From IMG/VR virus record IMGVR_UViG_3300047300_000501, positions 1-64,000 of that record: a DNA stretch of 64,000 bases. One strand, given 5' to 3'. Position 1 is the stretch's first letter. Each line of letters begins with the position of its first letter. Source of the DNA: a virus. The notes below the pieces were generated by a model. The model was not told the origin of the DNA. It searched no databases and worked only from the letters and a program-made list of their open reading frames with translations. The position numbers and the translations under genes are program-made. Shown here one piece after another: positions 1 to 64,000 of this stretch.

Positions 1-77
1 ATTTCACCCATAAGAGTGCGTGAACGATATTCTTTACCTACTAATAGGTCTTTAACTGTGTATACATTTGCTGACAT
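1..77 (-). CDS. Small phage protein, N-terminal part only
   Basis: A minus-strand gene starts at 77 and runs off the left edge of the window. The 25 visible codons begin MSANVYTVKDLLVGKEYRSR. A clear Shine-Dalgarno (AAAGGTG on the minus strand, about 85-95) precedes the ATG and is like those of its neighbours at 728 and 1809. The visible peptide is not enough to assign a family. The upstream 78-293 region carries its promoter and regulatory repeats. Confidence 0.7.
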   Translation of the reverse strand, partial: MSANVYTVKDLLVGKEYRSRTLMGE

Positions 78-112
78 AAGTTGTCACCTTTCTTTAATTA
101 ACTTGATATAAA

Positions 113-135
113 TATCCTATCATGGGGGACTGACA
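113..135. promoter_or_regulatory. TATCCTATCATGGGGG element, copy 1
   Basis: A 23-base block beginning TATCCTATCATGGGGG and ending CTGACA, repeated at 761-783 with one change. It lies in the leader of the minus-strand gene at 77. Read on the minus strand it opens with a TGTCA sequence that could be a -35. Confidence 0.55.
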
Positions 136-144
136 TTTTTCAAC

Positions 145-173
145 TTACTAGAGAGTAATTCCAAACTTTGAGA
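145..173 (-). promoter_or_regulatory. Weak early promoter, region A
   Basis: Minus-strand TCTCAA-N17-TAGTAA (173-145), aligned with the better promoters at 882-910 and 2023-2051. The -35 is poor, so activation by a bound protein would be expected. Confidence 0.4.
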
Positions 174-184
174 CGCTCAAGTCC

Positions 185-200
185 TGTGATTAATCTCACA
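185..200. promoter_or_regulatory. CRP/GlxR-like palindrome, perfect
   Basis: TGTGATTAATCTCACA matches TGTGA-N6-TCACA at all ten specified bases. Its centre is about 54.5 bases upstream of the predicted start of the region A promoter. Confidence 0.6.
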
Positions 201-212
201 TCGTACGTAAGG

Positions 213-233
213 TTATACACAGCCTGTGGATAA
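213..233. promoter_or_regulatory. DnaA-box-like inverted pair
   Basis: TTATACACA (213-221) and TGTGGATAA (225-233) face each other 3 bases apart. The second is the exact complement of TTATCCACA; the first has one change. Confidence 0.55.
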
Positions 234-235
234 CT

Positions 236-246
236 CCTCGGGCCCC
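236..246. repeat. CCTCGGGCCCC element, copy A
   Basis: An 11-base GC-rich block in AT-rich DNA, identical at 952-962 and, inverted, at 1971-1981. Confidence 0.7.
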
Positions 247-293
247 ATTAGTTGAAATTTCAAGCAGTTTATTCACTTGCTTAGGTGATCACT

Positions 294-389
294 TTATTTA
301 GTGAATTTTTCTTTTATTAATTCACGAACAATAAAAAGAATTGGCAACCACAAAAATAATTGCACTAGTGAAGTTATAAATCTATTCAT
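294..389 (-). CDS. 31-residue single-span membrane peptide
   Basis: The protein starts MNRFITSLVQLFLWLPILFI and ends basic (RELIKEKFTK). A central hydrophobic stretch of about 18 residues is flanked by charged ends, which gives one likely membrane segment. Its ATG overlaps the end of the preceding gene by 8 bases, suggesting translational coupling as the third gene of the 728-294 operon. No recognised family. It could be a small host-membrane effector; that is a guess. Confidence 0.55.
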   Translation of the reverse strand: MNRFITSLVQLFLWLPILFIVRELIKEKFTK

Positions 390-546
390 TACATGCCTCC
401 ATAAATTTTTCCATATTAAATCGTGGGTTATCTTCTGCAAACCAAAAAGCGAAATCGTCAATCAAGACATCAAGGCGACAGTGTTCACCTTGTGAGTGCT
501 TAGAAATAATTTTTGCTACTTCTATATAGTCTTTGCGAGTCATCAT
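382..546 (-). CDS. Small conserved-looking phage protein (54 aa)
   Basis: The protein begins MMTRKDYIEVAKII and has the segment FAEDNPRFNMEKFMEAC. From memory, short proteins of the pattern MTRKDY...FA.DNPRF...F..AC recur in many actinobacterial and other phages with no known function. The start overlaps the TAA of the upstream gene (TAATG on the minus strand), so it is probably translated by coupling. Either of two adjacent ATGs (546 or 543) could be used. Confidence 0.75.
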   Translation of the reverse strand: MMTRKDYIEVAKIISKHSQGEHCRLDVLIDDFAFWFAEDNPRFNMEKFMEACNE

Positions 547-728
547 TATTTAGCGACTCCTCTCAAAGTACCACGAACGCCCAAAGCGTCGCAGGTAACT
601 TTAACAGAAATACCAACTGGCAACTTTGCAGGGTATGTTGAAATAAATTGAGCAACTGCACCCTTTGAAGGGAGAGCAATTTTTGAAGTTGAACCTGTGA
701 AGGTTTCTAGTGTAACAATGTAGTTCAT
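546..728 (-). CDS. Hypothetical small protein (60 aa)
   Basis: First gene of a three-gene minus-strand operon. The start at 728 (MNYIVTLETFTGSTSKIALP) is chosen because AGGTGG lies 5 bases upstream; longer in-frame reading would begin inside that site. The sequence is beta-rich, with alternating hydrophobic residues, no cysteines and no membrane span. No family recognised. It is expressed from the regulatory region at 740-965. Confidence 0.7.
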   Translation of the reverse strand: MNYIVTLETFTGSTSKIALPSKGAVAQFISTYPAKLPVGISVKVTCDALGVRGTLRGVAK

Positions 729-760
729 GAGAACCACCTTTCTTTTTAAGTTGATAAGAC

Positions 761-783
761 TATCCTATCATGGGGGTCTGACA
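761..783. promoter_or_regulatory. TATCCTATCATGGGGG element, copy 2
   Basis: Matches 113-135 at 22 of 23 bases. It lies in the leader of the 728-294 operon. On the minus strand TTGTCA (784-779) could serve as a -35 of a second promoter. Confidence 0.55.
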
Positions 784-811
784 AATAGAGGCTTTATTTG
801 CTTAGGCTCAC

Positions 812-827
812 TGTGATTCTAGTCACA
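812..827. promoter_or_regulatory. CRP/GlxR-like palindrome, perfect
   Basis: TGTGATTCTAGTCACA fits TGTGA-N6-TCACA fully. It lies downstream of the region B promoter, within the leader, where binding would repress rather than activate. Confidence 0.55.
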
Positions 828-881
828 TTTATTTGCTAAGGCTCACGCTTATTTATCCTTATTTAATTGTTTATAGTAACT

Positions 882-910
882 ATACTAGCAGAGAAAGTCC
901 AAAAAGTCAA
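882..910 (-). promoter_or_regulatory. Early promoter, region B
   Basis: Minus strand TTGACT (910-905), 17 bases, TAGTAT (887-882). It drives the 728-294 operon through a long leader. Confidence 0.65.
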
Positions 911-911
911 G

Positions 912-923
912 ACGACACGCCGT
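912..923. repeat. ACGACACGCCGT 12-mer, copy 1
   Basis: Identical to 2003-2014. In both places it adjoins the -35 side of a TTGACT promoter, although the promoters point in opposite directions. Confidence 0.55.
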
Positions 924-931
924 AACTTAAG

Positions 932-947
932 TGTGTTTTAGGTCACA
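932..947. promoter_or_regulatory. CRP/GlxR-like site, 9 of 10
   Basis: TGTGTTTTAGGTCACA. Its centre is about 64.5 bases upstream of the predicted start of the region B promoter. Confidence 0.45.
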
Positions 948-951
948 TTTT

Positions 952-962
952 CCTCGGGCCCC
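952..962. repeat. CCTCGGGCCCC element, copy B
   Basis: Same 11 bases as 236-246, lying upstream of the region B promoter and its CRP-like site. Confidence 0.7.
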
Positions 963-972
963 TTTTTGGCGA

Positions 973-1074
973 TTATTTTATTTTATCTAAAATCTTTTCT
1001 AATTCTTTTAGTTGTTCTAAGTTTAGATGATCCAAATTAATTGCATCGCTAAATCCAAATAAATCTTTTTCCAT
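973..1074 (-). CDS. 33-residue acidic/helical peptide
   Basis: MEKDLFGFSDAINLDHLNLE continues into a heptad-like helix (LKELEKILDKIK). It sits one base after the stop of the gene at 1165-1076, as the last member of the 1809-973 minus operon. The compact coding, good codon fit and tandem position support it; no function can be given. Confidence 0.55.
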   Translation of the reverse strand: MEKDLFGFSDAINLDHLNLEQLKELEKILDKIK

Positions 1075-1075
1075 T

Positions 1076-1165
1076 TTAGTTTTCCTCAATTTCTTTTAGT
1101 GTTTCCCATAGAATTGGTTCTAAGGCTTTTGCAGCCTCATCTAATTTTTCTTGAAGTGTTTTCAT
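1076..1165 (-). CDS. 29-residue helical peptide
   Basis: MKTLQEKLDEAAKALEPILW then ETLKEIEEN: a single charged amphipathic helix. Its ATG overlaps the TAA of the upstream gene (minus strand), so it belongs to the same coupled run of small genes. No recognised family. Confidence 0.5.
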   Translation of the reverse strand: MKTLQEKLDEAAKALEPILWETLKEIEEN

Positions 1166-1269
1166 TATTCGAAATCCCCCCAGCAATCAGGGCATTCAAT
1201 TACATCATCAACGCTAAACCACATTGATTCCATAGGCTCATCACATGAGCGACAATTAAGAGTTATCAT
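1165..1269 (-). CDS. 34-residue zinc-ribbon-like protein
   Basis: The protein has two CxxC knuckles, NCRSCD near the N terminus and ECPDCW near the C terminus, so a single zinc-binding knuckle pair is likely. An AAAGGTAG ribosome site lies just upstream, within the end of the preceding gene, and start and stop overlap on both sides. Such mini zinc ribbons are common in phage early regions; the partner is unknown. Confidence 0.65.
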   Translation of the reverse strand: MITLNCRSCDEPMESMWFSVDDVIECPDCWGDFE

Positions 1270-1433
1270 TATTTACTACCTTTCTGATAAAGAAATCCCC
1301 ATGCCTTACGGCAGATTAAAATGCTTTCGCAATTATCACAGCAGATAATTTCATTGTTTAATTCTAGGTCATAGATATCTATGCTAGTTGTTTTATCTCC
1401 ACATAGGGAGCGGACATTTATATAAGTGCTCAT
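1269..1433 (-). CDS. Small cysteine-containing protein (54 aa)
   Basis: Begins MSTYINVRSLCGDKTTSIDI and contains IICCDNCESILICRKAWGF. The CCDNC...C cluster suggests metal binding. It overlaps the previous gene by 4 bases (ATGA type) and the next by one base. Unknown role; part of the 1809-973 operon. Confidence 0.65.
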   Translation of the reverse strand: MSTYINVRSLCGDKTTSIDIYDLELNNEIICCDNCESILICRKAWGFLYQKGSK

Positions 1434-1627
1434 TTACGACCACCTCTCTTTCCAGCGTATCGCTGAAAGTATCTTGCAACTGAACAATCGTTGCATTTAT
1501 GTTGAATATGATTCTCTCCAGAATAGAGAGGGAGCACTGAGAAATTCTCATGCTTACATTGACCATTACCTAAGAAACGATTAGGGATATGGAAGAAATA
1601 TTTAGGGGTAGTGTAGAAAGCGTTCAT
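1430..1627 (-). CDS. Small Cys/His-rich basic protein (65 aa)
   Basis: MNAFYTTPKYFFHIPNRFLG opens the protein. A C-x-H ... H-x2-H-x-C-x2-C pattern (CKHENF ... HIQHKCNDC) could bind zinc, and the tail YFQRYAGKRGGRK is strongly basic, which would fit nucleic-acid binding. The ATG overlaps the TAA of the gene above it. No family assigned. Confidence 0.7.
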   Translation of the reverse strand: MNAFYTTPKYFFHIPNRFLGNGQCKHENFSVLPLYSGENHIQHKCNDCSVARYFQRYAGKRGGRK

Positions 1628-1809
1628 TAGTTAGACACCTTCCAATTTGTCCACATAGGTAGACGCTCAGGGTCAGTATCATCATACCAACGCTCAATAT
1701 TTTGTTCACAACTTTCGCAGAATGTGAATTGGTCATCTCCTACCATAGAGATAGCAGATTTATTTGGTACATGTGTTTTACATGTATCGTTAATTGTTAG
1801 TGTAGTCAT
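1627..1809 (-). CDS. Small CxxC protein, first gene of operon (60 aa)
   Basis: MTTLTINDTCKTHVPNKSAI is followed by FTFCESCEQNIERWYDD. Cys and His residues (C...H...CxxC) suggest a zinc site. A strong Shine-Dalgarno (AAAGGTGG on the minus strand, about 1817-1825) marks the start at 1809 as the head of a six-gene coupled operon running to 973. Promoter signals lie in 1820-2000. Confidence 0.7.
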   Translation of the reverse strand: MTTLTINDTCKTHVPNKSAISMVGDDQFTFCESCEQNIERWYDDTDPERLPMWTNWKVSN

Positions 1810-1899
1810 TTTAGACCACCTTTCTTTTTAGTAGTTAAGAACCTTTCTCAACCTTCTATACATAGAAGTCTAACACCTACCACTGACAAATGCAGGTGT

Positions 1900-1916
1900 A
1901 CAAAACGGACATAAGG
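1900..1916 (+). repeat. ACAAAACGGACA-type element, copy 1
   Basis: ACAAAACGGACATAAGG, 16 of 17 bases identical to 4762-4778. Confidence 0.5.
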
Positions 1917-1928
1917 GATATATGGGAT

Positions 1929-1944
1929 TGTGATATACACCACA
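1929..1944. promoter_or_regulatory. CRP/GlxR-like site, 9 of 10
   Basis: TGTGATATACACCACA, placed upstream of the divergent 1809-973 operon. Confidence 0.4.
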
Positions 1945-1948
1945 TAAG

Positions 1949-1969
1949 TTATCCACATAGTTATCCACA
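1949..1969. promoter_or_regulatory. Two perfect DnaA boxes in tandem
   Basis: TTATCCACA at 1949-1957 and again at 1961-1969, same orientation, 3 bases apart, directly followed by the CCTCGGGCCCC element. Confidence 0.7.
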
Positions 1970-1970
1970 G

Positions 1971-1981
1971 GGGGCCCGAGG
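1971..1981. repeat. CCTCGGGCCCC element, copy C (inverted)
   Basis: GGGGCCCGAGG, the reverse complement of the other two copies. It has the same order relative to its own promoter, which is also inverted. Confidence 0.7.
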
Positions 1982-1985
1982 GGAC

Positions 1986-2001
1986 TGTGGGCTAAATCAC
2001 A
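1986..2001. promoter_or_regulatory. CRP/GlxR-like site, 9 of 10
   Basis: TGTGGGCTAAATCACA. Its centre is about 64.5 bases upstream of the predicted start of the 2023-2051 promoter, the same distance as in region B. Confidence 0.45.
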
Positions 2002-2002
2002 T

Positions 2003-2014
2003 ACGACACGCCGT
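2003..2014. repeat. ACGACACGCCGT 12-mer, copy 2
   Basis: Identical to 912-923. Here it extends to the palindrome ACACG-C-CGTGT. Confidence 0.55.
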
Positions 2015-2022
2015 GTTTGGGC

Positions 2023-2051
2023 TTGACTTTTGGGGTTCTGTGTGCTAGTAT
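2023..2051 (+). promoter_or_regulatory. Early promoter, region C
   Basis: TTGACT (2023-2028), 17 bases, TAGTAT (2046-2051), with TGC before the -10. It drives the 2101-2417 operon. Confidence 0.75.
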
Positions 2052-2100
2052 TATCCTATAAGAAATTGAGAAAGTCTCAATAAAGAAAGGTGTTCATCAA

Positions 2101-2316
2101 ATGAATACACTAGATAAAAATACAATTAAACATTCTAAGTTTGGTCATCTCAATCTTGAACAGCGTATTAACCTCGCTGCTCAAATGATGGCAGACGGAG
2201 AGGTTATCTCTTTCCGTGGTGCTAGTGCTGCTACATACCAAAAGGTTGTAGCACTTGCTAATCGCATTAAGCAGGAACGTGAGTTCCCACAATGTCCATG
2301 TGAGGAGTGCATCTAA
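2101..2316 (+). CDS. Hypothetical early protein (71 aa)
   Basis: Contains LEQRINLAAQMMADGEVISF, a helical segment, and ends FPQCPCEECI with a Cys cluster. It is driven by the clear promoter TTGACT-N17-TAGTAT at 2023-2051 and has an AAAGGTG ribosome site. It is the only plus-strand early operon in the left end and is coupled to the tiny gene at 2316. Function unknown. Confidence 0.75.
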   Translation: MNTLDKNTIKHSKFGHLNLEQRINLAAQMMADGEVISFRGASAATYQKVVALANRIKQEREFPQCPCEECI

Positions 2317-2417
2317 TGCAACTCTTTCTATGTGATAATTGCTCAACGTTAGCAACAGTTAATTTTGACGGTAACACGATAACAATTTCAAAGTGTGCGT
2401 GTACATCTAAACAATAG
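2316..2417 (+). CDS. 33-residue four-cysteine protein
   Basis: MQLFLCDNCSTLATVNFDGN continues to SKCACTSKQ. A CxxC at residues 6-9 and a CxC at residues 27-29 give a likely minimal zinc site. The ATG overlaps the TAA of the 2101 gene (TAATG). A terminator-like hairpin follows at 2424-2470, which closes the two-gene operon. Confidence 0.6.
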   Translation: MQLFLCDNCSTLATVNFDGNTITISKCACTSKQ

Positions 2418-2423
2418 GGTGCG

Positions 2424-2470
2424 TGTAGTGGGTACGATTATGTGCTCACTATATTTTTCTCTTTTTATTC
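2424..2470 (+). terminator. Rho-independent terminator after the 2101-2417 operon
   Basis: TAGTGGG (2426-2432) pairs with CTCACTA (2445-2451) with one G-T wobble. The pairing extends outward by two weaker pairs and is followed by TTTTTCTCTTTTT. Confidence 0.5.
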
Positions 2471-2513
2471 TGTAGATCCTGTATCATACATCTGGTAAAA
2501 ATATTCAGATTTG

Positions 2514-2522
2514 TGGTAAAAT
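2514..2522 (+). promoter_or_regulatory. Extended -10, leaderless-type promoter
   Basis: TGG-TAAAAT with exactly 6 bases to the ATG at 2529, so transcription would start at or next to the start codon. There is no ribosome site. Confidence 0.55.
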
Positions 2523-2528
2523 GAATTT

Positions 2529-2705
2529 ATGGGAATTTTAGATAATTTAGAAAATGCCTGGGATGAGGAATTCTCCTTTGATCGTAGAAATCTGTCTGCA
2601 AAAATTTTTTCAGATTTGGTCTGTAAGGAATGTGAATCTAATCCTATGCCTATAACAGATAATATGGGAAGAGAAATTTTTTGGGAAGATCTAGGAAGAC
2701 CCTAA
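2529..2705 (+). CDS. Hypothetical small acidic protein (58 aa)
   Basis: MGILDNLENAWDEEFSFDRR opens the protein; a VCKEC pair lies near residue 31 and it ends FWEDLGRP. There is no Shine-Dalgarno, but TGGTAAAAT lies 6 bases before the ATG, matching the leaderless pattern used elsewhere in this genome. The 3' end overlaps the convergent gene at 2691 by 15 bases. Function unknown. Confidence 0.65.
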   Translation: MGILDNLENAWDEEFSFDRRNLSAKIFSDLVCKECESNPMPITDNMGREIFWEDLGRP

Positions 2706-3122
2706 AGATCCATACATTTTTGCAATAAAATCGGGGTCACCAAAGAAAGAGTCTTTATCATTTCTACGATAGGCTAAGTTATAACCCTTACTAGAAGCGT
2801 CTTCTAAGTACCAATCAATTACTTCTTGATTTGGATTTGGACCTACGTTAGTTAACACAATATAATTTTGACCTCTACGTGTAGCCATTATATGAGATAT
2901 CTCAGGTTTGAAATGTTCTGGGATATCTATATTTGTTAACCAATGGCATTTATATGTTTGACATGGATGTCTTGGACGATCTTCATATATCGTACAGCCT
3001 AAACCAATTTCCAAAAAATGGCAGGGTAGACCATTTCCAAACTTAATGCCATAAGCGCCACCAGACGTATATCCCTCACAGCATTTAGTACAAGAGCCAC
3101 AAGACCTACTTGATAATTCCAT
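2691..3122 (-). CDS. YkgJ-type CxxCxxCC metal-cluster protein
   Basis: The 143-residue protein opens with CGSCTKCC, followed by PCHFLE, GCTIYEDRPRHPC and YKCHW. This cysteine spacing (CxxCxxCC, then C...C.IY..RP..C) is the signature of the YkgJ/UPF0153 family, thought to bind zinc or an Fe-S cluster; the family has no firmly known reaction. Last gene of a minus-strand run 4344-2691, overlapping the gene at 3106 by 17 bases. Confidence 0.75.
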   Translation of the reverse strand: MELSSRSCGSCTKCCEGYTSGGAYGIKFGNGLPCHFLEIGLGCTIYEDRPRHPCQTYKCHWLTNIDIPEHFKPEISHIMATRRGQNYIVLTNVGPNPNQEVIDWYLEDASSKGYNLAYRRNDKDSFFGDPDFIAKMYGSLGSS

Positions 3123-3291
3123 TTGATACTAACGCATCATATAACATAGAGTTTACATAGTCAAATTGCGGTTTGGCAGTTTCAATCCAAGAGTCTAGAG
3201 TATCTTGAGGCATCTTCTGATCTTCAGCCATTTGTCTATTCCATGCCACAACTGTCTTTGTCATTAATTCTACAACATCATCTTTTTCCAT
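3106..3291 (-). CDS. Hypothetical protein (61 aa)
   Basis: MEKDDVVELMTKTVVAWNRQ and onward is wholly helical and acidic, with no cysteines or membrane span. A GGTG ribosome site lies just before the ATG, at the end of the 3295 gene. It overlaps the following YkgJ-type gene, which suggests a shared transcript. No family recognised. Confidence 0.65.
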   Translation of the reverse strand: MEKDDVVELMTKTVVAWNRQMAEDQKMPQDTLDSWIETAKPQFDYVNSMLYDALVSNGIIK

Positions 3292-3294
3292 TTT

Positions 3295-3495
3295 TCACCA
3301 TTTCTCTAAAGGGCATTTTGCCTGTTGTAGTGTAGACTTTAATTTCATAAAGCATCCACACTTTTTGCATTTTGCAAGTCGTTTGTTAAACCAATCGCAT
3401 GAGTTACAAATATTTAATCTTGACTCAATTAACTCTCTATCCGATCTTGGCTGATTTGGATCAAACAGATCTGAAAATTTTACATCTTCAGACAC
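3295..3495 (-). CDS. Small Cys-rich protein of the CKKCGCFM...CPL.KW type
   Basis: The 66 residues contain CNSCDW, CKKCGCFMKLK and a C-terminal CPLEKW. This is the same pattern as the protein at 10815 in this window, so the two are paralogues. From memory, such mini zinc-binding proteins occur next to structural genes of many phages; their role is unknown. The start is GTG at 3495, overlapping the stop of the tiny gene at 3488. Confidence 0.75.
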   Translation of the reverse strand: MSEDVKFSDLFDPNQPRSDRELIESRLNICNSCDWFNKRLAKCKKCGCFMKLKSTLQQAKCPLEKW

Positions 3496-3565
3496 TATGC
3501 CAAATCCATACTGTCAACATTGACACAATTACTACTGGAATAGCAATAAATGCAATCATTTCCAT
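3488..3565 (-). CDS. 25-residue single-span membrane peptide
   Basis: MEMIAFIAIPVVIVSMLTVW then IWHSV: almost entirely hydrophobic and long enough for one membrane helix. AGGAGA (minus strand) lies 4 bases before the ATG. The ATG overlaps the stop of the 3556 gene, and its stop overlaps the GTG of the 3495 gene, so it sits exactly between two real genes. Function unknown; a holin/antiholin-like or signalling peptide is possible. Confidence 0.6.
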   Translation of the reverse strand: MEMIAFIAIPVVIVSMLTVWIWHSV

Positions 3566-4344
3566 TCTATCTCCTGATCGTAGGTTACTGAGTATTCTCC
3601 CCCATACACTTCTGCATATGAGATGATATCTTTATTATACCTTACTACGGTATTTGAACCCACCTTATCGGCTAGAAACTTAATACCCTGGGTCAGTGGT
3701 GCAAAGTCCATTGAAAAGTCCTCAAACGCCTTGTTAAGGGCCTCTATGTATCTCTTCTTACCAAACCTCTTAGAGGTAAAAGATTGGTTTGGATATTGTT
3801 CTCTAAATAGATCATCTGCTTTTTTTGCAATGTCCGAATTGTCCATTATATACTTTAAAGATGGATGACTCATCTTATTAGACCAGTTTCGCATGTTATC
3901 GCCATAGTTTTCCATATTGCGTAATGTAGAATCGGCATAAGCCATGCGGATGTGGTCTTGTTCAGATGTTTGAACCTCTGTTGCGCCGACGATTAAAAAC
4001 GCAGTTGCATATGGAAATTTGTCGGTATAAGTCGATATACCGAAATGTACATTCGGATTAAAAGACTTGCTAGACATATTATCATCTAGTTTTCTCATGT
4101 GATTTCCGATTGAAACGTATTGAGATCTATTCATGTCACAGTCAACAAATAAACAATCCTCTATTGTTACCCCGTCGGAAAGACAAAGAATATTTTTGTC
4201 GTATGTTCCGACGACTTTAGAACCGTTATATCTATTTAAAAACTCTGCGGAAAGAAAACCATCCATATCTGGAGATATTATTAAATTTTTAGAATGCTCT
4301 AAGGTTTTTAGTATGGCTGTTTTCATTTTTTTAAAATACTCCAT
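3556..4344 (-). CDS. Possible DHH-type phosphoesterase-like protein
   Basis: Residues about 22-36 (IISPDMDGFLSAEFL) match motif I of the DHH family (DxDGxxSA). LFVDCDMNRSQYVSIGNHM resembles motifs II and III, with GNH in place of DHH. Known DHH proteins (RecJ, nanoRNases, pyrophosphatases) use these Asp/His residues to bind Mn2+. The C-terminal half is unfamiliar, and the third motif is imperfect, so activity is uncertain. First gene of the minus run to 2691. A second ATG (MKTAIL) 7 codons downstream is also possible. Confidence 0.5.
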   Translation of the reverse strand: MEYFKKMKTAILKTLEHSKNLIISPDMDGFLSAEFLNRYNGSKVVGTYDKNILCLSDGVTIEDCLFVDCDMNRSQYVSIGNHMRKLDDNMSSKSFNPNVHFGISTYTDKFPYATAFLIVGATEVQTSEQDHIRMAYADSTLRNMENYGDNMRNWSNKMSHPSLKYIMDNSDIAKKADDLFREQYPNQSFTSKRFGKKRYIEALNKAFEDFSMDFAPLTQGIKFLADKVGSNTVVRYNKDIISYAEVYGGEYSVTYDQEIEWK

Positions 4345-4345
4345 T

Positions 4346-4351
4346 TATAAT
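4346..4351 (+). promoter_or_regulatory. -10 box in shared divergent promoter
   Basis: TATAAT lies 9 bases before the ATG at 4361. The same bases read on the minus strand give TATTAT just before the divergent gene at 4344, so the two promoters overlap. Confidence 0.45.
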
Positions 4352-4360
4352 AGGTCTATC

Positions 4361-4648
4361 ATGAGCGCTCAAGACTGGCTTGGACTAATTCTGACATCGC
4401 TATCAATTCTAGCACTTGTTGCAGGGGCTGTCAAGTGGTATATCCAAACTCAAATTGAGCCAATCAAAGAAGCCGTTGAAGATATCAGAAAAGAAACAAA
4501 GACTAACGGTGGATCTTCAATGCGAGATGAAATTAAGCAGATCAAAATTGAGCAAGTTCATGCAAGAGAAAAGCGTCAGCAGCAAACTGAAAAAATAGAT
4601 CACCTTTACGACTTATTTGTAGAGTATCTTGCTAAGAATTCAAAGTAA
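4361..4648 (+). CDS. Membrane-anchored coiled-coil protein, holin candidate
   Basis: The 95-residue protein MSAQDWLGLILTSLSILALV... has one strong N-terminal membrane span (about residues 5-26). A charged helical tail follows (EPIKEAVEDIRKETK, then EIKQIKIEQVHAREKRQQQ) that should form a coiled coil. This N-out/C-in layout is typical of small holin-like proteins of actinobacteriophages, but no lysis gene is adjacent. The longer in-frame reading from 4133 is rejected because 4361 follows a -10 box and upstream codons lie inside the divergent gene. Confidence 0.65.
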   Translation: MSAQDWLGLILTSLSILALVAGAVKWYIQTQIEPIKEAVEDIRKETKTNGGSSMRDEIKQIKIEQVHAREKRQQQTEKIDHLYDLFVEYLAKNSK

Positions 4649-4761
4649 CTATATACTATATATAATATATTAATATATAAACCCTTTAGAGATAGTTTTC
4701 TTTTCTTATATATATTTAAGTATACACTATCTGTATTCCTGGCAATCTATGACTTACTATT

Positions 4762-4778
4762 ACAAAACGGACAAAAGG
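4762..4778 (+). repeat. ACAAAACGGACA-type element, copy 2
   Basis: ACAAAACGGACAAAAGG matches 1900-1916 (ACAAAACGGACATAAGG) at 16 of 17 positions. Both copies lie in intergenic regulatory DNA. Confidence 0.5.
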
Positions 4779-4855
4779 TATTATAACAATTTGGTAAACT
4801 TTTTATCACTTGATTCTAAATGTCCTAATTATACCTATATGATATACTTTTATCT

Positions 4856-4907
4856 GATACCTAGGATAGTTCTCTCATACCCACCTATCCTGGGTATCTT
4901 TTTAATT
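4856..4907 (+). terminator. Strong intrinsic terminator
   Basis: GATACCTAGGATAG (4856-4869) pairs with CTATCCTGGGTATC (4885-4898), 13 of 14 pairs plus a wobble, followed by CTTTTTAATTT. It separates the 4361 gene from the first fibre operon. Confidence 0.8.
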
Positions 4908-4910
4908 TAA

Positions 4911-4919
4911 TGGTATAAT
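4911..4919 (+). promoter_or_regulatory. Extended -10, leaderless-type promoter
   Basis: TGG-TATAAT, 7 bases before the ATG at 4927. There is no Shine-Dalgarno between them. Confidence 0.65.
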
Positions 4920-4926
4920 CAAGATT

Positions 4927-5304
4927 ATGACTATTTGTGGACCTGAGATTTTTGGTGCTGATCCTGTTAGGATTAAGTGGAATGTTGTTAGAGGAGATAC
5001 TGCTTCTATCAGAGTTGAGTTTTTAAATGATGATGAAGTAACATATTTTGATACCTCTGATTGGACCTACTCTGCAAGTTCCTATGATCCAAAGGGAGAC
5101 ATTATTGATGAACTTACAGTTACCCCAGGAAATGGATATGTAGATATTCTTGCAGGTCCTGACCTTACACAATATTGGGGAACTGGATACGGATCTCAAT
5201 TAGCAGAGTTGTCATTTGACTTACAGGTAACAATTGATGATCTTGTGTGGACACCAGTGATTGGAAGCATCCTTGTAATTGGGGATGTAAGTGGTTCACT
5301 ATAA
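4927..5304 (+). CDS. Fibre/baseplate protein with KGDT-type N-terminal domain
   Basis: The 125-residue protein contains VVRGDTASIRVEF followed by alternating strands with W-T-Y. The core 'GDT-hydrophobic-x-hydrophobic ... D-hydrophobic-(S/T)-x-W/Y-x-hydrophobic' also occurs at 6896 and 15503. The pattern resembles N-terminal domains of siphovirus baseplate upper proteins (BppU-like), which attach receptor-binding proteins to the tail. First gene of the first adhesion cassette; the next gene starts in its stop codon (TAATG). Confidence 0.6.
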   Translation: MTICGPEIFGADPVRIKWNVVRGDTASIRVEFLNDDEVTYFDTSDWTYSASSYDPKGDIIDELTVTPGNGYVDILAGPDLTQYWGTGYGSQLAELSFDLQVTIDDLVWTPVIGSILVIGDVSGSL

Positions 5305-5390
5305 TGGCTGTTATTAAAGTAACTAGTCCTAAGCCACAATTGCCTTCTGTTATTAAAGTTGGTAATAAGACTTACAAAGTAAATAAATGA
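5304..5390 (+). CDS. 28-residue basic peptide
   Basis: MAVIKVTSPKPQLPSVIKVG then NKTYKVNK. It contains an internal (V)IKV repeat and eight lysines or so. It overlaps the 4927 stop codon (TAATG) and ends in the TGA that forms part of the next promoter. It could be a small virion or linker peptide; function unknown. Confidence 0.5.
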   Translation: MAVIKVTSPKPQLPSVIKVGNKTYKVNK

Positions 5391-5396
5391 TATAAT
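5388..5396 (+). promoter_or_regulatory. Extended -10, leaderless-type promoter
   Basis: TGA-TATAAT with 6 bases (AACAAC) to the ATG at 5403. The TGA is also the stop codon of the 5304 gene. Confidence 0.65.
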
Positions 5397-5402
5397 AACA
5401 AC

Positions 5403-5684
5403 ATGGCTACTCACTCACTACAAACATTATCTAATACAACTCCACTACGATTGACCCCAAACGGTGTTCACTCTGGCATGGATATAACTCTTCAAAACGT
5501 AAATGATTCTGGATATGTTTATGTTGGTGGATCAGATGTATCAACAACTAATTATGGATTTAGAATTATGCCAAACCATTCGATATCATTTGAGTTGCCA
5601 GGTAGCGATTCTTTGTATGCAGTATCTTCTGTAAATGCGATGAAGGTTGCAGTTTTGCAAACTAATCTTGAGGCTGGTCAGTAA
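5403..5684 (+). CDS. Small beta-rich virion protein (93 aa)
   Basis: Contains TPLRLTPNGVHSGMDITLQN, then a GYVYVGGSDVSTTNYGFRI segment and SFELPGSDSLYAVSS. The 'ITLQNVNDSGYVYVGGSDVST..NYGF.I.P..S..F.L...D.LY' arrangement looks like small decoration or tail proteins of environmental phages. It is probably a structural accessory protein of the fibre. Leaderless-type start. Confidence 0.55.
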   Translation: MATHSLQTLSNTTPLRLTPNGVHSGMDITLQNVNDSGYVYVGGSDVSTTNYGFRIMPNHSISFELPGSDSLYAVSSVNAMKVAVLQTNLEAGQ

Positions 5685-6130
5685 TGGCACGTTTTACACA
5701 TCCAGCATTTGGGGATGTAGGTGGACTCACTACAGAAATTAAAAGTTATGCTCCTATATGGTCTGGCACAGGACTTGCATTTACTGGTACTCCAGCAACA
5801 GGATCTTATATTAAAATAGGAAACCTAATACAAGTTCAAATGGATGTATTGTTTACAACAGTTACTAATTTTGGAACTGGTCAATATTCTCTAACATTGC
5901 CAATAGCATCTAAGTATCATACAGATGTTTATGGTGGATCTATTCATCATGCAAATAATGGTGCTACTGATCACTACAGCCTTAAGGGTCATCTGTCCCC
6001 TGGAAGTATTGGCATGACAGTTTGGAACTTAAAGTCAAGTGCTCTTGATGAACCATTTGATCACAATTCACCATTTATATTAGACATCAATGATAAATTT
6101 CATATGTCATTTTCTTATATCTGTGAATAA
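5684..6130 (+). CDS. Fibre tip / receptor-binding-like protein (148 aa)
   Basis: After an N-terminal MARFTHPAFGDVGGLTTEIK, the chain continues WSGTGLAFTGTPATGSYIKI and IGNLIQVQMDVLFTTVTNFG. This matches C-terminal receptor-binding domains of phage fibres, in which W-x-G-x-G-x-x-x-G...G.Y.k.G..v.v...v forms a jelly-roll. His-rich surface residues (IHHANNGATDHY) follow. Start overlaps the 5403 stop (TAATG), so both are probably co-translated. Confidence 0.6.
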   Translation: MARFTHPAFGDVGGLTTEIKSYAPIWSGTGLAFTGTPATGSYIKIGNLIQVQMDVLFTTVTNFGTGQYSLTLPIASKYHTDVYGGSIHHANNGATDHYSLKGHLSPGSIGMTVWNLKSSALDEPFDHNSPFILDINDKFHMSFSYICE

Positions 6131-6135
6131 TAATA

Positions 6136-6144
6136 TGAGATAAT
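6136..6144 (+). promoter_or_regulatory. Extended -10, leaderless-type promoter
   Basis: TGA-GATAAT, 6 bases (AGCAGC) before the ATG at 6151. Confidence 0.55.
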
Positions 6145-6150
6145 AGCAGC

Positions 6151-6888
6151 ATGGCTGTTTCTAAATCAATGGATTTTCCTGGTGCAAAAAAATCTTCTTA
6201 TGCTGCACAAGTAGAGCAGAGTCAAGCAAATCCTTATCAAGAAAATGTATTATCCTTTCTTCCAGTTCCAGGCCCAGTAGGTCCACAGGGGTCACCAGGA
6301 AGAGATGGCAAGGACGGCAAAGATGGAAAGCAGGGGCCAGAAGGTCCAGAAGGAAAACCAGGACCAAAAGGTTTACAAGGGCCTCCAGGCAAAGATGGAT
6401 TAAGTTCTTTATCATCTTCAGGACAACAAGCAGGATGGGCCTCATATCATAATAAAGTTGAGAAACCGTTCAAACTTGGAATATCTGAAGGAGAAGATGG
6501 ATGGGTAACAGTATTTTTACTTTCTGATGGATTGTCTAATGAGAAGTATTTGCCAAAAGGTTGCACTCCTTTGTGGAATGATCATGCAAGAGCCTTTAAT
6601 TTCAGGGGACTTGAAGAAGGCGCTCAAGTATTCATAACTTATAGTTTTGAATTGACTACCTATAGCAGTAATACTGAGGTGTGGATTAGAACATATTCTG
6701 CAAATAGCGATTTAGATATTTCTCAATTTATTGGATCACTTAAATATCAGCATACTTATCCAATTACCGTAACCCAGCACATTTTTATTGAAAATCAAAA
6801 AATATGGGGAAATGGTGCGGTACCACAGATACGTACTGATTACGATGCCTCAGTAGTTCTTAAATCTATATACGTCAGCGTGGTATAA
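6151..6888 (+). CDS. Collagen-like fibre protein (245 aa)
   Basis: Residues about 38-85 are an uninterrupted run of Gly-X-Y triplets (for example GPVGPQGSPGRDGKDGKDGK, then GPEGPEGKPGPKGLQGPPGK). This predicts a trimeric collagen-like stalk. The N-terminal part is short and polar and may be the tail anchor. The C-terminal 155 residues are beta-rich (FKLGISEGEDGWVTVFLLSD onward) and probably form the trimerisation or receptor-binding head. Collagen-like stalks are common in phage fibres. Confidence 0.8.
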   Translation: MAVSKSMDFPGAKKSSYAAQVEQSQANPYQENVLSFLPVPGPVGPQGSPGRDGKDGKDGKQGPEGPEGKPGPKGLQGPPGKDGLSSLSSSGQQAGWASYHNKVEKPFKLGISEGEDGWVTVFLLSDGLSNEKYLPKGCTPLWNDHARAFNFRGLEEGAQVFITYSFELTTYSSNTEVWIRTYSANSDLDISQFIGSLKYQHTYPITVTQHIFIENQKIWGNGAVPQIRTDYDASVVLKSIYVSVV

Positions 6889-6889
6889 T
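6881..6889 (+). promoter_or_regulatory. Extended -10, leaderless-type promoter
   Basis: TGG-TATAAT, 6 bases before the ATG at 6896. It overlaps the stop codon of the collagen-like gene. Confidence 0.65.
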
Positions 6890-6895
6890 AAAACT

Positions 6896-7258
6896 ATGGC
6901 ATTTCCAGGAACATATAATATTAACTATTACAAGGGTGACACCCTAGAGTTTCGTGTTTACCCAAAATTAGCAGACGGAACAGCATATGATCTAACTGGT
7001 TATACTGTAAAATTTTCTTTTTCTACAGCCCGTGGATCTGCTGGTAGTTCAAACTATCACGAGGCATATGCATCTATATCATCAGACAAGACTTATGTTA
7101 CTTGCGTAATCAGACCAGCAGACGCATCAAGTTTAAATGCTGGTACTTCATATGTTTACGATGTTGAAGTTACAAAATCTGCAACACCATACCCATTTGT
7201 TCATACAATTTTGACTGGCAATATAACAGTTACAGATCAAGTGAGCGTAACAGTATAA
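6896..7258 (+). CDS. KGDT-domain fibre/baseplate protein (120 aa)
   Basis: MAFPGTYNINYYKGDTLEFR starts a single domain: YKGDTLEFRVY..., YDLTGYTVKFSF, then TCVIRPADASSLNAG and a final TGNITVTDQVSV. This is the clearest copy of the BppU-N-like fold also suggested for 4927 and 15503. The domain probably docks fibre subunits onto the tail. It is followed by TAATG coupling to the 7258 gene. Confidence 0.65.
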   Translation: MAFPGTYNINYYKGDTLEFRVYPKLADGTAYDLTGYTVKFSFSTARGSAGSSNYHEAYASISSDKTYVTCVIRPADASSLNAGTSYVYDVEVTKSATPYPFVHTILTGNITVTDQVSVTV

Positions 7259-7848
7259 TGGTAAATGTTTTATTGTCAAACGACGATCTCTCAGTTCTTG
7301 GTGGACCAGAAACAGTTAACGTCGAAATTGATTTTGGGCCAGAAGGCAATCGTGGAAGTCAAATTTTTGTAAATAATGGAAAGCCTATTATTGGTGGAGA
7401 TGGACTTACTGTTTTAGCCCCAGACTGCCAACTATTTGACCTTTACATAAACATACTGTCTTCTGATAGTGAGTATCAGTATGTCTATCAACTTCAAAAT
7501 GTTTTGGGTACTGCTACATGGGTAAAACTTTTTAAACTTGTATCAAATATTTATAGCAAGAATTATGCAACAGTAACATTTGTCAATGGTGAGGCAAACA
7601 TTAATGTTCCTGTTGCTGAGATACTCCCCTCTGATTTTGTAGGTACAGCATCTTCTGAAAACTTTAACATTCAGCATAACATTTTAAATCAATTACCAAT
7701 AGTATCTGCTATATCTGTAGGAGAGATTTCAAACTCTAATGGTGCCCTTGTTTTGCCTATAACCCTGACTGCTCATGAACTTGTAAGCGGATCTTTTGAG
7801 CCTATTGCTTCTGAAAAGTCAGTTCATCTCTTTATTACTATGGTATAA
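7258..7848 (+). CDS. Fibre-associated structural protein (196 aa)
   Basis: The N-terminal half contains VNVEIDFGPEGNRGSQIFVN, which resembles the 'D.G..G.rGs.i..g.g.P' segment often found at the start of phage minor tail proteins. The rest is beta-rich (YQYVYQLQNVLGTATWVKLF). It has no membrane spans and no cysteine cluster. Translationally coupled to 6896. Confidence 0.5.
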   Translation: MVNVLLSNDDLSVLGGPETVNVEIDFGPEGNRGSQIFVNNGKPIIGGDGLTVLAPDCQLFDLYINILSSDSEYQYVYQLQNVLGTATWVKLFKLVSNIYSKNYATVTFVNGEANINVPVAEILPSDFVGTASSENFNIQHNILNQLPIVSAISVGEISNSNGALVLPITLTAHELVSGSFEPIASEKSVHLFITMV

Positions 7849-7849
7849 T
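7841..7849 (+). promoter_or_regulatory. Extended -10, leaderless-type promoter
   Basis: TGG-TATAAT, 7 bases before the ATG at 7857. It overlaps the stop of the 7258 gene. An alternative ATG at 7853 would be only 3 bases away. Confidence 0.65.
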
Positions 7850-7856
7850 CTTATGT

Positions 7857-8576
7857 ATGGCTTCAGAAAATATAGGTAGCGTTTACCCAACAAAGATCCC
7901 TGGACTTGAAGATCCAGCAGATATTCAGGCAGCACTTCGTCTATACCATTATGGTACAACAAGCACTATCTCAACTGAAGCAGATATCATTCCAGAGTCT
8001 GTAGTAGGCCATATCAAGGCTTTAGATACAAGACTAGATGCAATAGAGTTAGACGGTATTGGATCTGAGATATCAGACACAATGCCAACAGGTGTAGACA
8101 ATGGATTTATTTGGGTAAACTCAACTGGTTCAGCACAAAGTCTAAGTGTACCAGTTTGGAAACTTAAAAGTAGCGGTAATTTATCTGGAGAGTCTCTTAC
8201 AGTTTCCTCCCTTGATGGAGAAAAGTTATTTGTTATATTGAAAGACTGGAGTCACGATAATTCTGGCTCAGTTGATTTTTCTTTAAGATTTAACAATGAT
8301 TCTGGACCAAACTATGTAAATACAGGTGGAATTGTTTCTGGAAGTCACCTAAGTTCACCAGAATTTCCTAGCAGCGGAACATACGACATGACAGTAACTG
8401 TTGACCTAGCAAATACAGCATCATCACTTAAGCCAGTGTCAACAATTGCAGATATTGCTGCTGGTTCTTATTTTGGTTATTATAAAAACACATCTCCTAT
8501 AACCTCTCTTCAAATTAGTCTTCCAACAGGAACAGCATTTGATTCTGGTTCTTATGAAGTTTGGAGTTACGAATAA
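7857..8576 (+). CDS. Tail fibre protein (239 aa)
   Basis: The N-terminal part (VYPTKIPGLEDPADIQAALR, LYHYGTTST, then VVGHIKALDTRLDAIELDGI) is the familiar attachment and coiled-coil region of siphovirus fibres. The C-terminal 140 residues are beta-rich (jelly-roll-like) and end YEVWSYE. Probably a trimeric fibre. Its stop overlaps the ATG of the 8576 gene. Confidence 0.6.
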   Translation: MASENIGSVYPTKIPGLEDPADIQAALRLYHYGTTSTISTEADIIPESVVGHIKALDTRLDAIELDGIGSEISDTMPTGVDNGFIWVNSTGSAQSLSVPVWKLKSSGNLSGESLTVSSLDGEKLFVILKDWSHDNSGSVDFSLRFNNDSGPNYVNTGGIVSGSHLSSPEFPSSGTYDMTVTVDLANTASSLKPVSTIADIAAGSYFGYYKNTSPITSLQISLPTGTAFDSGSYEVWSYE

Positions 8577-8701
8577 TGGCTAAAAATAAAACTACTGAAG
8601 AGCAACTGCGTGAAAGCGGTATTGCAAAACTTGTTGCAGTAACTGGAATCACAGAGGCAGAATTAAGAGCATTGGGGATAACATCAGATGGCAACAATTA
8701 A
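8576..8701 (+). CDS. 41-residue helical peptide
   Basis: MAKNKTTEEQLRESGIAKLV AND then AVTGITEAELRALGITSDGNN in two segments: one or two short amphipathic helices ending in a polar tail. The ATG overlaps the 7857 stop, and its own 3' end overlaps the next gene by 14 bases. It could be a small fibre chaperone or linker. Function unknown. Confidence 0.55.
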   Translation: MAKNKTTEEQLRESGIAKLVAVTGITEAELRALGITSDGNN

Positions 8702-9311
8702 TTCAGATGGTAAAGTAGCATATATCTATAAGGACGATGTTTGGTATGCAATTGGTGGGGCTGTTAATACAAATCAAGAGTATACTTGGACTGCAGATCA
8801 GACATTTTCAGCAGTAGTCAACTTTGACATGGTAGCAAACGCTAAAGCAGGCGTTAATAATTTTCAAAATCCTACAGCAAGAAACTCAGCAATTCCATCA
8901 CCAACTAATGGTATTGTTTGTTTTGTTAGACAAGAAGATGACGGCACAGTCATTAATCAGGTCCAGTATTACCATAATGGTGAGTGGAGATATGCTTATG
9001 ATGCTTTTTCATTTTTAACTAAAACTGCAGATTACACAATAGAGAAAAAAGATTCTGGAAAAACTATCATGGTTACATCTTCAGATGATGTTGTTATTAC
9101 GGTACCTGCAAACAGCACAACACCATTTATAGTAGGGCAAAAAATCGAAATTGTTAGAAATGGTATTGGCAATGTTTCTATTGCTGGAGCGCTTGGTGTA
9201 ACTATTAATAGCAAGAATTTAAATAAAAAAATTGCTGCTCAGTTTTCTGGAGCAGTCCTTACAAAGGTTGATACAAATACCTGGTTGCTAATAGGCGATT
9301 TGACGGCGTAG
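8688..9311 (+). CDS. Tail fibre protein with a 'GDL' C-terminal domain (207 aa)
   Basis: The middle part contains TNGIVCFVRQEDDGTVINQV and YYHNGEWRYAY, a common fibre-shaft module. The C-terminal part (DYTIEKKDSGKTIMV ... W..IGDLTA) is the widespread phage-fibre C-terminal domain that ends in W-x(2-4)-GDL. The 19207 protein ends the same way (WLVFGDLSA). Probably part of the host-range apparatus. Confidence 0.6.
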   Translation: MATINSDGKVAYIYKDDVWYAIGGAVNTNQEYTWTADQTFSAVVNFDMVANAKAGVNNFQNPTARNSAIPSPTNGIVCFVRQEDDGTVINQVQYYHNGEWRYAYDAFSFLTKTADYTIEKKDSGKTIMVTSSDDVVITVPANSTTPFIVGQKIEIVRNGIGNVSIAGALGVTINSKNLNKKIAAQFSGAVLTKVDTNTWLLIGDLTA

Positions 9312-9317
9312 GTTCAC

Positions 9318-10802
<1,485 letters not shown>

Positions 10803-10814
10803 GGGGTAATACTT

Positions 10815-11024
10815 ATGTCAGAAAAGAAAAGGTCTGTAAAACCTTGGGACTTGCTTAACCCAAGCAAAGACCACGCAACTGATGAAGAAGCACAAAAAAG
10901 ATATGATATCTGTGATTGGTGTCCAGAATTTATTTCTTTAACTAAACAATGTAAAAAATGCGGATGTTTTATGAATTTAAAAGTTAAGTTGCAAGAAGCC
11001 TCATGTCCTTTAGGAAAATGGTAA
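10815..11024 (+). CDS. Small Cys-rich protein of the CKKCGCFM...CPL.KW type
   Basis: The 69-residue protein has CDWCPEF, CKKCGCFMNLK and a final CPLGKW, the same layout as the 3295 protein. The six cysteines suggest one or two zinc sites. AAGGGG lies 8 bases before the ATG. It sits between the Hint adhesin and the modification genes and overlaps the next tiny gene (TAATG). Function unknown. Confidence 0.75.
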   Translation: MSEKKRSVKPWDLLNPSKDHATDEEAQKRYDICDWCPEFISLTKQCKKCGCFMNLKVKLQEASCPLGKW

Positions 11025-11110
11025 TGATAAAGATATTTAAAAGTATAATGTTTAGGTACAAAGAAAAAAGAAAGTATAAAAATATTAAAAGATCTAATTG
11101 GATTTACTAA
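11024..11110 (+). CDS. 28-residue highly basic peptide
   Basis: MIKIFKSIMFRYKEKRKYKN then IKRSNWIY: eleven Lys/Arg residues or so, predicted helical. The ATG overlaps the stop of 10815, and its TAA overlaps the ATG of the 11110 gene, so it is exactly embedded in a translationally coupled chain. Function unknown; it may simply carry ribosomes into the next gene. Confidence 0.5.
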   Translation: MIKIFKSIMFRYKEKRKYKNIKRSNWIY

Positions 11111-12039
11111 TGCTATTTGATATTTTTAAAACTGGCATTATTCCACATAATAGACCAGAAACAAAAGACAAGACAAGCGTACTTGTTACGCATGCAGAAA
11201 TAGATAGGCCAGAGTACAGTTATGACTGGAATTCAGATGGCATTAGGTCTGTTGAATTTAGCACAAAGCCAAGTATTGTTGCTTTAGGATGCTCGATTAC
11301 TTTGGGTCAGGGTCTTCCAGTAGAACTCAGGTGGACAGAACTTTTAGCAAAAAAACTAAACAAAACAGTAGGAAATATATCTTATAGTGGTGGATCTGCA
11401 GCACAAGTTATTTCTAGTTTTTTTGGAATGATCGACAAATATAATTATAAGCCAGAATATGTTATTGCTAACCTTCCGCCATTTGAAAGATTTTATTTTA
11501 TTGACGGTAAAGGTGAAAAAATGAAAGACTATTGGTTAGGTAATAAGCCTAGAAAAACAAAAGATCAGGCTCCTTGGGATTATGGTGCAACAATCCCATA
11601 CGAGTGGGTTTATTATAATAATCTAAACCATATCAAGATGTTAGAAGTTTTTTGCAAAGCAAATGATATTAAGTTAATTTGGTCAACCTGGAGCAATGCG
11701 TTGTCTCAAGAACACGAGTCATTTTTGTTAGATAATTTTGAAGGATATGTTGTAGATACTGTTAAAAAGCAGTTTCCACCACACTTTGAGTTTTATGTTA
11801 ATCCAAAAGAAGTTGATGGGCTTTTACCATTTTATAAAATGAATAATTGGGATAATATAAAATGTCATATTAAAGAAAGCCTAGACACCCCTGACATTTT
11901 TGATTATGCTTATGATTATCATAAAATAGGCAGGGCACCAGATAGAGATGTGACCAGAACACCACATCCAGGTGTGCATAAACATATACATTGGGCAGAG
12001 TTTTACTTTGATATAATTAAATCTATGGAGACAGAATAA
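11110..12039 (+). CDS. SGNH/GDSL-like hydrolase (309 aa)
   Basis: VALGCSITLGQGL (S62) corresponds to block I of SGNH hydrolases, with GCS replacing GDS. NISYSGGSAAQVISS supplies the block II Gly, VIANLPPFERF the block III region and TPHPGVHKHIHW the C-terminal Asp/His block. Family members deacylate or esterify carbohydrates and lipids. Start ATG 11110 (TAATG overlap) is preferred to the in-frame TTG at 11098. Next to an oxygenase and a glycosyltransferase, it probably helps modify a glycan on the virion or host surface. Confidence 0.65.
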   Translation: MLFDIFKTGIIPHNRPETKDKTSVLVTHAEIDRPEYSYDWNSDGIRSVEFSTKPSIVALGCSITLGQGLPVELRWTELLAKKLNKTVGNISYSGGSAAQVISSFFGMIDKYNYKPEYVIANLPPFERFYFIDGKGEKMKDYWLGNKPRKTKDQAPWDYGATIPYEWVYYNNLNHIKMLEVFCKANDIKLIWSTWSNALSQEHESFLLDNFEGYVVDTVKKQFPPHFEFYVNPKEVDGLLPFYKMNNWDNIKCHIKESLDTPDIFDYAYDYHKIGRAPDRDVTRTPHPGVHKHIHWAEFYFDIIKSMETE

Positions 12040-12632
12040 TGGATAGGATTGAGTTGGCACCTGGAATTATGTCTTATAAAAAAGTCATAAATCAAGAAAC
12101 CCCATTAGACAAACAGATAGAGTTTGCAATGAGTAAAATTGGTTTAAACTGGGAGCCAGCATATGTAAGGACAAATGGTGAAAATATGATAGATAAGAGT
12201 GCTAGGGATACAGGTAGTTTCTTTATCAACTCCTACGACCATCTTATTGACAATCACTCAACACCAATAGACTCCTTTTTTACATTATTATCTAATTTAT
12301 TTTTAAATAAGTTTAAACCAATACATGAGGATTATAAGAATTATTATCAAATATCTACAAAAACACAAGAGGCTTATAGTATTCTAAAATATGGAATTGG
12401 TCAAAATTTTATTAATCATATAGACGATCTAGATAACACGAGAAAAATTTCTATGGTTTATTATATAAATGATGAATACACTGGGGGAGAAATTGTTTTT
12501 CCTAGGTTTGGTTTAAACTATAAGCCACAAGCAGATGAAATGATTATGTTTCCTTCTACATACGTCTACAATCACTCAGTTCTTCCTGTGGTTGAAGGAA
12601 ACAGGTATGCTGTAGTTAGTTGGTTAAGATGA
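12039..12632 (+). CDS. 2-oxoglutarate/Fe(II) oxygenase, prolyl-hydroxylase-like
   Basis: The HxD...H...R signature is complete: H127-x-D129 in INHIDD, H179 in VYNHSV and R189 in GNRYAVVSW. The flanking YYINDEYTGGEIVFP and MIMFPS segments are typical of the P4H/2OG-Fe(II) fold. The enzyme would hydroxylate an unidentified substrate; the (VTP)n adhesin encoded just upstream is proline-rich and is an attractive but untested target. Its ATG lies in the stop of 11110, and it overlaps the next gene by ATGA. Confidence 0.75.
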   Translation: MDRIELAPGIMSYKKVINQETPLDKQIEFAMSKIGLNWEPAYVRTNGENMIDKSARDTGSFFINSYDHLIDNHSTPIDSFFTLLSNLFLNKFKPIHEDYKNYYQISTKTQEAYSILKYGIGQNFINHIDDLDNTRKISMVYYINDEYTGGEIVFPRFGLNYKPQADEMIMFPSTYVYNHSVLPVVEGNRYAVVSWLR

Positions 12633-14251
12633 TAGATACTTTATCTTGTCGCTCAATTCATCAAGAAAAGTTTTTAGATTATGAATTTGATACTGTATGT
12701 ATTAATAACTTTACTATAAAAAATGATGATGGACCAATAATAAATGTACCTGGAGAAACTTATTTGTTTCATACAGATGCTGCCTTTGGTCACTCATTAA
12801 TGGATATTTATGCACAGTTTAAAATTTTACAGTTAAAATATAAAAAGATAAAGCCATTTTTTTATGAAACACATGATAGAAGATTTAATCAAAATAAAAT
12901 AACAATAGATCAAATGAGTTCTCTTGGATATGAAAATCCAACGGTTTTCAATATTTCAGTTGGAAATTATTCTTTTGAAAAAGTTATAATGTTTTTTGAT
13001 ATGAATCTTACATTTCCACAAGAGTTTTACTCAAACAACGGTGCTACAAGATCACTGTTCTATTTTCCTTTTTGTGACTGTCCAGTGGGATCATTACCAT
13101 CTAATCTACCGTGTGGCCAAAGTGAGCACTTTAAGTATAACTACTTAGCAATAGATATTCTAAAGCAAAGTTTTAAAGAATTTTTTAGTGATAGTAAAAC
13201 AGAAAATATTTTTGTTTCAAGAGAAAGATATAATAAAAGACATAAGGAGCAAATTGAACTTTATTCCAATAAAGAGTCTTTATCAGACAAAGAGAAGGAA
13301 TGGTATTGGTTTGCTAAATGGAGATATTCTGAAAAAGATGAGTACATACAACAAATGTTTAAAGACAGCGGGTATACCATTATCTACCCAGAAGATCATA
13401 GCCTAATAGAACAAATAAAGATATTTAGTTCTGCAAAAAATATTGCAGGGCTTTCTGGCACTTGGTTGTTTAATTCTTTTTGGGGAAACAAAGAAACTAA
13501 TGTGTTTGAAATTTCAGCAGTTCCAAATCACAGATATCATTATAAACAGTTTGCAGACTATGCTGGGGTAAATCATTCTTATATTAATGTTGTTGGATTG
13601 TCAGAAGAAGAAACAAAAACCGTCATTCAGGAAAGTATTGATAAAATGCATAAAGATACCTCACCAATTATAGTTCCAGTAATTAATTTTGACCTTATTC
13701 AGCAAGCAATTGATGAAAAGAGAATTCATATATTTAAAAATGTTTTTCCAAAATTGCCATCATTGGATTCAATCATGTCTATGGTTTCTCAGTTTGTTGA
13801 TGAAGACCTAGAAAAATTTCCAGATAGATCATATCTGTTAAGTGATTTTGTTGAAGGTGAGTCTTCTGATATGAGGCTTAAGTGTAGATTTTGGTCAAGG
13901 CTTGCACTTCAACTTTACGATCCAGAAGATAAATATTTATCAATTATTCCAGAACTGCTTCCAGTAACTGAATGGGGCCTTTCTCAATATTCCGCAGAAG
14001 TCTATGATGGAAACTTTGCACTAGTCTCACTTATGAAGAACCGTGGGGTAGTTGGAAGTAAACATAGCGACTATGTAGATCAATTTCAGTGGGTAGTTAA
14101 GGGAGAGATGATCTGGCGCACAGGTGAAACTCTAGAAAACGAGTATCATGTTGTAGAGGGTGACTTTATCTTTATACCAAAAAACTTGGTTCATGAGGTT
14201 GAAACCATCAAGGCACCAAGAGTAGCAATTAATTTAATTTTAAGAAACTAA
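12629..14251 (+). CDS. GT61-like glycosyltransferase fused to a cupin domain
   Basis: Residues about 45-345 look like glycosyltransferase family 61 (DUF563): FHTDAAFGHSLMDI, FVSRERYNKR, then GYTIIYPEDHSLIEQIKIFS, IAGLSGTWLFNSFW and NVFEIS. Residues about 440-540 form a cupin/JmjC-like barrel (FQWVVKGEMIWRTGET, VEGDFIFIPKNLVHEVETIK). The fusion suggests glycan transfer coupled to a metal-binding barrel. Start ATG 12629 (ATGA overlap) is used instead of TTG 12620. A terminator follows immediately. Confidence 0.6.
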   Translation: MIDTLSCRSIHQEKFLDYEFDTVCINNFTIKNDDGPIINVPGETYLFHTDAAFGHSLMDIYAQFKILQLKYKKIKPFFYETHDRRFNQNKITIDQMSSLGYENPTVFNISVGNYSFEKVIMFFDMNLTFPQEFYSNNGATRSLFYFPFCDCPVGSLPSNLPCGQSEHFKYNYLAIDILKQSFKEFFSDSKTENIFVSRERYNKRHKEQIELYSNKESLSDKEKEWYWFAKWRYSEKDEYIQQMFKDSGYTIIYPEDHSLIEQIKIFSSAKNIAGLSGTWLFNSFWGNKETNVFEISAVPNHRYHYKQFADYAGVNHSYINVVGLSEEETKTVIQESIDKMHKDTSPIIVPVINFDLIQQAIDEKRIHIFKNVFPKLPSLDSIMSMVSQFVDEDLEKFPDRSYLLSDFVEGESSDMRLKCRFWSRLALQLYDPEDKYLSIIPELLPVTEWGLSQYSAEVYDGNFALVSLMKNRGVVGSKHSDYVDQFQWVVKGEMIWRTGETLENEYHVVEGDFIFIPKNLVHEVETIKAPRVAINLILRN

Positions 14252-14299
14252 AAGGCACCCACAATAATATTTCTACTACCATAGGTGCCTTTAGTTTTT
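14251..14299. terminator. Bidirectional terminator
   Basis: AAAGGCACC (14251-14259) pairs with GGTGCCTTT (14284-14292), followed by AGTTTTT on the plus strand. It sits between the convergent ends of the 12629 and 14298 genes. Confidence 0.75.
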
Positions 14300-14861
14300 A
14301 CTTAGGAAATTTATTCATCAATCTTTTGGTTTTTGGTGTCAATCCATGCCAAGAGGACCAATCTTCTCCACCGTTGGACATATGAAAAGCAACCTGTGCA
14401 TTAATTACAGGGTTAAAAAGGTCCTGGTTATCACTTAGTTCAAACTTCTCAATACGATCTGGCCCAAGATCTCTAATCATATTGATCTGAAATAGTCCAT
14501 AAGACTTATCCCCAGTCTTACCATTACCATTAAAAGCATAAGGTCTTCCATTAGACTCTTTCTTTGCTACTGCCCAAGCCTCAACTAGGTTCTTTCCACG
14601 AAACCCTACCTGAAATAGCAAGTCTTTGAGTTCTAGATCTGTTAAAGAATCCTTACTAACGTATTTTGATAGTTTATATATATTAGCAGTCTTAGAAACC
14701 AAAAAAGCCCCAGAAGGGGCTGCCACGGGCTGGACCTGTTCACTCGTTTTAGTTTCAGGCTTAACAGTTGTAGCGTTAGCATTATTTGAAAAAACGGCAA
14801 AAATGCCAGTGACCGTAAGTATTCCGATGATTACTTGTTCCTTAAATTTCTCGTTCATCAT
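14298..14861 (-). CDS. Secreted lysozyme / lytic transglycosylase-like protein
   Basis: Of 187 residues, 1-30 form a signal peptide (IIGILTVTGIFAVF, cleavage near ANA-TT). A linker follows, then a lysozyme-like domain: AWAVAKKESNGRPYAFNGNG with catalytic-type E102, SYGLFQINMI, NAQVAFHMSNGG and WSSWHG. The pattern is that of SLT/goose-type muramidases. It may be the endolysin or an exported wall enzyme. Start 14861 is supported by AAGGAGG 5 bases upstream; a second ATG follows. An intrinsic-terminator-like hairpin lies inside the gene (14701-14721). Confidence 0.75.
   Translation of the reverse strand: MMNEKFKEQVIIGILTVTGIFAVFSNNANATTVKPETKTSEQVQPVAAPSGAFLVSKTANIYKLSKYVSKDSLTDLELKDLLFQVGFRGKNLVEAWAVAKKESNGRPYAFNGNGKTGDKSYGLFQINMIRDLGPDRIEKFELSDNQDLFNPVINAQVAFHMSNGGEDWSSWHGLTPKTKRLMNKFPK
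14701..14721 (-). terminator. Intragenic terminator-like hairpin
   Basis: On the minus strand AGCCCC-TTCT-GGGGCT is followed directly by TTTTTT, the form of an intrinsic terminator. It lies at about codons 47-54 of the lysozyme-like gene and codes for AAPSGAFLVS. Confidence 0.5.
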
Positions 14862-14884
14862 AGTTTCCTCCTTAGAAAACAATA

Positions 14885-14900
14885 ACACCTTGGTAGGTGT
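14885..14900 (-). promoter_or_regulatory. Leader hairpin of the lysozyme gene
   Basis: ACACCT-tggt-AGGTGT is a perfect 6-bp inverted repeat between the lysozyme promoter and its ribosome site. It could affect message stability or attenuation. Confidence 0.35.
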
Positions 14901-14920
14901 CTAGTATTAAGTATAACATA

Positions 14921-14949
14921 ATTTTACCCACTTTTAACCCAAAAGTCAA
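14921..14949 (-). promoter_or_regulatory. Sigma-70-type promoter of the lysozyme gene
   Basis: On the minus strand TTGACT (14949-14944), 17 bases, TAAAAT (14926-14921). The -35 begins TTGACTTTTGGG, as in the early promoter at 2023. Confidence 0.6.
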
Positions 14950-14958
14950 ATTTAGGCG

Positions 14959-14967
14959 TGGTATAAT
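14959..14967 (+). promoter_or_regulatory. Extended -10 promoter
   Basis: TGG-TATAAT, 9 bases before the ATG at 14977, divergent from the lysozyme promoter. Confidence 0.6.
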
Positions 14968-14976
14968 TAATTTATT

Positions 14977-15483
14977 ATGGCAACAACTAATGATGGCGTA
15001 TTTAATCTACCATTCCCAGAGTCAACTGATCCTGTTAATGTACATGGTGACATAAAAGCACTTGCAGATAGACTTAAGATTGTTTTGCCACCACTTGGCA
15101 TTTCTGCTTTTCAAATTTCTGTAATTAATAATAGCGGAGAAACTTTGCCAGCAGGAACTCCAGTTTATGCTGTTGGATATACAACAAAAACAACGGTAGA
15201 TAAAGCATTACCAACTACTCCTGCCCCAATCTTAGGATTATTAAAGCAAAGCCTTACAAATGGATCAGAAGGCATTTGTGTTGTTGCAGGAGTAATGGAA
15301 AATATTAATACCTCTGCTTTTGATAATGGAGATGTTCTATACGTTGGTTCTGAGGGCGGATTGTCAAATCTTGCAACACATGGTGCAGTTGGTATAGTTG
15401 CACATGCAGCAGTAGATGGAATTATTATTGTAGAGGCAAAGGGAAACGGCACTTGGGGAGCACTCAAGGCTGGATTGTCCTAA
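14977..15483 (+). CDS. Virion/fibre protein with capsid-decoration-like fold (168 aa)
   Basis: The N-terminal part (NLPFPESTDPVNVHGDIKAL, ADRL) is a fibre-base segment. Residues about 48-165 (QISVINNSGETLPAGTPVYA ... LGLLKQSLTNGSEG ... DGDVLYVGS-like) resemble the decoration or shaft domain in which 'V.N.tG..i..GtpVy' begins a beta barrel. First gene of the second adhesion cassette, with its own leaderless-type promoter. Confidence 0.55.
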   Translation: MATTNDGVFNLPFPESTDPVNVHGDIKALADRLKIVLPPLGISAFQISVINNSGETLPAGTPVYAVGYTTKTTVDKALPTTPAPILGLLKQSLTNGSEGICVVAGVMENINTSAFDNGDVLYVGSEGGLSNLATHGAVGIVAHAAVDGIIIVEAKGNGTWGALKAGLS

Positions 15484-15487
15484 TGAA

Positions 15488-15496
15488 TGGTATAAT
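15488..15496 (+). promoter_or_regulatory. Extended -10, leaderless-type promoter
   Basis: TGG-TATAAT with 6 bases to the ATG at 15503. Confidence 0.65.
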
Positions 15497-15502
15497 CTAA
15501 TT

Positions 15503-15907
15503 ATGGCAATAACTCGTGGAGCATCTGGTCGGTATGATATTGGCAATAAGCCACCAACAGTTCTTTGGACTGTGGTTCGTGGTGACACTTCTGGTTTTAA
15601 AGTCTATGCAACAGATGATGCAAAAGATCCACTAAACATTCCTGACTGGACAATCTCAATGAAGATAAAGCGTCCAAACAACTCTGCAGATTTAGGAACT
15701 ATTACAGATGATGCTACGTTAGTTTTGACATTAACACCAGTAGCAGATGAAGATGATTTAATTGGTGAGTTTACTGTATGGCTTACTGCAGAAGAATCTG
15801 TACAACTTGAAACAGGAGACATCTTTGACATCCAACTCTCAGATGCTACAAGAGTCTGGACAGTTTGCCAGGGTAGCATGAAGATTCTTGAAGATGTAAC
15901 AGACTAA
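15503..15907 (+). CDS. KGDT-domain fibre/baseplate protein (134 aa)
   Basis: VLWTVVRGDTSGFKVYATDD, then LNIPDWTISMKIKRP and ATRVWTVCQGSMKILED. It aligns by eye with 4927 (IKWNVVRGDTASIRVEF, TSDWTYSASS, LVWTPVIGSILVIGD), so the first gene group of each adhesion cassette carries the same domain. Likely tail-attachment role. TAATG coupling to 15907. Confidence 0.65.
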   Translation: MAITRGASGRYDIGNKPPTVLWTVVRGDTSGFKVYATDDAKDPLNIPDWTISMKIKRPNNSADLGTITDDATLVLTLTPVADEDDLIGEFTVWLTAEESVQLETGDIFDIQLSDATRVWTVCQGSMKILEDVTD

Positions 15908-16131
15908 TGGCAACAGCCACAATCATAGATACAAAAAATACTAAAGTCTCAAATATTAAAACTATTGACTATCCCATAGTCAAGGTAAAAGACTTTACTA
16001 GAAATGTTAAGATTTCAGAAGTCCTTCCTTTTCGTGTTAAGTTTACCTCTATTCAAATAGAAAAGATTGGTTTGGGCAATACTCCACCAATTCCATTACA
16101 GGTTATTGGCTATAGTAACTATATTCTTTAA
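15907..16131 (+). CDS. Hypothetical small basic protein (74 aa)
   Basis: MATATIIDTKNTKVSNIKTI is followed by FTRNVKISEVLPFRVKFTSI and a C-terminal PPIPLQVIGYSNYIL. Beta-strand rich, with no cysteines. In position it corresponds to the small basic gene at 5304 in the first cassette, as both follow a KGDT-domain gene with a TAATG overlap. Unknown role. Confidence 0.6.
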   Translation: MATATIIDTKNTKVSNIKTIDYPIVKVKDFTRNVKISEVLPFRVKFTSIQIEKIGLGNTPPIPLQVIGYSNYIL

Positions 16132-16150
16132 TTAAATTACTTAAAATATA

Positions 16151-16159
16151 TGTTATAAT
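16151..16159 (+). promoter_or_regulatory. Extended -10, leaderless-type promoter
   Basis: TGT-TATAAT with 6 bases (TACAAC) to the ATG at 16166. Confidence 0.65.
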
Positions 16160-16165
16160 TACAAC

Positions 16166-16612
16166 ATGTCTAAGATATCAATTCCAGGAGTAAAGAGTCT
16201 TTTCCAATCAGGAGATAGACCTTCTCAAGAAAATTACGAAGATCTAATCGATACCCTATCAGCACAAGCAACAGACCTTGGCTCTGCGGGTAACAATGAA
16301 AATACAATCAATGGTATTGAGAATGCAACCGTTATTGATAACTTTGATGCTACAGTTTGGCGCATGGTTAAGTATATTGTTTCAATATCAAAGACCACAG
16401 CAGGGGACAATAAGTTCTACGCAACTGAAATGACAATTCTTGTTGATGGTACAAATGTATCAGTCAGCGAGTATGGAACAATCGACAATGATGGGAATAT
16501 TGGCACCATTAATGTCTCTCGCACTGGAAATACCGTGGCTTTAACAGTCACTCCAGATCCTGCGATCAAGCCAGTCACTGTACGTTTCGCACGTATGGGA
16601 CTTAAGGCATAA
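16166..16612 (+). CDS. Virion protein with a domain shared by the 16632 fibre (148 aa)
   Basis: Residues 1-60 (GVKSLFQSGDRPSQENYEDL) are a fibre-base segment. Residues about 60-148 (TVWRMVKYIVSISKTTAGDN, TEMTILVDGTNVSVSEYGTI, then VTVRFARMGLKA) match the end of the 16632 protein, where the same W/Y-V, T-E, V-D-G and EYGTI positions recur. This looks like a shared, transferable virion or fibre-tip domain. Confidence 0.6.
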   Translation: MSKISIPGVKSLFQSGDRPSQENYEDLIDTLSAQATDLGSAGNNENTINGIENATVIDNFDATVWRMVKYIVSISKTTAGDNKFYATEMTILVDGTNVSVSEYGTIDNDGNIGTINVSRTGNTVALTVTPDPAIKPVTVRFARMGLKA

Positions 16613-16631
16613 TTAAAAAGGAGATATAAAA

Positions 16632-18656
16632 ATGGCAACAGTAAATAAAGATTTTAAAATTAAGAGTGGTCTTATCGTTGAAGGTACAACAGCAACAGTT
16701 AATGGTTATGACATTCTTACAAAGAAGCCAGCAGACGATCAATATATTATTGATCTCATTGGCGGAGAAACACTCGTAAAGTCAGTTTCAACTGAATTTG
16801 ACGTAAGTGTTGCTGGAGAACTTTCAATTGATCGTACTGTAGTAGATGCTTACTACGATGCAGCAGGTTCTGCTACAACAGCAGAAAATAATGCAAAGTC
16901 ATACGCAGATGGACTTGCTTCAAACTATGACCCAGCAGGTTCAGCAACTAATGCATACAATGATGCAGTAACAGCAGCAAACTCTTACACAGACGGAGAA
17001 GTTGCAGATGAGGTTATTGCACGTGATGCAGCAATTCTTCTTGCTAAGCAAGATGCTATTGCAGATGCAGCATCAGATGCAACAACTAAGGCAAATGCAG
17101 CAGAGCAAAATGCAAAAAATTATACAGATGGTGAAATCTTAACAGAAATCACAAATCGTAACAATGCAATTGCAACTGCAAAGTCAGAAGCAATTTCAAC
17201 AGCAGAAGGTTACACTGATGGCGAAATCACAGCACTTGAAGGTCGTTCACAGACTTATGCAGACAATGCAGCAACAACTGCAGAAAATAATGCTAAGGCA
17301 TATGCAGATGGACTTTCATCTGGTCTTAACTGGAAGGCAGCAGTAAACGTACTTGCTACAGCAAACGTTGCTCTAACTGGTTCAACACCACTTTCAATTG
17401 ATAACCATACAGTATCTGACGGATACCGTGTACTCTTGAAGGGACAATCAACAGATGCTGAAAACGGTATCTACGAGATGTCTATCTCTGGTGGTTCTTA
17501 TACACTTTCTCGTCCAGCAGATGCAGATGCATCAGCAGAACTTATTGGTGCAGCAGTATTCGTAATGGAAGGCGACAACTATGCTTCAACAGCGTGGGTA
17601 CAGGCTGACCACTACCTTACAACTTTTGCGGGACAGGATTGGACACAGTTCTCAGGACAAGGAACATATCTTGCTGGAAATGGTCTAACACTTAACGGCA
17701 CAACTTTTGAAATTGACACAGCAGTAACAGAGACAGTTACTGGTTCTCAGGCAAAGGCAGATGCAGCAGAAACAGCAGCAAATGCTTACACAGATGGCCG
17801 TGAGACAGCAATCACAACTGCTTATCAGGGATATGCTGATCAAGCAGAAGCAGATGCAGTTTCAACTGCTAACGCACACACAGATGCTAGAGAAATTGCA
17901 ATTACAACTGCTTATGAGAACTATGCTGATGGCGTAGCCCTTACTGCAGAACAAAATGCTAATGTCTACACAGATGGAAAGATCACTGATGAAATTGCAG
18001 ATCGCAATCTTGCAATCACAAATGCAGTCAATGCACTATCTACATCAGATATTGAAGAAGGTGTAAACGAATACTTTACAGATTCTCGTGCTAAGACTTC
18101 AGCAGCAGATCTTTTGACTGGTGCAAACCTTACAAATATTACAATCACAGGTACAGGTGCAGGTCTTACTATTACCGCAGAAAACGGTGTAGCAGATTCT
18201 ACAACTGATGATCTTACAGAAGGTACAGGAAACCTATACTTCCAAGAGTACCGTGCACTTGATGCAATCTCTAATGCTGCTCAAATTGCTCCACAAGCAA
18301 TTGATATCACATGGGTTCGTCGTGAAGAAGCAGCCTACTCATCAGTAGCAACAGCATCAAAGACTACCTGTCACTCAGCAACAACATCTGAAGGAAGCAT
18401 GAAGTACCTTGTTCGTGTAACTGCAAATGTTGGAGGAACTCAGCACTCACATGTAACTGAAGTTCTTGCAACAGTTGATGGTTCACATGGTGTGGCAGTT
18501 GTTGAGTATGGAACAATCTATACTTCAGAAAATCCATTAGCAACAGTAACTGTTGAATGGAATGCTGTATCATCTACATACGATCTAAATGTTACAACAG
18601 CAAACAATAACTCAGAAGTTTTGGTTGCAGCAACATTAATCGCAGTACAAGACTAA
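16632..18656 (+). CDS. Long repetitive tail fibre (674 aa)
   Basis: The N-terminal part is MATVNKDFKIKSGLIVEGTT, shared with the 18696 protein. Residues about 75-225 and 375-470 are Ala-rich repeats of the type NAKSYADG/AANSYTDGE, which should form a trimeric coiled shaft. Residues about 235-370 form a globular insert (GYRVLLKGQSTDAENGIYEM). The last 120 residues are the EYGTI domain seen in 16166. AAGGAG lies 10 bases upstream of the ATG. Confidence 0.75.
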   Translation: MATVNKDFKIKSGLIVEGTTATVNGYDILTKKPADDQYIIDLIGGETLVKSVSTEFDVSVAGELSIDRTVVDAYYDAAGSATTAENNAKSYADGLASNYDPAGSATNAYNDAVTAANSYTDGEVADEVIARDAAILLAKQDAIADAASDATTKANAAEQNAKNYTDGEILTEITNRNNAIATAKSEAISTAEGYTDGEITALEGRSQTYADNAATTAENNAKAYADGLSSGLNWKAAVNVLATANVALTGSTPLSIDNHTVSDGYRVLLKGQSTDAENGIYEMSISGGSYTLSRPADADASAELIGAAVFVMEGDNYASTAWVQADHYLTTFAGQDWTQFSGQGTYLAGNGLTLNGTTFEIDTAVTETVTGSQAKADAAETAANAYTDGRETAITTAYQGYADQAEADAVSTANAHTDAREIAITTAYENYADGVALTAEQNANVYTDGKITDEIADRNLAITNAVNALSTSDIEEGVNEYFTDSRAKTSAADLLTGANLTNITITGTGAGLTITAENGVADSTTDDLTEGTGNLYFQEYRALDAISNAAQIAPQAIDITWVRREEAAYSSVATASKTTCHSATTSEGSMKYLVRVTANVGGTQHSHVTEVLATVDGSHGVAVVEYGTIYTSENPLATVTVEWNAVSSTYDLNVTTANNNSEVLVAATLIAVQD

Positions 18657-18695
18657 GTTATAAAAAATAAAAATGGTTGGAAGAAGGAGTAGTAA

Positions 18696-19151
18696 ATGGC
18701 AACAGTAGAAAAAGACTTCAAGGTCAAGAATGGCTTAGTCGTAACTAACGGCGGTACATTCGGAGATGCAGTAACAGTAGGAGCACCAACTCTTGCAGGG
18801 CATGCAGCAACTAAGGAGTATGTAGATTCCTTAACGGGATCTATGGCTGTAGGCACAACTGCTCCTTCTTCACCAACTAATGGTACACAATGGTTAGATA
18901 CTCTAACAAATAGAGTTAACTTCTACTACGAAGGATCATGGTACACACAGGCTACAATTGATGATACATTGAATCTGCCACAGCACATTCACGATACAGC
19001 AATTGATGGTACAGGGTTTATTGTAACTACTTTCCGTGAAGGTGGAAGTTTTAATAGCCCACAAGGAACTGCAGTTGATGGCGGGGGACCAAGTACAACA
19101 ACTTTTGACCTCACTCTTGACGGTGGTTCTGCAGTAGATAATTTCAATTAA
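18696..19151 (+). CDS. Short fibre protein (151 aa)
   Basis: The start MATVEKDFKVKNGLVVTNGG is nearly the same as 16632, and AATKEYVDSL is a widespread fibre motif. PTNGTQWLDTLTNRVNFYYE is the shaft-end module also seen in 8688. The C-terminal residues are Gly/Thr-rich (DGGGPSTTTFDLTLDGG), typical of a phage C-terminal foldon. AAGGAG precedes the ATG. Confidence 0.65.
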   Translation: MATVEKDFKVKNGLVVTNGGTFGDAVTVGAPTLAGHAATKEYVDSLTGSMAVGTTAPSSPTNGTQWLDTLTNRVNFYYEGSWYTQATIDDTLNLPQHIHDTAIDGTGFIVTTFREGGSFNSPQGTAVDGGGPSTTTFDLTLDGGSAVDNFN

Positions 19152-19157
19152 AATTGA

Positions 19158-19166
19158 TGTTATAAT
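19158..19166 (+). promoter_or_regulatory. Extended -10 promoter with leader
   Basis: TGT-TATAAT about 40 bases before the ATG at 19207. The leader carries a small GGGCAGCCC hairpin and an AAGGAG ribosome site, so this start is not leaderless. Confidence 0.6.
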
Positions 19167-19206
19167 GAGATAAGTAAATGGGCAGCCCCCATAAGGAGAA
19201 TATAAA

Positions 19207-21036
19207 ATGGCAACTAGAATGCAACAACGCAGAGGTACTGCACAGCAATGGACTGACGCAGACCCAATTTTGGCAGCAGGAGAAATTGGATTTGAAACAG
19301 ATACCAACCAGTTTAAGATTGGTGATGGCGTAAATGCATGGTCAGATCTCTCCTATTTTAAGAACTTAGAAGATCTTGGCGGATCTTTAGATGACTATGT
19401 TCCAGTTAGCACAAAGGGTCAAGCAAACGGTGTAGCCGAACTTGATTCAACAGGAAACGTTCCAATGTCTCAACTTGGAAACATTATTGATGGTGCACCA
19501 GCAGCACTTGACACACTCAACGAAATCTCAACACTTCTTGGTGATGGGTCAAGCCTTGGAGCATCAGTAGTTTCATCTTTAAACGCACTTGATACAGCGC
19601 TTGCAAACCACGCAGACAATACAAGCACTGCTCATGGAATGGTGATTGCAGACCTCGCAACACATACTTATGTAGCCGATGCAATAACAACACATGCGTC
19701 AGATACTACAGGTGTACACGGTATTGCAGATATGTCTGCACTAGCAACATCAGAGTATGTTGGTGATACAGTTGGAGCACACAACCTAGATACAACACAG
19801 GTGCACGGAATTGAAGATACAGCAGAACTTGCTACAAAAACATATGCAAATAATGCAGTGTCAACACACCAAGCAGATACAACAAATGTTCACGGTATTG
19901 CAGATACATCTGCTCTTGCACTATCTGTAGATGTAACATCTGAAATTGCAGCACACTCTGCAGATACAACAGATGTTCATGGAATTACAGATACAGCAAA
20001 CCTTGTCTATACATCTGACTCACGCCTTTCAGATGAAAGAACCCCTTCTGCGGGTTCTGTAACAGCAGCAAAGATTGCAGCAGATGCAGTAGAAACAGCA
20101 AAGATTGCTGACGGTGCAGTAACAAATGCAAAACTTGCAGATGATGCAGTAGATACTTTAGAAATCAAAGATTTAGCAGTTACAAATGCTAAGTTAGCAG
20201 GATCAATTGCACAGTCTAAGATTACTAATCTAGAGACAGACATTGCTTCAAAGCAAGACAAGGTAACTGGAGTTTCAGATACTGAGATTGGGTACCTTGA
20301 TGGAGTTACATCAGCAATCCAGACACAGATCAATGGAAAGGCTTCTCTTTCTGGAGCAACCTTTACAGGTGATGTTACAGTTGAAACCAACCTTACAGTT
20401 GATGGAAACCTTACAGTAACAGGAACAACTACAACAGTTTCTGCACAAGATCTTGTTGTGTCTGACCCACTGATCTATATCGGTGAAGGAAATACAGCAA
20501 ACCTTGTTGACCTAGGTCTTGTATCATCTTTCAACGATGGAACCTACCAGCATGCAGGTATTGCTCGTGATGCTTCTGCTGGAAAGTGGAAGATCTTTAA
20601 GGGTGTAACTGATGAACCAACAACTACAATTAACTTTACACAGGGATCACTTGATGACCTTGCAGTTGGTGCTCTTGAGGCAACAACAGTTACTCCATCT
20701 TCTGGAATAGTTTTCTCAGATGGCACACAAACAAAGGTTGGAGTTCCATCTATAACAACTTTTGCAACAGCAATTTCTTCTAGCGCAACACTTGCAACAG
20801 GAGAGCAGGATAAGTTTGTTCCACTAACTGGAGCAGTTACAATCACTCTTCCTGCAACAGGATACTCTACTGGGCAGTCAATTGACTTCTATCAGGCTTC
20901 AGGTACTGGTGCACAGTTTGCTTCAACCAACAGCGTTGTAGGCACACCAGGACTAAAGTTCAGAACTACAAACTCAGTAGTAACAGCAATGAAGACTCCA
21001 ACTGGATGGTTAGTCTTCGGAGATTTGTCAGCATAA
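19207..21036 (+). CDS. Large tail fibre with Mtd-N-like head domain (609 aa)
   Basis: MATRMQQRRGTAQQWTDADP then LAAGEIGFETDTNQFKIGDG and WSDLSYF is the classical N-terminal domain of the major tropism determinant family. DGAPAALDTLNEISTLLGDG is a common shaft motif. Repeats of HAxDTTxVHGIxDTAxLA (about residues 140-275) and AKIAxDAVxTAKIADGAVT form a repetitive shaft. The C-terminal part ends WLVFGDLSA. Probably a main host-binding fibre. Confidence 0.8.
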   Translation: MATRMQQRRGTAQQWTDADPILAAGEIGFETDTNQFKIGDGVNAWSDLSYFKNLEDLGGSLDDYVPVSTKGQANGVAELDSTGNVPMSQLGNIIDGAPAALDTLNEISTLLGDGSSLGASVVSSLNALDTALANHADNTSTAHGMVIADLATHTYVADAITTHASDTTGVHGIADMSALATSEYVGDTVGAHNLDTTQVHGIEDTAELATKTYANNAVSTHQADTTNVHGIADTSALALSVDVTSEIAAHSADTTDVHGITDTANLVYTSDSRLSDERTPSAGSVTAAKIAADAVETAKIADGAVTNAKLADDAVDTLEIKDLAVTNAKLAGSIAQSKITNLETDIASKQDKVTGVSDTEIGYLDGVTSAIQTQINGKASLSGATFTGDVTVETNLTVDGNLTVTGTTTTVSAQDLVVSDPLIYIGEGNTANLVDLGLVSSFNDGTYQHAGIARDASAGKWKIFKGVTDEPTTTINFTQGSLDDLAVGALEATTVTPSSGIVFSDGTQTKVGVPSITTFATAISSSATLATGEQDKFVPLTGAVTITLPATGYSTGQSIDFYQASGTGAQFASTNSVVGTPGLKFRTTNSVVTAMKTPTGWLVFGDLSA

Positions 21037-21059
21037 TTTAAAAACTAAAGGGGAATAAT

Positions 21060-22418
21060 ATGTCAAAACAAGCAGGTAGAATGAGCCAGGGAGCAAATGA
21101 CTTCTTGGCACCGTACGCTCCAACAATTGGAACAGCAACCAACGTTCCAGCAGGAAGAGCATACAACAATGGACGGGTAGATGTAACATTTACTCCTGAC
21201 CCAATCAATGCAGCAACATCATTTACTGTGACATCTTCTCCTGGAGGTTATACTGCAACTGGTGCTTCTTCTCCAATTTCAGTTACAGGTTTACAATCAT
21301 CAGTGGCTTATACATTTACTGTTACAGCAACTAATGACGCAGGAACCTCAGCACCGTCTGCAGCATCAAATAGCGTTACAGCGACAACAGTCCCTGCAAC
21401 ACCAACTGCACCAAGTGCTTCTTCTCCGTCAGCAGGTGTAGACTCAGTTTCATGGTCTGCACCAGCAGATGGTGGATCAGCGATTACAAATTACCACTGG
21501 GAATCAAATGACTCAAAGTCAGGAGATACAGCATCTACATCAGTAAGCGTTGGACAGGAGCAGGGTACAGCACAGGCTTATCGTGTTTATGCAACAAATG
21601 CTAATGGTAACTCAGAATACTCTTCATACTCTGGAACAGTAACTACAACATTTTCATTTGTTCCATTTGGCGTGTTTGGTTTCTCACCATTTGGTTTCTC
21701 ACCATTTGGTTTTTCACCATTCTCATTCTCTCCATTTGGGTTCTCTCCGTTTGGGTTTTCTCCGTTCTCATTCTCACCATTTGGTTTCTCACCGTTCTCA
21801 TTCTCACCATTTGGATTTTCTCCTTATGGATTCTCTACAACAACATACGGTGTAAAGTGTATTGATGCTAATACATTTATTAGAGTAAAGACTGGACTTG
21901 GTGTCGAGTCTACTGATCCAGAAACTGGCAAGGTAACTCTTAAAGATGCATCAGGACAAGTAGTTGCTAAGCAAGCAAAAGATATTCAGGTTGGAGATAC
22001 AGTTCTTTCAGCAGACTATGCCGAAATTGACCCATCATCTCCAGATTACGAAGTCTTTAACTGGTCTTCTAACTCACTATCTTTTATTAATCACTCAGAA
22101 ACCACAATTACTGACATTGAAGAAACAAATAAGATTCAAACTATTTACTTCAATGGTGATCAATCAGCACAGTTTACATTAGAGCACCCAGTTCTAATTA
22201 AGAGAAATACTGCTGGAGCAATTAGTTATGGTTTTGCTATGGTTGCAGAAGTTCAGGTTGGAGATGCTATTCTAAAGTATAGCCCAACATCAAACTCATA
22301 TATTGAGACAGATATTACATCTATCGACATATCTTCTGGACAAAAGGTAGTCTATACTTTTAGCGCAGAACCAGCAGATCTTATTATTGCTGGTGACATC
22401 GTTACTCACAATAAGTAG
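21060..22418 (+). CDS. Fn3-(FGFSP)n adhesin with C-terminal intein-like Hint domain
   Basis: 452 residues. Two fibronectin-III-like domains (about 12-117 and 118-199) are followed by about ten FGFSP/FSFSP pentapeptides (about 200-262). Next comes the junction STTTYGVK and a Hint domain from C267 to N451: CIDANTFIRV, FTLEH (TxxH block) and DIVTHN, then a single final Lys. The Hint part is 186 residues including that Lys, exactly as in 9318, although the preceding domains differ completely. Family knowledge says Cys1 and the terminal His-Asn drive backbone cleavage. AAAGGGG gives the ribosome site. Confidence 0.75.
   Translation: MSKQAGRMSQGANDFLAPYAPTIGTATNVPAGRAYNNGRVDVTFTPDPINAATSFTVTSSPGGYTATGASSPISVTGLQSSVAYTFTVTATNDAGTSAPSAASNSVTATTVPATPTAPSASSPSAGVDSVSWSAPADGGSAITNYHWESNDSKSGDTASTSVSVGQEQGTAQAYRVYATNANGNSEYSSYSGTVTTTFSFVPFGVFGFSPFGFSPFGFSPFSFSPFGFSPFGFSPFSFSPFGFSPFSFSPFGFSPYGFSTTTYGVKCIDANTFIRVKTGLGVESTDPETGKVTLKDASGQVVAKQAKDIQVGDTVLSADYAEIDPSSPDYEVFNWSSNSLSFINHSETTITDIEETNKIQTIYFNGDQSAQFTLEHPVLIKRNTAGAISYGFAMVAEVQVGDAILKYSPTSNSYIETDITSIDISSGQKVVYTFSAEPADLIIAGDIVTHNK
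21659..21835 (+). repeat. Tandem FGFSP/FSFSP coding repeat
   Basis: Fifteen-base units encoding Phe-(Gly/Ser)-Phe-Ser-Pro repeat about ten times just before the Hint domain. Low complexity at both DNA and protein level. Confidence 0.85.
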
Positions 22419-22423
22419 CGTGT

Positions 22424-23095
22424 ATGCGTGGGGACAGACATCCTAAGCCATCTGAATTTTGGCTAAGCACTTATGACATGTCTTTTTCAGACATTGTTAA
22501 TAAAAGTAACTGCAATCGGTTATTTGTAGAGTATCAGCATGTATTAAAAAACGATGCTGTAAAAAACTCTATACTAAAGCCAGTAAATGACTACGCTTAT
22601 AATTTATATCCTGCGCCAGAGTTTCTTAAGTATGAGGATGGATATGTATATTTAAGGCAGAGAACGCATGCAGAGATATGGGTCAAACTAGATTATACTC
22701 TAGGTGTTTATTTTTTAGACAGACCACATATTAGGCAGTTTTATTGTTCAGATAAAATACTTAAAGCAGATAATACATTTTTATCTACATACAGATTTTA
22801 TAACCCATGGTTTTTTGACCTTAACAGAGAGTATGAAATAGTTGCTGTACATGATGAATTTACCCCCTTTGTAATAGAAGAGTTAGTTGTGCCAATTTTC
22901 AACACTAATGTCACTATCCTTGAGCCAAATTTTACTCATTTTTTGTTTAAAAAGAGCGGGGACCATATGCTGGATCCAACTCATGGTAAAATTAGTATAG
23001 GAACTCCTATGTATGACATGAAGATAAAAGTAAATGACAAGGAACTTAAGTCATTAAAAGATTTTTATTCAACATATAAGTTTCACAGATTCTAA
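22424..23095 (+). CDS. Unknown protein (223 aa) in second modification block
   Basis: MRGDRHPKPSEFWLSTYDMS starts a globular protein rich in aromatic residues (FLKYEDGYVYL, FYNPWFFDLNREYEIVAV). It has no clear catalytic motif. PTHGKISIGTPMYDMKIKV at the C terminus recalls the GTP.-.Q.IP region of the two genes after it, but the match is weak. Starts 6 bases after the Hint-adhesin stop, so it is probably co-transcribed with it. Confidence 0.55.
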   Translation: MRGDRHPKPSEFWLSTYDMSFSDIVNKSNCNRLFVEYQHVLKNDAVKNSILKPVNDYAYNLYPAPEFLKYEDGYVYLRQRTHAEIWVKLDYTLGVYFLDRPHIRQFYCSDKILKADNTFLSTYRFYNPWFFDLNREYEIVAVHDEFTPFVIEELVVPIFNTNVTILEPNFTHFLFKKSGDHMLDPTHGKISIGTPMYDMKIKVNDKELKSLKDFYSTYKFHRF

Positions 23096-23109
23096 AGAAA
23101 AGGAAGAGT

Positions 23110-23829
23110 ATGCCAAACATAGAGTTTCACCCTTGGAGCGACGACGCTGAAGGTTTGATTGATAAGCCTACGCCAACACATAGAAATGTTCCAGAGTGGT
23201 ACAGAAAGCAACCAGCATACGTAAACAAAGAAGATTTTCTTAAAAAGGGTATTTCTGGTTCAACAATAAAGAAGTGTATGCCAGTCTTTGATGCTATGAC
23301 AGCGGGGTATACTTTGTATTGTCCACTAGATATTTATGTAGATGCAACAGATCCAAATAAATTAGAGTATAACATCCCTATAGCCGTTGCTGGCTTTAAA
23401 AAAGAATTGTTTACCACACACTCACCAGAGCAAACTACTCACTATCCAATGCCGTCATATGTTCATAAGGATGTTCTTAGAATTAATCCAATGTGGTCAG
23501 TTAAAACATCTCCTGGCTATAGTTCATTGTTTATTAAGCCAATGCATCAAGAGCATCAGCCTTTTGAATTAGTACCAGGAATTATTGATACAGATACCTA
23601 TGTTAGTGAAGGGTTCTTATCTTTTAAGATTGAGAGTAGTTTTAAAGGCATAATTGAAAAAGGAACACCTATTGCTCAAGTCATTCCATTCAAAAGAGAG
23701 AATTGGCAAAGTCAACATATAGAATATAAAGATTCTAAAGAGGGTCAGAAAAAGCAAAGAATGCTCGTGAGAAGTAAGTTTTTTAATTATTATAAGAAAA
23801 ACTTTTGGCACAAAAAGGAATGGCATTGA
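23110..23829 (+). CDS. DUF6065-like protein, copy 1 (239 aa)
   Basis: The core HRNVPEWYRKQP, then KKCMPVFDAMTAGYTLYCPL, TSPGYSSLFIKPMH, VPGIIDTD and KGTPIAQVIPFKRENW is shared with the next gene at all these points. The pattern fits, from memory, the phage/bacterial DUF6065 family of unknown function with a double-stranded beta-helix-like core. AGGAAGAG precedes the ATG. Confidence 0.6.
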   Translation: MPNIEFHPWSDDAEGLIDKPTPTHRNVPEWYRKQPAYVNKEDFLKKGISGSTIKKCMPVFDAMTAGYTLYCPLDIYVDATDPNKLEYNIPIAVAGFKKELFTTHSPEQTTHYPMPSYVHKDVLRINPMWSVKTSPGYSSLFIKPMHQEHQPFELVPGIIDTDTYVSEGFLSFKIESSFKGIIEKGTPIAQVIPFKRENWQSQHIEYKDSKEGQKKQRMLVRSKFFNYYKKNFWHKKEWH

Positions 23830-24557
23830 GTAAAAAGATAAAGTTTCATCCAACATCTTTAGAGATGTATGATAATTTTGACATACTTCATCCTGAACCA
23901 GCAATCAAACACATACCTGAATGGTATAAGGATTTAGCCCAACATTATGATACAAATAATGTAGAGTTTTTAAACCCAGTGAATGATCGTGGAACAGATG
24001 GTGCCAATGTTTCTACTAAAATGTGCTATCCATTTAGAGATGCTATGACTGCTGGGTACGTTTATCGATTAACCCAAGACATAGAGGTTACATTGAGTCC
24101 AGATGGCAAACCAGAACTATCTTGGGAGTATGATTCCTTAATGATGCTTGACAAGAGGTATATCCTAGATATGGTTCCACCAGAGGGCTGCCACCCTGTT
24201 CATTTTGGTCTAAGAATGCATTGGTATTATGAAACGCCACCAGGATACTCTGTTTTAATTACCCACCCAATGAATAGGTATGATCTGCCTTTTACAATTC
24301 CTTCAGGAATCATTGAGTCAGACCTGATGGGTATTCCAGTATTTCTATCATTTTTTCTAAAGAAGAATTTTATTGGTACAATCCCAAAGGGAACCCCACT
24401 ATTTCAAATAATACCTTTTAAAAGAGAAGACTGGGAGATGGAAGTAAGCCTAGACCCAGAAGAGATATTACAAAAAGAATACGACCTTGAAAATAGAAGA
24501 ACTAGATTATTTGCATACTATAAAAAGTTTGCATGGAGAAAGAAGAGTTACCTATAG
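23826..24557 (+). CDS. DUF6065-like protein, copy 2 (243 aa)
   Basis: Motifs match copy 1: IKHIPEWYKDLAQ, TKMCYPFRDAMTAGYVYRL, TPPGYSVLITHPMN, IPSGIIESD and KGTPLFQIIPFKREDW. The likely start is TTG at 23826, because AAGGA (23815-23819) is 6 bases upstream and TTGA overlaps the previous stop; the ATG at 23820 would touch the ribosome site. The copies have diverged considerably, so both are probably under selection. Confidence 0.6.
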   Translation: MSKKIKFHPTSLEMYDNFDILHPEPAIKHIPEWYKDLAQHYDTNNVEFLNPVNDRGTDGANVSTKMCYPFRDAMTAGYVYRLTQDIEVTLSPDGKPELSWEYDSLMMLDKRYILDMVPPEGCHPVHFGLRMHWYYETPPGYSVLITHPMNRYDLPFTIPSGIIESDLMGIPVFLSFFLKKNFIGTIPKGTPLFQIIPFKREDWEMEVSLDPEEILQKEYDLENRRTRLFAYYKKFAWRKKSYL

Positions 24558-24565
24558 TGTATAAT
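24558..24565 (+). promoter_or_regulatory. -10 promoter element
   Basis: TG-TATAAT about 24 bases before the ATG at 24590. An AAAAAGGAG ribosome site lies in the leader. Confidence 0.5.
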
Positions 24566-24589
24566 AATAATATAGAAAAAGGAGCAAGC

Positions 24590-25213
24590 ATGAGAGAGCA
24601 CAAATTCTTTGAAAGAATGCTAAATGCAGACACAGACCGTTTAGCGCATTACCTTGGTGAGCAATATCAAAAGATTGAAACACTAACTTTGCCAGGTATT
24701 CAGAAGTTAGGTCCAAATGAGGCATGGACAGAATCAGGAAGTTTATCTACAGTAAAGTGGAGAGAGTATAACGTCTTTCAATTTTTTCATCCAGATATTC
24801 ATAAACTATACAAGACAATTGGTGAAGTTGTTAGAGAGGCTTGTGAGTACTACCAGATTGATTTTGATTCACAAGAGTATATGGTTCAGGGATGGTTTAA
24901 CATTAACCATAAGAAGACTGGTAAGTTAGACTGGCACGATCATGGTGGGCCTTTTGCTCCACATTTTCATGGATTTTATTGCGTAAAGGCTGAGCCATCA
25001 ATTACTTACTATAGACTTTTTGGTGATCCAAACCGAGAGGTTGCAAATCACAATATTAATAATAGAATGATTGTTTCAGAAATGGGACACCCACATGCAC
25101 AGGGTGACTGGGACTGGGATGGTCCAAGAGTGACTATTGCATATGACATTGTTCCTTTAAGATCTCTTGTCAATGTCGGCGCTTCAGAGCAGCATTGGAT
25201 TCCATTATGCTAA
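24590..25213 (+). CDS. Oxygenase-like beta-helix protein, copy 1 (207 aa)
   Basis: WFNINHKKTGKLDWHDHGG then HFHGFYCVKAEPSITYYRLF, NRMIVSEMGHPHAQG and PRVTIAYDI follow the outline of 2OG-Fe(II) oxygenases of the HxH...H...R type (H in WHDHGG, H in GHPH, R in PRVTIAYDI). Metal ligands are plausible but unproven. Start ATG 24590 follows GGAG; the longer reading from 24533 has no ribosome site and lies in the previous gene. Confidence 0.55.
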   Translation: MREHKFFERMLNADTDRLAHYLGEQYQKIETLTLPGIQKLGPNEAWTESGSLSTVKWREYNVFQFFHPDIHKLYKTIGEVVREACEYYQIDFDSQEYMVQGWFNINHKKTGKLDWHDHGGPFAPHFHGFYCVKAEPSITYYRLFGDPNREVANHNINNRMIVSEMGHPHAQGDWDWDGPRVTIAYDIVPLRSLVNVGASEQHWIPLC

Positions 25214-25857
25214 CAGAAAAGAAACCACATAAGTTCTTTGAGCGATTTTTAGATAACGATGTAGAAGAGTTGTACGAGTATCTTGCAGATAAACAACAAG
25301 ATTTGCTTGAAGGAAAGGTTGGACAAATTCCACCAGAAGAACTAGCAAAGTACGATGAACATAATGGCGCAACAACACAATTAGGAATGCACTATAATGT
25401 TTTTGACTTTGACCATGTCGGAATCCGTAACCTTAAGGCTGCACTTGCAGATGCAGTAAAAGAAGCAAATGAGTACTACGGCGAAAACTTTGAAGAGAAT
25501 GATTATATGATTCATGGTTGGTATAACATGGATCCAAAAACACAAGGTAAAAAGGGTGTCAATCCTTTACAGAATGATGTGTTTTTTCATGACCATATGG
25601 GTGGAGAGGGTAGCCCTGTATTTCATGGGTACTACTGTGTAAATGCGGAACCATCAATCACTTACTATAAAATTGATGGTGTAACATTATTTGAAAATCA
25701 TAACAAGAATAACAGGGCTATTGTTTCAGAAACTGGTCATCCGCATGGAAGAGATGATTGGTTTGAAAATAAGCCAAGAATCACAATAGCCTACGACATA
25801 ATTCCTGCAAGAATGCTTGGAAATGTTGAGGGGCAAAATTGGCACAAACTGAAGTAA
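25207..25857 (+). CDS. Oxygenase-like beta-helix protein, copy 2 (216 aa)
   Basis: Opens MLTEKKPHKFFERFLDNDVE, parallel to HKFFERMLNADTD in copy 1. It shares FFHDHMGG, VFHGYYCVNAEPSITYYKI, NRAIVSETGHPHG and PRITIAYDI. Tandem duplication is clear at protein level. ATG 25207 overlaps the end of copy 1; an in-frame TTG at 25195 is less likely. Predicted metal-dependent oxygenase; substrate unknown. Confidence 0.55.
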   Translation: MLTEKKPHKFFERFLDNDVEELYEYLADKQQDLLEGKVGQIPPEELAKYDEHNGATTQLGMHYNVFDFDHVGIRNLKAALADAVKEANEYYGENFEENDYMIHGWYNMDPKTQGKKGVNPLQNDVFFHDHMGGEGSPVFHGYYCVNAEPSITYYKIDGVTLFENHNKNNRAIVSETGHPHGRDDWFENKPRITIAYDIIPARMLGNVEGQNWHKLK

Positions 25858-26714
25858 AACACGGTAAGATTCTTGTACATATCTACTCTTATAAAGAGAG
25901 AAATCTTTTAGATTTTGTAGAAAGTATCATCAATAAAAGTTCTGGTATTAACGCTATTGACATATACGTAACTGATCAGAACAATCTTACAAGACTAAGA
26001 CAATTTGTTCCTTATAGCAATGTTAGGTATGACGTTGTTTGGTGGGATGAGTTTTTAAGTCCTAATATTTATATTCAAAAAACAATAAGCGAAAATGCCT
26101 ATAAGCAGTATGATTATGTATTACTATTAAAGCAACATGTTGAATTCAAGAATGGTTGGGATACAGATTTAGTTGGTCTGCTACCTGAAGATGGTGTTAT
26201 TTCTGGCCAGGGCAAATTTAGACTATCTATAGATAAAAACTTTTATATCAAAAAGGATAAAAGAATATCTAGAGAACTTGTTAGTACTGGATTTATAGAT
26301 AGAAACTTTATCTTTGCTAAATTTAAAGATATTAGAAATATTATATTTCCATATGAATTAAAGTACTATGGTGATGAAGAGTATCTCTCTATACAGTTTT
26401 TAAATAACGGTCTTGATATTTTTGCACTCCCAACAGATTACTACACTGTAATGTCTAAGCCAATTCATGAAAGAGGATACGTTCCATTTTCTCTAAACCA
26501 TAACTACAACGAAGTGGTCTCTTTACTTAAAGAGAACAGGACATCTAGGCTTCCATACAAAGATCCATCTAAATTCTTACAATTGATTGGTCTTGACCTA
26601 ACAAACTTACATAGGTTGCCGTTTGACTTCAATGATATTGAGTACGATAGATTTTCTAGTTTGGATAAAACTGGTGGCAAGAGATATATTGAAAGATTAA
26701 ACTCAGTATCATAA
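25839..26714 (+). CDS. Glycosyltransferase-like protein (291 aa)
   Basis: KILVHIYSYKERNLLDFVES, AIDIYVTDQNN, YVLLLKQHVEFKNGWDTDLV and DGVISGQGKFRL recall GlcNAc-type GT-A glycosyltransferases, in which an acidic 'DQN/DxD-like' region and a 'D-hydrophobic...H-x-x-F...W' stretch shape the sugar-nucleotide site. The canonical DxD is not obvious. TTG start at 25839, supported by GAGGGG 5 bases upstream; overlaps copy 2 above by 19 bases. Probably decorates virion or host glycans. Confidence 0.5.
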   Translation: MAQTEVKHGKILVHIYSYKERNLLDFVESIINKSSGINAIDIYVTDQNNLTRLRQFVPYSNVRYDVVWWDEFLSPNIYIQKTISENAYKQYDYVLLLKQHVEFKNGWDTDLVGLLPEDGVISGQGKFRLSIDKNFYIKKDKRISRELVSTGFIDRNFIFAKFKDIRNIIFPYELKYYGDEEYLSIQFLNNGLDIFALPTDYYTVMSKPIHERGYVPFSLNHNYNEVVSLLKENRTSRLPYKDPSKFLQLIGLDLTNLHRLPFDFNDIEYDRFSSLDKTGGKRYIERLNSVS

Positions 26715-26744
26715 TTTTAAAAGTATAAACCATTTATAGAGGGT

Positions 26745-26769
26745 AGAGTTTTGCTTTTTAGAAAACTCT
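26745..26769. promoter_or_regulatory. 8-bp inverted repeat in the nrdJ promoter
   Basis: AGAGTTTT (26745-26752) and AAAACTCT (26762-26769) flank a 9-base loop immediately upstream of the -10 box. There is no T-run, so it looks like an operator rather than a terminator. Confidence 0.45.
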
Positions 26770-26777
26770 GCTATAAT
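26769..26777 (+). promoter_or_regulatory. Extended -10 promoter for nrdJ
   Basis: TGC-TATAAT, 33 bases before the ATG at 26811. The leader contains a GAAAGGAC ribosome site. Confidence 0.6.
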
Positions 26778-26810
26778 TAAGTCTATTCCGTTTTTGAAAG
26801 GACGAAACAC

Positions 26811-28841
26811 ATGTCAGATTTTTTTAGTTTTAGATTAACAGATGACTTCGTAGAGAAGTTTGCAACAGCACCAAACCCATTTGGATTTAAGGATGCAGCA
26901 GAAAACTCTCTTGGAGAAATCACTTTTATTCGCACATATTCTCGTGTGAAGGAGGATGGAACTAAAGAGCGCTGGCATGAAGTATGTCGTCGTGTAATCG
27001 AAGGTATGTACTCAGTACAAAAGAATCACGCTAAGGAAAATCGTTTACCTTGGAATGATTATAAGGCTCAGAAGTCTGCACAAGAAGCATTCCAGAGAAT
27101 GTTTGAGTTGAAGTGGACACCTCCAGGACGAGGTATGTGGACATTTGGAACAGCCATGACAATGGAGAAGAGAAACTCAGCAGCACTTCAAAATTGTGCA
27201 ATGGTATCAACAAAAGATCTTGACAAGAATGATCCAGGAGCCCTATTTGCTTGGGTTATGGACGCACTGATGCTTGGCATTGGTGTTGGATTTGACACAG
27301 TGGGACAGGAAAAGAATTTTACAATCTATGCTCCAACAGAGCCAGCAGTGATTTATAATATCCCAGACACTCGTGAGGGTTGGGTAGAATCAGTTCGTCT
27401 TTTGCTAAACTCTTACCTACGACAGAACCAGCCTATTCAAAAGTTTAACTACGACCTTATCCGTCCCCTAGGAGCACCGATTAAGGGCTTTGGAGGGGTC
27501 GCTAGCGGTCCAGCACCACTTATTCAACTACATGCACAGATCGATAAGGTAGTTGGCGGTAGAGTCGGAGAAACACTTGATAGCCGTGCTATTACAGATA
27601 TTGTTAACCTTATTGGTACCTGCGTTGTATCAGGAAATGTTAGACGTTCTGCAACACTTGCTTTGGGTGCAGCAGGGGATGAAGATTTTATTAATCTAAA
27701 GAATGCTGAAGTCTTTCCAGACCGTAACTCGTTTGATCCAGAAAACCCAGGGTGGGCTTGGATGTCAAATAACTCAATTTCTGCAACAGTCGGAATGGAC
27801 TATGAAAAGTACACTGATCTGATTGTTAATAACGGAGAGCCAGGATTTATTTGGCTTGATGTTGCTCGTAACTATGGTCGTCTAGCAGATCCTGCAGATG
27901 GAAAAGACTATCGGGTTATGGGCTTCAATCCTTGTGCGGAGCAGCCATTGGAGTCGTATGAACTTTGTACTCTTGTAGAAGTTCACTTAAATCGACATGA
28001 ATCCAAGGAGGACTTCCTCAAGACATTGAAGTTTGCTTACCTTTATGGTAAAACTGTTACGTTGCTTCCAACACACTGGCAGCAGACAAACGGTATCATG
28101 CAAAGAAACCGTCGCATTGGAACTTCTCTAACTGGTATCGCATCATTCGCTGATCAAAAGGGTCTTCCTATTGTCCGTGAGTGGATGGATGAAGGCTATA
28201 ATACAATTCGTAAGTATGACCGCCAGTATTCAGAATGGCTTTGTGTACGTGAATCAATTCGTGTAACAACAGTTAAGCCATCAGGCTCCGTGTCAATTCT
28301 TTCAGGTGCAACACCTGGAGTTCACTGGGGACCTGGAGGAAACTTCTTCCTTCGTGCAATTCGTTTTGGTGATACAGATCCAATGCTTCATTTGTTTAAG
28401 GCTGCAGGGTATAAGATTGAAAAAGATGTTGTGTCAGCAAATACACAGGTAGTCTACTTCCCAGTAAAGTCAGGACATCCTCGTTCTGAAAAGGATGTAA
28501 CATTGTTTGAAAAGATTGCTCTTGCAGCAACTGCTCAAAAGTACTGGTCAGACAATGGTGTTTCTGTAACTCTATCCTTTGATAAGGAAACAGAATCAAA
28601 GCATGTTGCTCCAGCACTTCACATGTATGAGGGGCAGTTGAAAGCAGTATCATTCCTACCTATGGGAAACACTGTTTATCCTCAGCAACCATACACTCAG
28701 ATTACTGAAGAGGAATATGAGTCTTATGTCGGAGTTCTAAAGCATATTGATTTCTCTGCTATTTATGATGGCAATGAAAATCTAGAAGCAATGGGTGAAG
28801 CCTACTGTACAACAGATTATTGTGAAATTAAGGTAAAGTAA
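26811..28841 (+). CDS. nrdJ: Adenosylcobalamin-dependent (class II) ribonucleotide reductase
   Basis: The 676 residues match the monomeric class II ribonucleoside-triphosphate reductase. Visible features are PPGRGMWTFGT, QNCAMVS (C129), NPCAEQPLESYELC with the radical-site Cys375 and Glu377, RRIGTSLTG, VKPSGSVSILSG and the C-terminal redox pair C666/C671 (YCTTDYC). It makes deoxynucleotides for phage replication using B12, which the host must supply. Length is close to the Lactobacillus-type enzyme. An inverted repeat in the promoter suggests regulation. Confidence 0.93.
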   Translation: MSDFFSFRLTDDFVEKFATAPNPFGFKDAAENSLGEITFIRTYSRVKEDGTKERWHEVCRRVIEGMYSVQKNHAKENRLPWNDYKAQKSAQEAFQRMFELKWTPPGRGMWTFGTAMTMEKRNSAALQNCAMVSTKDLDKNDPGALFAWVMDALMLGIGVGFDTVGQEKNFTIYAPTEPAVIYNIPDTREGWVESVRLLLNSYLRQNQPIQKFNYDLIRPLGAPIKGFGGVASGPAPLIQLHAQIDKVVGGRVGETLDSRAITDIVNLIGTCVVSGNVRRSATLALGAAGDEDFINLKNAEVFPDRNSFDPENPGWAWMSNNSISATVGMDYEKYTDLIVNNGEPGFIWLDVARNYGRLADPADGKDYRVMGFNPCAEQPLESYELCTLVEVHLNRHESKEDFLKTLKFAYLYGKTVTLLPTHWQQTNGIMQRNRRIGTSLTGIASFADQKGLPIVREWMDEGYNTIRKYDRQYSEWLCVRESIRVTTVKPSGSVSILSGATPGVHWGPGGNFFLRAIRFGDTDPMLHLFKAAGYKIEKDVVSANTQVVYFPVKSGHPRSEKDVTLFEKIALAATAQKYWSDNGVSVTLSFDKETESKHVAPALHMYEGQLKAVSFLPMGNTVYPQQPYTQITEEEYESYVGVLKHIDFSAIYDGNENLEAMGEAYCTTDYCEIKVK

Positions 28842-28853
28842 ATGGAGGACTAC

Positions 28854-29372
28854 GTGTCACAGATACATCACTTTAAGGCATTCATGAAGCCAGAAGATGC
28901 TGAAAAAATACATCAGCATGCTGTAAAGTTTAGTGATAGTTTTAATATGCATGGAAACAATGAAAAAGAATTTAAGGTCTACACCTATCATGAGATTGAA
29001 AAAGATGATAGACAAATTTTAGATCTTATGCAGTATTATGCCCTTAAGGTTTATAATCATGTAAAAGAAACATATGGTGGTCCATTCTTAGAATTCAATC
29101 CACACAAAACACACTTTGCACGTTTTGAAGAGGGACACGGAATGCATAGTCACTACGATGCTTCTAGGCCAAATGATATTGCTACTGTTTTATATTTAAA
29201 TAGTAACTACGATGGAGGAGAGATTTATTTTCCAGAGTATAACATAGAAATAAAGCCAGAGCCAGGAGATCTTCTATGTTTTCCAGATGAACCACACTTT
29301 GTTCATGGGGTAAAGCCAATTCTTAAGGGTACTAGATATACAACACCACGCTGGTTTCCACGCATAGTATGA
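28854..29372 (+). CDS. 2OG-Fe(II) oxygenase, prolyl-hydroxylase-like (172 aa)
   Basis: H100-x-D102 (HSHYDAS), H151 (FVHGV) and R161 (GTRYTTPRW) give the full HxD...H...R site. TVLYLNSNYDGGEIYFPEY and PGDLLCFPDE are typical flanking strands. The GTG at 28854 is preferred because GGAGG (28844-28848) is 5 bases upstream; the ATG at 28842 contains that site. Substrate unknown. It sits directly behind nrdJ and may share its transcript. Confidence 0.75.
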   Translation: MSQIHHFKAFMKPEDAEKIHQHAVKFSDSFNMHGNNEKEFKVYTYHEIEKDDRQILDLMQYYALKVYNHVKETYGGPFLEFNPHKTHFARFEEGHGMHSHYDASRPNDIATVLYLNSNYDGGEIYFPEYNIEIKPEPGDLLCFPDEPHFVHGVKPILKGTRYTTPRWFPRIV

Positions 29373-29378
29373 TAAAAT
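29370..29378 (+). promoter_or_regulatory. Extended -10 promoter
   Basis: TGA-TAAAAT, 9 bases before the ATG at 29388. It overlaps the stop codon of the oxygenase. Confidence 0.5.
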
Positions 29379-29387
29379 AGACTTACA

Positions 29388-32300
29388 ATGTCTAGTCCAT
29401 CAAATCTATATGCAGAAAAGGTGTTTGCAGAACACCCAATGGCTTTATGGGCTCTAGATGACAAGGTAGATTATGTTTCTTTAATATCAGAAAATCAAAG
29501 AAACCTTTCTTCTTGGACTGTATCAAACGCACTAGTATCTTCCTCACCGTCTACTGTTGATGAGCCATTTATATCAAGCAATGTAACAAAATTAACTGGA
29601 CAAAGTTCAAATGGTATTTACACTGTTATTGAGTGTATTGGTCCAGACCTTTTTAACTTTCAAGACCTAAACCATGATCTTGGAACTTTTGCTGTTGGCT
29701 CTTATATTTATTCTTTAAACCCTTACATAGTTGGATTAGACATAGGGTACGAATACTATGATTCAACCACTGGCTCTAATATACAAAACTTAAAGCACTA
29801 CGATACATCAGTATATGATAAGTGGCTTTTTATTTCAGAAACTTTTCACATCCCATCAGACAATGTTGAGATGAGACCAGTATTAAAAATAACTTATATA
29901 AATAGTGATACCGAAGATGCACCATATGAATTTCTTGTTAATGGTATTACCGTAGGACAGTGGTCAGAAGAATTTAATTCTGTATCTTTGGGTGTTGATC
30001 AAATATCTTTGCCAACTAAGATTAATCTTCCTTCTTTAAGTGGTGTAGAAGCAAAAGCATATGGGTTGCAAGAAAGTTCTGGTTACTATATTTTAGATCA
30101 ATCATCTTTATGTGCAAAAAATTCTGGTGTCCCAATGGTTTATGGAGCATCAAATAATACAATTATTATTCCTAACTCAAACTTGTATCCAGGATTAATT
30201 ATTCCTGGTCAAGGATTCTTAAACAACTCTGGTAAGTTTAAAGAATATACAGCAGAGATGTGGATAAGAGTTAATTCAAGTTCTACCACATTAAAAAGAA
30301 TTTTTGGACCTATAGCGTCTGATGATGGCATCTATGTAGATGGACCTTTTATTAAACTAAAGATTTCTGATAACATTGGGTCATTTTGTGTAGGACAGTG
30401 GACAAGGCCAATGTTGCTTCATATAAGAATTACTAAAAATTCTGCAAGTTTGCTTATTAATGGAGAACAAGTAATATCGTTAGATTTTATAACAGAGAAT
30501 TTGTCATTTCCAGATAAAGAGGTAAATGGAAAAGACAATGATTGGCTAGGGTTTTATGCACACGATGATGTGTCTCCTCTAGAATTAGATTGTGTTGCTA
30601 TATATCCTTATCAGGTTCCTATTCTTGTAGCAAAAAGAAGATTTGTTTATGGTCAAGGTGTAGAGATACCAGAAAATATTAATAGTGCGTATAGCGGTAC
30701 ATCTGTCTTCATTGACTATCCATTTGCAGATTATGCAAATAACTATATGTACCCTGATATTGGTAAATGGTCACAAGGAATAGTTGACAATCTTGCTATA
30801 GAAAATAACGTACTTTCATTACCAAACTATGCTCTCCCAACTTTTGTTTCGAGTTCAAAAACTCTTGCTCAGTTTAATAATGATAACTATACAATACAAA
30901 ATGAAGACCAGAACTTTATCTGTTTGTCTCCAAACAGCACATGGAACTCAACTAATTCCTATTTAATTTTTGACAGCATCAATCCAATTGCTGAAGAAAC
31001 CGCTGCAATATATGGTGTTTTTAAGTATACACAATTAGATAGTACAGAAAAAACCCTTATTAGGATAGAAGATCAGGTAAGCGGAAATTATCTTTCAATT
31101 AATCTGCAAGACAGTACACTTAAATACGTGTTGCAAATAGGTACAGAGAAAACTACAGTTTATGAGACTAGTGGAGTATTATTGGGAGACCATTTTACTG
31201 CTGGAATTAATTTAGAAAAATTTTCTAATTACTACGGAGGAGATGTTGCATCTTTACTTGGCAACCGATCAACTTTACGTGTATATGTAGGTGGAGATAA
31301 AGATCTCTCTAACACATTTAAAGGAAACATATATAAAGTTGTTTTTGACAATGCAAGAAATTTTGTAAGTGTTTCAGACCTCTTTAATGAATCTGGAGTT
31401 CCAAAAGAATATGAGAATATTTTTAATCAGTACGATACATCAGTTTTATATGATGCGGGAGATTCATATTTTGGAGAGAATCCAAGTTTTTGGCAATATA
31501 TTTTAGATGGTGGAAGCCCATCATCTTTTGTAACGGTAAGAGTTTCAGAGCATAGGGGAAGTTATGAACTGGTTGGATCCACTAACTTTGACCTATTTAG
31601 TTTAGACATTAATGTTTCTAGTTCGTGGGAAGACAATATTCCACTTACATATTTTGCTAAATATGTAACAGATGCCAAAGGCAAAGAGGTTTACGATTTA
31701 GACTTTTTGCAATTTAATATTAACTATCCAGCCCCAATTAAATATATTGAGTTTGGAGAGTATACAAGTTGGACATATGCAGAACTAATGTCAAGATACT
31801 CTACTCCAATTCAAAGAACATATTCATCCCTTGACAATCATTTGTATACTGGCTATAACAACTACTCAGATCTTTTGACTAAGTCATCAAAGAAGTATAG
31901 TTTGGATACTAAAAAATCTTTAGTAAGATCTTATATTTCTTTTCAGTATACTGCAGATGGTGCAAATTCAAACATGAATTCATTTAAGTATTCTGTCAGA
32001 CCAGATGTTAATACTGTAGTAAAGCCAGGAACTTATGTTGTTGATAGGGATGAACAAGGAAATGATATATATGACAATTTTTTAAATACAAGATATGAGG
32101 TTGTTGACAATAGCATTATTTATCCACCTTCTGGAATTAATTTTAATGACCTATCTATAGTTGTGCACCTCAAGGTAGATGTTGATAGTGTGTCTAAAAA
32201 CCCACTACAGATAAGATCTTTGCAAATTGCTTCCCAAGCATTTAATGAGTCTGCTAATGAGATTGGTACTAGATTTGGTACACCTATTTATCCATATAAA

Positions 32301-33140
32301 AAAAATGGGGTTTACTATGACTACAAAACAGACAATCCGTTTAGTATTTATAAGGGAAGTTCTCCATATCTATATCTTACAAGAGATAGCGGAATTCAGG
32401 TAAGAGGAACTTTTGATCCACTTGTCAATAGAGGTTTGGCTATTCCAATTAACAAGTCTTTATCTAATGACTATAAAGTAATGGCGATGCAGGTAGCAGT
32501 CAGATATGATCAAAGTTTTTTCCCATATGCTCCCACATCAATTTTTGAGATTGAAAGCAGAAATGGTGTCATTAAGTTCTTTATGGTTGCAGATAGTCCA
32601 GAGGGTCAAAGAGCAAGGGTATATGCAATAAATGCTAATACAGGAGAACTTGAGGATGGAATTACCTTTTACTTAAATGGCAACATTGTAAATGATCCAG
32701 TATTAACAATTAAAGAATGGGCTTTCATTGGAATTTCTTTCTCTAATCTTCTTAATTTTAATAGTTTTGCTGGAGCCTTTAGGGTTAATGGCCCACTACT
32801 TGTAAACCTAATATCAAACTATAAATCAACCAACTTGCAAGAAGTTCAGACTGTTACAAGAAGGCCCTGGTTTAAGGTGAAGTATTCTGGAGCACTAGAA
32901 CTTGATTGGGATTTCTGGGATTTGGCATATAAATGGCAAGGTGTGCTAGTTTTGTCCTCTACATCCTATTATGGTGCTAACCCTTCAGACATATATAAGT
33001 CGTATGCTGGAACAAATAAAATCCTAGTTGATGACTATAACCAGGCAGAGTCTGCACCAAAAATACTTTCATTTAAAGACTATGAATATAATATTTATAG
33101 TGAAATTGAATGGCAGTCCTCAACGCAAAATGCAGTATAA
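29388..33140 (+). CDS. Large LamG-like virion protein (1250 aa)
   Basis: The start AEKVFAEHPMALWALDD resembles the 'P..yWrLdE' opening of concanavalin-A/LamG structural proteins. LamG-like segments occur near residues 285-405 (YTAEMWIRVNS, GPFIKLKISD, ASLLINGEQV) and 525-640 (AAIYGVFKYTQLDSTEKTLI, LRVYVGGD). The rest is beta-rich with no cysteine clusters. Such folds bind carbohydrate or form tail decoration. Its place before the portal is unusual for a fibre; it is more likely a capsid-vertex or tail appendage. Confidence 0.6.
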   Translation: MSSPSNLYAEKVFAEHPMALWALDDKVDYVSLISENQRNLSSWTVSNALVSSSPSTVDEPFISSNVTKLTGQSSNGIYTVIECIGPDLFNFQDLNHDLGTFAVGSYIYSLNPYIVGLDIGYEYYDSTTGSNIQNLKHYDTSVYDKWLFISETFHIPSDNVEMRPVLKITYINSDTEDAPYEFLVNGITVGQWSEEFNSVSLGVDQISLPTKINLPSLSGVEAKAYGLQESSGYYILDQSSLCAKNSGVPMVYGASNNTIIIPNSNLYPGLIIPGQGFLNNSGKFKEYTAEMWIRVNSSSTTLKRIFGPIASDDGIYVDGPFIKLKISDNIGSFCVGQWTRPMLLHIRITKNSASLLINGEQVISLDFITENLSFPDKEVNGKDNDWLGFYAHDDVSPLELDCVAIYPYQVPILVAKRRFVYGQGVEIPENINSAYSGTSVFIDYPFADYANNYMYPDIGKWSQGIVDNLAIENNVLSLPNYALPTFVSSSKTLAQFNNDNYTIQNEDQNFICLSPNSTWNSTNSYLIFDSINPIAEETAAIYGVFKYTQLDSTEKTLIRIEDQVSGNYLSINLQDSTLKYVLQIGTEKTTVYETSGVLLGDHFTAGINLEKFSNYYGGDVASLLGNRSTLRVYVGGDKDLSNTFKGNIYKVVFDNARNFVSVSDLFNESGVPKEYENIFNQYDTSVLYDAGDSYFGENPSFWQYILDGGSPSSFVTVRVSEHRGSYELVGSTNFDLFSLDINVSSSWEDNIPLTYFAKYVTDAKGKEVYDLDFLQFNINYPAPIKYIEFGEYTSWTYAELMSRYSTPIQRTYSSLDNHLYTGYNNYSDLLTKSSKKYSLDTKKSLVRSYISFQYTADGANSNMNSFKYSVRPDVNTVVKPGTYVVDRDEQGNDIYDNFLNTRYEVVDNSIIYPPSGINFNDLSIVVHLKVDVDSVSKNPLQIRSLQIASQAFNESANEIGTRFGTPIYPYKKNGVYYDYKTDNPFSIYKGSSPYLYLTRDSGIQVRGTFDPLVNRGLAIPINKSLSNDYKVMAMQVAVRYDQSFFPYAPTSIFEIESRNGVIKFFMVADSPEGQRARVYAINANTGELEDGITFYLNGNIVNDPVLTIKEWAFIGISFSNLLNFNSFAGAFRVNGPLLVNLISNYKSTNLQEVQTVTRRPWFKVKYSGALELDWDFWDLAYKWQGVLVLSSTSYYGANPSDIYKSYAGTNKILVDDYNQAESAPKILSFKDYEYNIYSEIEWQSSTQNAV

Positions 33141-33142
33141 TA

Positions 33143-33151
33143 TGGTATACT
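33143..33151 (+). promoter_or_regulatory. Extended -10, leaderless-type promoter
   Basis: TGG-TATACT, 7 bases before the ATG at 33159. The ATG at 33153 is only 1 base away, so spacing selects the second ATG. Confidence 0.55.
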
Positions 33152-33158
33152 TATGGTT

Positions 33159-33563
33159 ATGAATCTTGAAAATCCTAATAAAAAGCGTAAACAGTTGCCC
33201 AAAATGAAGGGGCAAGTTGGTGAATCTAAGGTAAAAGTCATTGAAAAGCACTATGACTGGGGCTTGTATGTATACAAAAAAGCAAATGGTAAATGGTTCA
33301 CTGATGGCAATGGGTCAATTTTAAACATTGAGTCAATGAAGGGTGATATTACTCAGATTGCAAAATTAAGAGATGCTGCAAAGTACTACGGTGATGAGGG
33401 TGATGGAACATGTGTGTTTGTGCCAGGACTTACAAGAATTACAGAAGAAGAGTATTCAGAGCAAAAAGATAGACTAGCACAAGGACTTATCCCATCTATG
33501 AATGACCTTGGTGCTTGGAAGGCTGCTCAAGATACACATGATAAGTATGGAAGTGACGATTAA
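33159..33563 (+). CDS. Hypothetical protein before portal (134 aa)
   Basis: MNLENPNKKRKQLPKMKGQV has a strongly basic N terminus, then VIEKHYDWGLYVYKKANGKW and a C-terminal acidic helix. In this position (just before the portal) phages often encode a small terminase-associated or head protein, but no motif supports a choice. The stop overlaps the portal ATG (TAATG). Start 33159 is picked from promoter spacing. Confidence 0.6.
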   Translation: MNLENPNKKRKQLPKMKGQVGESKVKVIEKHYDWGLYVYKKANGKWFTDGNGSILNIESMKGDITQIAKLRDAAKYYGDEGDGTCVFVPGLTRITEEEYSEQKDRLAQGLIPSMNDLGAWKAAQDTHDKYGSDD

Positions 33564-35170
33564 TGTCTGAAGAGAACGAATATATAATTGGTGCATCTGT
33601 AGATAATTTTCCAGAAGCATCTGATATTTTTAAAGAGCAAGATCCATTTAACAAGACATGGGATGACCTAAAAGCCTTATCTGGTTTAGATAACAATTTT
33701 AAAAGAAGAGCAGCACGTATTGCTAAAGGCGAGGTAACTCCGCAATATCTGGAAAGTTCTTTAGCAGTTAAGTCTGGAAAAGACGGGGCAAAATCAAAAG
33801 AGATTAACCCTGGAAGCATCTATAGAAATGGCTATGGTCTCTTTGATGTTATTACACCACCATGGAATCTTTATGAACTTGCAAACTTCTACGATACATC
33901 TTTTGCAAACCATGCAGCGATTGATGCAAAGGTAGAAAATATTGTTGGCCTTGGTTATGACTTTGAAATCTCTCCAAGAACAATGGTAAAGTTAGAAACA
34001 GCACAACCACAGACTGCATCAAATGCTCGTAAAAGAATTGAACGTGCAAAGATTGAATTAACTGATTGGCTTGAAAGTTTAAATACAGAAGATTCTTTTA
34101 CAACAATAATGGAAAAAATTTATACAGATGTTCAGGCAACTGGTAACGGGTATCTTGAAGTTGGAAGAACAGTTGCTGGACAGATTGGATATATTGGACA
34201 CATCCCAGCAGTAACTATGAGAGTCCGTCGCTTACGAGATGGGTTTGTTCAGGTCATTGGAAATAAGGTTGTTTACTTTAGAAACTTTGGTGCAAAAAAT
34301 CCAAACCCAGTAACATCAGACACAAGACCAAACGAGATTATTCATTTTAAGGAATACTCACCACTAAATACTTTTTATGGTGTACCAGATATTATTTCAG
34401 CAATTAATGCATTGCATGGAGACATGCTTGCGTCACAATACAACATTGATTACTTTAGCAATAAGGCCGTACCTCGTTATGTTGTAACTCTTAAGGGTGC
34501 AAAACTTTCTGGGGAAGCAGAAGACAAGATGTTCAGATTCTTACAAACAGGAATGAAGGGACAAAATCATAGAACCCTTTATATTCCACTTCCAGGAGAC
34601 TCTGATACTAATAAGGTAGAGTTTGAAATGAAGCCAATTGAAAATGGAGTTCAAGAAGGATCATTTGAAAAGTATCGTAAGCAAAATCGTGATGACATTC
34701 TTGTTGCTCACCAGGTTCCTCTTTCTAAACTTGGCGGGGGTGACTCAAATGCAATCGCAGCAGCATTAGCACAAGATAGAACATTTAAAGAGCAAGTTGC
34801 AAGACCTGCACAGAGAGAACTAGAAAAGCCAATCAATAAGATTATTCGTGAACAAACAGACATTCTGCAGTTTAAGTTTAATGAGTTAACTTTGACTGAC
34901 GAAATTGCTCAATCACAAATTCTTGAAAGATATGTTAAGAATCAGATTATGGTTCCTAATGAAGCAAGAACTATTTTGGGTATGCCACAAAGAAGTGGTG
35001 GTGATCAGCCTCTTGAACTTAAGCCACAACAGGCTGCAGACGCAACAACTCAAAGGGCACGTGACACAGAAAGATCTAATAACCAGTCTGATAGTACAGC
35101 AACAGTTTCTGGTCGTAACCCCAAGGGCGAAGGTCGGAAATCTGACGAACTGTCTGAATTGTCCGAATAG
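33563..35170 (+). CDS. Phage portal protein (535 aa)
   Basis: Portal hallmarks are in order: LYELANFYDTSFANHAAIDA (N-terminal helix), VENIVGLGYDFEI, VRRLRDGFVQVI, NEIIHFKEYSPLNTFYGVPD, IISAINALHGDMLASQYNID, then YFSNKAVPRYVVTLKGA and QNRDDILVAHQVPLSKLG. The length is typical. The portal forms the 12-subunit DNA entry ring at one capsid vertex. The C-terminal tail after about residue 490 is Gln/Ser/Thr-rich and probably disordered. No terminase gene lies next to it. Confidence 0.9.
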   Translation: MSEENEYIIGASVDNFPEASDIFKEQDPFNKTWDDLKALSGLDNNFKRRAARIAKGEVTPQYLESSLAVKSGKDGAKSKEINPGSIYRNGYGLFDVITPPWNLYELANFYDTSFANHAAIDAKVENIVGLGYDFEISPRTMVKLETAQPQTASNARKRIERAKIELTDWLESLNTEDSFTTIMEKIYTDVQATGNGYLEVGRTVAGQIGYIGHIPAVTMRVRRLRDGFVQVIGNKVVYFRNFGAKNPNPVTSDTRPNEIIHFKEYSPLNTFYGVPDIISAINALHGDMLASQYNIDYFSNKAVPRYVVTLKGAKLSGEAEDKMFRFLQTGMKGQNHRTLYIPLPGDSDTNKVEFEMKPIENGVQEGSFEKYRKQNRDDILVAHQVPLSKLGGGDSNAIAAALAQDRTFKEQVARPAQRELEKPINKIIREQTDILQFKFNELTLTDEIAQSQILERYVKNQIMVPNEARTILGMPQRSGGDQPLELKPQQAADATTQRARDTERSNNQSDSTATVSGRNPKGEGRKSDELSELSE

Positions 35171-35193
35171 TAAGATATTGTAAAAAAGGGGTT

Positions 35194-35199
35194 TATAAT
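35194..35199 (+). promoter_or_regulatory. -10 element before the protease gene
   Basis: TATAAT ends 3 bases before ATG 35203 and 6 bases before GTG 35206, while an AAAAAAGGGG site lies at 35182-35191. Leaderless (GTG) and Shine-Dalgarno (ATG) starts are both possible. Confidence 0.4.
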
Positions 35200-35202
35200 A
35201 TA

Positions 35203-36513
35203 ATGGTGAGCAATATAACCAAGGCCCATTGGAATTCAGATGGGGAAAATTTACGTCTTTCTATGCCTTTTAGTAAGGTTGACAAGGAAAGAAGAATCGT
35301 ATCTGGGTTTGCATCTCTAGATAACATTGACAAGCAAAATGATATCGTAACAGCAGAAGCATCTATGAAGGCTTTTGCAAAGTTCCGTGGTAATATTCGT
35401 GAAATGCATCAGCCATTAGCAGTAGGCAAGATGATTAACTTTAAAGAAGATAAGTACTTTGATCCAGAATCTAAGAAATTTTATTCTGGTGTTTTTGTTT
35501 CTGCATATGTTTCAAAGGGTGCACAAGATACTTGGGAAAAGGTTCTTGACGGAACACTAACTGGATTTTCAATTGGCGGAAGAATGAATAAGTGGGATGA
35601 CGGTTATGATGAGAAGTCTGATACACAAATTAGAATTATTAAGGAATATGATTTAGTAGAGTTGAGTCTTGTAGATTCACCAGCAAATCAGTTTGCAAAT
35701 ATCGTATCAGTAGAAAAGGTTGACGGCGTGGATGTAGTTAAAGCAGATGAGACAGTTCTAGAGAATGTTTTTTATGATAAAGAAGCAGGACTTGTAATGG
35801 TTTCAGAAAACGAGTCAGAGTTAAACCCAGTAACTGGTAATCCAATGGAAAATATAGGTTTCGTTGAAAAAACGGATAACGAAAAAACAAACATGATAAA
35901 GTTCTTAGTTGATAGTGCTAAAGGCATTAATACTTCTAAGATTAACAAGGAGGTCAATCCTATGACAGAAGCAACAAATGAAGTAGTAGAAGAAATCGTT
36001 GAGAAATCAGATGCTACAGTTGTAGAAACACAGGTCGCTCCAGAGGCTATTGTCGAAGAATCAACAGATGCAGAAAAGGCTATGAAGCCACATGCAGATG
36101 AAGAGACTCCTGCTGAAGATGCTGGTGAAAAGCCAGGAGATGAAGAGGAAGAAGACAAGGCAAAGAAGTCAGATGATATTGCAGCAGTAGTTGCAGATAT
36201 CAAGGACAATCTTACAACAGCCTTTAGCGATCTATTATCAACAGTTAAGTCTTTGCAGGCAGAAGTAGAACTTCTTAAGTCTACAAAGGTCGATGTTGAC
36301 GCAGTAAAGGATTCATTCGAAGCAGTTGCAAAAGATATTGCATCAGCACGAGTTGAATTTAATGAGTTTGGTAAGCGTGTAGATGCTGTAGAAGCAGACA
36401 CCGCTTTCCGAAAGTCTGGCGATCTCGGAGAGATTGTTCAAGACCAACCAGAGATGGTTGAAAAATCCCTATGGGGCGGACGTTTCCTCAAAACAACCGA
36501 TCTATTTAGTTAG
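35203..36513 (+). CDS. Prohead protease with fused scaffold region
   Basis: Residues about 15-175 form an HK97-type (U35) protease: MPFSKVDKERRIVSGFASLD, DIVTAEAS, H69 in MHQPLAVGK, S123 in GFSIGGRM and LVELSLVDSPANQFA. Residues about 250-410 are acidic and coiled (EEEEDKAKKSDD, then FSDLLSTVKSLQAEVELLKS), like a scaffolding delta domain. The protease trims capsid and scaffold during maturation. An internal start with a strong ribosome site occurs at 35962. Confidence 0.88.
   Translation: MVSNITKAHWNSDGENLRLSMPFSKVDKERRIVSGFASLDNIDKQNDIVTAEASMKAFAKFRGNIREMHQPLAVGKMINFKEDKYFDPESKKFYSGVFVSAYVSKGAQDTWEKVLDGTLTGFSIGGRMNKWDDGYDEKSDTQIRIIKEYDLVELSLVDSPANQFANIVSVEKVDGVDVVKADETVLENVFYDKEAGLVMVSENESELNPVTGNPMENIGFVEKTDNEKTNMIKFLVDSAKGINTSKINKEVNPMTEATNEVVEEIVEKSDATVVETQVAPEAIVEESTDAEKAMKPHADEETPAEDAGEKPGDEEEEDKAKKSDDIAAVVADIKDNLTTAFSDLLSTVKSLQAEVELLKSTKVDVDAVKDSFEAVAKDIASARVEFNEFGKRVDAVEADTAFRKSGDLGEIVQDQPEMVEKSLWGGRFLKTTDLFS
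35962..36513 (+). CDS. Nested in-frame scaffold protein (183 aa)
   Basis: Inside the protease gene, AAGGAGG (35947-35953) stands 8 bases before an in-frame ATG at 35962 (MTEATNEVVEEIVEKSDATV). This gives a separate acidic, coiled-coil product equal to the C-terminal scaffold region. The arrangement matches lambda C/Nu3, where the scaffold is made from an internal start. Seen: site and frame. Inferred: that it is used. Confidence 0.65.
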   Translation: MTEATNEVVEEIVEKSDATVVETQVAPEAIVEESTDAEKAMKPHADEETPAEDAGEKPGDEEEEDKAKKSDDIAAVVADIKDNLTTAFSDLLSTVKSLQAEVELLKSTKVDVDAVKDSFEAVAKDIASARVEFNEFGKRVDAVEADTAFRKSGDLGEIVQDQPEMVEKSLWGGRFLKTTDLFS

Positions 36514-36534
36514 AAATCACTTGGAGGTGAAATA

Positions 36535-37683
36535 ATGTCAGAAGAAATTAAGAAAAATCAGCCAGGTACATCTGGTAACATCGGTGGAACAGCACCAGGA
36601 CTCTATCAGGGTCAAGGCGCTTTTGCATCAGGATCAGACGCAGCAGCAAACGTACCAGGTAACTACACCGACGGTGGAGCACTAGGAAACATTCCTACAG
36701 CACTCCTCGGTACTACAGATGGACCAAACGCAGTCAATCCTTCAGGTGATGCCGCTAGCGGAATCCTTCGCCCTGAACAAGCACGTCAGTTTATTGACTA
36801 CGTGTGGGATGCAACTATCCTCGCTCAAGATGGACGTAGAGTCACAATGAGAGCGAACACCATGGAACTTGAAAAAGTTAACGTTGGTGAGCGTGTAATC
36901 CGTTCTGCTGCTCAAGCAATCGGTGATTACACCAACGCTGGAGCAACCTTCTCAAAGGTCGAACTTACAACAAAGAAGATTCGTCTTGACTGGGAAGTAA
37001 CAGCAGAAGCACTTGAAGATAATATCGAAGGTGCAGCACTTGAAGATCACATTGTTCGTCTTATGACAAACGCATTCGGTAATGATATCGAAGATCTTGC
37101 AATCAATGGTACAGGAGACTCTGCAGACGGAGCATTCCTTGGAATCATGAACGGTTTCGTAAACCGTGTAAAGACAGAAGGAGATGCTCATGAAGCAATT
37201 GTCACAGTAGCAGATAATGCCTGGACACCTGAAGTCATGCAGAACATCATCCTTGCAATGCCACGCAAGTATCGTGCTCTCAAGAACAACCTAAAGTTCT
37301 ATGTTGGTACAGATGCATTCCAAGGTATCGTTAAGCATAACGGTACTCTTGCAGATGCAATCGCTGAAGCATTTGCTGGTACTCCAGCAGGTACTCCTGC
37401 AAACCGTCAGGCATACCTTGATGGTAATGGACAGACATTCGGTGGAGCACGTACAACTCGTGTTCTCGGAGTAGACGTTCAGGAAGTTCCATACTACCCT
37501 GCAGGATATGTCGATTTGACATTCCCACAGAACCGTGTATGGGGATTCCAGCGTGACATCACTGTAAACCGTGAATACAAGCCAAAGAAGGATACTGTAG
37601 AATACACAGTCTTCGTTCGCTTTGGTATTCAGTGGGAAGAGCAGGATGCAATCGCATTCGCTGACGCTGCAGCAGACGCATAA
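36535..37683 (+). CDS. Major capsid protein, HK97 fold (382 aa)
   Basis: Located right after the protease/scaffold with GGAGGT 7 bases upstream. Features include LRPEQARQFIDYVWDATILA, GERVIRSAAQAIGDYTNAGA, then TKKIRLDWEVTAEALEDNIE (spine helix region), DIEDLAINGTGD and a C-terminal VNREYKPKKDTVEYTVFVRF. The first 65 residues are Gly/Ala-rich and polar and may be exposed or trimmed. Codons are markedly more biased toward a few triplets than in neighbouring genes, as expected for the most expressed protein. Confidence 0.92.
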   Translation: MSEEIKKNQPGTSGNIGGTAPGLYQGQGAFASGSDAAANVPGNYTDGGALGNIPTALLGTTDGPNAVNPSGDAASGILRPEQARQFIDYVWDATILAQDGRRVTMRANTMELEKVNVGERVIRSAAQAIGDYTNAGATFSKVELTTKKIRLDWEVTAEALEDNIEGAALEDHIVRLMTNAFGNDIEDLAINGTGDSADGAFLGIMNGFVNRVKTEGDAHEAIVTVADNAWTPEVMQNIILAMPRKYRALKNNLKFYVGTDAFQGIVKHNGTLADAIAEAFAGTPAGTPANRQAYLDGNGQTFGGARTTRVLGVDVQEVPYYPAGYVDLTFPQNRVWGFQRDITVNREYKPKKDTVEYTVFVRFGIQWEEQDAIAFADAAADA

Positions 37684-37704
37684 TCTGTAAACAGCAAAGT
37701 TTAG

Positions 37705-37734
37705 GGGGAGTAGGAGTTAACGCTCCTGCTCCCC
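37705..37734 (+). terminator. Hairpin after the major capsid gene
   Basis: GGGGAGTAGGAG (37705-37716) pairs with CTCCTGCTCCCC (37723-37734) with one wobble. The following bases are TTAGCAATTT, so the U-run is poor. It may be a partial terminator or a message-stabilising stem. Confidence 0.55.
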
Positions 37735-37746
37735 TTAGCAATTTAA

Positions 37747-37755
37747 TGATATAAT
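37747..37755 (+). promoter_or_regulatory. Extended -10 promoter with leader
   Basis: TGA-TATAAT, 19 bases before the ATG at 37775. AGGAGG lies in between. Confidence 0.6.
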
Positions 37756-37774
37756 ACTATTTAGGAGGAATAAA

Positions 37775-38215
37775 ATGGAAAATTTAGATAACGCAGTTGA
37801 AGAAACTAAAGTCGATGCTCCTGTTGAAATTGTTGAAACTCCAGTTGTTGAAGAAGTCATCCCAGAACCAGTTAAGGTTGAAGAGGCTCCAGAAGCAGTT
37901 GAAGAGCAAGCAGTTATAGGAACAGATGCCCTTGCTGCATCTACTGCAGAAGTACAGGCAGTAGGCTCAGTGGCAGGTGGAGCAATTGGAGTTGCTTCAG
38001 CACCACGTGCTCCAAAGAAGGAAGCACCAGCAAAGAAGAAGACAGTTAAGGAAACTGTAGCACTTCACTCTACAAAGAATGTTACATGGCCAGGCGTAGG
38101 CAAGGTTTACAAAGGCTATAATATTGTAGATAAGGCTGCTGCTGATCAGTGGCTAACACGTTCACACATCCGTACCGCAACACCTGAAGAAGTCGCTAAG
38201 GAATTCGGTAAGTAA
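37775..38215 (+). CDS. Head-associated acidic/basic protein (146 aa)
   Basis: Residues 1-50 are Glu/Val/Pro-rich, the middle is Ala/Gly-rich, and residues about 80-95 are a Lys-Ala-Pro stretch (RAPKKEAPAKKKTVKET). The last 50 residues form a compact domain (VTWPGVGKVYKGYNIVDKAA, then SHIRTATPEEVAKEFGK), a pattern common to small proteins between capsid and connector in actinobacteriophages. Role in head assembly is inferred from position. Confidence 0.65.
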   Translation: MENLDNAVEETKVDAPVEIVETPVVEEVIPEPVKVEEAPEAVEEQAVIGTDALAASTAEVQAVGSVAGGAIGVASAPRAPKKEAPAKKKTVKETVALHSTKNVTWPGVGKVYKGYNIVDKAAADQWLTRSHIRTATPEEVAKEFGK

Positions 38216-38217
38216 GA

Positions 38218-39129
38218 ATGGAAGTTCTGAGAGTTCCACCTTATCCTTTAACCACTACGTGGCAACTACCTATACCTAATTATGAGTATATTGTGTATGT
38301 TGAGGATTTGGTGGACCACTCAGTTGAAGAAACAAATATTTTTTCAGATGCTAATGGTAAATTAATTTATACACTACCACTAGCAAAAGTTCAGTATGAT
38401 AGAAAACTGTTCATTAAGTTTTATGATACAGAACATGAGCATACCTTATATGAAGAAAACTTGGATATTGTAAGACCATATATTGATCCATCTAAACTTG
38501 GAACTACTGCTTCGGAAATTGCAGAGTATAAAGAATTAGAGATGTTGGCTAGATCACTTATTGACACAGTAATCACTGATGGATTCTATAATACTAAGCA
38601 CATCGTACAAAAGGTAGGAGACGGCTCTGACTATTTTTCAATTTGGGAAGACATTAATAAAGTTTTAAAGGTTTATGAAAATAACGTACTTGTTTACGAT
38701 GTAGATACGCCAGAAAGTAATTTATACGATTATATAGTAACACCAGACAATTCTGCAGTTCAAAGAGTAATTAGTGGTGTATACAATAGAATGGAACAGG
38801 GCGTTATTAATTTACCTACAGCATATGGAGATTTAGCGCACATTGGTTCATCACGCAGAACTGATTTTCCTAGAGGTGCAGACTATGTTTTTGTTTTAGA
38901 TATTGGATACCGTGCTCTTCCAGCAGATATAGAAAAAGCAGCAAAGATGCTTATTGAAGATTTAAAGTGCGGAAAGTTAGATTATTATACAAGGTCTGTA
39001 ACTTCTTATGGATCTGACCAGTATAAGATTCAGTTTGATAAGACAATGCTAGAAGGAACTGGCAATAAGATTGTTGATAGGATTCTAGAAAAATATGTAG
39101 TTACAATCCCTAAGCCAGGAATAATCTAA
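38218..39129 (+). CDS. Head-tail connector protein (303 aa)
   Basis: The first 85 residues are beta-rich (YPLTTTWQLPIPNYEYIVYV). The rest is helical/mixed with EIAEYKELEMLARSLIDTVI, typical of the neck 'adaptor' family that sits under the portal, then VFVLDIGYRALPADIEKAAK and MLIEDLKCGKLDYYTR. The latter pattern is that of the gp6/gp15-type connector. Overlaps the next gene by TAATG. Confidence 0.7.
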   Translation: MEVLRVPPYPLTTTWQLPIPNYEYIVYVEDLVDHSVEETNIFSDANGKLIYTLPLAKVQYDRKLFIKFYDTEHEHTLYEENLDIVRPYIDPSKLGTTASEIAEYKELEMLARSLIDTVITDGFYNTKHIVQKVGDGSDYFSIWEDINKVLKVYENNVLVYDVDTPESNLYDYIVTPDNSAVQRVISGVYNRMEQGVINLPTAYGDLAHIGSSRRTDFPRGADYVFVLDIGYRALPADIEKAAKMLIEDLKCGKLDYYTRSVTSYGSDQYKIQFDKTMLEGTGNKIVDRILEKYVVTIPKPGII

Positions 39130-39575
39130 TGGAGTGTCAGGGAAAAGACTTTATATTTCCCATGCAAGTGGATGTTTTTTATCCTATTGTAGAACAGGGA
39201 GCCTATGGAAATGTTAAGAAGCAGTGGATGCTCAATAAAACAATTGCATGCCATTTTACTACTGCTGGATTAAAGGCAAAGGAAGAGATTGTTCCAAATG
39301 TTAACATCACACAAGACACCATGCTTATTGGTAGAGTCAAGTCAGATATTAGAATTTCAAATTTGGATTCTGGCACATCGTTAACAAATGTAGTTCTTAC
39401 CAATATACAAGATAGAAACTGCAATCCTATTTATATGGAAACATCTGGAGTACGTGCAGGCAAGTCAACTATTTTTGAGGTTGCATCACAAGAACCTTTT
39501 GTTGGTCCATTTGGTAATGTTGAATATTATAAATTAGTTCTACGCAGATCTGAAAATCAGGCGGTAGACATATGA
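39129..39575 (+). CDS. Head closure / head-tail joining protein (148 aa)
   Basis: MECQGKDFIFPMQVDVFYPI with KKQWMLNKTIACHFTTAGLK and a beta-rich remainder. Third gene after the capsid in a conserved connector order; a stopper role is inferred from position and size. Four-base overlap (ATGA) with the next gene. Confidence 0.6.
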   Translation: MECQGKDFIFPMQVDVFYPIVEQGAYGNVKKQWMLNKTIACHFTTAGLKAKEEIVPNVNITQDTMLIGRVKSDIRISNLDSGTSLTNVVLTNIQDRNCNPIYMETSGVRAGKSTIFEVASQEPFVGPFGNVEYYKLVLRRSENQAVDI

Positions 39576-40243
39576 TATCAGTTAAGATTAATGACAAGCA
39601 CCTTATGAGAGATCTAAATAATATTATTAATTACTCATTTGGATTTTTAGAAGGCATCAATAAGGGCAAGAAAGTATTTCTAGATAACCTAGGTAAAGAT
39701 ATCACAGAGATGGTCAAAGAGTTTGTAGACTCTAGCGCAAGAGTAAATCCATCTAGGCTACATCATATTTATGAGTGGTATCAAACAGGTAGCCCAGAAG
39801 CAAGACTGTTTGATATTAATTATACTGTTAGTAATCTTGGCCTTTCTTTTAAGTCTACTCTTTCTCAGTCACGTACAATTAAGAATGGATCAACTACCCC
39901 ATTCTATGACAAAGCAAGAATCATGGAAGAGGGCATGCCAGTTACCATTGCTCCAGTAAAAGCAAAAGTCTTAAACTTTGAGATTGATGGAGAAGAAGTA
40001 TTCACTAAAGGTCCAGTAGTTGTGGACAATCCTGGAGGAGATACACAGGGTGGCTTTGAGTCTGTAGTTGATCAGTTCTTTAATCAATACTTCTCACAAG
40101 CATTTTTACGTAAATCTGGTGCACTATCAGAATTAGAAAATGTACAAATTTACAAGAATAACTTTGCTGCTGGTTCAAGGCAGGGAAGAGGAAAGGGCAT
40201 TGAAACTGGCTATCGCTGGATAGTAAATGCAAAGGTATCATAA
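39572..40243 (+). CDS. Tail/neck completion protein (223 aa)
   Basis: Helical N terminus (GFLEGINKGKKVFLDNLGKD ITEMVKEFVDSSARV in pieces), then HHIYEWYQTGSPEARLFDIN, a segment often seen in HK97 gp10-like neck proteins. C-terminal residues are basic (AAGSRQGRGKGIETGYRW). Assignment rests mainly on gene order between connector and tail-tube genes. Confidence 0.6.
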   Translation: MISVKINDKHLMRDLNNIINYSFGFLEGINKGKKVFLDNLGKDITEMVKEFVDSSARVNPSRLHHIYEWYQTGSPEARLFDINYTVSNLGLSFKSTLSQSRTIKNGSTTPFYDKARIMEEGMPVTIAPVKAKVLNFEIDGEEVFTKGPVVVDNPGGDTQGGFESVVDQFFNQYFSQAFLRKSGALSELENVQIYKNNFAAGSRQGRGKGIETGYRWIVNAKVS

Positions 40244-40758
40244 TGGCAATCTATCATCCACCTACATTTATTAATGCATATTTATCTGCCAAAGTTCCAT
40301 CATATTTACCAGATAGATTTTCTGGATCTATGAAATTTTTTCCAACTTCTCCAACAGACATAACTGCATTAACTGAGACATTTCCTGCTGGACAGGACGA
40401 AGTTTTTTGTGTTTATGACAGAATGCTTAAAATGAGAAGAACTCCATTTCCACATATTAAATCTGAACAACTAATGTACTATTTTTATAAGATGGCAGGA
40501 GACCCAGAGGCCCTCATTGAGACAACTCAGATTGTTCAAGATCTGTTGGATAGTGAAGATGAGTCAGCCCAAGATCTAAATGAATGGATAAAAAATAATC
40601 CAATTATTGGTCCAGATGGGAAACCAATGCCTCTGCCATTTTTTCATAGACTCAAGATCTATCAACTGCAAGAAACCCGTGATATTGTTGACTTTGGCAC
40701 AGCCCGTACCTTTGCTGGTAATAAGATAATTATTGATTACGACTGGCATAAGTCATAA
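40243..40758 (+). CDS. Probable tail terminator protein (171 aa)
   Basis: MAIYHPPTFINAYLSAKVPS with KFFPTSPTDITALTETFPAG and MLKMRRTPFPHIKSEQLMYY. The size and the place right before the tail tube are as expected for the tail terminator that caps tail length. Residues 90-110 are acidic (LLDSEDESAQDLNEW). No diagnostic motif is seen. Confidence 0.55.
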   Translation: MAIYHPPTFINAYLSAKVPSYLPDRFSGSMKFFPTSPTDITALTETFPAGQDEVFCVYDRMLKMRRTPFPHIKSEQLMYYFYKMAGDPEALIETTQIVQDLLDSEDESAQDLNEWIKNNPIIGPDGKPMPLPFFHRLKIYQLQETRDIVDFGTARTFAGNKIIIDYDWHKS

Positions 40759-40765
40759 TAAACGC

Positions 40766-40774
40766 TGTTATAAT
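40766..40774 (+). promoter_or_regulatory. Extended -10 promoter with leader
   Basis: TGT-TATAAT about 55 bases before the ATG at 40829. AAAGAGGTG forms the ribosome site. Confidence 0.6.
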
Positions 40775-40828
40775 TGGTAGTGAGGAAACAAACGCCTTTA
40801 TTTCAAACAGAAAAAAGAGGTGAAAAAT

Positions 40829-41464
40829 ATGGCATATTCAAGAGGTAATAGTTCTCAGATTATCGTGGGAGCAGCAGCGCTGTTCACATACGAACTCGGT
40901 GAACTAGACAGTGCAAGTCTACCAGCATACGTAGATGGTACTTCTTATAAGGATACTCTGACAGGAACTCAATTGGCTCCTACAGATTTCCGCAATGTTG
41001 GATATACATCTAACGGTCTAGAAATCACGTTCCAGCCAGACTTCGCAGAAGTCGCAGTGGATCAGGTTCTCGATGCTGCAAAACTCTTCAAGCAGGGCAT
41101 GCAGGTTAACCTTAAGACTTCTTTCGCAGAAGCAACTTTGGAAAACCTTCTTTTTGCACTTGCAGGAAAAGATGCAGATCTAGCAACAGTTAGTGGCAAC
41201 CCAACACTCAACATGTCAGCAGGCGATATTGGTGAATGTCCAGTAGAGCGTGGACTTGTTGCAGTCGGACCAGGTACAGGTGACTGTGCTGAAGGTTCAA
41301 ACTTGGAAAGAATTTATGCAGCATACCGTGCACTTTCAATTGAGAGCGTTACAGTATCTGCCAAGAGAGATGCAGCGACAATGTTCGATGTAACTTTCCG
41401 CCTTCTTCCAAACAATGATGGTTCATACGGTAAGATCGTTGATCGCACTGTTACACCAGCATAA
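40829..41464 (+). CDS. Major tail tube protein (211 aa)
   Basis: MAYSRGNSSQIIVGAAALFT starts the protein, with TYELGELDSASLPAYVDGTS, NVGYTSNGLEITFQPDFAEV and QGMQVNLKTSFAEATLENLL. The 'GYT.nGlei...pe..ev.vdq' pattern is the usual tube-protein core. ATG 40829 is preferred to GTG 40820, which is part of the ribosome site. Strong codon bias and its own promoter and terminator suggest high expression. Confidence 0.82.
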   Translation: MAYSRGNSSQIIVGAAALFTYELGELDSASLPAYVDGTSYKDTLTGTQLAPTDFRNVGYTSNGLEITFQPDFAEVAVDQVLDAAKLFKQGMQVNLKTSFAEATLENLLFALAGKDADLATVSGNPTLNMSAGDIGECPVERGLVAVGPGTGDCAEGSNLERIYAAYRALSIESVTVSAKRDAATMFDVTFRLLPNNDGSYGKIVDRTVTPA

Positions 41465-41483
41465 TACAATTTAATATAAGATT

Positions 41484-41525
41484 AGCCCAGACCCTTGAAA
41501 GTCTGGGCTTTTCTGTTTTCTTTTT
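41484..41525 (+). terminator. Strong intrinsic terminator
   Basis: AGCCCAGAC (41484-41492) and GTCTGGGCT (41501-41509) are perfectly complementary and are followed by TTTCTGTTTTCTTTTT. It ends the tail-tube transcript. Confidence 0.9.
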
Positions 41526-41533
41526 GGTATACT
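41525..41533 (+). promoter_or_regulatory. Extended -10, leaderless-type promoter
   Basis: TGG-TATACT, 6 bases (GTTTAG) before the ATG at 41540. It overlaps the T-tail of the preceding terminator. Confidence 0.6.
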
Positions 41534-41539
41534 GTTTAG

Positions 41540-42217
41540 ATGGCAAAACGAGTATACAAAACTGGTTATATAGAAGATATTCATGGAAATCTTATATCAG
41601 TTTCCCCACTTAAAATTAAATATATGAGAGACTTTATGGATAAATTTGTTCTTGTTTCCCAAGCCCAAGATCAAGAAGATGCCTTAGACCTGGTCATAGA
41701 ATGTGTATTTATTTCAATGAAACAATTTGCCCCAGGAGTTTATCCAGATAAAGAAGCAGTTGCTAACAGTTTTGATCTAAAAACACTTTATAAAATATTA
41801 GAATTTGCTGCAGAGATTAAAACCTCTGGATCAGAGAGTAATGAGAAAGAATCAAAAGATGGCACCACTTGGGAAGATATAGATTTGCCAACATTAGAAG
41901 CAGAGGCATTTTTGACAGGCATATGGAAAAATTTTGAGGAACTTGAAGAGTCAATATCAATGCCAGAACTAACACTCTTATTATCTACTAAAAGAGATCT
42001 TGAATATCAGCAAAAGAAGTTTGATGCTGCTATGCAAGGTGTAAATCTTGATGAGGAAACTGATAAGTCAGATCCTTGGGAAGATATGAAAGCAAGAGTG
42101 TTTAGTGGTGGTAAAGCAAAAGATTCAAATGACATTATGTCGTTTCAAGGTCCTAAAGCACAAAAAGCAGGGTTTGGTATTGGCATGGGATTAGACTACG
42201 AAGATTTAACAAAATAA
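41540..42217 (+). CDS. Tail assembly chaperone, long form (225 aa)
   Basis: Residues about 5-95 (DIHGNLISVSPLKIKYMRDF, then LVIECVFISMKQFAPGVYPD and LKTLYKILEFAAEIK) match the 42265 protein. The extra C-terminal half is acidic and helical (LTLLLSTKRDLEYQQKKFDA). In other siphoviruses the long (GT) form is made by frameshifting from the short (G) form; here the long form has its own gene. The chaperones coat the tape measure before tail assembly. Confidence 0.72.
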   Translation: MAKRVYKTGYIEDIHGNLISVSPLKIKYMRDFMDKFVLVSQAQDQEDALDLVIECVFISMKQFAPGVYPDKEAVANSFDLKTLYKILEFAAEIKTSGSESNEKESKDGTTWEDIDLPTLEAEAFLTGIWKNFEELEESISMPELTLLLSTKRDLEYQQKKFDAAMQGVNLDEETDKSDPWEDMKARVFSGGKAKDSNDIMSFQGPKAQKAGFGIGMGLDYEDLTK

Positions 42218-42229
42218 GCGTAGGTTTCA

Positions 42230-42238
42230 TGCTATAAT
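42230..42238 (+). promoter_or_regulatory. Extended -10 promoter
   Basis: TGC-TATAAT lies 5 bases before an in-frame ATG at 42244 and 26 bases before ATG 42265. TGGAGG at 42255-42260 favours the latter. Confidence 0.5.
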
Positions 42239-42264
42239 TGGTAATGTCTACAAATGGAGGAAAA

Positions 42265-42603
42265 ATGACTACAACAGTATATGAAGCAAATAAAGTAGCA
42301 CTTATGGACGGTACAGAGATTGAACTTAAGCCACTAAGCGTTTCACTGCTTCGTAAATTTATGAAGACCTTTGATAAGATTGCAAAGGTAGCAGACGATA
42401 ATGATAAATCAATGACAGTTCTAATGGAATGTGTAACAATTGCACTAGAGCAGTATAAGCCAGAGTTGGCAAAGGATGCAGCAGCGTTGGAAGCAAATAT
42501 TGACCTTCCTACGGTTTACAAGATTGTGGATGTTGCGTCAGGTATTAAGTTGGGTGAAGATTCATTTTTGAATAGCGCCCTTGCAGCAGCAAACGCTGAA
42601 TAA
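42265..42603 (+). CDS. Tail assembly chaperone, short form (112 aa)
   Basis: LMDGTEIELKPLSVSLLRKF, then VLMECVTIALEQYKPELAKD and LPTVYKIVDVASGIKLGED align with the N-terminal half of the 41540 protein. ATG 42265 has TGGAGG close upstream; a leaderless start at 42244 would add 7 residues. It is immediately before the tape measure, the usual place of gpG-type chaperones. No slippery site links the two genes. Confidence 0.72.
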   Translation: MTTTVYEANKVALMDGTEIELKPLSVSLLRKFMKTFDKIAKVADDNDKSMTVLMECVTIALEQYKPELAKDAAALEANIDLPTVYKIVDVASGIKLGEDSFLNSALAAANAE

Positions 42604-42622
42604 GATAAAGAGGTGAGAATGA

Positions 42623-45600
42623 ATGTCAGATGTTAATGCTAATATCAGCGTTAATATTGACACGTCTGCAGCCCTAGGTGAATTAAAAAATCTACAGCGA
42701 CAGATCTCACTATTTCATAATCAAATAGCAAAATCGTCTGCATCAGCAGCGATAGCACAAAGAAACCTGCAGCAGGAATTTGTTAACTCAATTAATGCTA
42801 CAGGTCAATTTGCTGCTCGTATGCAGACAATTAAAACATCTGCCGAATCATTTACCACATCGCTTGAGAAAAATAAGTTCTCAATGCGAGAGTACTTTAG
42901 ATACGGGGTAGCCTCCTCTAAAAGTTTTGGTAAGGTATTTAAGACTGAGTTCGAAACAATCAATAAGGTTGCTGAAGAACGTGTAAGAAAACTACAGACA
43001 CAATATATCAAGATGGGCAGAGATGCCTCTGGAGCAATGAAGGCAATTGCCGTTACACCACTTGCTCTTGATATGGAAAATCTAGGAACAAAGACAATGA
43101 TGGCTGCTCAAAAGCAGCAATTGTTTAATCAACTTCTTGCACAAGGAACAACAAACCTAGTTAACTTTGGTAAGAATACACAGTGGGCTGGTCGTCAGTT
43201 GATGGTTGGTTTTACTATTCCATTAAGCATTTTTGGTTCTACTGCATCTAAGGTTTTCATGGATCTTGAAAAGCAGGTAATTAGATTTAAAAGAGTTTAT
43301 GGAGACTTGTTCACATTACCATCTGAAACAGAAGCAAACCTAACAGTAATTAGAGGTCTTGCCTCAGAGTTTACTAAGTATGGTGTTGCGATTGCTGACA
43401 CAATGTCGATTGCTGCAGATGCAGCAGCAGCAGGTTTTTCTGGTAGAAAACTTGAAGAGCAAGTAAAGGCTGCAACTAAACTATCTATTCTTGGTGAAGT
43501 AGATAAACAACAAGCATTATCAGCAACTATTGCAATGCAAACAGCATTCAAGATGAACAGCGACCAACTTGCAGAGTCTATTAACTTCCTTAACGCAGTT
43601 GAAAACCAATCTGTAGTAAGCCTTCAAAATTTAACAGATGCAATTCCTAGAGTAGCGCCAGTTATCCAAGGTCTTGGTGGAGATATCAAGGACATGTCCG
43701 TGTTCCTTGCAGCGATGCAAGAAGGTGGTGTTAATGCAGCAGAAGCAGCCAACGGTTTGAAGTCTGCTTTAGCATCTATCATTAATCCAAGCAAGGCAGC
43801 AAAAGAAATGCTTGCCAGTGTAAACATTGACCTCAACGCAATTACCACTCGAAACGAGGGTAACGTAATGAGAACAGTTCTAGATCTAGCAGATGCCATG
43901 AAGGAACTAACACCACTTGCAAGACAAAGAATTCTGGAACAACTATTTGGTAAGTTCCAGTTTGCAAGAGTATCAGCACTTTTTGATAACATTGCAAAGT
44001 CAGGATCTCAAGCAGCCAATGCCCTTGAACTTGCAAAAATGTCTTCACAAGATCTTGCAGCAATTGCAAACAAGGAATTAGGTGCAATTGAAGAAAATAC
44101 AGTCACAAAGTTTAAGGCATCTATTGAAGCACTAAGAGAATCAATTGCTCCAGTTGGAGAATCATTCCTTAAGGTTGTAACCCCAATTATTGAACTTTTT
44201 ACAAAGGTTGCAGACAAATTTAATAATCTTTCTGATGGTACCAAGAAGGTTGTCACAACACTTGTTACCCTATTTGCTGGAGTTGGCCCTGTTGTCTTGA
44301 TGTTAGTTGGTCTTATTGCTAACTTTGGTGGACAGATGCTCAAACTATTTGGTCTTATCCGTAATGGTTATTTAAGACTAAGTGGCCAATCAAAGTTTTT
44401 GGGAGAGCAAACCCAATATCTTACAAGTGAGCAGATGCAGGCAGAAGCAGTCGCACACTCGCTTGACCAGGTTCATGCTAGACTAACACAACGATTTACA
44501 GTTGAGGCAGATGCAGTTAATAATCTTCGCAATGCCTACTTGAGCGCTGCTGCAGCAAGCGAAAGATTTGCTTTTAATAACCCAGGAATGATGATTCCAC
44601 AATCTCGTCAACCAAAGAGATATGCAGAAGGTGGGGTTATTAGCGGTCCTGGAACAGGCACATCAGATTCTATAATTGCAAGGGTATCTAATGGAGAAGC
44701 AATTATTCCAGCAGCATCTGTTGCAAGAAACCCAGACCTAGTCAATGCACTTGTATCAAATAATATTCCTGGTTTTGCTTCAGGTAAAAATCCAACAACT
44801 GGAACTGTACTTGGTGGCACATTTAGATCAAGACAATATTCTCCAGTTGCAATGATGGCTCCAGGAAATACTCCTGGTGGATTTGGAATGGACAGAGAAT
44901 GGCTTCTAATGAACGAAGAGGCCAAGGCATCTTTTGCTGCATCTGTAAAGACAGCAATGATGATGGAACAAGGCATTCGTGCAACACAAGCAAATTATAG
45001 AAAGTTTGGCGAAAATCTTGCACCAACCCTCGATACCATTTTTGATATCTTTAAGCAAGGTGTCACAGATGATGTAACTAATATTTCACAAGTAGGACAA
45101 ACACAGTATCCACTTATTATTCAAAGCCTGGAACAAATGGCTGCAAATGGACAACTTGCTGCATCAGATTTGAAGTCAATGTCTGTTGCTGTTAGAAAAC
45201 TTTTAGCACCACTAGAAAGTGACTTGACACAGCAGAATATACAAAGAGTTGAACTTGCAGTAAATGATGCTGGAGAAAATTTTGTTAAGAGAGCGTCTAC
45301 AGAAAGATTTGGATTAAGTTATAAGGATCAAATCAAGAAATCGTTTTCTTCAGAACTTGCAATGCGTGGAATAGCACAGCCAGCAGATTATCCTGGTTCT
45401 TATCAGTTTGCTCATATTCCATATTCTGCACCAACAGAAAAATATGTAGAGCCATTCTTACGCAAGAAGGCAGGTGCTGGATCTGCAATTGAACAACAAG
45501 TTCTACAACAACTAAAGAATGGTGCAATATTTAAAGAAGGTCAAATCTTAATTGAGCAGCAGGCAATGCAGGTTGGACGTGTTGCAGTCGGAGCAGTTGC

Positions 45601-48600
45601 TAAGGGAGCAGGAACAGCATCGCCATCACACTTCACTGATCAAACTGGTCAAGATATTGACAATGGACTTATTATTGGAATGGAGAAGCGTTCAGGTGCA
45701 GTTGCTGCAGCAGCAGCAAAGGTTGCAAATGGAGCAGTGACACAGTTTGAGCAGACTGCTTCTGGACTTCTTATTCCAGCAGGTTCTGGAAACAATAGTG
45801 GTATGTCTGGACTTCCAGAAGGGTTTACTCCAACATCTGGAATATCAGATACAATGATTGGTCCAATGCCAAAGCAATCATTGCGTGGTAAGTTAGGAAA
45901 GGCTTATAAGAACTTTAAGCAACAGCCAATAAAACAAAAGGCATCAACGATCTCTGGTGGTGCAATGCGTGGTGGAATGGTTGCATCTGGAGCAATGATG
46001 GCTGCATCAATGTTGCCTGGTCCTATGGGACAAATTGCACAACAAGCAGCACCAGTTGTTATGGGGCTACAATCTCTTGCCATGGCTTTGCCACTATTGA
46101 CTAATCCAGTTGGACTTGCAGTTGCTGGAGTTGCAGCGGTAGCAGCAGGATTCTTCTTCTTAAAGAAAAAGCAAGATGAGTATGTAAAGAGTTTACAAGA
46201 TGCAGGAAAGAAAGAGGCTGAGGCACGTCTAGGAAATATTGAATCTATTCAGGCTTACTCTCGATATGTTGGAGATAAAGCACTTCCATCAGAAAGACAG
46301 TTTAACCGAGTTGGCGATAAGAGATTTATTGATGCTGATCTCGCAAAGGCAGCAAACTTTAGAAAATTCTATTCTGAGGAAGGCAAGACTATTGGTAACC
46401 AATTATCTGGTCGTATGGGTAAAGCAAATGCGTTAGATGTATCTGCTAGAGATGTTGCACAAAGAGCAGCATCATTTGGTTTGGGGCCAGCAGATATTGC
46501 AGCCAATATTAAGGCAGCAGCAGAACTTAGTGGTGTAAGTGAGATTAAGTTAAAGGGTAAGGTTCAAGAACTTCTTAATAAAGACGGCAAAGATATCACT
46601 AAGGAACCACTAACACTTGATGCAAGAATTAACTATCTAAGCAAAGCATCTGAATCAAGCCTATCAGTTATTCAAAGAAAAATTGATCAGATCAAGCCAC
46701 CACAACTACAAACAGATGCAAACGGTAATGTTGATTATTATGGCTATAATGCAGAGGTACAAAAGAGCAAAGAGACTCAAATCAAAAATACTAAGTTTGC
46801 AACAGTTGGACTAACCCTTGCACTTGAAGACCAAAAGAACTCACTTGCAATCCTTAATGGAATGTACGTGGATGGAAAGATTACAGTTGATCAATATAAT
46901 GCTGCATATGAAGCACAGATGGTTAACTTTAGAAATATCAAAAAAGCAACAGATGACTTAGTAAAATCTTTAGATAAGGTTGACCCAAGTGGTAAGGCAT
47001 CTCAGGCAGCAATTGAAGATATGGCTGATCAAACATTTAAGGGTCTAGAAAAAACAAATAAGAAGGTTGCAAAACTACTTAAGACAACCGTAACAAAGAG
47101 CCTGCCAAAAAACATGAGAACAGAAGTTCTTATTGCGTATGCAAATGGAAGTTTATCAGCAACAGATATTTTACAACTAGATTCAATTCTTAGTGAAATG
47201 AAGGGTAAGACCTACGAGCAAAAGGTTAAGTTTGTTGGAGACCTAACTGGCCTTTCTGATGCACTGCAAGCCCAACTTGATTATTCACTGGCAACAGAAA
47301 ATCTTAGAATTGCACAAGAAAAGTATCGTAAGGCAAAAGAACGTGGAAGCACAGCACTTGAAAAGTATAAGAAGAATCTTGACAATGCCAAGGGATCTGT
47401 AGAAAAACTTAAGAAGGCAATTGAGTCAGGTGGAAAAGTAACGAAGGACTCTCCAGAAGTTCCAGGAGGCAAGAGTGTAAGTGAAGGTGGCGGAGCAGCA
47501 GACAAGCCATACGCATTTGTTGATGATCTATTAAAGAAGTTAAAGTTAGTACGCAATAACTCTATTGATGCTACCAAGGGTGTAAAGGGCTTTATAGCAG
47601 CACTCAAGGGCGATATGAAGGGCTTCAAGGGTACAGATGAACTTCTACGTGCAGGAGGCGCTACTCAGGGCTTCATTGACATTGTAGGCGGTCTTGATGC
47701 AGTCACCTTTAAGAAGATTGAGAAGAGATTATTTACATTTACTAAGGATGGAAAGTTAAAGTTTGGTGATCTTGGGTCAGCAATTCAAAAGTTTACTAAG
47801 GAAGTTGAACTTGGAAGTTTTGTAGATCAACAGCAACAAGTTGTTAAGAATGCAGATCAGCAAATGACAGCCTATACTAAACTTAAAAATGCTGGAGTTT
47901 CTGCAACCAAGATTACTGAAATCTTGGGTAATGAGGCTTTGACAACTGCTGTAGCAGCAGAAAAGGTTGGCAGCACAGACTGGAAGAACTTTATTGCAGG
48001 TGCAAAGAGCGCAACAAAGGGTGTAACTGAACTTGGTAAAGTTTTAAAGATTAATGCATTCTTGGCAGACCAAGAGCAAGAGACATCTACAGATAAGATG
48101 AATGAATACTTTGCTGCACAAGAAGCAATCATCAGACAACAAGCACGAACAGACTTCAAGAATTTAAGAGGGTATACACCAGAACAGTATGAAGAGGTTA
48201 TTGCTAAGCAACAGGAGTCTGTAGACCTAGCGCAAAAGGCTGTAGAAGAAGAGCAAGCCAAGATAGATAAGATCCAAGAAGAGGTTGCTCTTTATAATAG
48301 AGGCCTAGAACTTATTGGTCGAGAAGAAGAGGTAATCAATAAATCTTACGAAACAAGAACTAAGGCAATTGATGATCAAATTTCTGCACTTGAAGATGTC
48401 AAGAAGGTTAACCAACAACTCATCGATCAGCAAAAACAGCAGACTGATTTAGCAGGAGCCCTTTCATCTGGAGACATTGGAGCAGCAGCAAGAATTGCAC
48501 AGGAGATGAGAGCGGGAGCAGCACAAAATTCTCAACAAGCACTCATTGATAATCTTGGTAAAAACAAGACTGCGCTTGAATTACAAAAGCAAAAAGACAT

Positions 48601-49555
48601 TGAGGCTATTCAGGTACAAATTAACGGTCAGTACTACACTAGAACTCAACTTCAAGATCTTATTGTTAAAAAAGAAGATGAAATTTATCTAATTGAGAAT
48701 ACAACATTAAAGTCACTTCAAGATAAGGCTAAGACACAAGAAACAATCCTTGGTGATATGCAAAGAATTATTGATAAATACAATAAGGATATGACTACTG
48801 CAATTAACAATGTTACTAATGCTACTGGGCAAACAAAGGCCGAATGGGAGGCCGTGAATGCAGTAATTGACACGACTGCAGATTGGCTAGGAGATGAACA
48901 TTTACTAGGATTAACCGATGATGTTGCTAATGGCACACTGAAGATTGAAGATGCTTGGAAGAAGGTTCTTGCAGCAATTAAGGCTGCTTCTGATGCTGCT
49001 GCTGCATTTGGAGCAGGCGCAAACGTTAAGGCTAATACCACTCCAACAGGATCACCAACAGCAGCACCAACCCAACTAAATGCTGCACAACAGGAGATTG
49101 CTAAGACACAAATAAGTGCTGTGCAGTCATTAGTAAAGAGTGGTCAAGTAGACAAGGCAGAGTCTGCCACAGTCGCTATGATGAAAGAGATTGCTGCAGT
49201 AAAGCCAATTGCTGCACAAGATGTTGTAGCAATGAGAAAGGCAGCACTTGGATACCTAAGTACTGGTGGACTAGTTCCAAAGTATTTTGCAGCAGGAGGC
49301 TTTGCCCGTGGTTCTGATACTGTACCAGCAATGCTTACACCAGGAGAGTTTGTTATGAGTAAGTATGCTGTTAATCAGCATGGCCTTGGTACTATGAAGG
49401 CAATCAATAATGGTCAAGAAGTTGGCGGGGCAGTGTATACTTATAACTTAAGTGTTAATGTTAAGTCTGATGCAAACCCTAACGATATTGCAAGAACGGT
49501 TATGGCACAGATTAAGCAAATTGATTCACAAAGACTTAGAGGGGTAAGACAATAA
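42623..49555 (+). CDS. Tail tape measure protein (2310 aa)
   Basis: The largest gene. Residues about 180-430 hold the TP901-type tape-measure domain (ASEFTKYGVAIADTMSIAAD, KAATKLSILGEVDKQQALSA, AAMQEGGVNAAEAANGLKSA). Hydrophobic spans occur near 535-570 and 1110-1180 (for example GPVVLMLVGLIANFG). A Gly-rich PGE-type motif appears twice: YAEGGVISGPGTGTSDS near 675 and AGGFARGSDTVPAMLTPGEF near 2230. Long coiled coils fill 1300-2150. At about 1.5 A per residue it would set a tail of roughly 350 nm. Confidence 0.95.
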   Translation: MSDVNANISVNIDTSAALGELKNLQRQISLFHNQIAKSSASAAIAQRNLQQEFVNSINATGQFAARMQTIKTSAESFTTSLEKNKFSMREYFRYGVASSKSFGKVFKTEFETINKVAEERVRKLQTQYIKMGRDASGAMKAIAVTPLALDMENLGTKTMMAAQKQQLFNQLLAQGTTNLVNFGKNTQWAGRQLMVGFTIPLSIFGSTASKVFMDLEKQVIRFKRVYGDLFTLPSETEANLTVIRGLASEFTKYGVAIADTMSIAADAAAAGFSGRKLEEQVKAATKLSILGEVDKQQALSATIAMQTAFKMNSDQLAESINFLNAVENQSVVSLQNLTDAIPRVAPVIQGLGGDIKDMSVFLAAMQEGGVNAAEAANGLKSALASIINPSKAAKEMLASVNIDLNAITTRNEGNVMRTVLDLADAMKELTPLARQRILEQLFGKFQFARVSALFDNIAKSGSQAANALELAKMSSQDLAAIANKELGAIEENTVTKFKASIEALRESIAPVGESFLKVVTPIIELFTKVADKFNNLSDGTKKVVTTLVTLFAGVGPVVLMLVGLIANFGGQMLKLFGLIRNGYLRLSGQSKFLGEQTQYLTSEQMQAEAVAHSLDQVHARLTQRFTVEADAVNNLRNAYLSAAAASERFAFNNPGMMIPQSRQPKRYAEGGVISGPGTGTSDSIIARVSNGEAIIPAASVARNPDLVNALVSNNIPGFASGKNPTTGTVLGGTFRSRQYSPVAMMAPGNTPGGFGMDREWLLMNEEAKASFAASVKTAMMMEQGIRATQANYRKFGENLAPTLDTIFDIFKQGVTDDVTNISQVGQTQYPLIIQSLEQMAANGQLAASDLKSMSVAVRKLLAPLESDLTQQNIQRVELAVNDAGENFVKRASTERFGLSYKDQIKKSFSSELAMRGIAQPADYPGSYQFAHIPYSAPTEKYVEPFLRKKAGAGSAIEQQVLQQLKNGAIFKEGQILIEQQAMQVGRVAVGAVAKGAGTASPSHFTDQTGQDIDNGLIIGMEKRSGAVAAAAAKVANGAVTQFEQTASGLLIPAGSGNNSGMSGLPEGFTPTSGISDTMIGPMPKQSLRGKLGKAYKNFKQQPIKQKASTISGGAMRGGMVASGAMMAASMLPGPMGQIAQQAAPVVMGLQSLAMALPLLTNPVGLAVAGVAAVAAGFFFLKKKQDEYVKSLQDAGKKEAEARLGNIESIQAYSRYVGDKALPSERQFNRVGDKRFIDADLAKAANFRKFYSEEGKTIGNQLSGRMGKANALDVSARDVAQRAASFGLGPADIAANIKAAAELSGVSEIKLKGKVQELLNKDGKDITKEPLTLDARINYLSKASESSLSVIQRKIDQIKPPQLQTDANGNVDYYGYNAEVQKSKETQIKNTKFATVGLTLALEDQKNSLAILNGMYVDGKITVDQYNAAYEAQMVNFRNIKKATDDLVKSLDKVDPSGKASQAAIEDMADQTFKGLEKTNKKVAKLLKTTVTKSLPKNMRTEVLIAYANGSLSATDILQLDSILSEMKGKTYEQKVKFVGDLTGLSDALQAQLDYSLATENLRIAQEKYRKAKERGSTALEKYKKNLDNAKGSVEKLKKAIESGGKVTKDSPEVPGGKSVSEGGGAADKPYAFVDDLLKKLKLVRNNSIDATKGVKGFIAALKGDMKGFKGTDELLRAGGATQGFIDIVGGLDAVTFKKIEKRLFTFTKDGKLKFGDLGSAIQKFTKEVELGSFVDQQQQVVKNADQQMTAYTKLKNAGVSATKITEILGNEALTTAVAAEKVGSTDWKNFIAGAKSATKGVTELGKVLKINAFLADQEQETSTDKMNEYFAAQEAIIRQQARTDFKNLRGYTPEQYEEVIAKQQESVDLAQKAVEEEQAKIDKIQEEVALYNRGLELIGREEEVINKSYETRTKAIDDQISALEDVKKVNQQLIDQQKQQTDLAGALSSGDIGAAARIAQEMRAGAAQNSQQALIDNLGKNKTALELQKQKDIEAIQVQINGQYYTRTQLQDLIVKKEDEIYLIENTTLKSLQDKAKTQETILGDMQRIIDKYNKDMTTAINNVTNATGQTKAEWEAVNAVIDTTADWLGDEHLLGLTDDVANGTLKIEDAWKKVLAAIKAASDAAAAFGAGANVKANTTPTGSPTAAPTQLNAAQQEIAKTQISAVQSLVKSGQVDKAESATVAMMKEIAAVKPIAAQDVVAMRKAALGYLSTGGLVPKYFAAGGFARGSDTVPAMLTPGEFVMSKYAVNQHGLGTMKAINNGQEVGGAVYTYNLSVNVKSDANPNDIARTVMAQIKQIDSQRLRGVRQ

Positions 49556-50196
49556 TGACATCTGCAAACTATATGCTTGGTAGAAAGAAGTATGCAAGAC
49601 CACAAGGTATGCTTTGGGCAGACAACTCTGGAACACTTGTTAATGGAATTTATGTACCAAATGGATATGAAGTAAATTCAGATACAGGATCTGAAACAGA
49701 TACAAGTACATTTAATCAGTTTATTATTCTTTCAGACGACAATAGAGCACCACTTTCATTTGCCCCTACAAGAATTGAAAAAAGAGAGCGAATGGTTAAT
49801 GGTCGCATGCGCTCAACACATATAGCAGATAAGTTAACTCTATCGACAAGTTGGACTCTATTACCATCTAGATCACACTATGTCAATCCAGACTTTAATT
49901 CTTCTACTGGTAAATCATCCTACGCAGGTAATAACTCATTTGAGTATACATCTGATGCAGGTGCAGGTGGAGTAGAGATTTTAGACTGGTATGAAAATCA
50001 TAAAGGATCTTTTTGGGTTTATCTGTCATACGATAAGTACTCTAACTTTGGTAAAGATGATAATGCCTACGGACATTTAGACCAGTATAGCCAAATTATC
50101 GAGATGTTCTTTGCAGATTTTTCTTATTCAGTTGAAAAGCGTGGTGGGACTAATCATGATCTTTGGAATATTTCTGTTACCCTGGAAGAAGCATAA
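49555..50196 (+). CDS. Distal tail-type protein (213 aa)
   Basis: First gene after the tape measure. Contains GYEVNSDTGSETDTSTFNQF, RAPLSFAPTRIEKRERMVNG, and LSTSWTLLPSRSHYVNPDF, with a late VYLSYDKYSNFGKDDNAYGH. The order suggests a distal tail (Dit-like) or tail-hub protein. No distinct catalytic motif. Ends overlapping the next ATG. Confidence 0.6.
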   Translation: MTSANYMLGRKKYARPQGMLWADNSGTLVNGIYVPNGYEVNSDTGSETDTSTFNQFIILSDDNRAPLSFAPTRIEKRERMVNGRMRSTHIADKLTLSTSWTLLPSRSHYVNPDFNSSTGKSSYAGNNSFEYTSDAGAGGVEILDWYENHKGSFWVYLSYDKYSNFGKDDNAYGHLDQYSQIIEMFFADFSYSVEKRGGTNHDLWNISVTLEEA

Positions 50197-53100
50197 TGTT
50201 TGTAAATGAGGAACTAAAAAAGTTTTTGCAAACATCTTCCGTTGTAAGAAGTCAGTCTGCAGTTATTGCAGAATGGAACATGAACATTGCAGAAAATATT
50301 AAGCGTATTGGAAATTATAGGTATAGACCATTAGACGAAGTGGGAACAAAATATAAAAACCCCACAGGCTCATTTGACTTAAATGATGCTGGAAATTATT
50401 TTACTAATGCAACTGATGCAGATATTAAGGTTGATGGTGGCTTTGATGATGCTGGCATTCCAATGATTTTTACTTCTACTAAAGAGAAGGTAAAAATGAT
50501 TTACTCTTTAGAAGATTGTTTTAAAAGATTTAGACCACGCTCTGGAATTAACAAGGCAAACTACTTAAAGTCAAAATTTATCCATAACACCAATATTGAA
50601 ATGGCAAAAAGGCCAAGATATTATATGGCAGATAAAAATGATCAGTTTAAGTATTGGACATCATATAGAACAGAAGATAATAAAGAGCGTGGCATTGCTA
50701 ATCAATTTAAAAATGGCAAATACTTTATAGATGACGTATCTCCATTTGTTGTTTATAAAAATAAGGTACCTTCAAACAGAATTGTAATAAAGATGCAGAC
50801 CAACGTTGGTACAGTTGATCTTGGTCCGTTTAAAGGTGCTTCTGGATCTATTTCAGACCCACTATATGGAACAGCCAACCAAACAACACCTGTTCAGTGG
50901 AAGGTTCAAGGGCTCTCAAGCAACAACTGGGTAGACCTGGTTTCATTTAATGAATCCTCTACAAGAAAAGACGGTACAGCAGTAATCAAGGCCGATGGAT
51001 ATGTAGAGTTATCATACGGTCTAGTAGTACCAGATAGATATAGGGATGTTTTTGTTAAGGCTGAAGAATATACAAATATAAACTTTTTGCCAGAACAGTC
51101 TGTTAATGGCTATGCTTATTTAATTAAAGAAAACGATCTAGATATTGGGACATACCATGTTTGGTTTGAGGGAGCATATGAAGTCTTTACACCAACATAT
51201 GGATGGTACCTTGAAGAAGAGACCGTAGATAGGCTTACAAACTTTGTAACAGACCTTACATCTCCAGTAAAATATAGTAATACTGCAAATGGAACTGTGT
51301 CTTACCGTGAGTTTGACTATATTGAGGGACTAAGAATTGTTGTTGAAACAATGAACAAGGTAGATTCAACTTTTGATTTAATTGAGTTATCTCCAAGATT
51401 ATGTGTAGATCTATCTGGAAAGGTTCAAGATTTTAATGTTACAAAAACAGCAGGGGATTTAGGTTCTAATGGACTACCAGTGGGTCAACTCCTAGCATCT
51501 ACTGGATCACTTACATTGTTTGATTATGATCAGGCATTTAATGATAACAATGCCAATAGCATAATTGTTAATTATATAAACAATAACATACAGATAAAAT
51601 TTTACGACATCGTAGTTGACGTAGACGGATACGATTATTTTATCCCAATAAAAACTATGTACTCTGAAGGTTTTCCACAGACCAATGCTGCATCACGTAC
51701 CGTGCAACTATCTCTCAGAGATATGTTTTTCTATTTAGAATCAATAACTGCTCCTCAAATGCTAGTGACTAGTGTATCACTAAGTTATGCTGTCTCACTC
51801 TTACTTGACTCCATAGGTTTTTCAAATTATGTTTTCAAAAGAATTCCTTCAGAAACAGAATTAGTAATTCCATTCTTTTATATTTCGCCAGATAAAACAA
51901 TCGCTGAAGTCTTGAACGATCTTGCTGTGTCAAGTCAAACAGCCATGTTCTTTGATGAGTATAATAACTTTGTAATGATGAGTAAAAAATATATCATGCC
52001 ATCAGCAACAGAAAGGCCAATAGATCTTACAATATATGGCTCAGATGATCAGCAAGACACTGGCGTTAGAGAAAATCAATCAAGAAGCACAAACATTGCC
52101 AATATTCTTGAGATATCTTCTGAAGACAAGTCTGTATTCAATGATGGGAAAATAACTTATAGCACTAGATATATTCAAAAAACTTTTGGCTCCCTAAGAC
52201 AAGCAAGTATGATTGATGCTGACAAAACATGGATATATAAGCCAGTACTACTTTGGGAAGTTGTTGGTTCAGAAAACACAAAGTCTGTTAACGGTGATGT
52301 TGGATCGCAATCAAGTTATGTGCTAGGTGCAATCCCACTTAACTCTACACTATCAGCAGAACTTCCAAGAGTTGTAAATAATAGCATTACTAATAACATT
52401 ATGGATTTAGGTGAGGGAGTCTATTGGCTTACACGAAACTCTGGGTACTTCTATGCTAACTCTGAGATTATAAAATATGATGCAGTTCAGTATAATGTCG
52501 GTGGAGTTGGCAACGTATGGATAACTAATTCTCAAGAGTATGAGAATTACTTTTCTAAGATTAGTTTTAATGGCAAGATATACCCAACTGGACTTGTTAG
52601 AATTTATTCAGAGCCTAATTATGAAGTGGTTGATGGAGTATTTAAGTTTAAAAATGGACCAGTTGCAAAACACGGTAGGGGTCAGTTTGGAACATCTGTA
52701 ATGTCTCATAATGCTGGTATTAATCCGTACTGGTCAGATAACGCAAACGTTCGTGGTTGCACAATGAAATCTCAATACCTATTTAGTTTAAATGGACAGT
52801 CAGATCAAACAACCACCTATAGTGTTGCTGCAGCAGGGGTTAACAACACACTAGCGCAAAAGTCAACACGTAATGGAATTATTAAAAACTTTTTATCTAG
52901 TTCTTTTATGACAGAAACAGCAGTTAATAAATTACAATCTACTCAAACAGGAACAATACAGTCATCGGCATTGATTCTAGAAGGACCAGCGTTTAGCACT
53001 ATTGAGACACCACTTGACTTTTTATCTTATGTGTATAAGCCTCTTACGAATAAGTTTAAGCATTTTGGAACAAGAATGCGTATTGTGGGTAAAATTGAAA

Positions 53101-54494
53101 ACAATGAAAACCGTGGGCAAACTCCAATTGGTAGTGGCACATACTATGTTGTTACTGGATCTCAGCCAAGTCAAAACATCAATGTTGGTGGAGGATCAGG
53201 TGGTCTTGCAGTAATGCTAAACCCAGAAACTAATAATGGATACTACTTTGAGATTATTGCACTAACTGAAAATAATATCAATGACTATACCAATGCTTCT
53301 GAAAGACTACATAATATAATCTTCTATAAGATTGGAAAAGATCCAGCATCTTCTAATGCCATTCCGATTAAACTTTGGGGAGGTCTTTCAAATATTATTG
53401 TTGATAACGGAAAGTTTACTGGACAGTATCGAATGGTAGGAGAAGAAAATCCAACAGTCTACGATCTTGCAGTAGAATACCAAGACATAGGAAAGATTAG
53501 AAGATTCTTTCTTTATATTAACAACAAGTTAATTACAACAGTTGATGATACAAATCCATTGCCGATATATAATAATATGGCAGTATTCTCTCGTGGTGCT
53601 TCTAGATGTATGTTTGAAAACATTTATGCTTTAGCAAGTAACTACTCTCAAAATACAACATTTGCCTTAGACACACCAGTCAACTCTGCAATTGATGACG
53701 CAGAGATTAGTGCTAATGAATCATTTAGTAAGTATGCCATGAGTGGAATAGTTCAGTCTACATTTTTGTCTGGCATAAGTCCATCCGAACCACCAAAGTA
53801 TTTAATGTACTTTGAAGAGTTTGGAACTATTATGAGAGAGGCAGCATATTTTAATGTAAGATATGACAAGGCATATCCAGCACTTTATGCAAAATTATCT
53901 CCAACCTTTAATAGAATTAAGGGCTACACAGTTTCTGGTTTTAGAGCGGGATCATATGGCGCAGAGTTCCTAATTTTTAATGCTACAGATACAGCACTAA
54001 GTCTAGATGAAACAACTGGGAACTATTTAAGAATTCAGGGTATTACATTTACACAACAATCTCAAAATGAACTAACTGTTGACTCTTACTTTACAAAGAA
54101 TAGTAATTTCTCTAATACAGATTTTGCCAACACTCAACTTGTCAAATCTCCGCTAAAGGCATCGCAAGACTACGAGGATATTAAGGTTAGCAGAATGACA
54201 TATGGTAAGAAAGACTTTGCTTTGGATACTCCTTATGTTCAAACTTCAGATGACGCTGAATCATTAATGTCATGGATTATTTCAAAAATAGCAAAGCCAA
54301 GAAAGTCAGTTGGTGTAAGGCTATTTAATCTTCCAATTCTACAACTTGGAGATATTGTAAATATTCATTACAAGAGTGCAGATGGTGTGGACGAGGTGTC
54401 TCCATCATCAACTAGATTTTTAGTATATAATATAGAGTATGCAAAAAGCCCAGATGGATCAGATATGACAGTTTATCTAAGTGAGGTGGCATAA
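50196..54494 (+). CDS. Large tail-tip / central baseplate protein (1432 aa)
   Basis: Second gene after the tape measure, the usual place of the tail-associated (Tal-like) hub. Segments include VDLGPFKGASGSISDPLYGT, LIELSPRLCVDLSGKVQDFN, QLSLRDMFFYLESITAPQML and a late ILQLGDIVNIHYKSADGVDE. Residues about 940-1150 look LamG-like (RMRIVGKIENNENRG, GGLAVMLNPETNNGYYFEII, FLYINNKLITTVDD), so it may bind glycans. Start ATG 50196 overlaps the previous TAA; the reading from 50163 is less likely. Confidence 0.68.
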   Translation: MFVNEELKKFLQTSSVVRSQSAVIAEWNMNIAENIKRIGNYRYRPLDEVGTKYKNPTGSFDLNDAGNYFTNATDADIKVDGGFDDAGIPMIFTSTKEKVKMIYSLEDCFKRFRPRSGINKANYLKSKFIHNTNIEMAKRPRYYMADKNDQFKYWTSYRTEDNKERGIANQFKNGKYFIDDVSPFVVYKNKVPSNRIVIKMQTNVGTVDLGPFKGASGSISDPLYGTANQTTPVQWKVQGLSSNNWVDLVSFNESSTRKDGTAVIKADGYVELSYGLVVPDRYRDVFVKAEEYTNINFLPEQSVNGYAYLIKENDLDIGTYHVWFEGAYEVFTPTYGWYLEEETVDRLTNFVTDLTSPVKYSNTANGTVSYREFDYIEGLRIVVETMNKVDSTFDLIELSPRLCVDLSGKVQDFNVTKTAGDLGSNGLPVGQLLASTGSLTLFDYDQAFNDNNANSIIVNYINNNIQIKFYDIVVDVDGYDYFIPIKTMYSEGFPQTNAASRTVQLSLRDMFFYLESITAPQMLVTSVSLSYAVSLLLDSIGFSNYVFKRIPSETELVIPFFYISPDKTIAEVLNDLAVSSQTAMFFDEYNNFVMMSKKYIMPSATERPIDLTIYGSDDQQDTGVRENQSRSTNIANILEISSEDKSVFNDGKITYSTRYIQKTFGSLRQASMIDADKTWIYKPVLLWEVVGSENTKSVNGDVGSQSSYVLGAIPLNSTLSAELPRVVNNSITNNIMDLGEGVYWLTRNSGYFYANSEIIKYDAVQYNVGGVGNVWITNSQEYENYFSKISFNGKIYPTGLVRIYSEPNYEVVDGVFKFKNGPVAKHGRGQFGTSVMSHNAGINPYWSDNANVRGCTMKSQYLFSLNGQSDQTTTYSVAAAGVNNTLAQKSTRNGIIKNFLSSSFMTETAVNKLQSTQTGTIQSSALILEGPAFSTIETPLDFLSYVYKPLTNKFKHFGTRMRIVGKIENNENRGQTPIGSGTYYVVTGSQPSQNINVGGGSGGLAVMLNPETNNGYYFEIIALTENNINDYTNASERLHNIIFYKIGKDPASSNAIPIKLWGGLSNIIVDNGKFTGQYRMVGEENPTVYDLAVEYQDIGKIRRFFLYINNKLITTVDDTNPLPIYNNMAVFSRGASRCMFENIYALASNYSQNTTFALDTPVNSAIDDAEISANESFSKYAMSGIVQSTFLSGISPSEPPKYLMYFEEFGTIMREAAYFNVRYDKAYPALYAKLSPTFNRIKGYTVSGFRAGSYGAEFLIFNATDTALSLDETTGNYLRIQGITFTQQSQNELTVDSYFTKNSNFSNTDFANTQLVKSPLKASQDYEDIKVSRMTYGKKDFALDTPYVQTSDDAESLMSWIISKIAKPRKSVGVRLFNLPILQLGDIVNIHYKSADGVDEVSPSSTRFLVYNIEYAKSPDGSDMTVYLSEVA

Positions 54495-54982
54495 TGGTTG
54501 ATGCAAACCCAAACTTGCCAGCAATAGTTCCATCTACATCCTCAACTGGTGTTAAGATACCAACAACAGATATTATTTTGTATAATGATGAGTCTACTCC
54601 AATTGAGGTAATGTCGGATTTAATCTTTGAAAATATTGGTGGGCAAGAGATTATTAACATTGCAAGAAATGATATTGTCAATGGCCAAAATGTTATTTAT
54701 CAGCCAATCAAAAATTTAACAAGTTTATACTTTCAGTATAACCCACAAAACATTCTTGCCTTGCAAAATGTATCAGATGAGTACTTCAAAAAGTTTCCAA
54801 TAAAACTAGAGAATACAATTCCAAATGTTGGAACTGGTCCAAATGGTGAGACAGTTTATATTGAGGCATCTACTGGTAACCTTATAATAAATGTTATTAA
54901 TTTAAATCCAGATGAGCAAGTAGAGGTTGAGATCTTGAGTAATGGGGCAATTTTTGATGATACAATATATGGGGTGGAATAA
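54494..54982 (+). CDS. Minor tail protein (162 aa)
   Basis: VPSTSSTGVKIPTTDIILYN followed by SDLIFENIGGQEIINIARND and LTSLYFQYNPQNILALQNVS. The 'GG.Eli...r.d.v.G....Y.pi.nl..l...ynp.ni...' arrangement is typical of small proteins in tail-tip operons of actinobacteriophages. Coupled to 50196 by TAATG. Confidence 0.6.
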   Translation: MVDANPNLPAIVPSTSSTGVKIPTTDIILYNDESTPIEVMSDLIFENIGGQEIINIARNDIVNGQNVIYQPIKNLTSLYFQYNPQNILALQNVSDEYFKKFPIKLENTIPNVGTGPNGETVYIEASTGNLIINVINLNPDEQVEVEILSNGAIFDDTIYGVE

Positions 54983-54984
54983 AA

Positions 54985-56106
54985 ATGATAACTAATACTG
55001 GCAAGAATATTCTTGCAAAATACTTAATTGGTCAAGCGCCAGCATATGCTTCATATGTTGCTGTTGGCTGTGGAGCAACACCTGTAGCAACAGATGCACT
55101 ACTTGGTGACTATTCTTCTAAGACGCAACTCGATTTTGAGATGTTTAGAGTACCTATAACTTCCAGGGGATATGTGAATGAAGATGGAGTATCAAAGATA
55201 GTCTTAACTGCAGAGTTGCCAACTGAAGAAAGATATGAGATTAGCGAGGTTGGTATCTATTCTGCTGGATCTAACCCTATGGCTGGTTCGTATGACAGCA
55301 AATCTATTTATGCTTTTACACAGGATGAAAACTGGGAACATCATACAGCAAGCGCAGCAACAGATATCCCAATTATCTATGAGCCACTAGATGGTTCAGA
55401 TAACGATAATGTTATTGATCAACCTTATTCTGTTTTTCAAACCAACGCAGACAATAGAATCTTTACTAACTCCCAAAGAGTTAATAGATATGAAAGATGT
55501 AGATTCTTTAATAACGTTGTTATGATGTCTGGAAACTCATCAAACTTGACACTGGACTCTAATAATAGACTTGTTGTTAATGCTGGGTCAGAGCACATCC
55601 ATCTTACAGGAGCATCTCTTGACTTTAATAAAAATGCTCCTACAGATGCACTAAAGTTTGCATTTTCTCTTGCTAGCAAAGACGGACAATCAAATGCTGT
55701 GCCAGACTCAGTACGAATTCTTTTGCAATTTGCATCAACAGATGTTCATGGAACAGGAGAGTACGCTAGGTTTGAGGTTATATTAAACAGCGCAGATTAT
55801 GATTTTAATACAAAAAGATATTTTGTCGCTACCAAACAGTTGCAAGAACTGGTTAAAAGTTCTGGATTTACTTGGGCAAGCGTCGATGTTGTACAAATTT
55901 ATGCCTGTGTAATTGATAATGGAGCACCATCTTCTGATTTTTATGTTTGCCTAGATGCAATTAGATTTGAAAATACTAGCACAACAAATCCTCTCTACGG
56001 TCTTACTGGATACTCAATTATTAAAAATACAAATGCTGCTACAATTGTTAAGACAGCAAATACAACAAACTACATTGAGTTTAGGTTTGCAATGGATGTG
56101 CAGTAA
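54985..56106 (+). CDS. Tail-tip / fibre-attachment protein (373 aa)
   Basis: MITNTGKNILAKYLIGQAPA, ASYVAVGCGATPVA, FRVPITSRGYVNEDGVSKIV and LTAELPTEERYEISEVGIYS are the standard T4 gp53/gpP-type 'tail-collar' opening found in minor tail proteins. The C-terminal 200 residues contain a jelly-roll-like region with FAFSLASKDGQSN, YARFEVILNS and VQIYACVIDNG. Probably anchors or forms a short fibre. Confidence 0.65.
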   Translation: MITNTGKNILAKYLIGQAPAYASYVAVGCGATPVATDALLGDYSSKTQLDFEMFRVPITSRGYVNEDGVSKIVLTAELPTEERYEISEVGIYSAGSNPMAGSYDSKSIYAFTQDENWEHHTASAATDIPIIYEPLDGSDNDNVIDQPYSVFQTNADNRIFTNSQRVNRYERCRFFNNVVMMSGNSSNLTLDSNNRLVVNAGSEHIHLTGASLDFNKNAPTDALKFAFSLASKDGQSNAVPDSVRILLQFASTDVHGTGEYARFEVILNSADYDFNTKRYFVATKQLQELVKSSGFTWASVDVVQIYACVIDNGAPSSDFYVCLDAIRFENTSTTNPLYGLTGYSIIKNTNAATIVKTANTTNYIEFRFAMDVQ

Positions 56107-56537
56107 TGGCTGATCCAGGGATTAAAAAAGTAATTATTGCAAAGAAAAATCTACCTTCAATATTTGGCACCCATCAAAAGTACGTAGTAAGATATAGAAT
56201 AGTTTCGGAAGATAGAAATAGAACATCTCATTGGTCTGCACAGTATAAACTAAATGCTCCCGCTATAACAAATATTAATCATTCTATCTCCGTGGATGCA
56301 ACTGCTAATACTATTAAACTTGTCTGGGATGAAGTAAGCAATATATCAGGTTATGACATTTATGTCAAGTGGGATTCTGGATCTTGGTCACATATAACCA
56401 CAACCACAAACAATAACTATACTTGTTTAATTAAAGATTCCTCTACTTCTGTACAATTTGCAGTCCAAGTGCCTACATTTCCTAAGTCTAGATTTGTGCA
56501 GTCAACATTATTTGAAACGGTTTCTACCAGTCTTTGA
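56106..56537 (+). CDS. Fibronectin-III-like tail protein (143 aa)
   Basis: After QKYVVRYRIVSEDRNRTSHW comes an fn3-like domain: ITNINHSISVDATANTIKLV, WDEVSNISGYDIYVKWDSGS and VQFAVQVPTF. The WD...Y.IYV.w.....w......T pattern is characteristic. Fn3 domains often decorate phage tails and help adhesion. TAATG coupling with 54985. Confidence 0.7.
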   Translation: MADPGIKKVIIAKKNLPSIFGTHQKYVVRYRIVSEDRNRTSHWSAQYKLNAPAITNINHSISVDATANTIKLVWDEVSNISGYDIYVKWDSGSWSHITTTTNNNYTCLIKDSSTSVQFAVQVPTFPKSRFVQSTLFETVSTSL

Positions 56538-56546
56538 TGGTATAAT
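56538..56546 (+). promoter_or_regulatory. Extended -10, leaderless-type promoter
   Basis: TGG-TATAAT, 6 bases (AGAATA) before the ATG at 56553. It overlaps the TGA of the fn3 gene. Confidence 0.65.
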
Positions 56547-56552
56547 AGAATA

Positions 56553-56996
56553 ATGGCTAAAGTACCGCTACCAGAAAGAGGACAACCACTAGATGTTTCA
56601 TACATCTATCAATTGGCTAATGCCCTGAATGAGTTGTCTACGCAGGTTTCTCCTGCCACCTATAAGTATGTTACAGTAGACACTGCAGGTGTCGGAAAAC
56701 AAAGCGTGAAGGCTTCTGAGGCCCGTATAATCGGAGGGTACGTAGATGTTGTGTCTAGCGCCACAAAGAGTGCTGGACAGGAAGTAGCATTCTCATACGA
56801 CTTCCCAACAGACTTTAAGTATGCTCCAATAGCAACAGCAACACCAGTAAATGTTGGTGGAACAGATGCTGGTAAGAATGTTTCTGTAGTCTTAAAAACA
56901 ATTACAACTTCAAAAATTGAAGGTATTGTAAGATTTAATACAACTGGTGATCTATCTGTTGCTGTTAATATAATAGTAATAGGTATCCCAAATTGA
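56553..56996 (+). CDS. Small virion protein with beta domain (147 aa)
   Basis: MAKVPLPERGQPLDVSYIYQ, LANALNELSTQVSPATYKYV then a beta-rich C-terminal part (YDFPTDFKYAPIATATPVNV, IVRFNTTGDLSVAVNIIVIG). The shape (short helix plus Ig/jelly-roll tail ending 'vnviaiG.p') occurs in phage fibre-tip or decoration proteins. Last structural-looking gene of the window. Confidence 0.6.
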   Translation: MAKVPLPERGQPLDVSYIYQLANALNELSTQVSPATYKYVTVDTAGVGKQSVKASEARIIGGYVDVVSSATKSAGQEVAFSYDFPTDFKYAPIATATPVNVGGTDAGKNVSVVLKTITTSKIEGIVRFNTTGDLSVAVNIIVIGIPN

Positions 56997-57187
56997 TGCT
57001 AACATGCGCTAAGTGTAAAAAGAAAATGCTTGTCGATAGACAGTATAGTTCAGTTGGACATATTGAAACATATTGTTTATATTGTGGAACTAGAAAATTT
57101 TTTCACCCACCAGAAGATTCAGAAGAGGGAAGATGGCTACTAAAAAAGGAACAACAGAGAGCGAAGGCTACAATCTCAAACCTGTAA
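56996..57187 (+). CDS. Zinc-ribbon protein (63 aa)
   Basis: MLTCAKCKKKMLVDRQYSSV with CLYCGTRKFF: two CxxC knuckles about 25 residues apart, a standard zinc ribbon. The C-terminal 20 residues are charged and overlap the next gene by 55 bases. ATG 56996 overlaps the previous TGA. It lies at the junction of tail and replication genes; probably nucleic-acid or protein binding. Confidence 0.7.
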   Translation: MLTCAKCKKKMLVDRQYSSVGHIETYCLYCGTRKFFHPPEDSEEGRWLLKKEQQRAKATISNL

Positions 57188-57675
57188 TTCCTGGAAACAA
57201 AAAGGTTTGGTTTTTGAATGGTAGTTTAGTTAGAATACATCACTTCAATAAGTCTAATGGCATAATGTCTGTTTATAATATTACAGAAGACAGAATTGAA
57301 AGTTGTTTAATTAGTGATTTTAAAAGCAAAAGAGAACGTGCATATACTGTTGGCGAGACTGCTGAATTAGTTAATCGTCATAAAAAATATATGCCATCAT
57401 TAATGAAGCGTGGAGTTATTCCTTTTCCAACTGGATCACAAAAAGGTGGGGCACGAGGGTTTCAGGTACGCTCATATTATTCAGAATCACAGGTAAGAGA
57501 GATTCGTGATATACTTGCTACACACCACATGGGTAGACCAAGAAAAGACAACTTAATAACAAATGATATTACGCCTACAAAGCAAGAGTTGACACGCAGA
57601 ATGGGCGATGGTATACTTACATATACGAAGACAGAAGATGGACGTTTTGTTCCAATATGGAACGAATCTATTTAA
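57133..57675 (+). CDS. MerR-like HTH protein with AT-hook-like motif (180 aa)
   Basis: Residues about 75-133 (AYTVGETAELVNRHKKYMPS, LMKRGVIPFPTGSQKG, then FQVRSYYSESQVREIRDIL) resemble a MerR-type winged helix: HTH, wing, and R-x-Y-(S/T)-x-x-x-V-x-x-I. GRPRKDN near residue 137 is AT-hook-like. No effector domain. It could regulate the late-to-replication switch. GAGGGAAG precedes the ATG. Confidence 0.6.
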   Translation: MATKKGTTESEGYNLKPVIPGNKKVWFLNGSLVRIHHFNKSNGIMSVYNITEDRIESCLISDFKSKRERAYTVGETAELVNRHKKYMPSLMKRGVIPFPTGSQKGGARGFQVRSYYSESQVREIRDILATHHMGRPRKDNLITNDITPTKQELTRRMGDGILTYTKTEDGRFVPIWNESI

Positions 57676-57689
57676 CAAAGGGGTATGAA

Positions 57690-57899
57690 TTGGAAAACGA
57701 CAACACAAAGGTATCAGTTACACTAGGATACACACTTAATCTTGGAAACTTTCAGTCGCTAAGACTTGATCTTGGAGTAGTTGACTCAAAGCGAGATGGA
57801 GAAAATACTGAACAGGCTTTTGAGCGTGTTTATAAATTTGTTGAGGATAAACTCACAGAGAAGATTCAAGAGGCTCAGTCAGAGGCTGCTGAAGGCTAA
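57690..57899 (+). CDS. Small conserved-looking protein (69 aa)
   Basis: MENDNTKVSVTLGYTLNLGN, FQSLRLDLGVVDSKRDGENT, EQAFERVYKFVEDKLTEKI. The beta-then-helix layout (V.vt.g.t.nlGnfqs.rid.gv.d.....t...af..v...ve..l) is common in phage replication regions. TTG start at 57690, 6 bases after AAAGGGG (57677-57683); the ATG at 57657 lies before that site. TAATG coupling to the next gene. Confidence 0.65.
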   Translation: MENDNTKVSVTLGYTLNLGNFQSLRLDLGVVDSKRDGENTEQAFERVYKFVEDKLTEKIQEAQSEAAEG

Positions 57900-58207
57900 T
57901 GGCAGAACGCAAAGACCGTATGGCTTTGCTTTCCCGCTACAGCAAGTTTCATACTGCAAGGTATGAGGTAAAGCCATCATTAAACTTAAACGTTGAGCAA
58001 TGGTCAGCAGATGCTCTTATTGAGTCATACGGCATGGGGCAATGCTATGATCTATTAGAGCATTACTTCAAGGTAGCACAATCTCCTTCGTGGAATTATT
58101 TTGCATACAATACAGAAAAAATATTACAGGCAAAACTAGACAAAGAGCAAGACGATAAAGATAGAGCAGAGAGAAGAAAAATGGCAAAGGAGTGGTTAAG
58201 TGAATAA
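57899..58207 (+). CDS. Hypothetical protein in replication operon (102 aa)
   Basis: MAERKDRMALLSRYSKFHTA, RYEVKPSLNLNVEQWSADAL and IESYGMGQCYDLLEHYFKVA. It has an N-terminal basic helix and a C-terminal charged helix (KEQDDKDRAERRKMAKEW). Just before the helicase, with overlapping ends, it could be a helicase partner or loader; there is no motif evidence. Confidence 0.6.
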   Translation: MAERKDRMALLSRYSKFHTARYEVKPSLNLNVEQWSADALIESYGMGQCYDLLEHYFKVAQSPSWNYFAYNTEKILQAKLDKEQDDKDRAERRKMAKEWLSE

Positions 58208-59420
58208 TACAGAGGCTAAACTAATAACTGCCGTTTTAGAAGATAAGCAGGTCCATGTTCTTCTACAAGCAAACATTGATAATCTGCTTAGAACACATAA
58301 TGATGTATGGAACTTTGTCAGAAATTACTTTGAGCACAACTCTGCTGTACCACCAGTTTCTCTTGTTGTTGAAAAGTTTAGAGACTTTGAACCTATTGCA
58401 GGAGTCGGTGCAACAAAGCATCACCTAGAAGAACTGCAAACAGAATATTTAACAGATAGTCTTAAAGATATTCTTAGGTCTGCTGCTTCAGATGTTCAAA
58501 GCGGTAATGGTGGAGAAGCACTAGAAAATCTAATTACCAAAACATCAGAACTGAAAAAGAATACTTCTGCTATTCGTGATATTGATGTAACAGATCTTGA
58601 GTCTGCAATTGCATATTTTGAAAACCTTAAGGTGCAGCAGGCTGCAGGTCATGTAGGAATTAAAACTAACCTACCAGGATTTGATAACTATCTTCCTTCT
58701 GGAATCATGCCTGGACAACTTGGAGTATTTCTTGCATACCCAGGAATTGGTAAGTCTTGGATGGCTCTATACTTTGCGGTACAAGCATGGAAGCAAGGGA
58801 AGACACCACTAATCATTTCTCTTGAAATGAGTGAGACAGAAGTTCGTAACCGTGTATTTACAATCATGGGTGAGGGCTTATGGTCGCATAGAAAATTAAG
58901 TAATGGCGATGTTGAGATTGACACGCTAAAGATGTGGCATGCTAAGCATCTTCAAGGTAAGCCTGAGTTCCATATTATTTCTAATGATCAAGGTGGAGAA
59001 ATTAACCCATCCGTTCTTCGTGGAAAGATCGACCAATATAAACCAGACTTTGTTATCGTAGACTACCTGCAGTTGATGGCTCCTAATCAGAAGTCAGATA
59101 ATGAAACGGTACGAATGAAGAACCTTTCACGAGAACTTAAACTAATGGCTATTGGCGAAGAGGTGCCTATCATTGCTATTTCATCTGCAACACCAGATGA
59201 TGTTAACGACCTTAGCACTGTACCAACTCTTGGGCAAACTGCATGGTCACGACAGATTGCATATGATGCTGACTGGGTTATAGCCCTTGGCCGTGGTCAA
59301 AATAGTGATGTGATTGAGTGTGCATTCCGTAAGAATCGTAATGGTTTTATGGGTGACTTCTTGGTTCAGGTAGACTTTGACAAGGGCTACTATCGATACA
59401 AAGACTTTGAAGATAAGTAG
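58200..59420 (+). CDS. dnaB: DnaB-like replicative helicase (406 aa)
   Basis: RecA-fold ATPase: Walker A AYPGIGKSWMA (G182-S186), LEMSETEVRNRVF (motif H1a), Walker B VIVDYLQLMAP (D288) and the later SRQIAYDADWVIALG region. The N-terminal 150 residues are helical, as in DnaB. It should unwind the fork ahead of the encoded polymerase. GTG start at 58200 with AAAGGAG 8 bases upstream. Shorter than cellular DnaB. Confidence 0.85.
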   Translation: MNNTEAKLITAVLEDKQVHVLLQANIDNLLRTHNDVWNFVRNYFEHNSAVPPVSLVVEKFRDFEPIAGVGATKHHLEELQTEYLTDSLKDILRSAASDVQSGNGGEALENLITKTSELKKNTSAIRDIDVTDLESAIAYFENLKVQQAAGHVGIKTNLPGFDNYLPSGIMPGQLGVFLAYPGIGKSWMALYFAVQAWKQGKTPLIISLEMSETEVRNRVFTIMGEGLWSHRKLSNGDVEIDTLKMWHAKHLQGKPEFHIISNDQGGEINPSVLRGKIDQYKPDFVIVDYLQLMAPNQKSDNETVRMKNLSRELKLMAIGEEVPIIAISSATPDDVNDLSTVPTLGQTAWSRQIAYDADWVIALGRGQNSDVIECAFRKNRNGFMGDFLVQVDFDKGYYRYKDFEDK

Positions 59421-59421
59421 T

Positions 59422-59427
59422 TATAAT
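59422..59427 (+). promoter_or_regulatory. -10 box, leaderless-type promoter
   Basis: TATAAT, 5 bases before the ATG at 59433, just after the helicase stop. There is no TG extension. Confidence 0.45.
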
Positions 59428-59432
59428 ATGGT

Positions 59433-59759
59433 ATGGAAAATTTTCACCATAAGACAATTAAGAGGTTTAGCCTTGATGGGATCATCCATGATGAATCCGC
59501 CCTTGGCAGGCTTAAGTTGGAGTATACAAGACTCCTTCTTTCTGAGATGCGCTTATGTGGATATGTTCCAAGAATTGACATAGATCCAGACTTTACTATA
59601 GACTATAATGAAAACAAACAATATTTTGAATTTGAGATATCAGTACACGGAGTATACGCAGGGAAAAGGAAAAGCGAATGGATAATAGGGATAGACGTAA
59701 ACAAGCCAATATATATACAAAAGAGCAAATCAAAAGAGTTCTCTCAGGAACAGGTATAA
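59433..59759 (+). CDS. Hypothetical protein in replication operon (108 aa)
   Basis: MENFHHKTIKRFSLDGIIHD, then LKLEYTRLLLSEMRLCGYVP and a beta-hairpin region FTIDYNENKQYFEFEISVHG. VYAGKRKSEWIIGIDVNK and a Lys-rich tail follow. It lies between helicase and primase and overlaps the primase gene by 82 bases. No family recognised. Confidence 0.65.
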   Translation: MENFHHKTIKRFSLDGIIHDESALGRLKLEYTRLLLSEMRLCGYVPRIDIDPDFTIDYNENKQYFEFEISVHGVYAGKRKSEWIIGIDVNKPIYIQKSKSKEFSQEQV

Positions 59760-60622
59760 ATGTTGAGTCTGAAGTTGACTCTGACTATATAATCTTTTGC
59801 CCATTCCATAATAATAATCGCACACCCGCAGGAGAAGTTGACAAGAATAATGGCACATTTTTCTGTTTTGCTTGTCACCATGTAGCAGACTTAGTAGAGT
59901 TTGTAATGCACACATCAAATCGGACCTACTTTGAGTCTATTAGATTTATTAAAAGTAAAGAAACAGAACAAGATTTAGAGCGGGATATTAATCAAAAGTT
60001 AGTTGCCAAACCAGACTTTGTTCCGTTTGATGAACTTATCTTAAAGCGTTTGCATAAAAATGTATACGATTCCAATAAAGCAAAAGCCTATTATGCTTAT
60101 AGAAAAATCAATCCAGATTCTATTCTTAAGTTTGGACTAGGATATTCTGAAAAGCAAGACATGGTAACTGTTCCAGTTCACAGTCCAGATGGAATGCCAG
60201 TTGGCTTTGTTGGTCGTTCAATTGAGGGCAAAGAGTTTAAGAATACTCCAGGACTTCCAAAAGCCAAAACTCTTTTTAATCTTAATAGGGTCAAGACTGC
60301 TGATAGAGTATACGTGGTAGAGTCATCATTTGATGCTATTAGATTAGATCAGGTAGGATTTCCAGCGGTAGCAACGCTTGGATCAAATGTATCCAACATA
60401 CAAATAGAATTGCTTCAGAAGTACTTTAACAATATAATTGTTATTGCAGATAACGATGAGGCAGGAGGAAACATGAAAGATAAGATAATTGAAAAACTTG
60501 GATCTCGTGTTTCTGTTATACAACTAAATAAAGAATATAAGGACATTGGAGATATGCTAGATGAGGACATTAAGCAATTAGAGTTCTCATTTGACAAATC
60601 AATCATGTCTATGCTAAACTAA
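59678..60622 (+). CDS. dnaG: DnaG-type DNA primase (314 aa)
   Basis: CHC2-type zinc finger: C41-x2-H44 (CPFHNNNRTPAG) and C63-x2-C66 (FCFACHH). The TOPRIM core follows at about residues 205-285: VYVVESSFDAIRLDQVGFPA, VATLGSN and IIVIADNDEAGGN, with the expected E and DxD. It makes RNA primers for replication. Short for DnaG; the helicase-binding C-terminal domain appears missing. Start 59678 keeps the zinc-finger flank; the 82-base overlap with 59433 is large but frame-consistent. Confidence 0.85.
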   Translation: MDNRDRRKQANIYTKEQIKRVLSGTGINVESEVDSDYIIFCPFHNNNRTPAGEVDKNNGTFFCFACHHVADLVEFVMHTSNRTYFESIRFIKSKETEQDLERDINQKLVAKPDFVPFDELILKRLHKNVYDSNKAKAYYAYRKINPDSILKFGLGYSEKQDMVTVPVHSPDGMPVGFVGRSIEGKEFKNTPGLPKAKTLFNLNRVKTADRVYVVESSFDAIRLDQVGFPAVATLGSNVSNIQIELLQKYFNNIIVIADNDEAGGNMKDKIIEKLGSRVSVIQLNKEYKDIGDMLDEDIKQLEFSFDKSIMSMLN

Positions 60623-60647
60623 TACAACAACAACAAAGGAGAAATAT

Positions 60648-61301
60648 ATGAGCGTAATTAAGGGACTCAAAGATATCAACGCCCTGCTCGACAAGCCAAA
60701 GTATGAAAGCACAGGACAAAAGGTCCGTTGGGTAAAGTTATCTGATGGACAGTCAGCAAAGGTTCGTTTTGTAGAAGAACTTGATGCAGATTCAGCACAC
60801 TATAATGAAAGTCGTGGACTTTCTGTTGTAGTCTCAGAACACACTAATCCAAAGGATTATAAGCGCAAGGCTGCATGTACAATGGAGTCTGAAGGACGTT
60901 GCTTCGGTTGCGAAATGGCAAAGAAGGAGCCTAAGAGTGGTTGGAGAGCACGTTTGCGCTTCTACTGTAACGTTCTTATGAACGACGGACTCGAAGATCC
61001 ATACATTGCTGTATGGTCACAGGGAATCTCAAAGCAGTCAGCATTCAACAACATTCGTGAATATGCACTTGATACAGGTAGCATTTCAAATCTTGAGTGG
61101 AAGTTAAAGCGTAATGGACAGGGAACTGAAACCAACTACACACTTCTTCCAAGCAAGCCAGATGCAGAGCCATTCAATTGGGATGGTTTTGAATACTTCA
61201 ACCTAGAAAAGGTTGTTCGTGAAGTTCCATATCCAGAGCAAGAAGCATTCTACTTTGGGTTTGATACTCCATCCGTTACCAGCACAAATATTGACTGGTA
61301 A
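60648..61301 (+). CDS. Single-strand DNA-binding protein, gp32-like zinc site
   Basis: GLKDINALLDKPKYESTGQK, then VRWVKLSDGQSAKVRFVEEL as the OB-fold entry. The likely zinc ligands H65, C77, C85 and C88 (SEH...AAC...GRCFGC) nearly repeat the H64-C77-C87-C90 set of T4 gp32. The C-terminal tail ends STNIDW and is only weakly acidic. Lies between primase and polymerase genes with AAAGGAG before its ATG. Confidence 0.75.
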   Translation: MSVIKGLKDINALLDKPKYESTGQKVRWVKLSDGQSAKVRFVEELDADSAHYNESRGLSVVVSEHTNPKDYKRKAACTMESEGRCFGCEMAKKEPKSGWRARLRFYCNVLMNDGLEDPYIAVWSQGISKQSAFNNIREYALDTGSISNLEWKLKRNGQGTETNYTLLPSKPDAEPFNWDGFEYFNLEKVVREVPYPEQEAFYFGFDTPSVTSTNIDW

Positions 61302-61304
61302 TAG

Positions 61305-64000
61305 ATGAATTACGTAGGCTTACACGTACATACCCACTATTCCCTCTTTGACGGAATCGCTACTCCAGAAGAATACATTGACCGTGCAGTTGAGTTAGGG
61401 ATGCCAGCAATTGCCATCACTGACCACGGTACTTTATCTGGGCATAGGGAACTGCACCGTATTGCAAAAGCGAAGGGTATTAAGCCTATCCTTGGTGTAG
61501 AAGGCTATATGTGTCAAGATAGATTTGATACTAGAGATAAGTCTGAAAGAGACGGAGATCTAGATCTAGTCTACAACCATATAGTTCTTCTCGCCAAGAA
61601 CCAAATTGGTCTAGAGAACCTTAACAAAATTAATGAGATTGCATGGACAGAAGGTTATTTCAAGAAGCCAAGGTTTGACTTTGATATTCTTGAAAAATAC
61701 TCAGAGGGTATCATTGTTACTTCTGCATGCCCAAGTAGCGTACTTGTAAAGGCTCTTGAGAATAATGAATTTGCGGTAGCAAAGAAGCACATTGAATGGT
61801 TTAAGCGGGTATTTAATGATGACTACTATATTGAGGTCATGCCACATAATCAGGCAGAAATCAATAAGCAGTTAATTCAGTTGGCAGATGAGTTTGGTGT
61901 TCAGGTTGTAGTTACTCCTGACTGCCACCACAGTTCTGTCGATCAGAAGGAGATTCAAGAATTCAAACTTCTGTTAAATACACATGTCAAAATAGACAAA
62001 GAGCATACATTTGAAAAGTCAAAGAAGTTTGACAATATGATGGAACGCTTGGATTACCTATACGGACATGATCGTCAAATTACATTCAATGAGTTTGACA
62101 TTCATCTTCTTTCGTACGAAGAGATGAAGTCTGCAATGGAAGCACAGGGTATTGATAGACCAGATATTTATTCCAATACTCTTTCCATTGCTGAAAAAGT
62201 TGGGGACTATGGAATTCAAGAAGGCTTAGACCTTCTTCCAGCACAGTACAAGGATCCAGATGGAGAACTAAGAGAAGCAGCGTTTGCAGGTTTGATTGAT
62301 AGAGATGTAAATACTAAAGAGTATCACGATAGGCTAGAAGAAGAACTAAAGGTTATTAAGGATAAGAAGTTTGCACCTTACTTCCTGGTAGTTCGTAACA
62401 TGATTGCATGGGCTAAACGAGAAGGCATCATGGTTGGTCCTGGTCGTGGTTCTGCTGCAGGCTCTTTGCTTTGCTATGCATTAGAGATTACTGATATTGA
62501 TCCAATTAAGCATGGACTTTTGTTCTTCCGCTTTATCAATCCAGAGCGTAATGACTTCCCAGATATTGATACAGATATTCAAGACTCTCGTCGTGAAGAG
62601 GTAAAAGATTATCTTGTTAGACAGTATCGACATGTTGCATCTATTGCTACATTCCTTTCCTTTAAAGATAAGGGTGTTGTACGAGATGTTGCACGAGTAT
62701 TAAACATTCCTCTTACAGATGTTAACAAGGTTCTTAAACTTGTAGACACTTGGGATGAATTCTGTACATCAAAAACAACACGGGAGTTCCGTGAGAAATA
62801 TCCAGAGGTAGAAATTTATGGAGAGCAATTACGTGGTCGTATTAGAGGTACTGGCATTCACGCTGCTGGTGTTGTCACTAGTAAAGATCCTATTTTTAGG
62901 TACGCACCAATGGAAACACGTTCTTCTACTGGCAGCGATGAGCGTATTCCTGTTGTTGCGGTGGACATGGAAGAGGCTGAAAAGATTGGTCTTATCAAGA
63001 TCGACGCACTTGGACTTAAAACTTTAAGTGTTGTTAAAGATGCTTTAGAAATTATTCAGGAGCGAGATGGTAAATTTATCGACCCTCTTAAGATTCCAAT
63101 GGATGATCCAAACGTCTATCAAATGCTTTCTGACGGATATACAAAGGGTGTCTTCCAGTGTGAAGCAGCACCATACACCAACCTTCTTGTAAAGATGGGT
63201 GTAAAAAATCTTGCTGAACTTGCTGCTTCAAATGCTCTAGTTCGTCCAGGTGCTATGAACACAATTGGAAAAGATTATATTGAACGTAAGCATGGTCGTC
63301 AAAATATTGGCTATACTCACCAGGTACTAAAAGATTTTACGGAGGAGACCTATGGTTGTATTCTTTACCAGGAACAAGTTATGCAGGCATGCGTATCCCT
63401 TGGCGGTATGTCCATGTCGGAGGCAGATAAAGTTAGAAAGATCATTGGAAAGAAAAAAGATGCTAAAGAGTTTGATGTGTTTCAGGATAAATTCATTGAG
63501 GGTGCATCTCGCTTTGTTTCTCCTAATATTGCTCGTGACCTGTGGCATGACTTTGAAGCGCATGCAGGATACTCATTTAATAAATCACACGCCGTTGCCT
63601 ACTCCACTCTTTCATACTGGACAGCATGGTTAAAATATCACTACCCACTAGAGTTTATGTACTCATTACTAAAGAATGAAAAGGATAAAGATGCGAGAAC
63701 TGAATATCTTATTGAAGCAAAAAGAATGGGGATTAGCATTAAACTTCCTCACATTAATGATTCAGATATCGATTTTAAAATTGAGGGTAAAGGGATTAGG
63801 TTTGGTCTGTCTGGGATTAAGTATATTTCCGACAAGATTGCAGAAAGGTACATTTCAGCAAGACCCTTTGATTCGTATGCTCAACTTGAGGAGTTTACTT
63901 TTACAAAAGGAAACGGAGTTAACTCTCGTGCTCTACAAGCACTACGAATTATCGGCGCAGCAACGTTTAAAGATAATCCAAGAAATGAACAAGAGATCAA
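61305..64000 (+). CDS. dnaE: DNA polymerase III alpha subunit, N-terminal part
   Basis: The gene starts 4 bases after the SSB stop and runs off the right edge (about 898 codons visible). The PHP domain has GLHVHTHYSLFDG, AITDHG, GVEGYM and TPDCHH, so the metal-binding set looks intact, as in bacteria where it proofreads. The polymerase core shows GPGRGSAAGSL (about 377), PDIDTDIQDSRR (about 420, two catalytic Asp) and KIDALGLKTL (D near 566). HAGYSFNKSHAVAYS comes later. Replicates the phage genome. Confidence 0.93.
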   Translation, partial: MNYVGLHVHTHYSLFDGIATPEEYIDRAVELGMPAIAITDHGTLSGHRELHRIAKAKGIKPILGVEGYMCQDRFDTRDKSERDGDLDLVYNHIVLLAKNQIGLENLNKINEIAWTEGYFKKPRFDFDILEKYSEGIIVTSACPSSVLVKALENNEFAVAKKHIEWFKRVFNDDYYIEVMPHNQAEINKQLIQLADEFGVQVVVTPDCHHSSVDQKEIQEFKLLLNTHVKIDKEHTFEKSKKFDNMMERLDYLYGHDRQITFNEFDIHLLSYEEMKSAMEAQGIDRPDIYSNTLSIAEKVGDYGIQEGLDLLPAQYKDPDGELREAAFAGLIDRDVNTKEYHDRLEEELKVIKDKKFAPYFLVVRNMIAWAKREGIMVGPGRGSAAGSLLCYALEITDIDPIKHGLLFFRFINPERNDFPDIDTDIQDSRREEVKDYLVRQYRHVASIATFLSFKDKGVVRDVARVLNIPLTDVNKVLKLVDTWDEFCTSKTTREFREKYPEVEIYGEQLRGRIRGTGIHAAGVVTSKDPIFRYAPMETRSSTGSDERIPVVAVDMEEAEKIGLIKIDALGLKTLSVVKDALEIIQERDGKFIDPLKIPMDDPNVYQMLSDGYTKGVFQCEAAPYTNLLVKMGVKNLAELAASNALVRPGAMNTIGKDYIERKHGRQNIGYTHQVLKDFTEETYGCILYQEQVMQACVSLGGMSMSEADKVRKIIGKKKDAKEFDVFQDKFIEGASRFVSPNIARDLWHDFEAHAGYSFNKSHAVAYSTLSYWTAWLKYHYPLEFMYSLLKNEKDKDARTEYLIEAKRMGISIKLPHINDSDIDFKIEGKGIRFGLSGIKYISDKIAERYISARPFDSYAQLEEFTFTKGNGVNSRALQALRIIGAATFKDNPRNEQEI

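Follow-up and report, generated by a model that had tools for sequence, protein, structure and literature searches.

Between the tail tube and tape measure genes are two open reading frames encoding proteins of 225 and 112 residues. The window, the 64 kb of an incomplete 74,202-base IMG/VR virus record that we analysed (G+C content 35–40%), carries these genes in tandem on the plus strand: the tail tube gene (40820–41464; phrog_2175 and phrog_885, with relatives annotated as 'major tail protein'), the long gene (41540–42217), the short gene (42265–42603) and the gene for a tape measure protein of 2,310 residues (42623–49555; PF10145 and PHROG tape measure families). Both open reading frames had been placed here by a first-pass annotation, which these coordinates bear out, and a position between tube and tape measure is that of a tail assembly chaperone pair. 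The program-called reading frame of the short gene opens at a TTG codon (42238), and its start is the ATG at 42265, preceded by the sequence GGAGG. From the gene set and the relatives described below, the virion is likely to be that of a siphophage.

The short protein is a paralogue of the N-terminal part of the long one. BLASTP aligns residues 1–94 of the long form with residues 1–95 of the short form (32% identity, 58% positives, E = 1e-16), so that ~17 residues at the C-terminal end of the short form stay outside; the first-pass annotation was right about the relationship and slightly overstated its extent in letting the alignment span the whole short form. The short protein and the N-terminal part of the long protein both match phrog_10504, and the C-terminal part of the long protein matches phrog_10474, the two being distinct families drawn from phages with the parts as separate open reading frames. 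On the basis of this split and of the BLASTP alignment, the long gene is composed of domain G (41540–41821, plus strand) and domain T (41861–42202, plus strand; T-domain HMM E = 1.6e-58), and the short gene of domain G alone. The T domain is homologous to an open reading frame found in the −1 frame in frameshifting relatives. The long form is therefore the short-form domain with an extra C-terminal domain, as in known chaperone pairs, and is encoded in one frame with no frameshift needed.

The same locus is annotated as tail assembly chaperone in isolated relatives, and tblastn detected homology to annotated chaperones of Streptomyces and Rhodococcus phages. These annotations, together with a match of the long model to the GT protein of phage N15 in a library of viral folds, agree with the initial identification of both proteins as tail assembly chaperones and support their assignment as the GT (225 residues) and G (112 residues) forms of a single chaperone. 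Searches of Pfam and NCBIfam gave no useful match to either protein, and PDB sequence profiles returned noise only (prion and others, E > 0.1). The families phrog_10504 and phrog_10474, formerly without a function, can now be assigned to a tail assembly chaperone, of which each represents one half.

Two layouts of the locus exist among relatives. A first set of 80 loci was obtained from an IMG/VR scan with the short protein (80 of more than 500 matches per scan were taken into the set), and layouts were read by iterated profile searches with G and T. Within it, a fused G–T gene followed by a separate G gene is found in the window and 66 others, and a single G gene with T in the −1 frame in 13, with GGGAAAC at the overlap. 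The set was widened with three more IMG/VR scans, one genome-contig scan and annotated phage records. Among the matches listed, comprising about 335 loci, 252 are of the two-gene type and 71 of the frameshift type, the rest being nine fused long genes followed by fewer than 140 bases of contig, two broken short genes and one cut locus; contigs are partly repeated between scans, and the distinct core sequences number 193 for the two-gene and 44 for the frameshift type. Among the complete loci of these ~335, none has a fused long gene without a partner, a short gene ahead of the long one, or a frameshift pair accompanied by an extra G. The long form, described as coming first in the window, does so in every complete two-gene locus among the matches listed. 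An apparently split match in phages Trina and Francesca is a single open reading frame matched twice.

Slippery heptamers lie in phase in the frameshift-type loci, with GGGAAAC in 51, CCCAAAT in 7, CCCAAAC in 6 and GGGAAAA in 3, and the deposited annotations of two Rhodococcus phages, NiceHouse and Francesca, give the long form as a CDS joined across the frameshift. Four members of the Boydwoodruffvirinae (Braelyn, Karimac, Coruscant and Mildred21) have a −1 G/T overlap with CCCGGAA and no canonical heptamer (L084:4285–4345, L090:3010–3073, L093:2968–3025 and L094:2998–3055), and their slip site may be non-canonical. In five loci from Streptomyces phages (L082, L083, L090, L092 and L094) the T reading frame is annotated as a separate hypothetical protein with an internal start codon; this frame should rather be read as the part that the −1 frameshift adds to the chaperone. 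In one two-gene locus (L166:2914–3248; the same contig recurs as L272), the short G is spread over two reading frames, owing to either a sequencing error or a broken gene. A frameshift-type relative with CCCAAAC (L255:4696–5309) comes from a contig in a bin labelled as an uncultured cyanobacterium and, judging by its family, is possibly a mis-binned actinophage contig.

AlphaFold models of the two proteins (pLDDT of 77 and 76) contain G domains with the same order of elements, two short strands followed by helices at residues ~26–40, 45–63, 71–77 and 80–91. Structure prediction had been proposed at the outset as a check on the pair, and the secondary-structure order of the two G domains matches. 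The alignment used for the short-form fold consisted of rows from the window, IMG/VR and genome contigs only, with annotated phage records left out. Compared with predicted viral structures, the long model has two close nameless matches (E of 5.8e-14 and 3.5e-7, the latter of 273 residues, equal to the length of the NiceHouse joined CDS) and matches N15 GT, the Kitkat tail assembly chaperone and a 'chaperone frameshift protein' of Enterococcus phage EfaCPT1 with probabilities of 0.97–0.98. A fold search of the PDB with the long model found nothing significant; with the short model it ranked HK97 gp13 first (PDB code 2ob9), a non-significant match that is only suggestive owing to its E-value of 2.2 and TM-score of 0.42.

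The G domain of the short form (G-short) is more conserved than that of the long form (G-long) in 849 of 861 pairs of the same phages, with mean identities of 0.69 and 0.49, and within one phage the two are only 29–50% identical. In both, dN is well below dS, indicating that both genes are maintained, with the fast-evolving long G domain under looser constraint. In long-tailed phages, as reviewed in PMC5009743, both G and GT bind the tape measure, GT by way of its G part, and the tube protein is the binding partner of T; the G:GT ratio is about 30:1 in phage λ. Taking the binding partners and the direction and size of the ratio by analogy with λ, many copies of the short G protein would cover the tape measure; GT would join them there by its G domain, and its T domain would bring in the tail tube protein. 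The marked divergence of G-long, both between phages and from its partner, could instead reflect a split of roles beyond dosage, in which the long G domain has lost the tape measure binding of the short one. We consider this possible, although purifying selection on both copies and a predicted domain layout common to both make it the less likely reading.

The start signals of the two genes are of different kinds. In the gap between the tail tube and long genes is a terminator-like intrinsic hairpin with a T-tract (41484–41509, plus strand), found at the same place in 41 of 43 two-gene and 20 of 28 frameshift-type representatives. Following it is a predicted extended −10 element of the form TGnTAnnnT (TGGTATACT, 41525–41533, plus strand), which ends 6 nt ahead of the long-gene ATG; no Shine–Dalgarno sequence is present. 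Such elements were counted in non-redundant representatives, using a positional test with shuffles: an element ending 4–10 nt before this ATG is present in 41 of 43 (0.8 expected in shuffles), and a Shine–Dalgarno core in 0 of 43. A box beside the ATG and the lack of a Shine–Dalgarno sequence predict a leaderless mRNA for the long gene. Just past the long stop codon, 26 nt before the ATG of the short gene, is a second predicted extended −10 element (TGCTATAAT, 42230–42238, plus strand), with TGnTAnnnT ending 20–40 nt before the ATG in 38 of 39 representatives (1.5 in shuffles); the Shine–Dalgarno sequence GGAGG follows (42256–42260, plus strand), its core lying within 18 nt of the start, again in 38 of 39. 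The G gene of frameshift-type relatives has this leadered pattern too, with a distant box in 23 of 25 and a Shine–Dalgarno sequence in 20 of 25. A terminator-like hairpin between the long and short genes was detected in only 1 of 43 representatives. Because it requires a −35 element, a generic sigma-70 scan missed both boxes. The conservation of these predicted elements is in keeping with the first-pass proposal that each gene has a promoter and start of its own.

Similar elements occur elsewhere in the window. Extended −10 boxes (TGnTATAAT-like) lie ~5–11 nt before an ATG at 4911, 5388, 6881, 7841, 14959, 15488, 16151, 33143, 41525 and 56538, as if much of the genome were expressed from leaderless transcripts, to judge from these motifs. 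Structural genes with a leader and a Shine–Dalgarno-like site include those of the tail tube (40820) and the short chaperone (42265), and those at 37775 and 26811. An in-frame ATG (42244–42246) lies 5 nt past the −10 element of the short gene and seven codons upstream of the Shine–Dalgarno-led ATG; it is also present in some close relatives and, being absent in two others (L005 and L006), is probably not a used start.

With these signals, the long-gene transcript would start at or beside the ATG, and the short gene would be read both from its own leadered transcript bearing a Shine–Dalgarno sequence and, there being no terminator between the genes, by read-through from the long gene. The G:GT ratio, once fixed by the frequency of slippage, would now be set by expression, through promoter or initiation strength, a weak start, or one of low output, giving the minor product and a strong start the major one. 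In actinobacteria a leaderless start need not be a weak one: leaderless reporters in Mycobacterium smegmatis had lower predicted transcript production, and their translation was not clearly lower (PMC7148126). As the presence or absence of a leader says little about how much protein a mycobacterial gene yields (PMC7148126), and leaderless-type starts are common to many genes of this phage, the ratio could be set at the protein level, by binding or turnover, the contrast between the two starts being incidental. We regard this as unlikely, given that the contrast is conserved through the clade in the proportions above and that the G gene of the frameshift type retains the leadered form, and favour expression as the level of control.

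To place the change of layout, we used a concatenated tree of the tail tube and the tape measure N-terminus (832 columns), genes that are outside the trait itself, with the Rhodococcus phages as root. In it the two-gene phages fall into one clade (support 94/87) nested among the frameshifting phages, with the window and one relative (L010) as its first branch, and frameshifting was thus most likely lost once. The G domains of the long form are a single clade in the G tree (96/91), which points to one duplication and one origin. This nesting, and the existence of only two layouts, corroborate the earlier suggestion that duplication replaced frameshifting, which had been made with no mention of the T4-like precedent discussed below.

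Trees of the single domains, with 96–116 columns, are too short to fix the order of events. A first G tree united G-short with the G of frameshifting phages (95/87) and left G-long outside; holding long and short together was not rejected and had a slightly better score in a reduced set (p = 0.60). In the T-domain tree alone, the nearest (freshwater) frameshifting lineage is nested beside one two-gene phage (92/87), requiring two changes, and monophyly of the two-gene type was not rejected (p = 0.34). These two groupings would fit a history that began with the two-gene layout, in which the nearest frameshifting lineage lost G-long, joined G-short to T and so returned to frameshifting. Such a regain is improbable: the frameshift is at the same place in the more distant Stanwilliamsviridae, Trinavirus and L255, the two-gene type is one clade in the 832-column tree, the fast evolution of G-long would pull it outward, and the simpler history was not rejected in AU tests.

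In the favoured history, with frameshifting as the ancestral state, the ancestor would have made GT by −1 ribosomal frameshifting from a single G gene. The G part would then have been duplicated in one lineage, the upstream copy becoming fused in frame to T as a constitutive GT gene and the downstream copy encoding G only, its slippery site lost. As T follows the first copy, a duplicate of G alone set upstream would not give the observed order; a tandem copy of the G–T unit with subsequent loss of the second T would do so, as would a copy of G placed on the far side of T. We conclude that the genes very probably encode a minor GT and a major G form, that duplication and fusion in one lineage replaced the ancestral −1 frameshift, and that expression is the proposed setter of their ratio.

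In λ-type phages (λ, and HK97 gp13/14), G and GT are reportedly made by −1 programmed ribosomal frameshifting, as described by Xu et al. in 2004 and 2013. The window has neither a T domain in an overlapping −1 (or +1/−2) frame nor a slippery heptamer at the end of G; present instead are one short gene and one fused long gene, as in the T4-like case. No in-phase XXXYYYZ heptamer was found in the short gene of the window, and among 182 distinct short genes from two-gene loci, 174 have none near the end. Wherever in the short gene a shift of −1, +1 or −2 is placed, reading ends no more than 11 nt past the stop of the gene, so that a hidden frameshift within it is ruled out by stop codons; a TGA at 42620, in the frame of the tape measure, bars a fusion of the two; and profile matches detected no T frame behind the short gene in any two-gene locus among the matches listed. 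Shifts of −1, −2 or +1 are all on record for phage chaperone genes (PMC5009743) and the Boydwoodruffvirinae keep a G/T overlap with no canonical heptamer, yet with these stops in place, no T match behind the short gene and T already in frame within the long gene, it is extremely improbable that the short gene still yields an extra fused form through an unrecognised +1, −2 or non-canonical site.

The G/GT frameshift is widely conserved in long-tailed phages 'except T4', with little sequence conservation (PMC5009743). The window shares with λ-type phages the order of tube, chaperones and tape measure, the short/long domain logic and the resemblance of its long model to N15 GT, but in place of a slippery site and an overlapping frame it has two genes. 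Direct homologues of both of its domains are found in the Stanwilliamsviridae (Streptomyces phages such as Wakanda, Braelyn and Karimac) and in Trinavirus (Rhodococcus phages Trina and NiceHouse), which, unlike the window, have a single G with T in the −1 frame. The two-gene principle has a precedent in some T4-like myophages, which, as Vladimirov, Gautam & Davidson (2022) are summarized in PMC10885494, encode the short form and the fused long form in separate genes. As far as that summary goes, these chaperones resemble those of the window in lacking a frameshift and in having a long form made of the short one plus an extra C-terminal part. The T4-like phages are myophages with unrelated sequences, whereas in the case of the window sister lineages with homologous proteins still frameshift and the two genes differ in the type of start signal. 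No T4-like record is among the tblastn matches listed for both window proteins in the phage collection. In T4, gp26 and gp51, which we take to be the tail assembly chaperones, are 20% identical over 161 residues (E = 2e-6) and are encoded on opposite strands, in contrast to the tandem, long-first genes of the window.

The present two-gene case is apparently independent of the T4-like one. In the literature searched, most subscription papers being outside reach, we found no description of the same arrangement in siphophages, nor of a siphophage-type lineage that combines such a change with homologous frameshifting relatives and a conserved contrast of leaderless and leadered starts. We lean towards one switch, made within an actinophage lineage of siphophage-like type, in which control of the ratio passed from ribosomal slippage to two kinds of translation start on duplicated genes, leaderless for the long form and Shine–Dalgarno-led for the short form, with living relatives on both sides and no connection to the T4-like case. 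A near-universal recoding mechanism would thereby have been lost and replaced once, in a lineage that is now widespread.

The persistence of the G/GT frameshift raises the question of whether slippage itself is needed or only the ratio that it provides, and homologous chaperones in both forms in closely related phages make this question directly testable. The authors of PRFect assumed that genomes with two chaperone genes hold unjoined frameshift genes (PMC10885494); the two-gene set is a class for which this assumption is wrong. Nor does a missing slippery site imply a missing chaperone, a point to be borne in mind for the Gordonia cluster DJ phages, in which the chaperone is described as 'absent' (PMC12859696).

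Annotated relatives infect Streptomyces and Rhodococcus. WhiB, an actinobacterial family, scored above the cut-off in five of six relatives, of both layouts, and in a control set was positive only in Corynebacterium; its presence in the relatives points to hosts among the actinobacteria. The genome-contig scan found one relative only, in the bin named for a cyanobacterium, and gave no prophage evidence for a host. Judging by its low G+C content and its family, the phage of the window probably infects a freshwater actinobacterium. A weak, sub-threshold WhiB-like match was observed in the record of the window (G000:C1:69226–69291) within an open frame of 276 residues, which is also present in two relatives at 261–271 residues.
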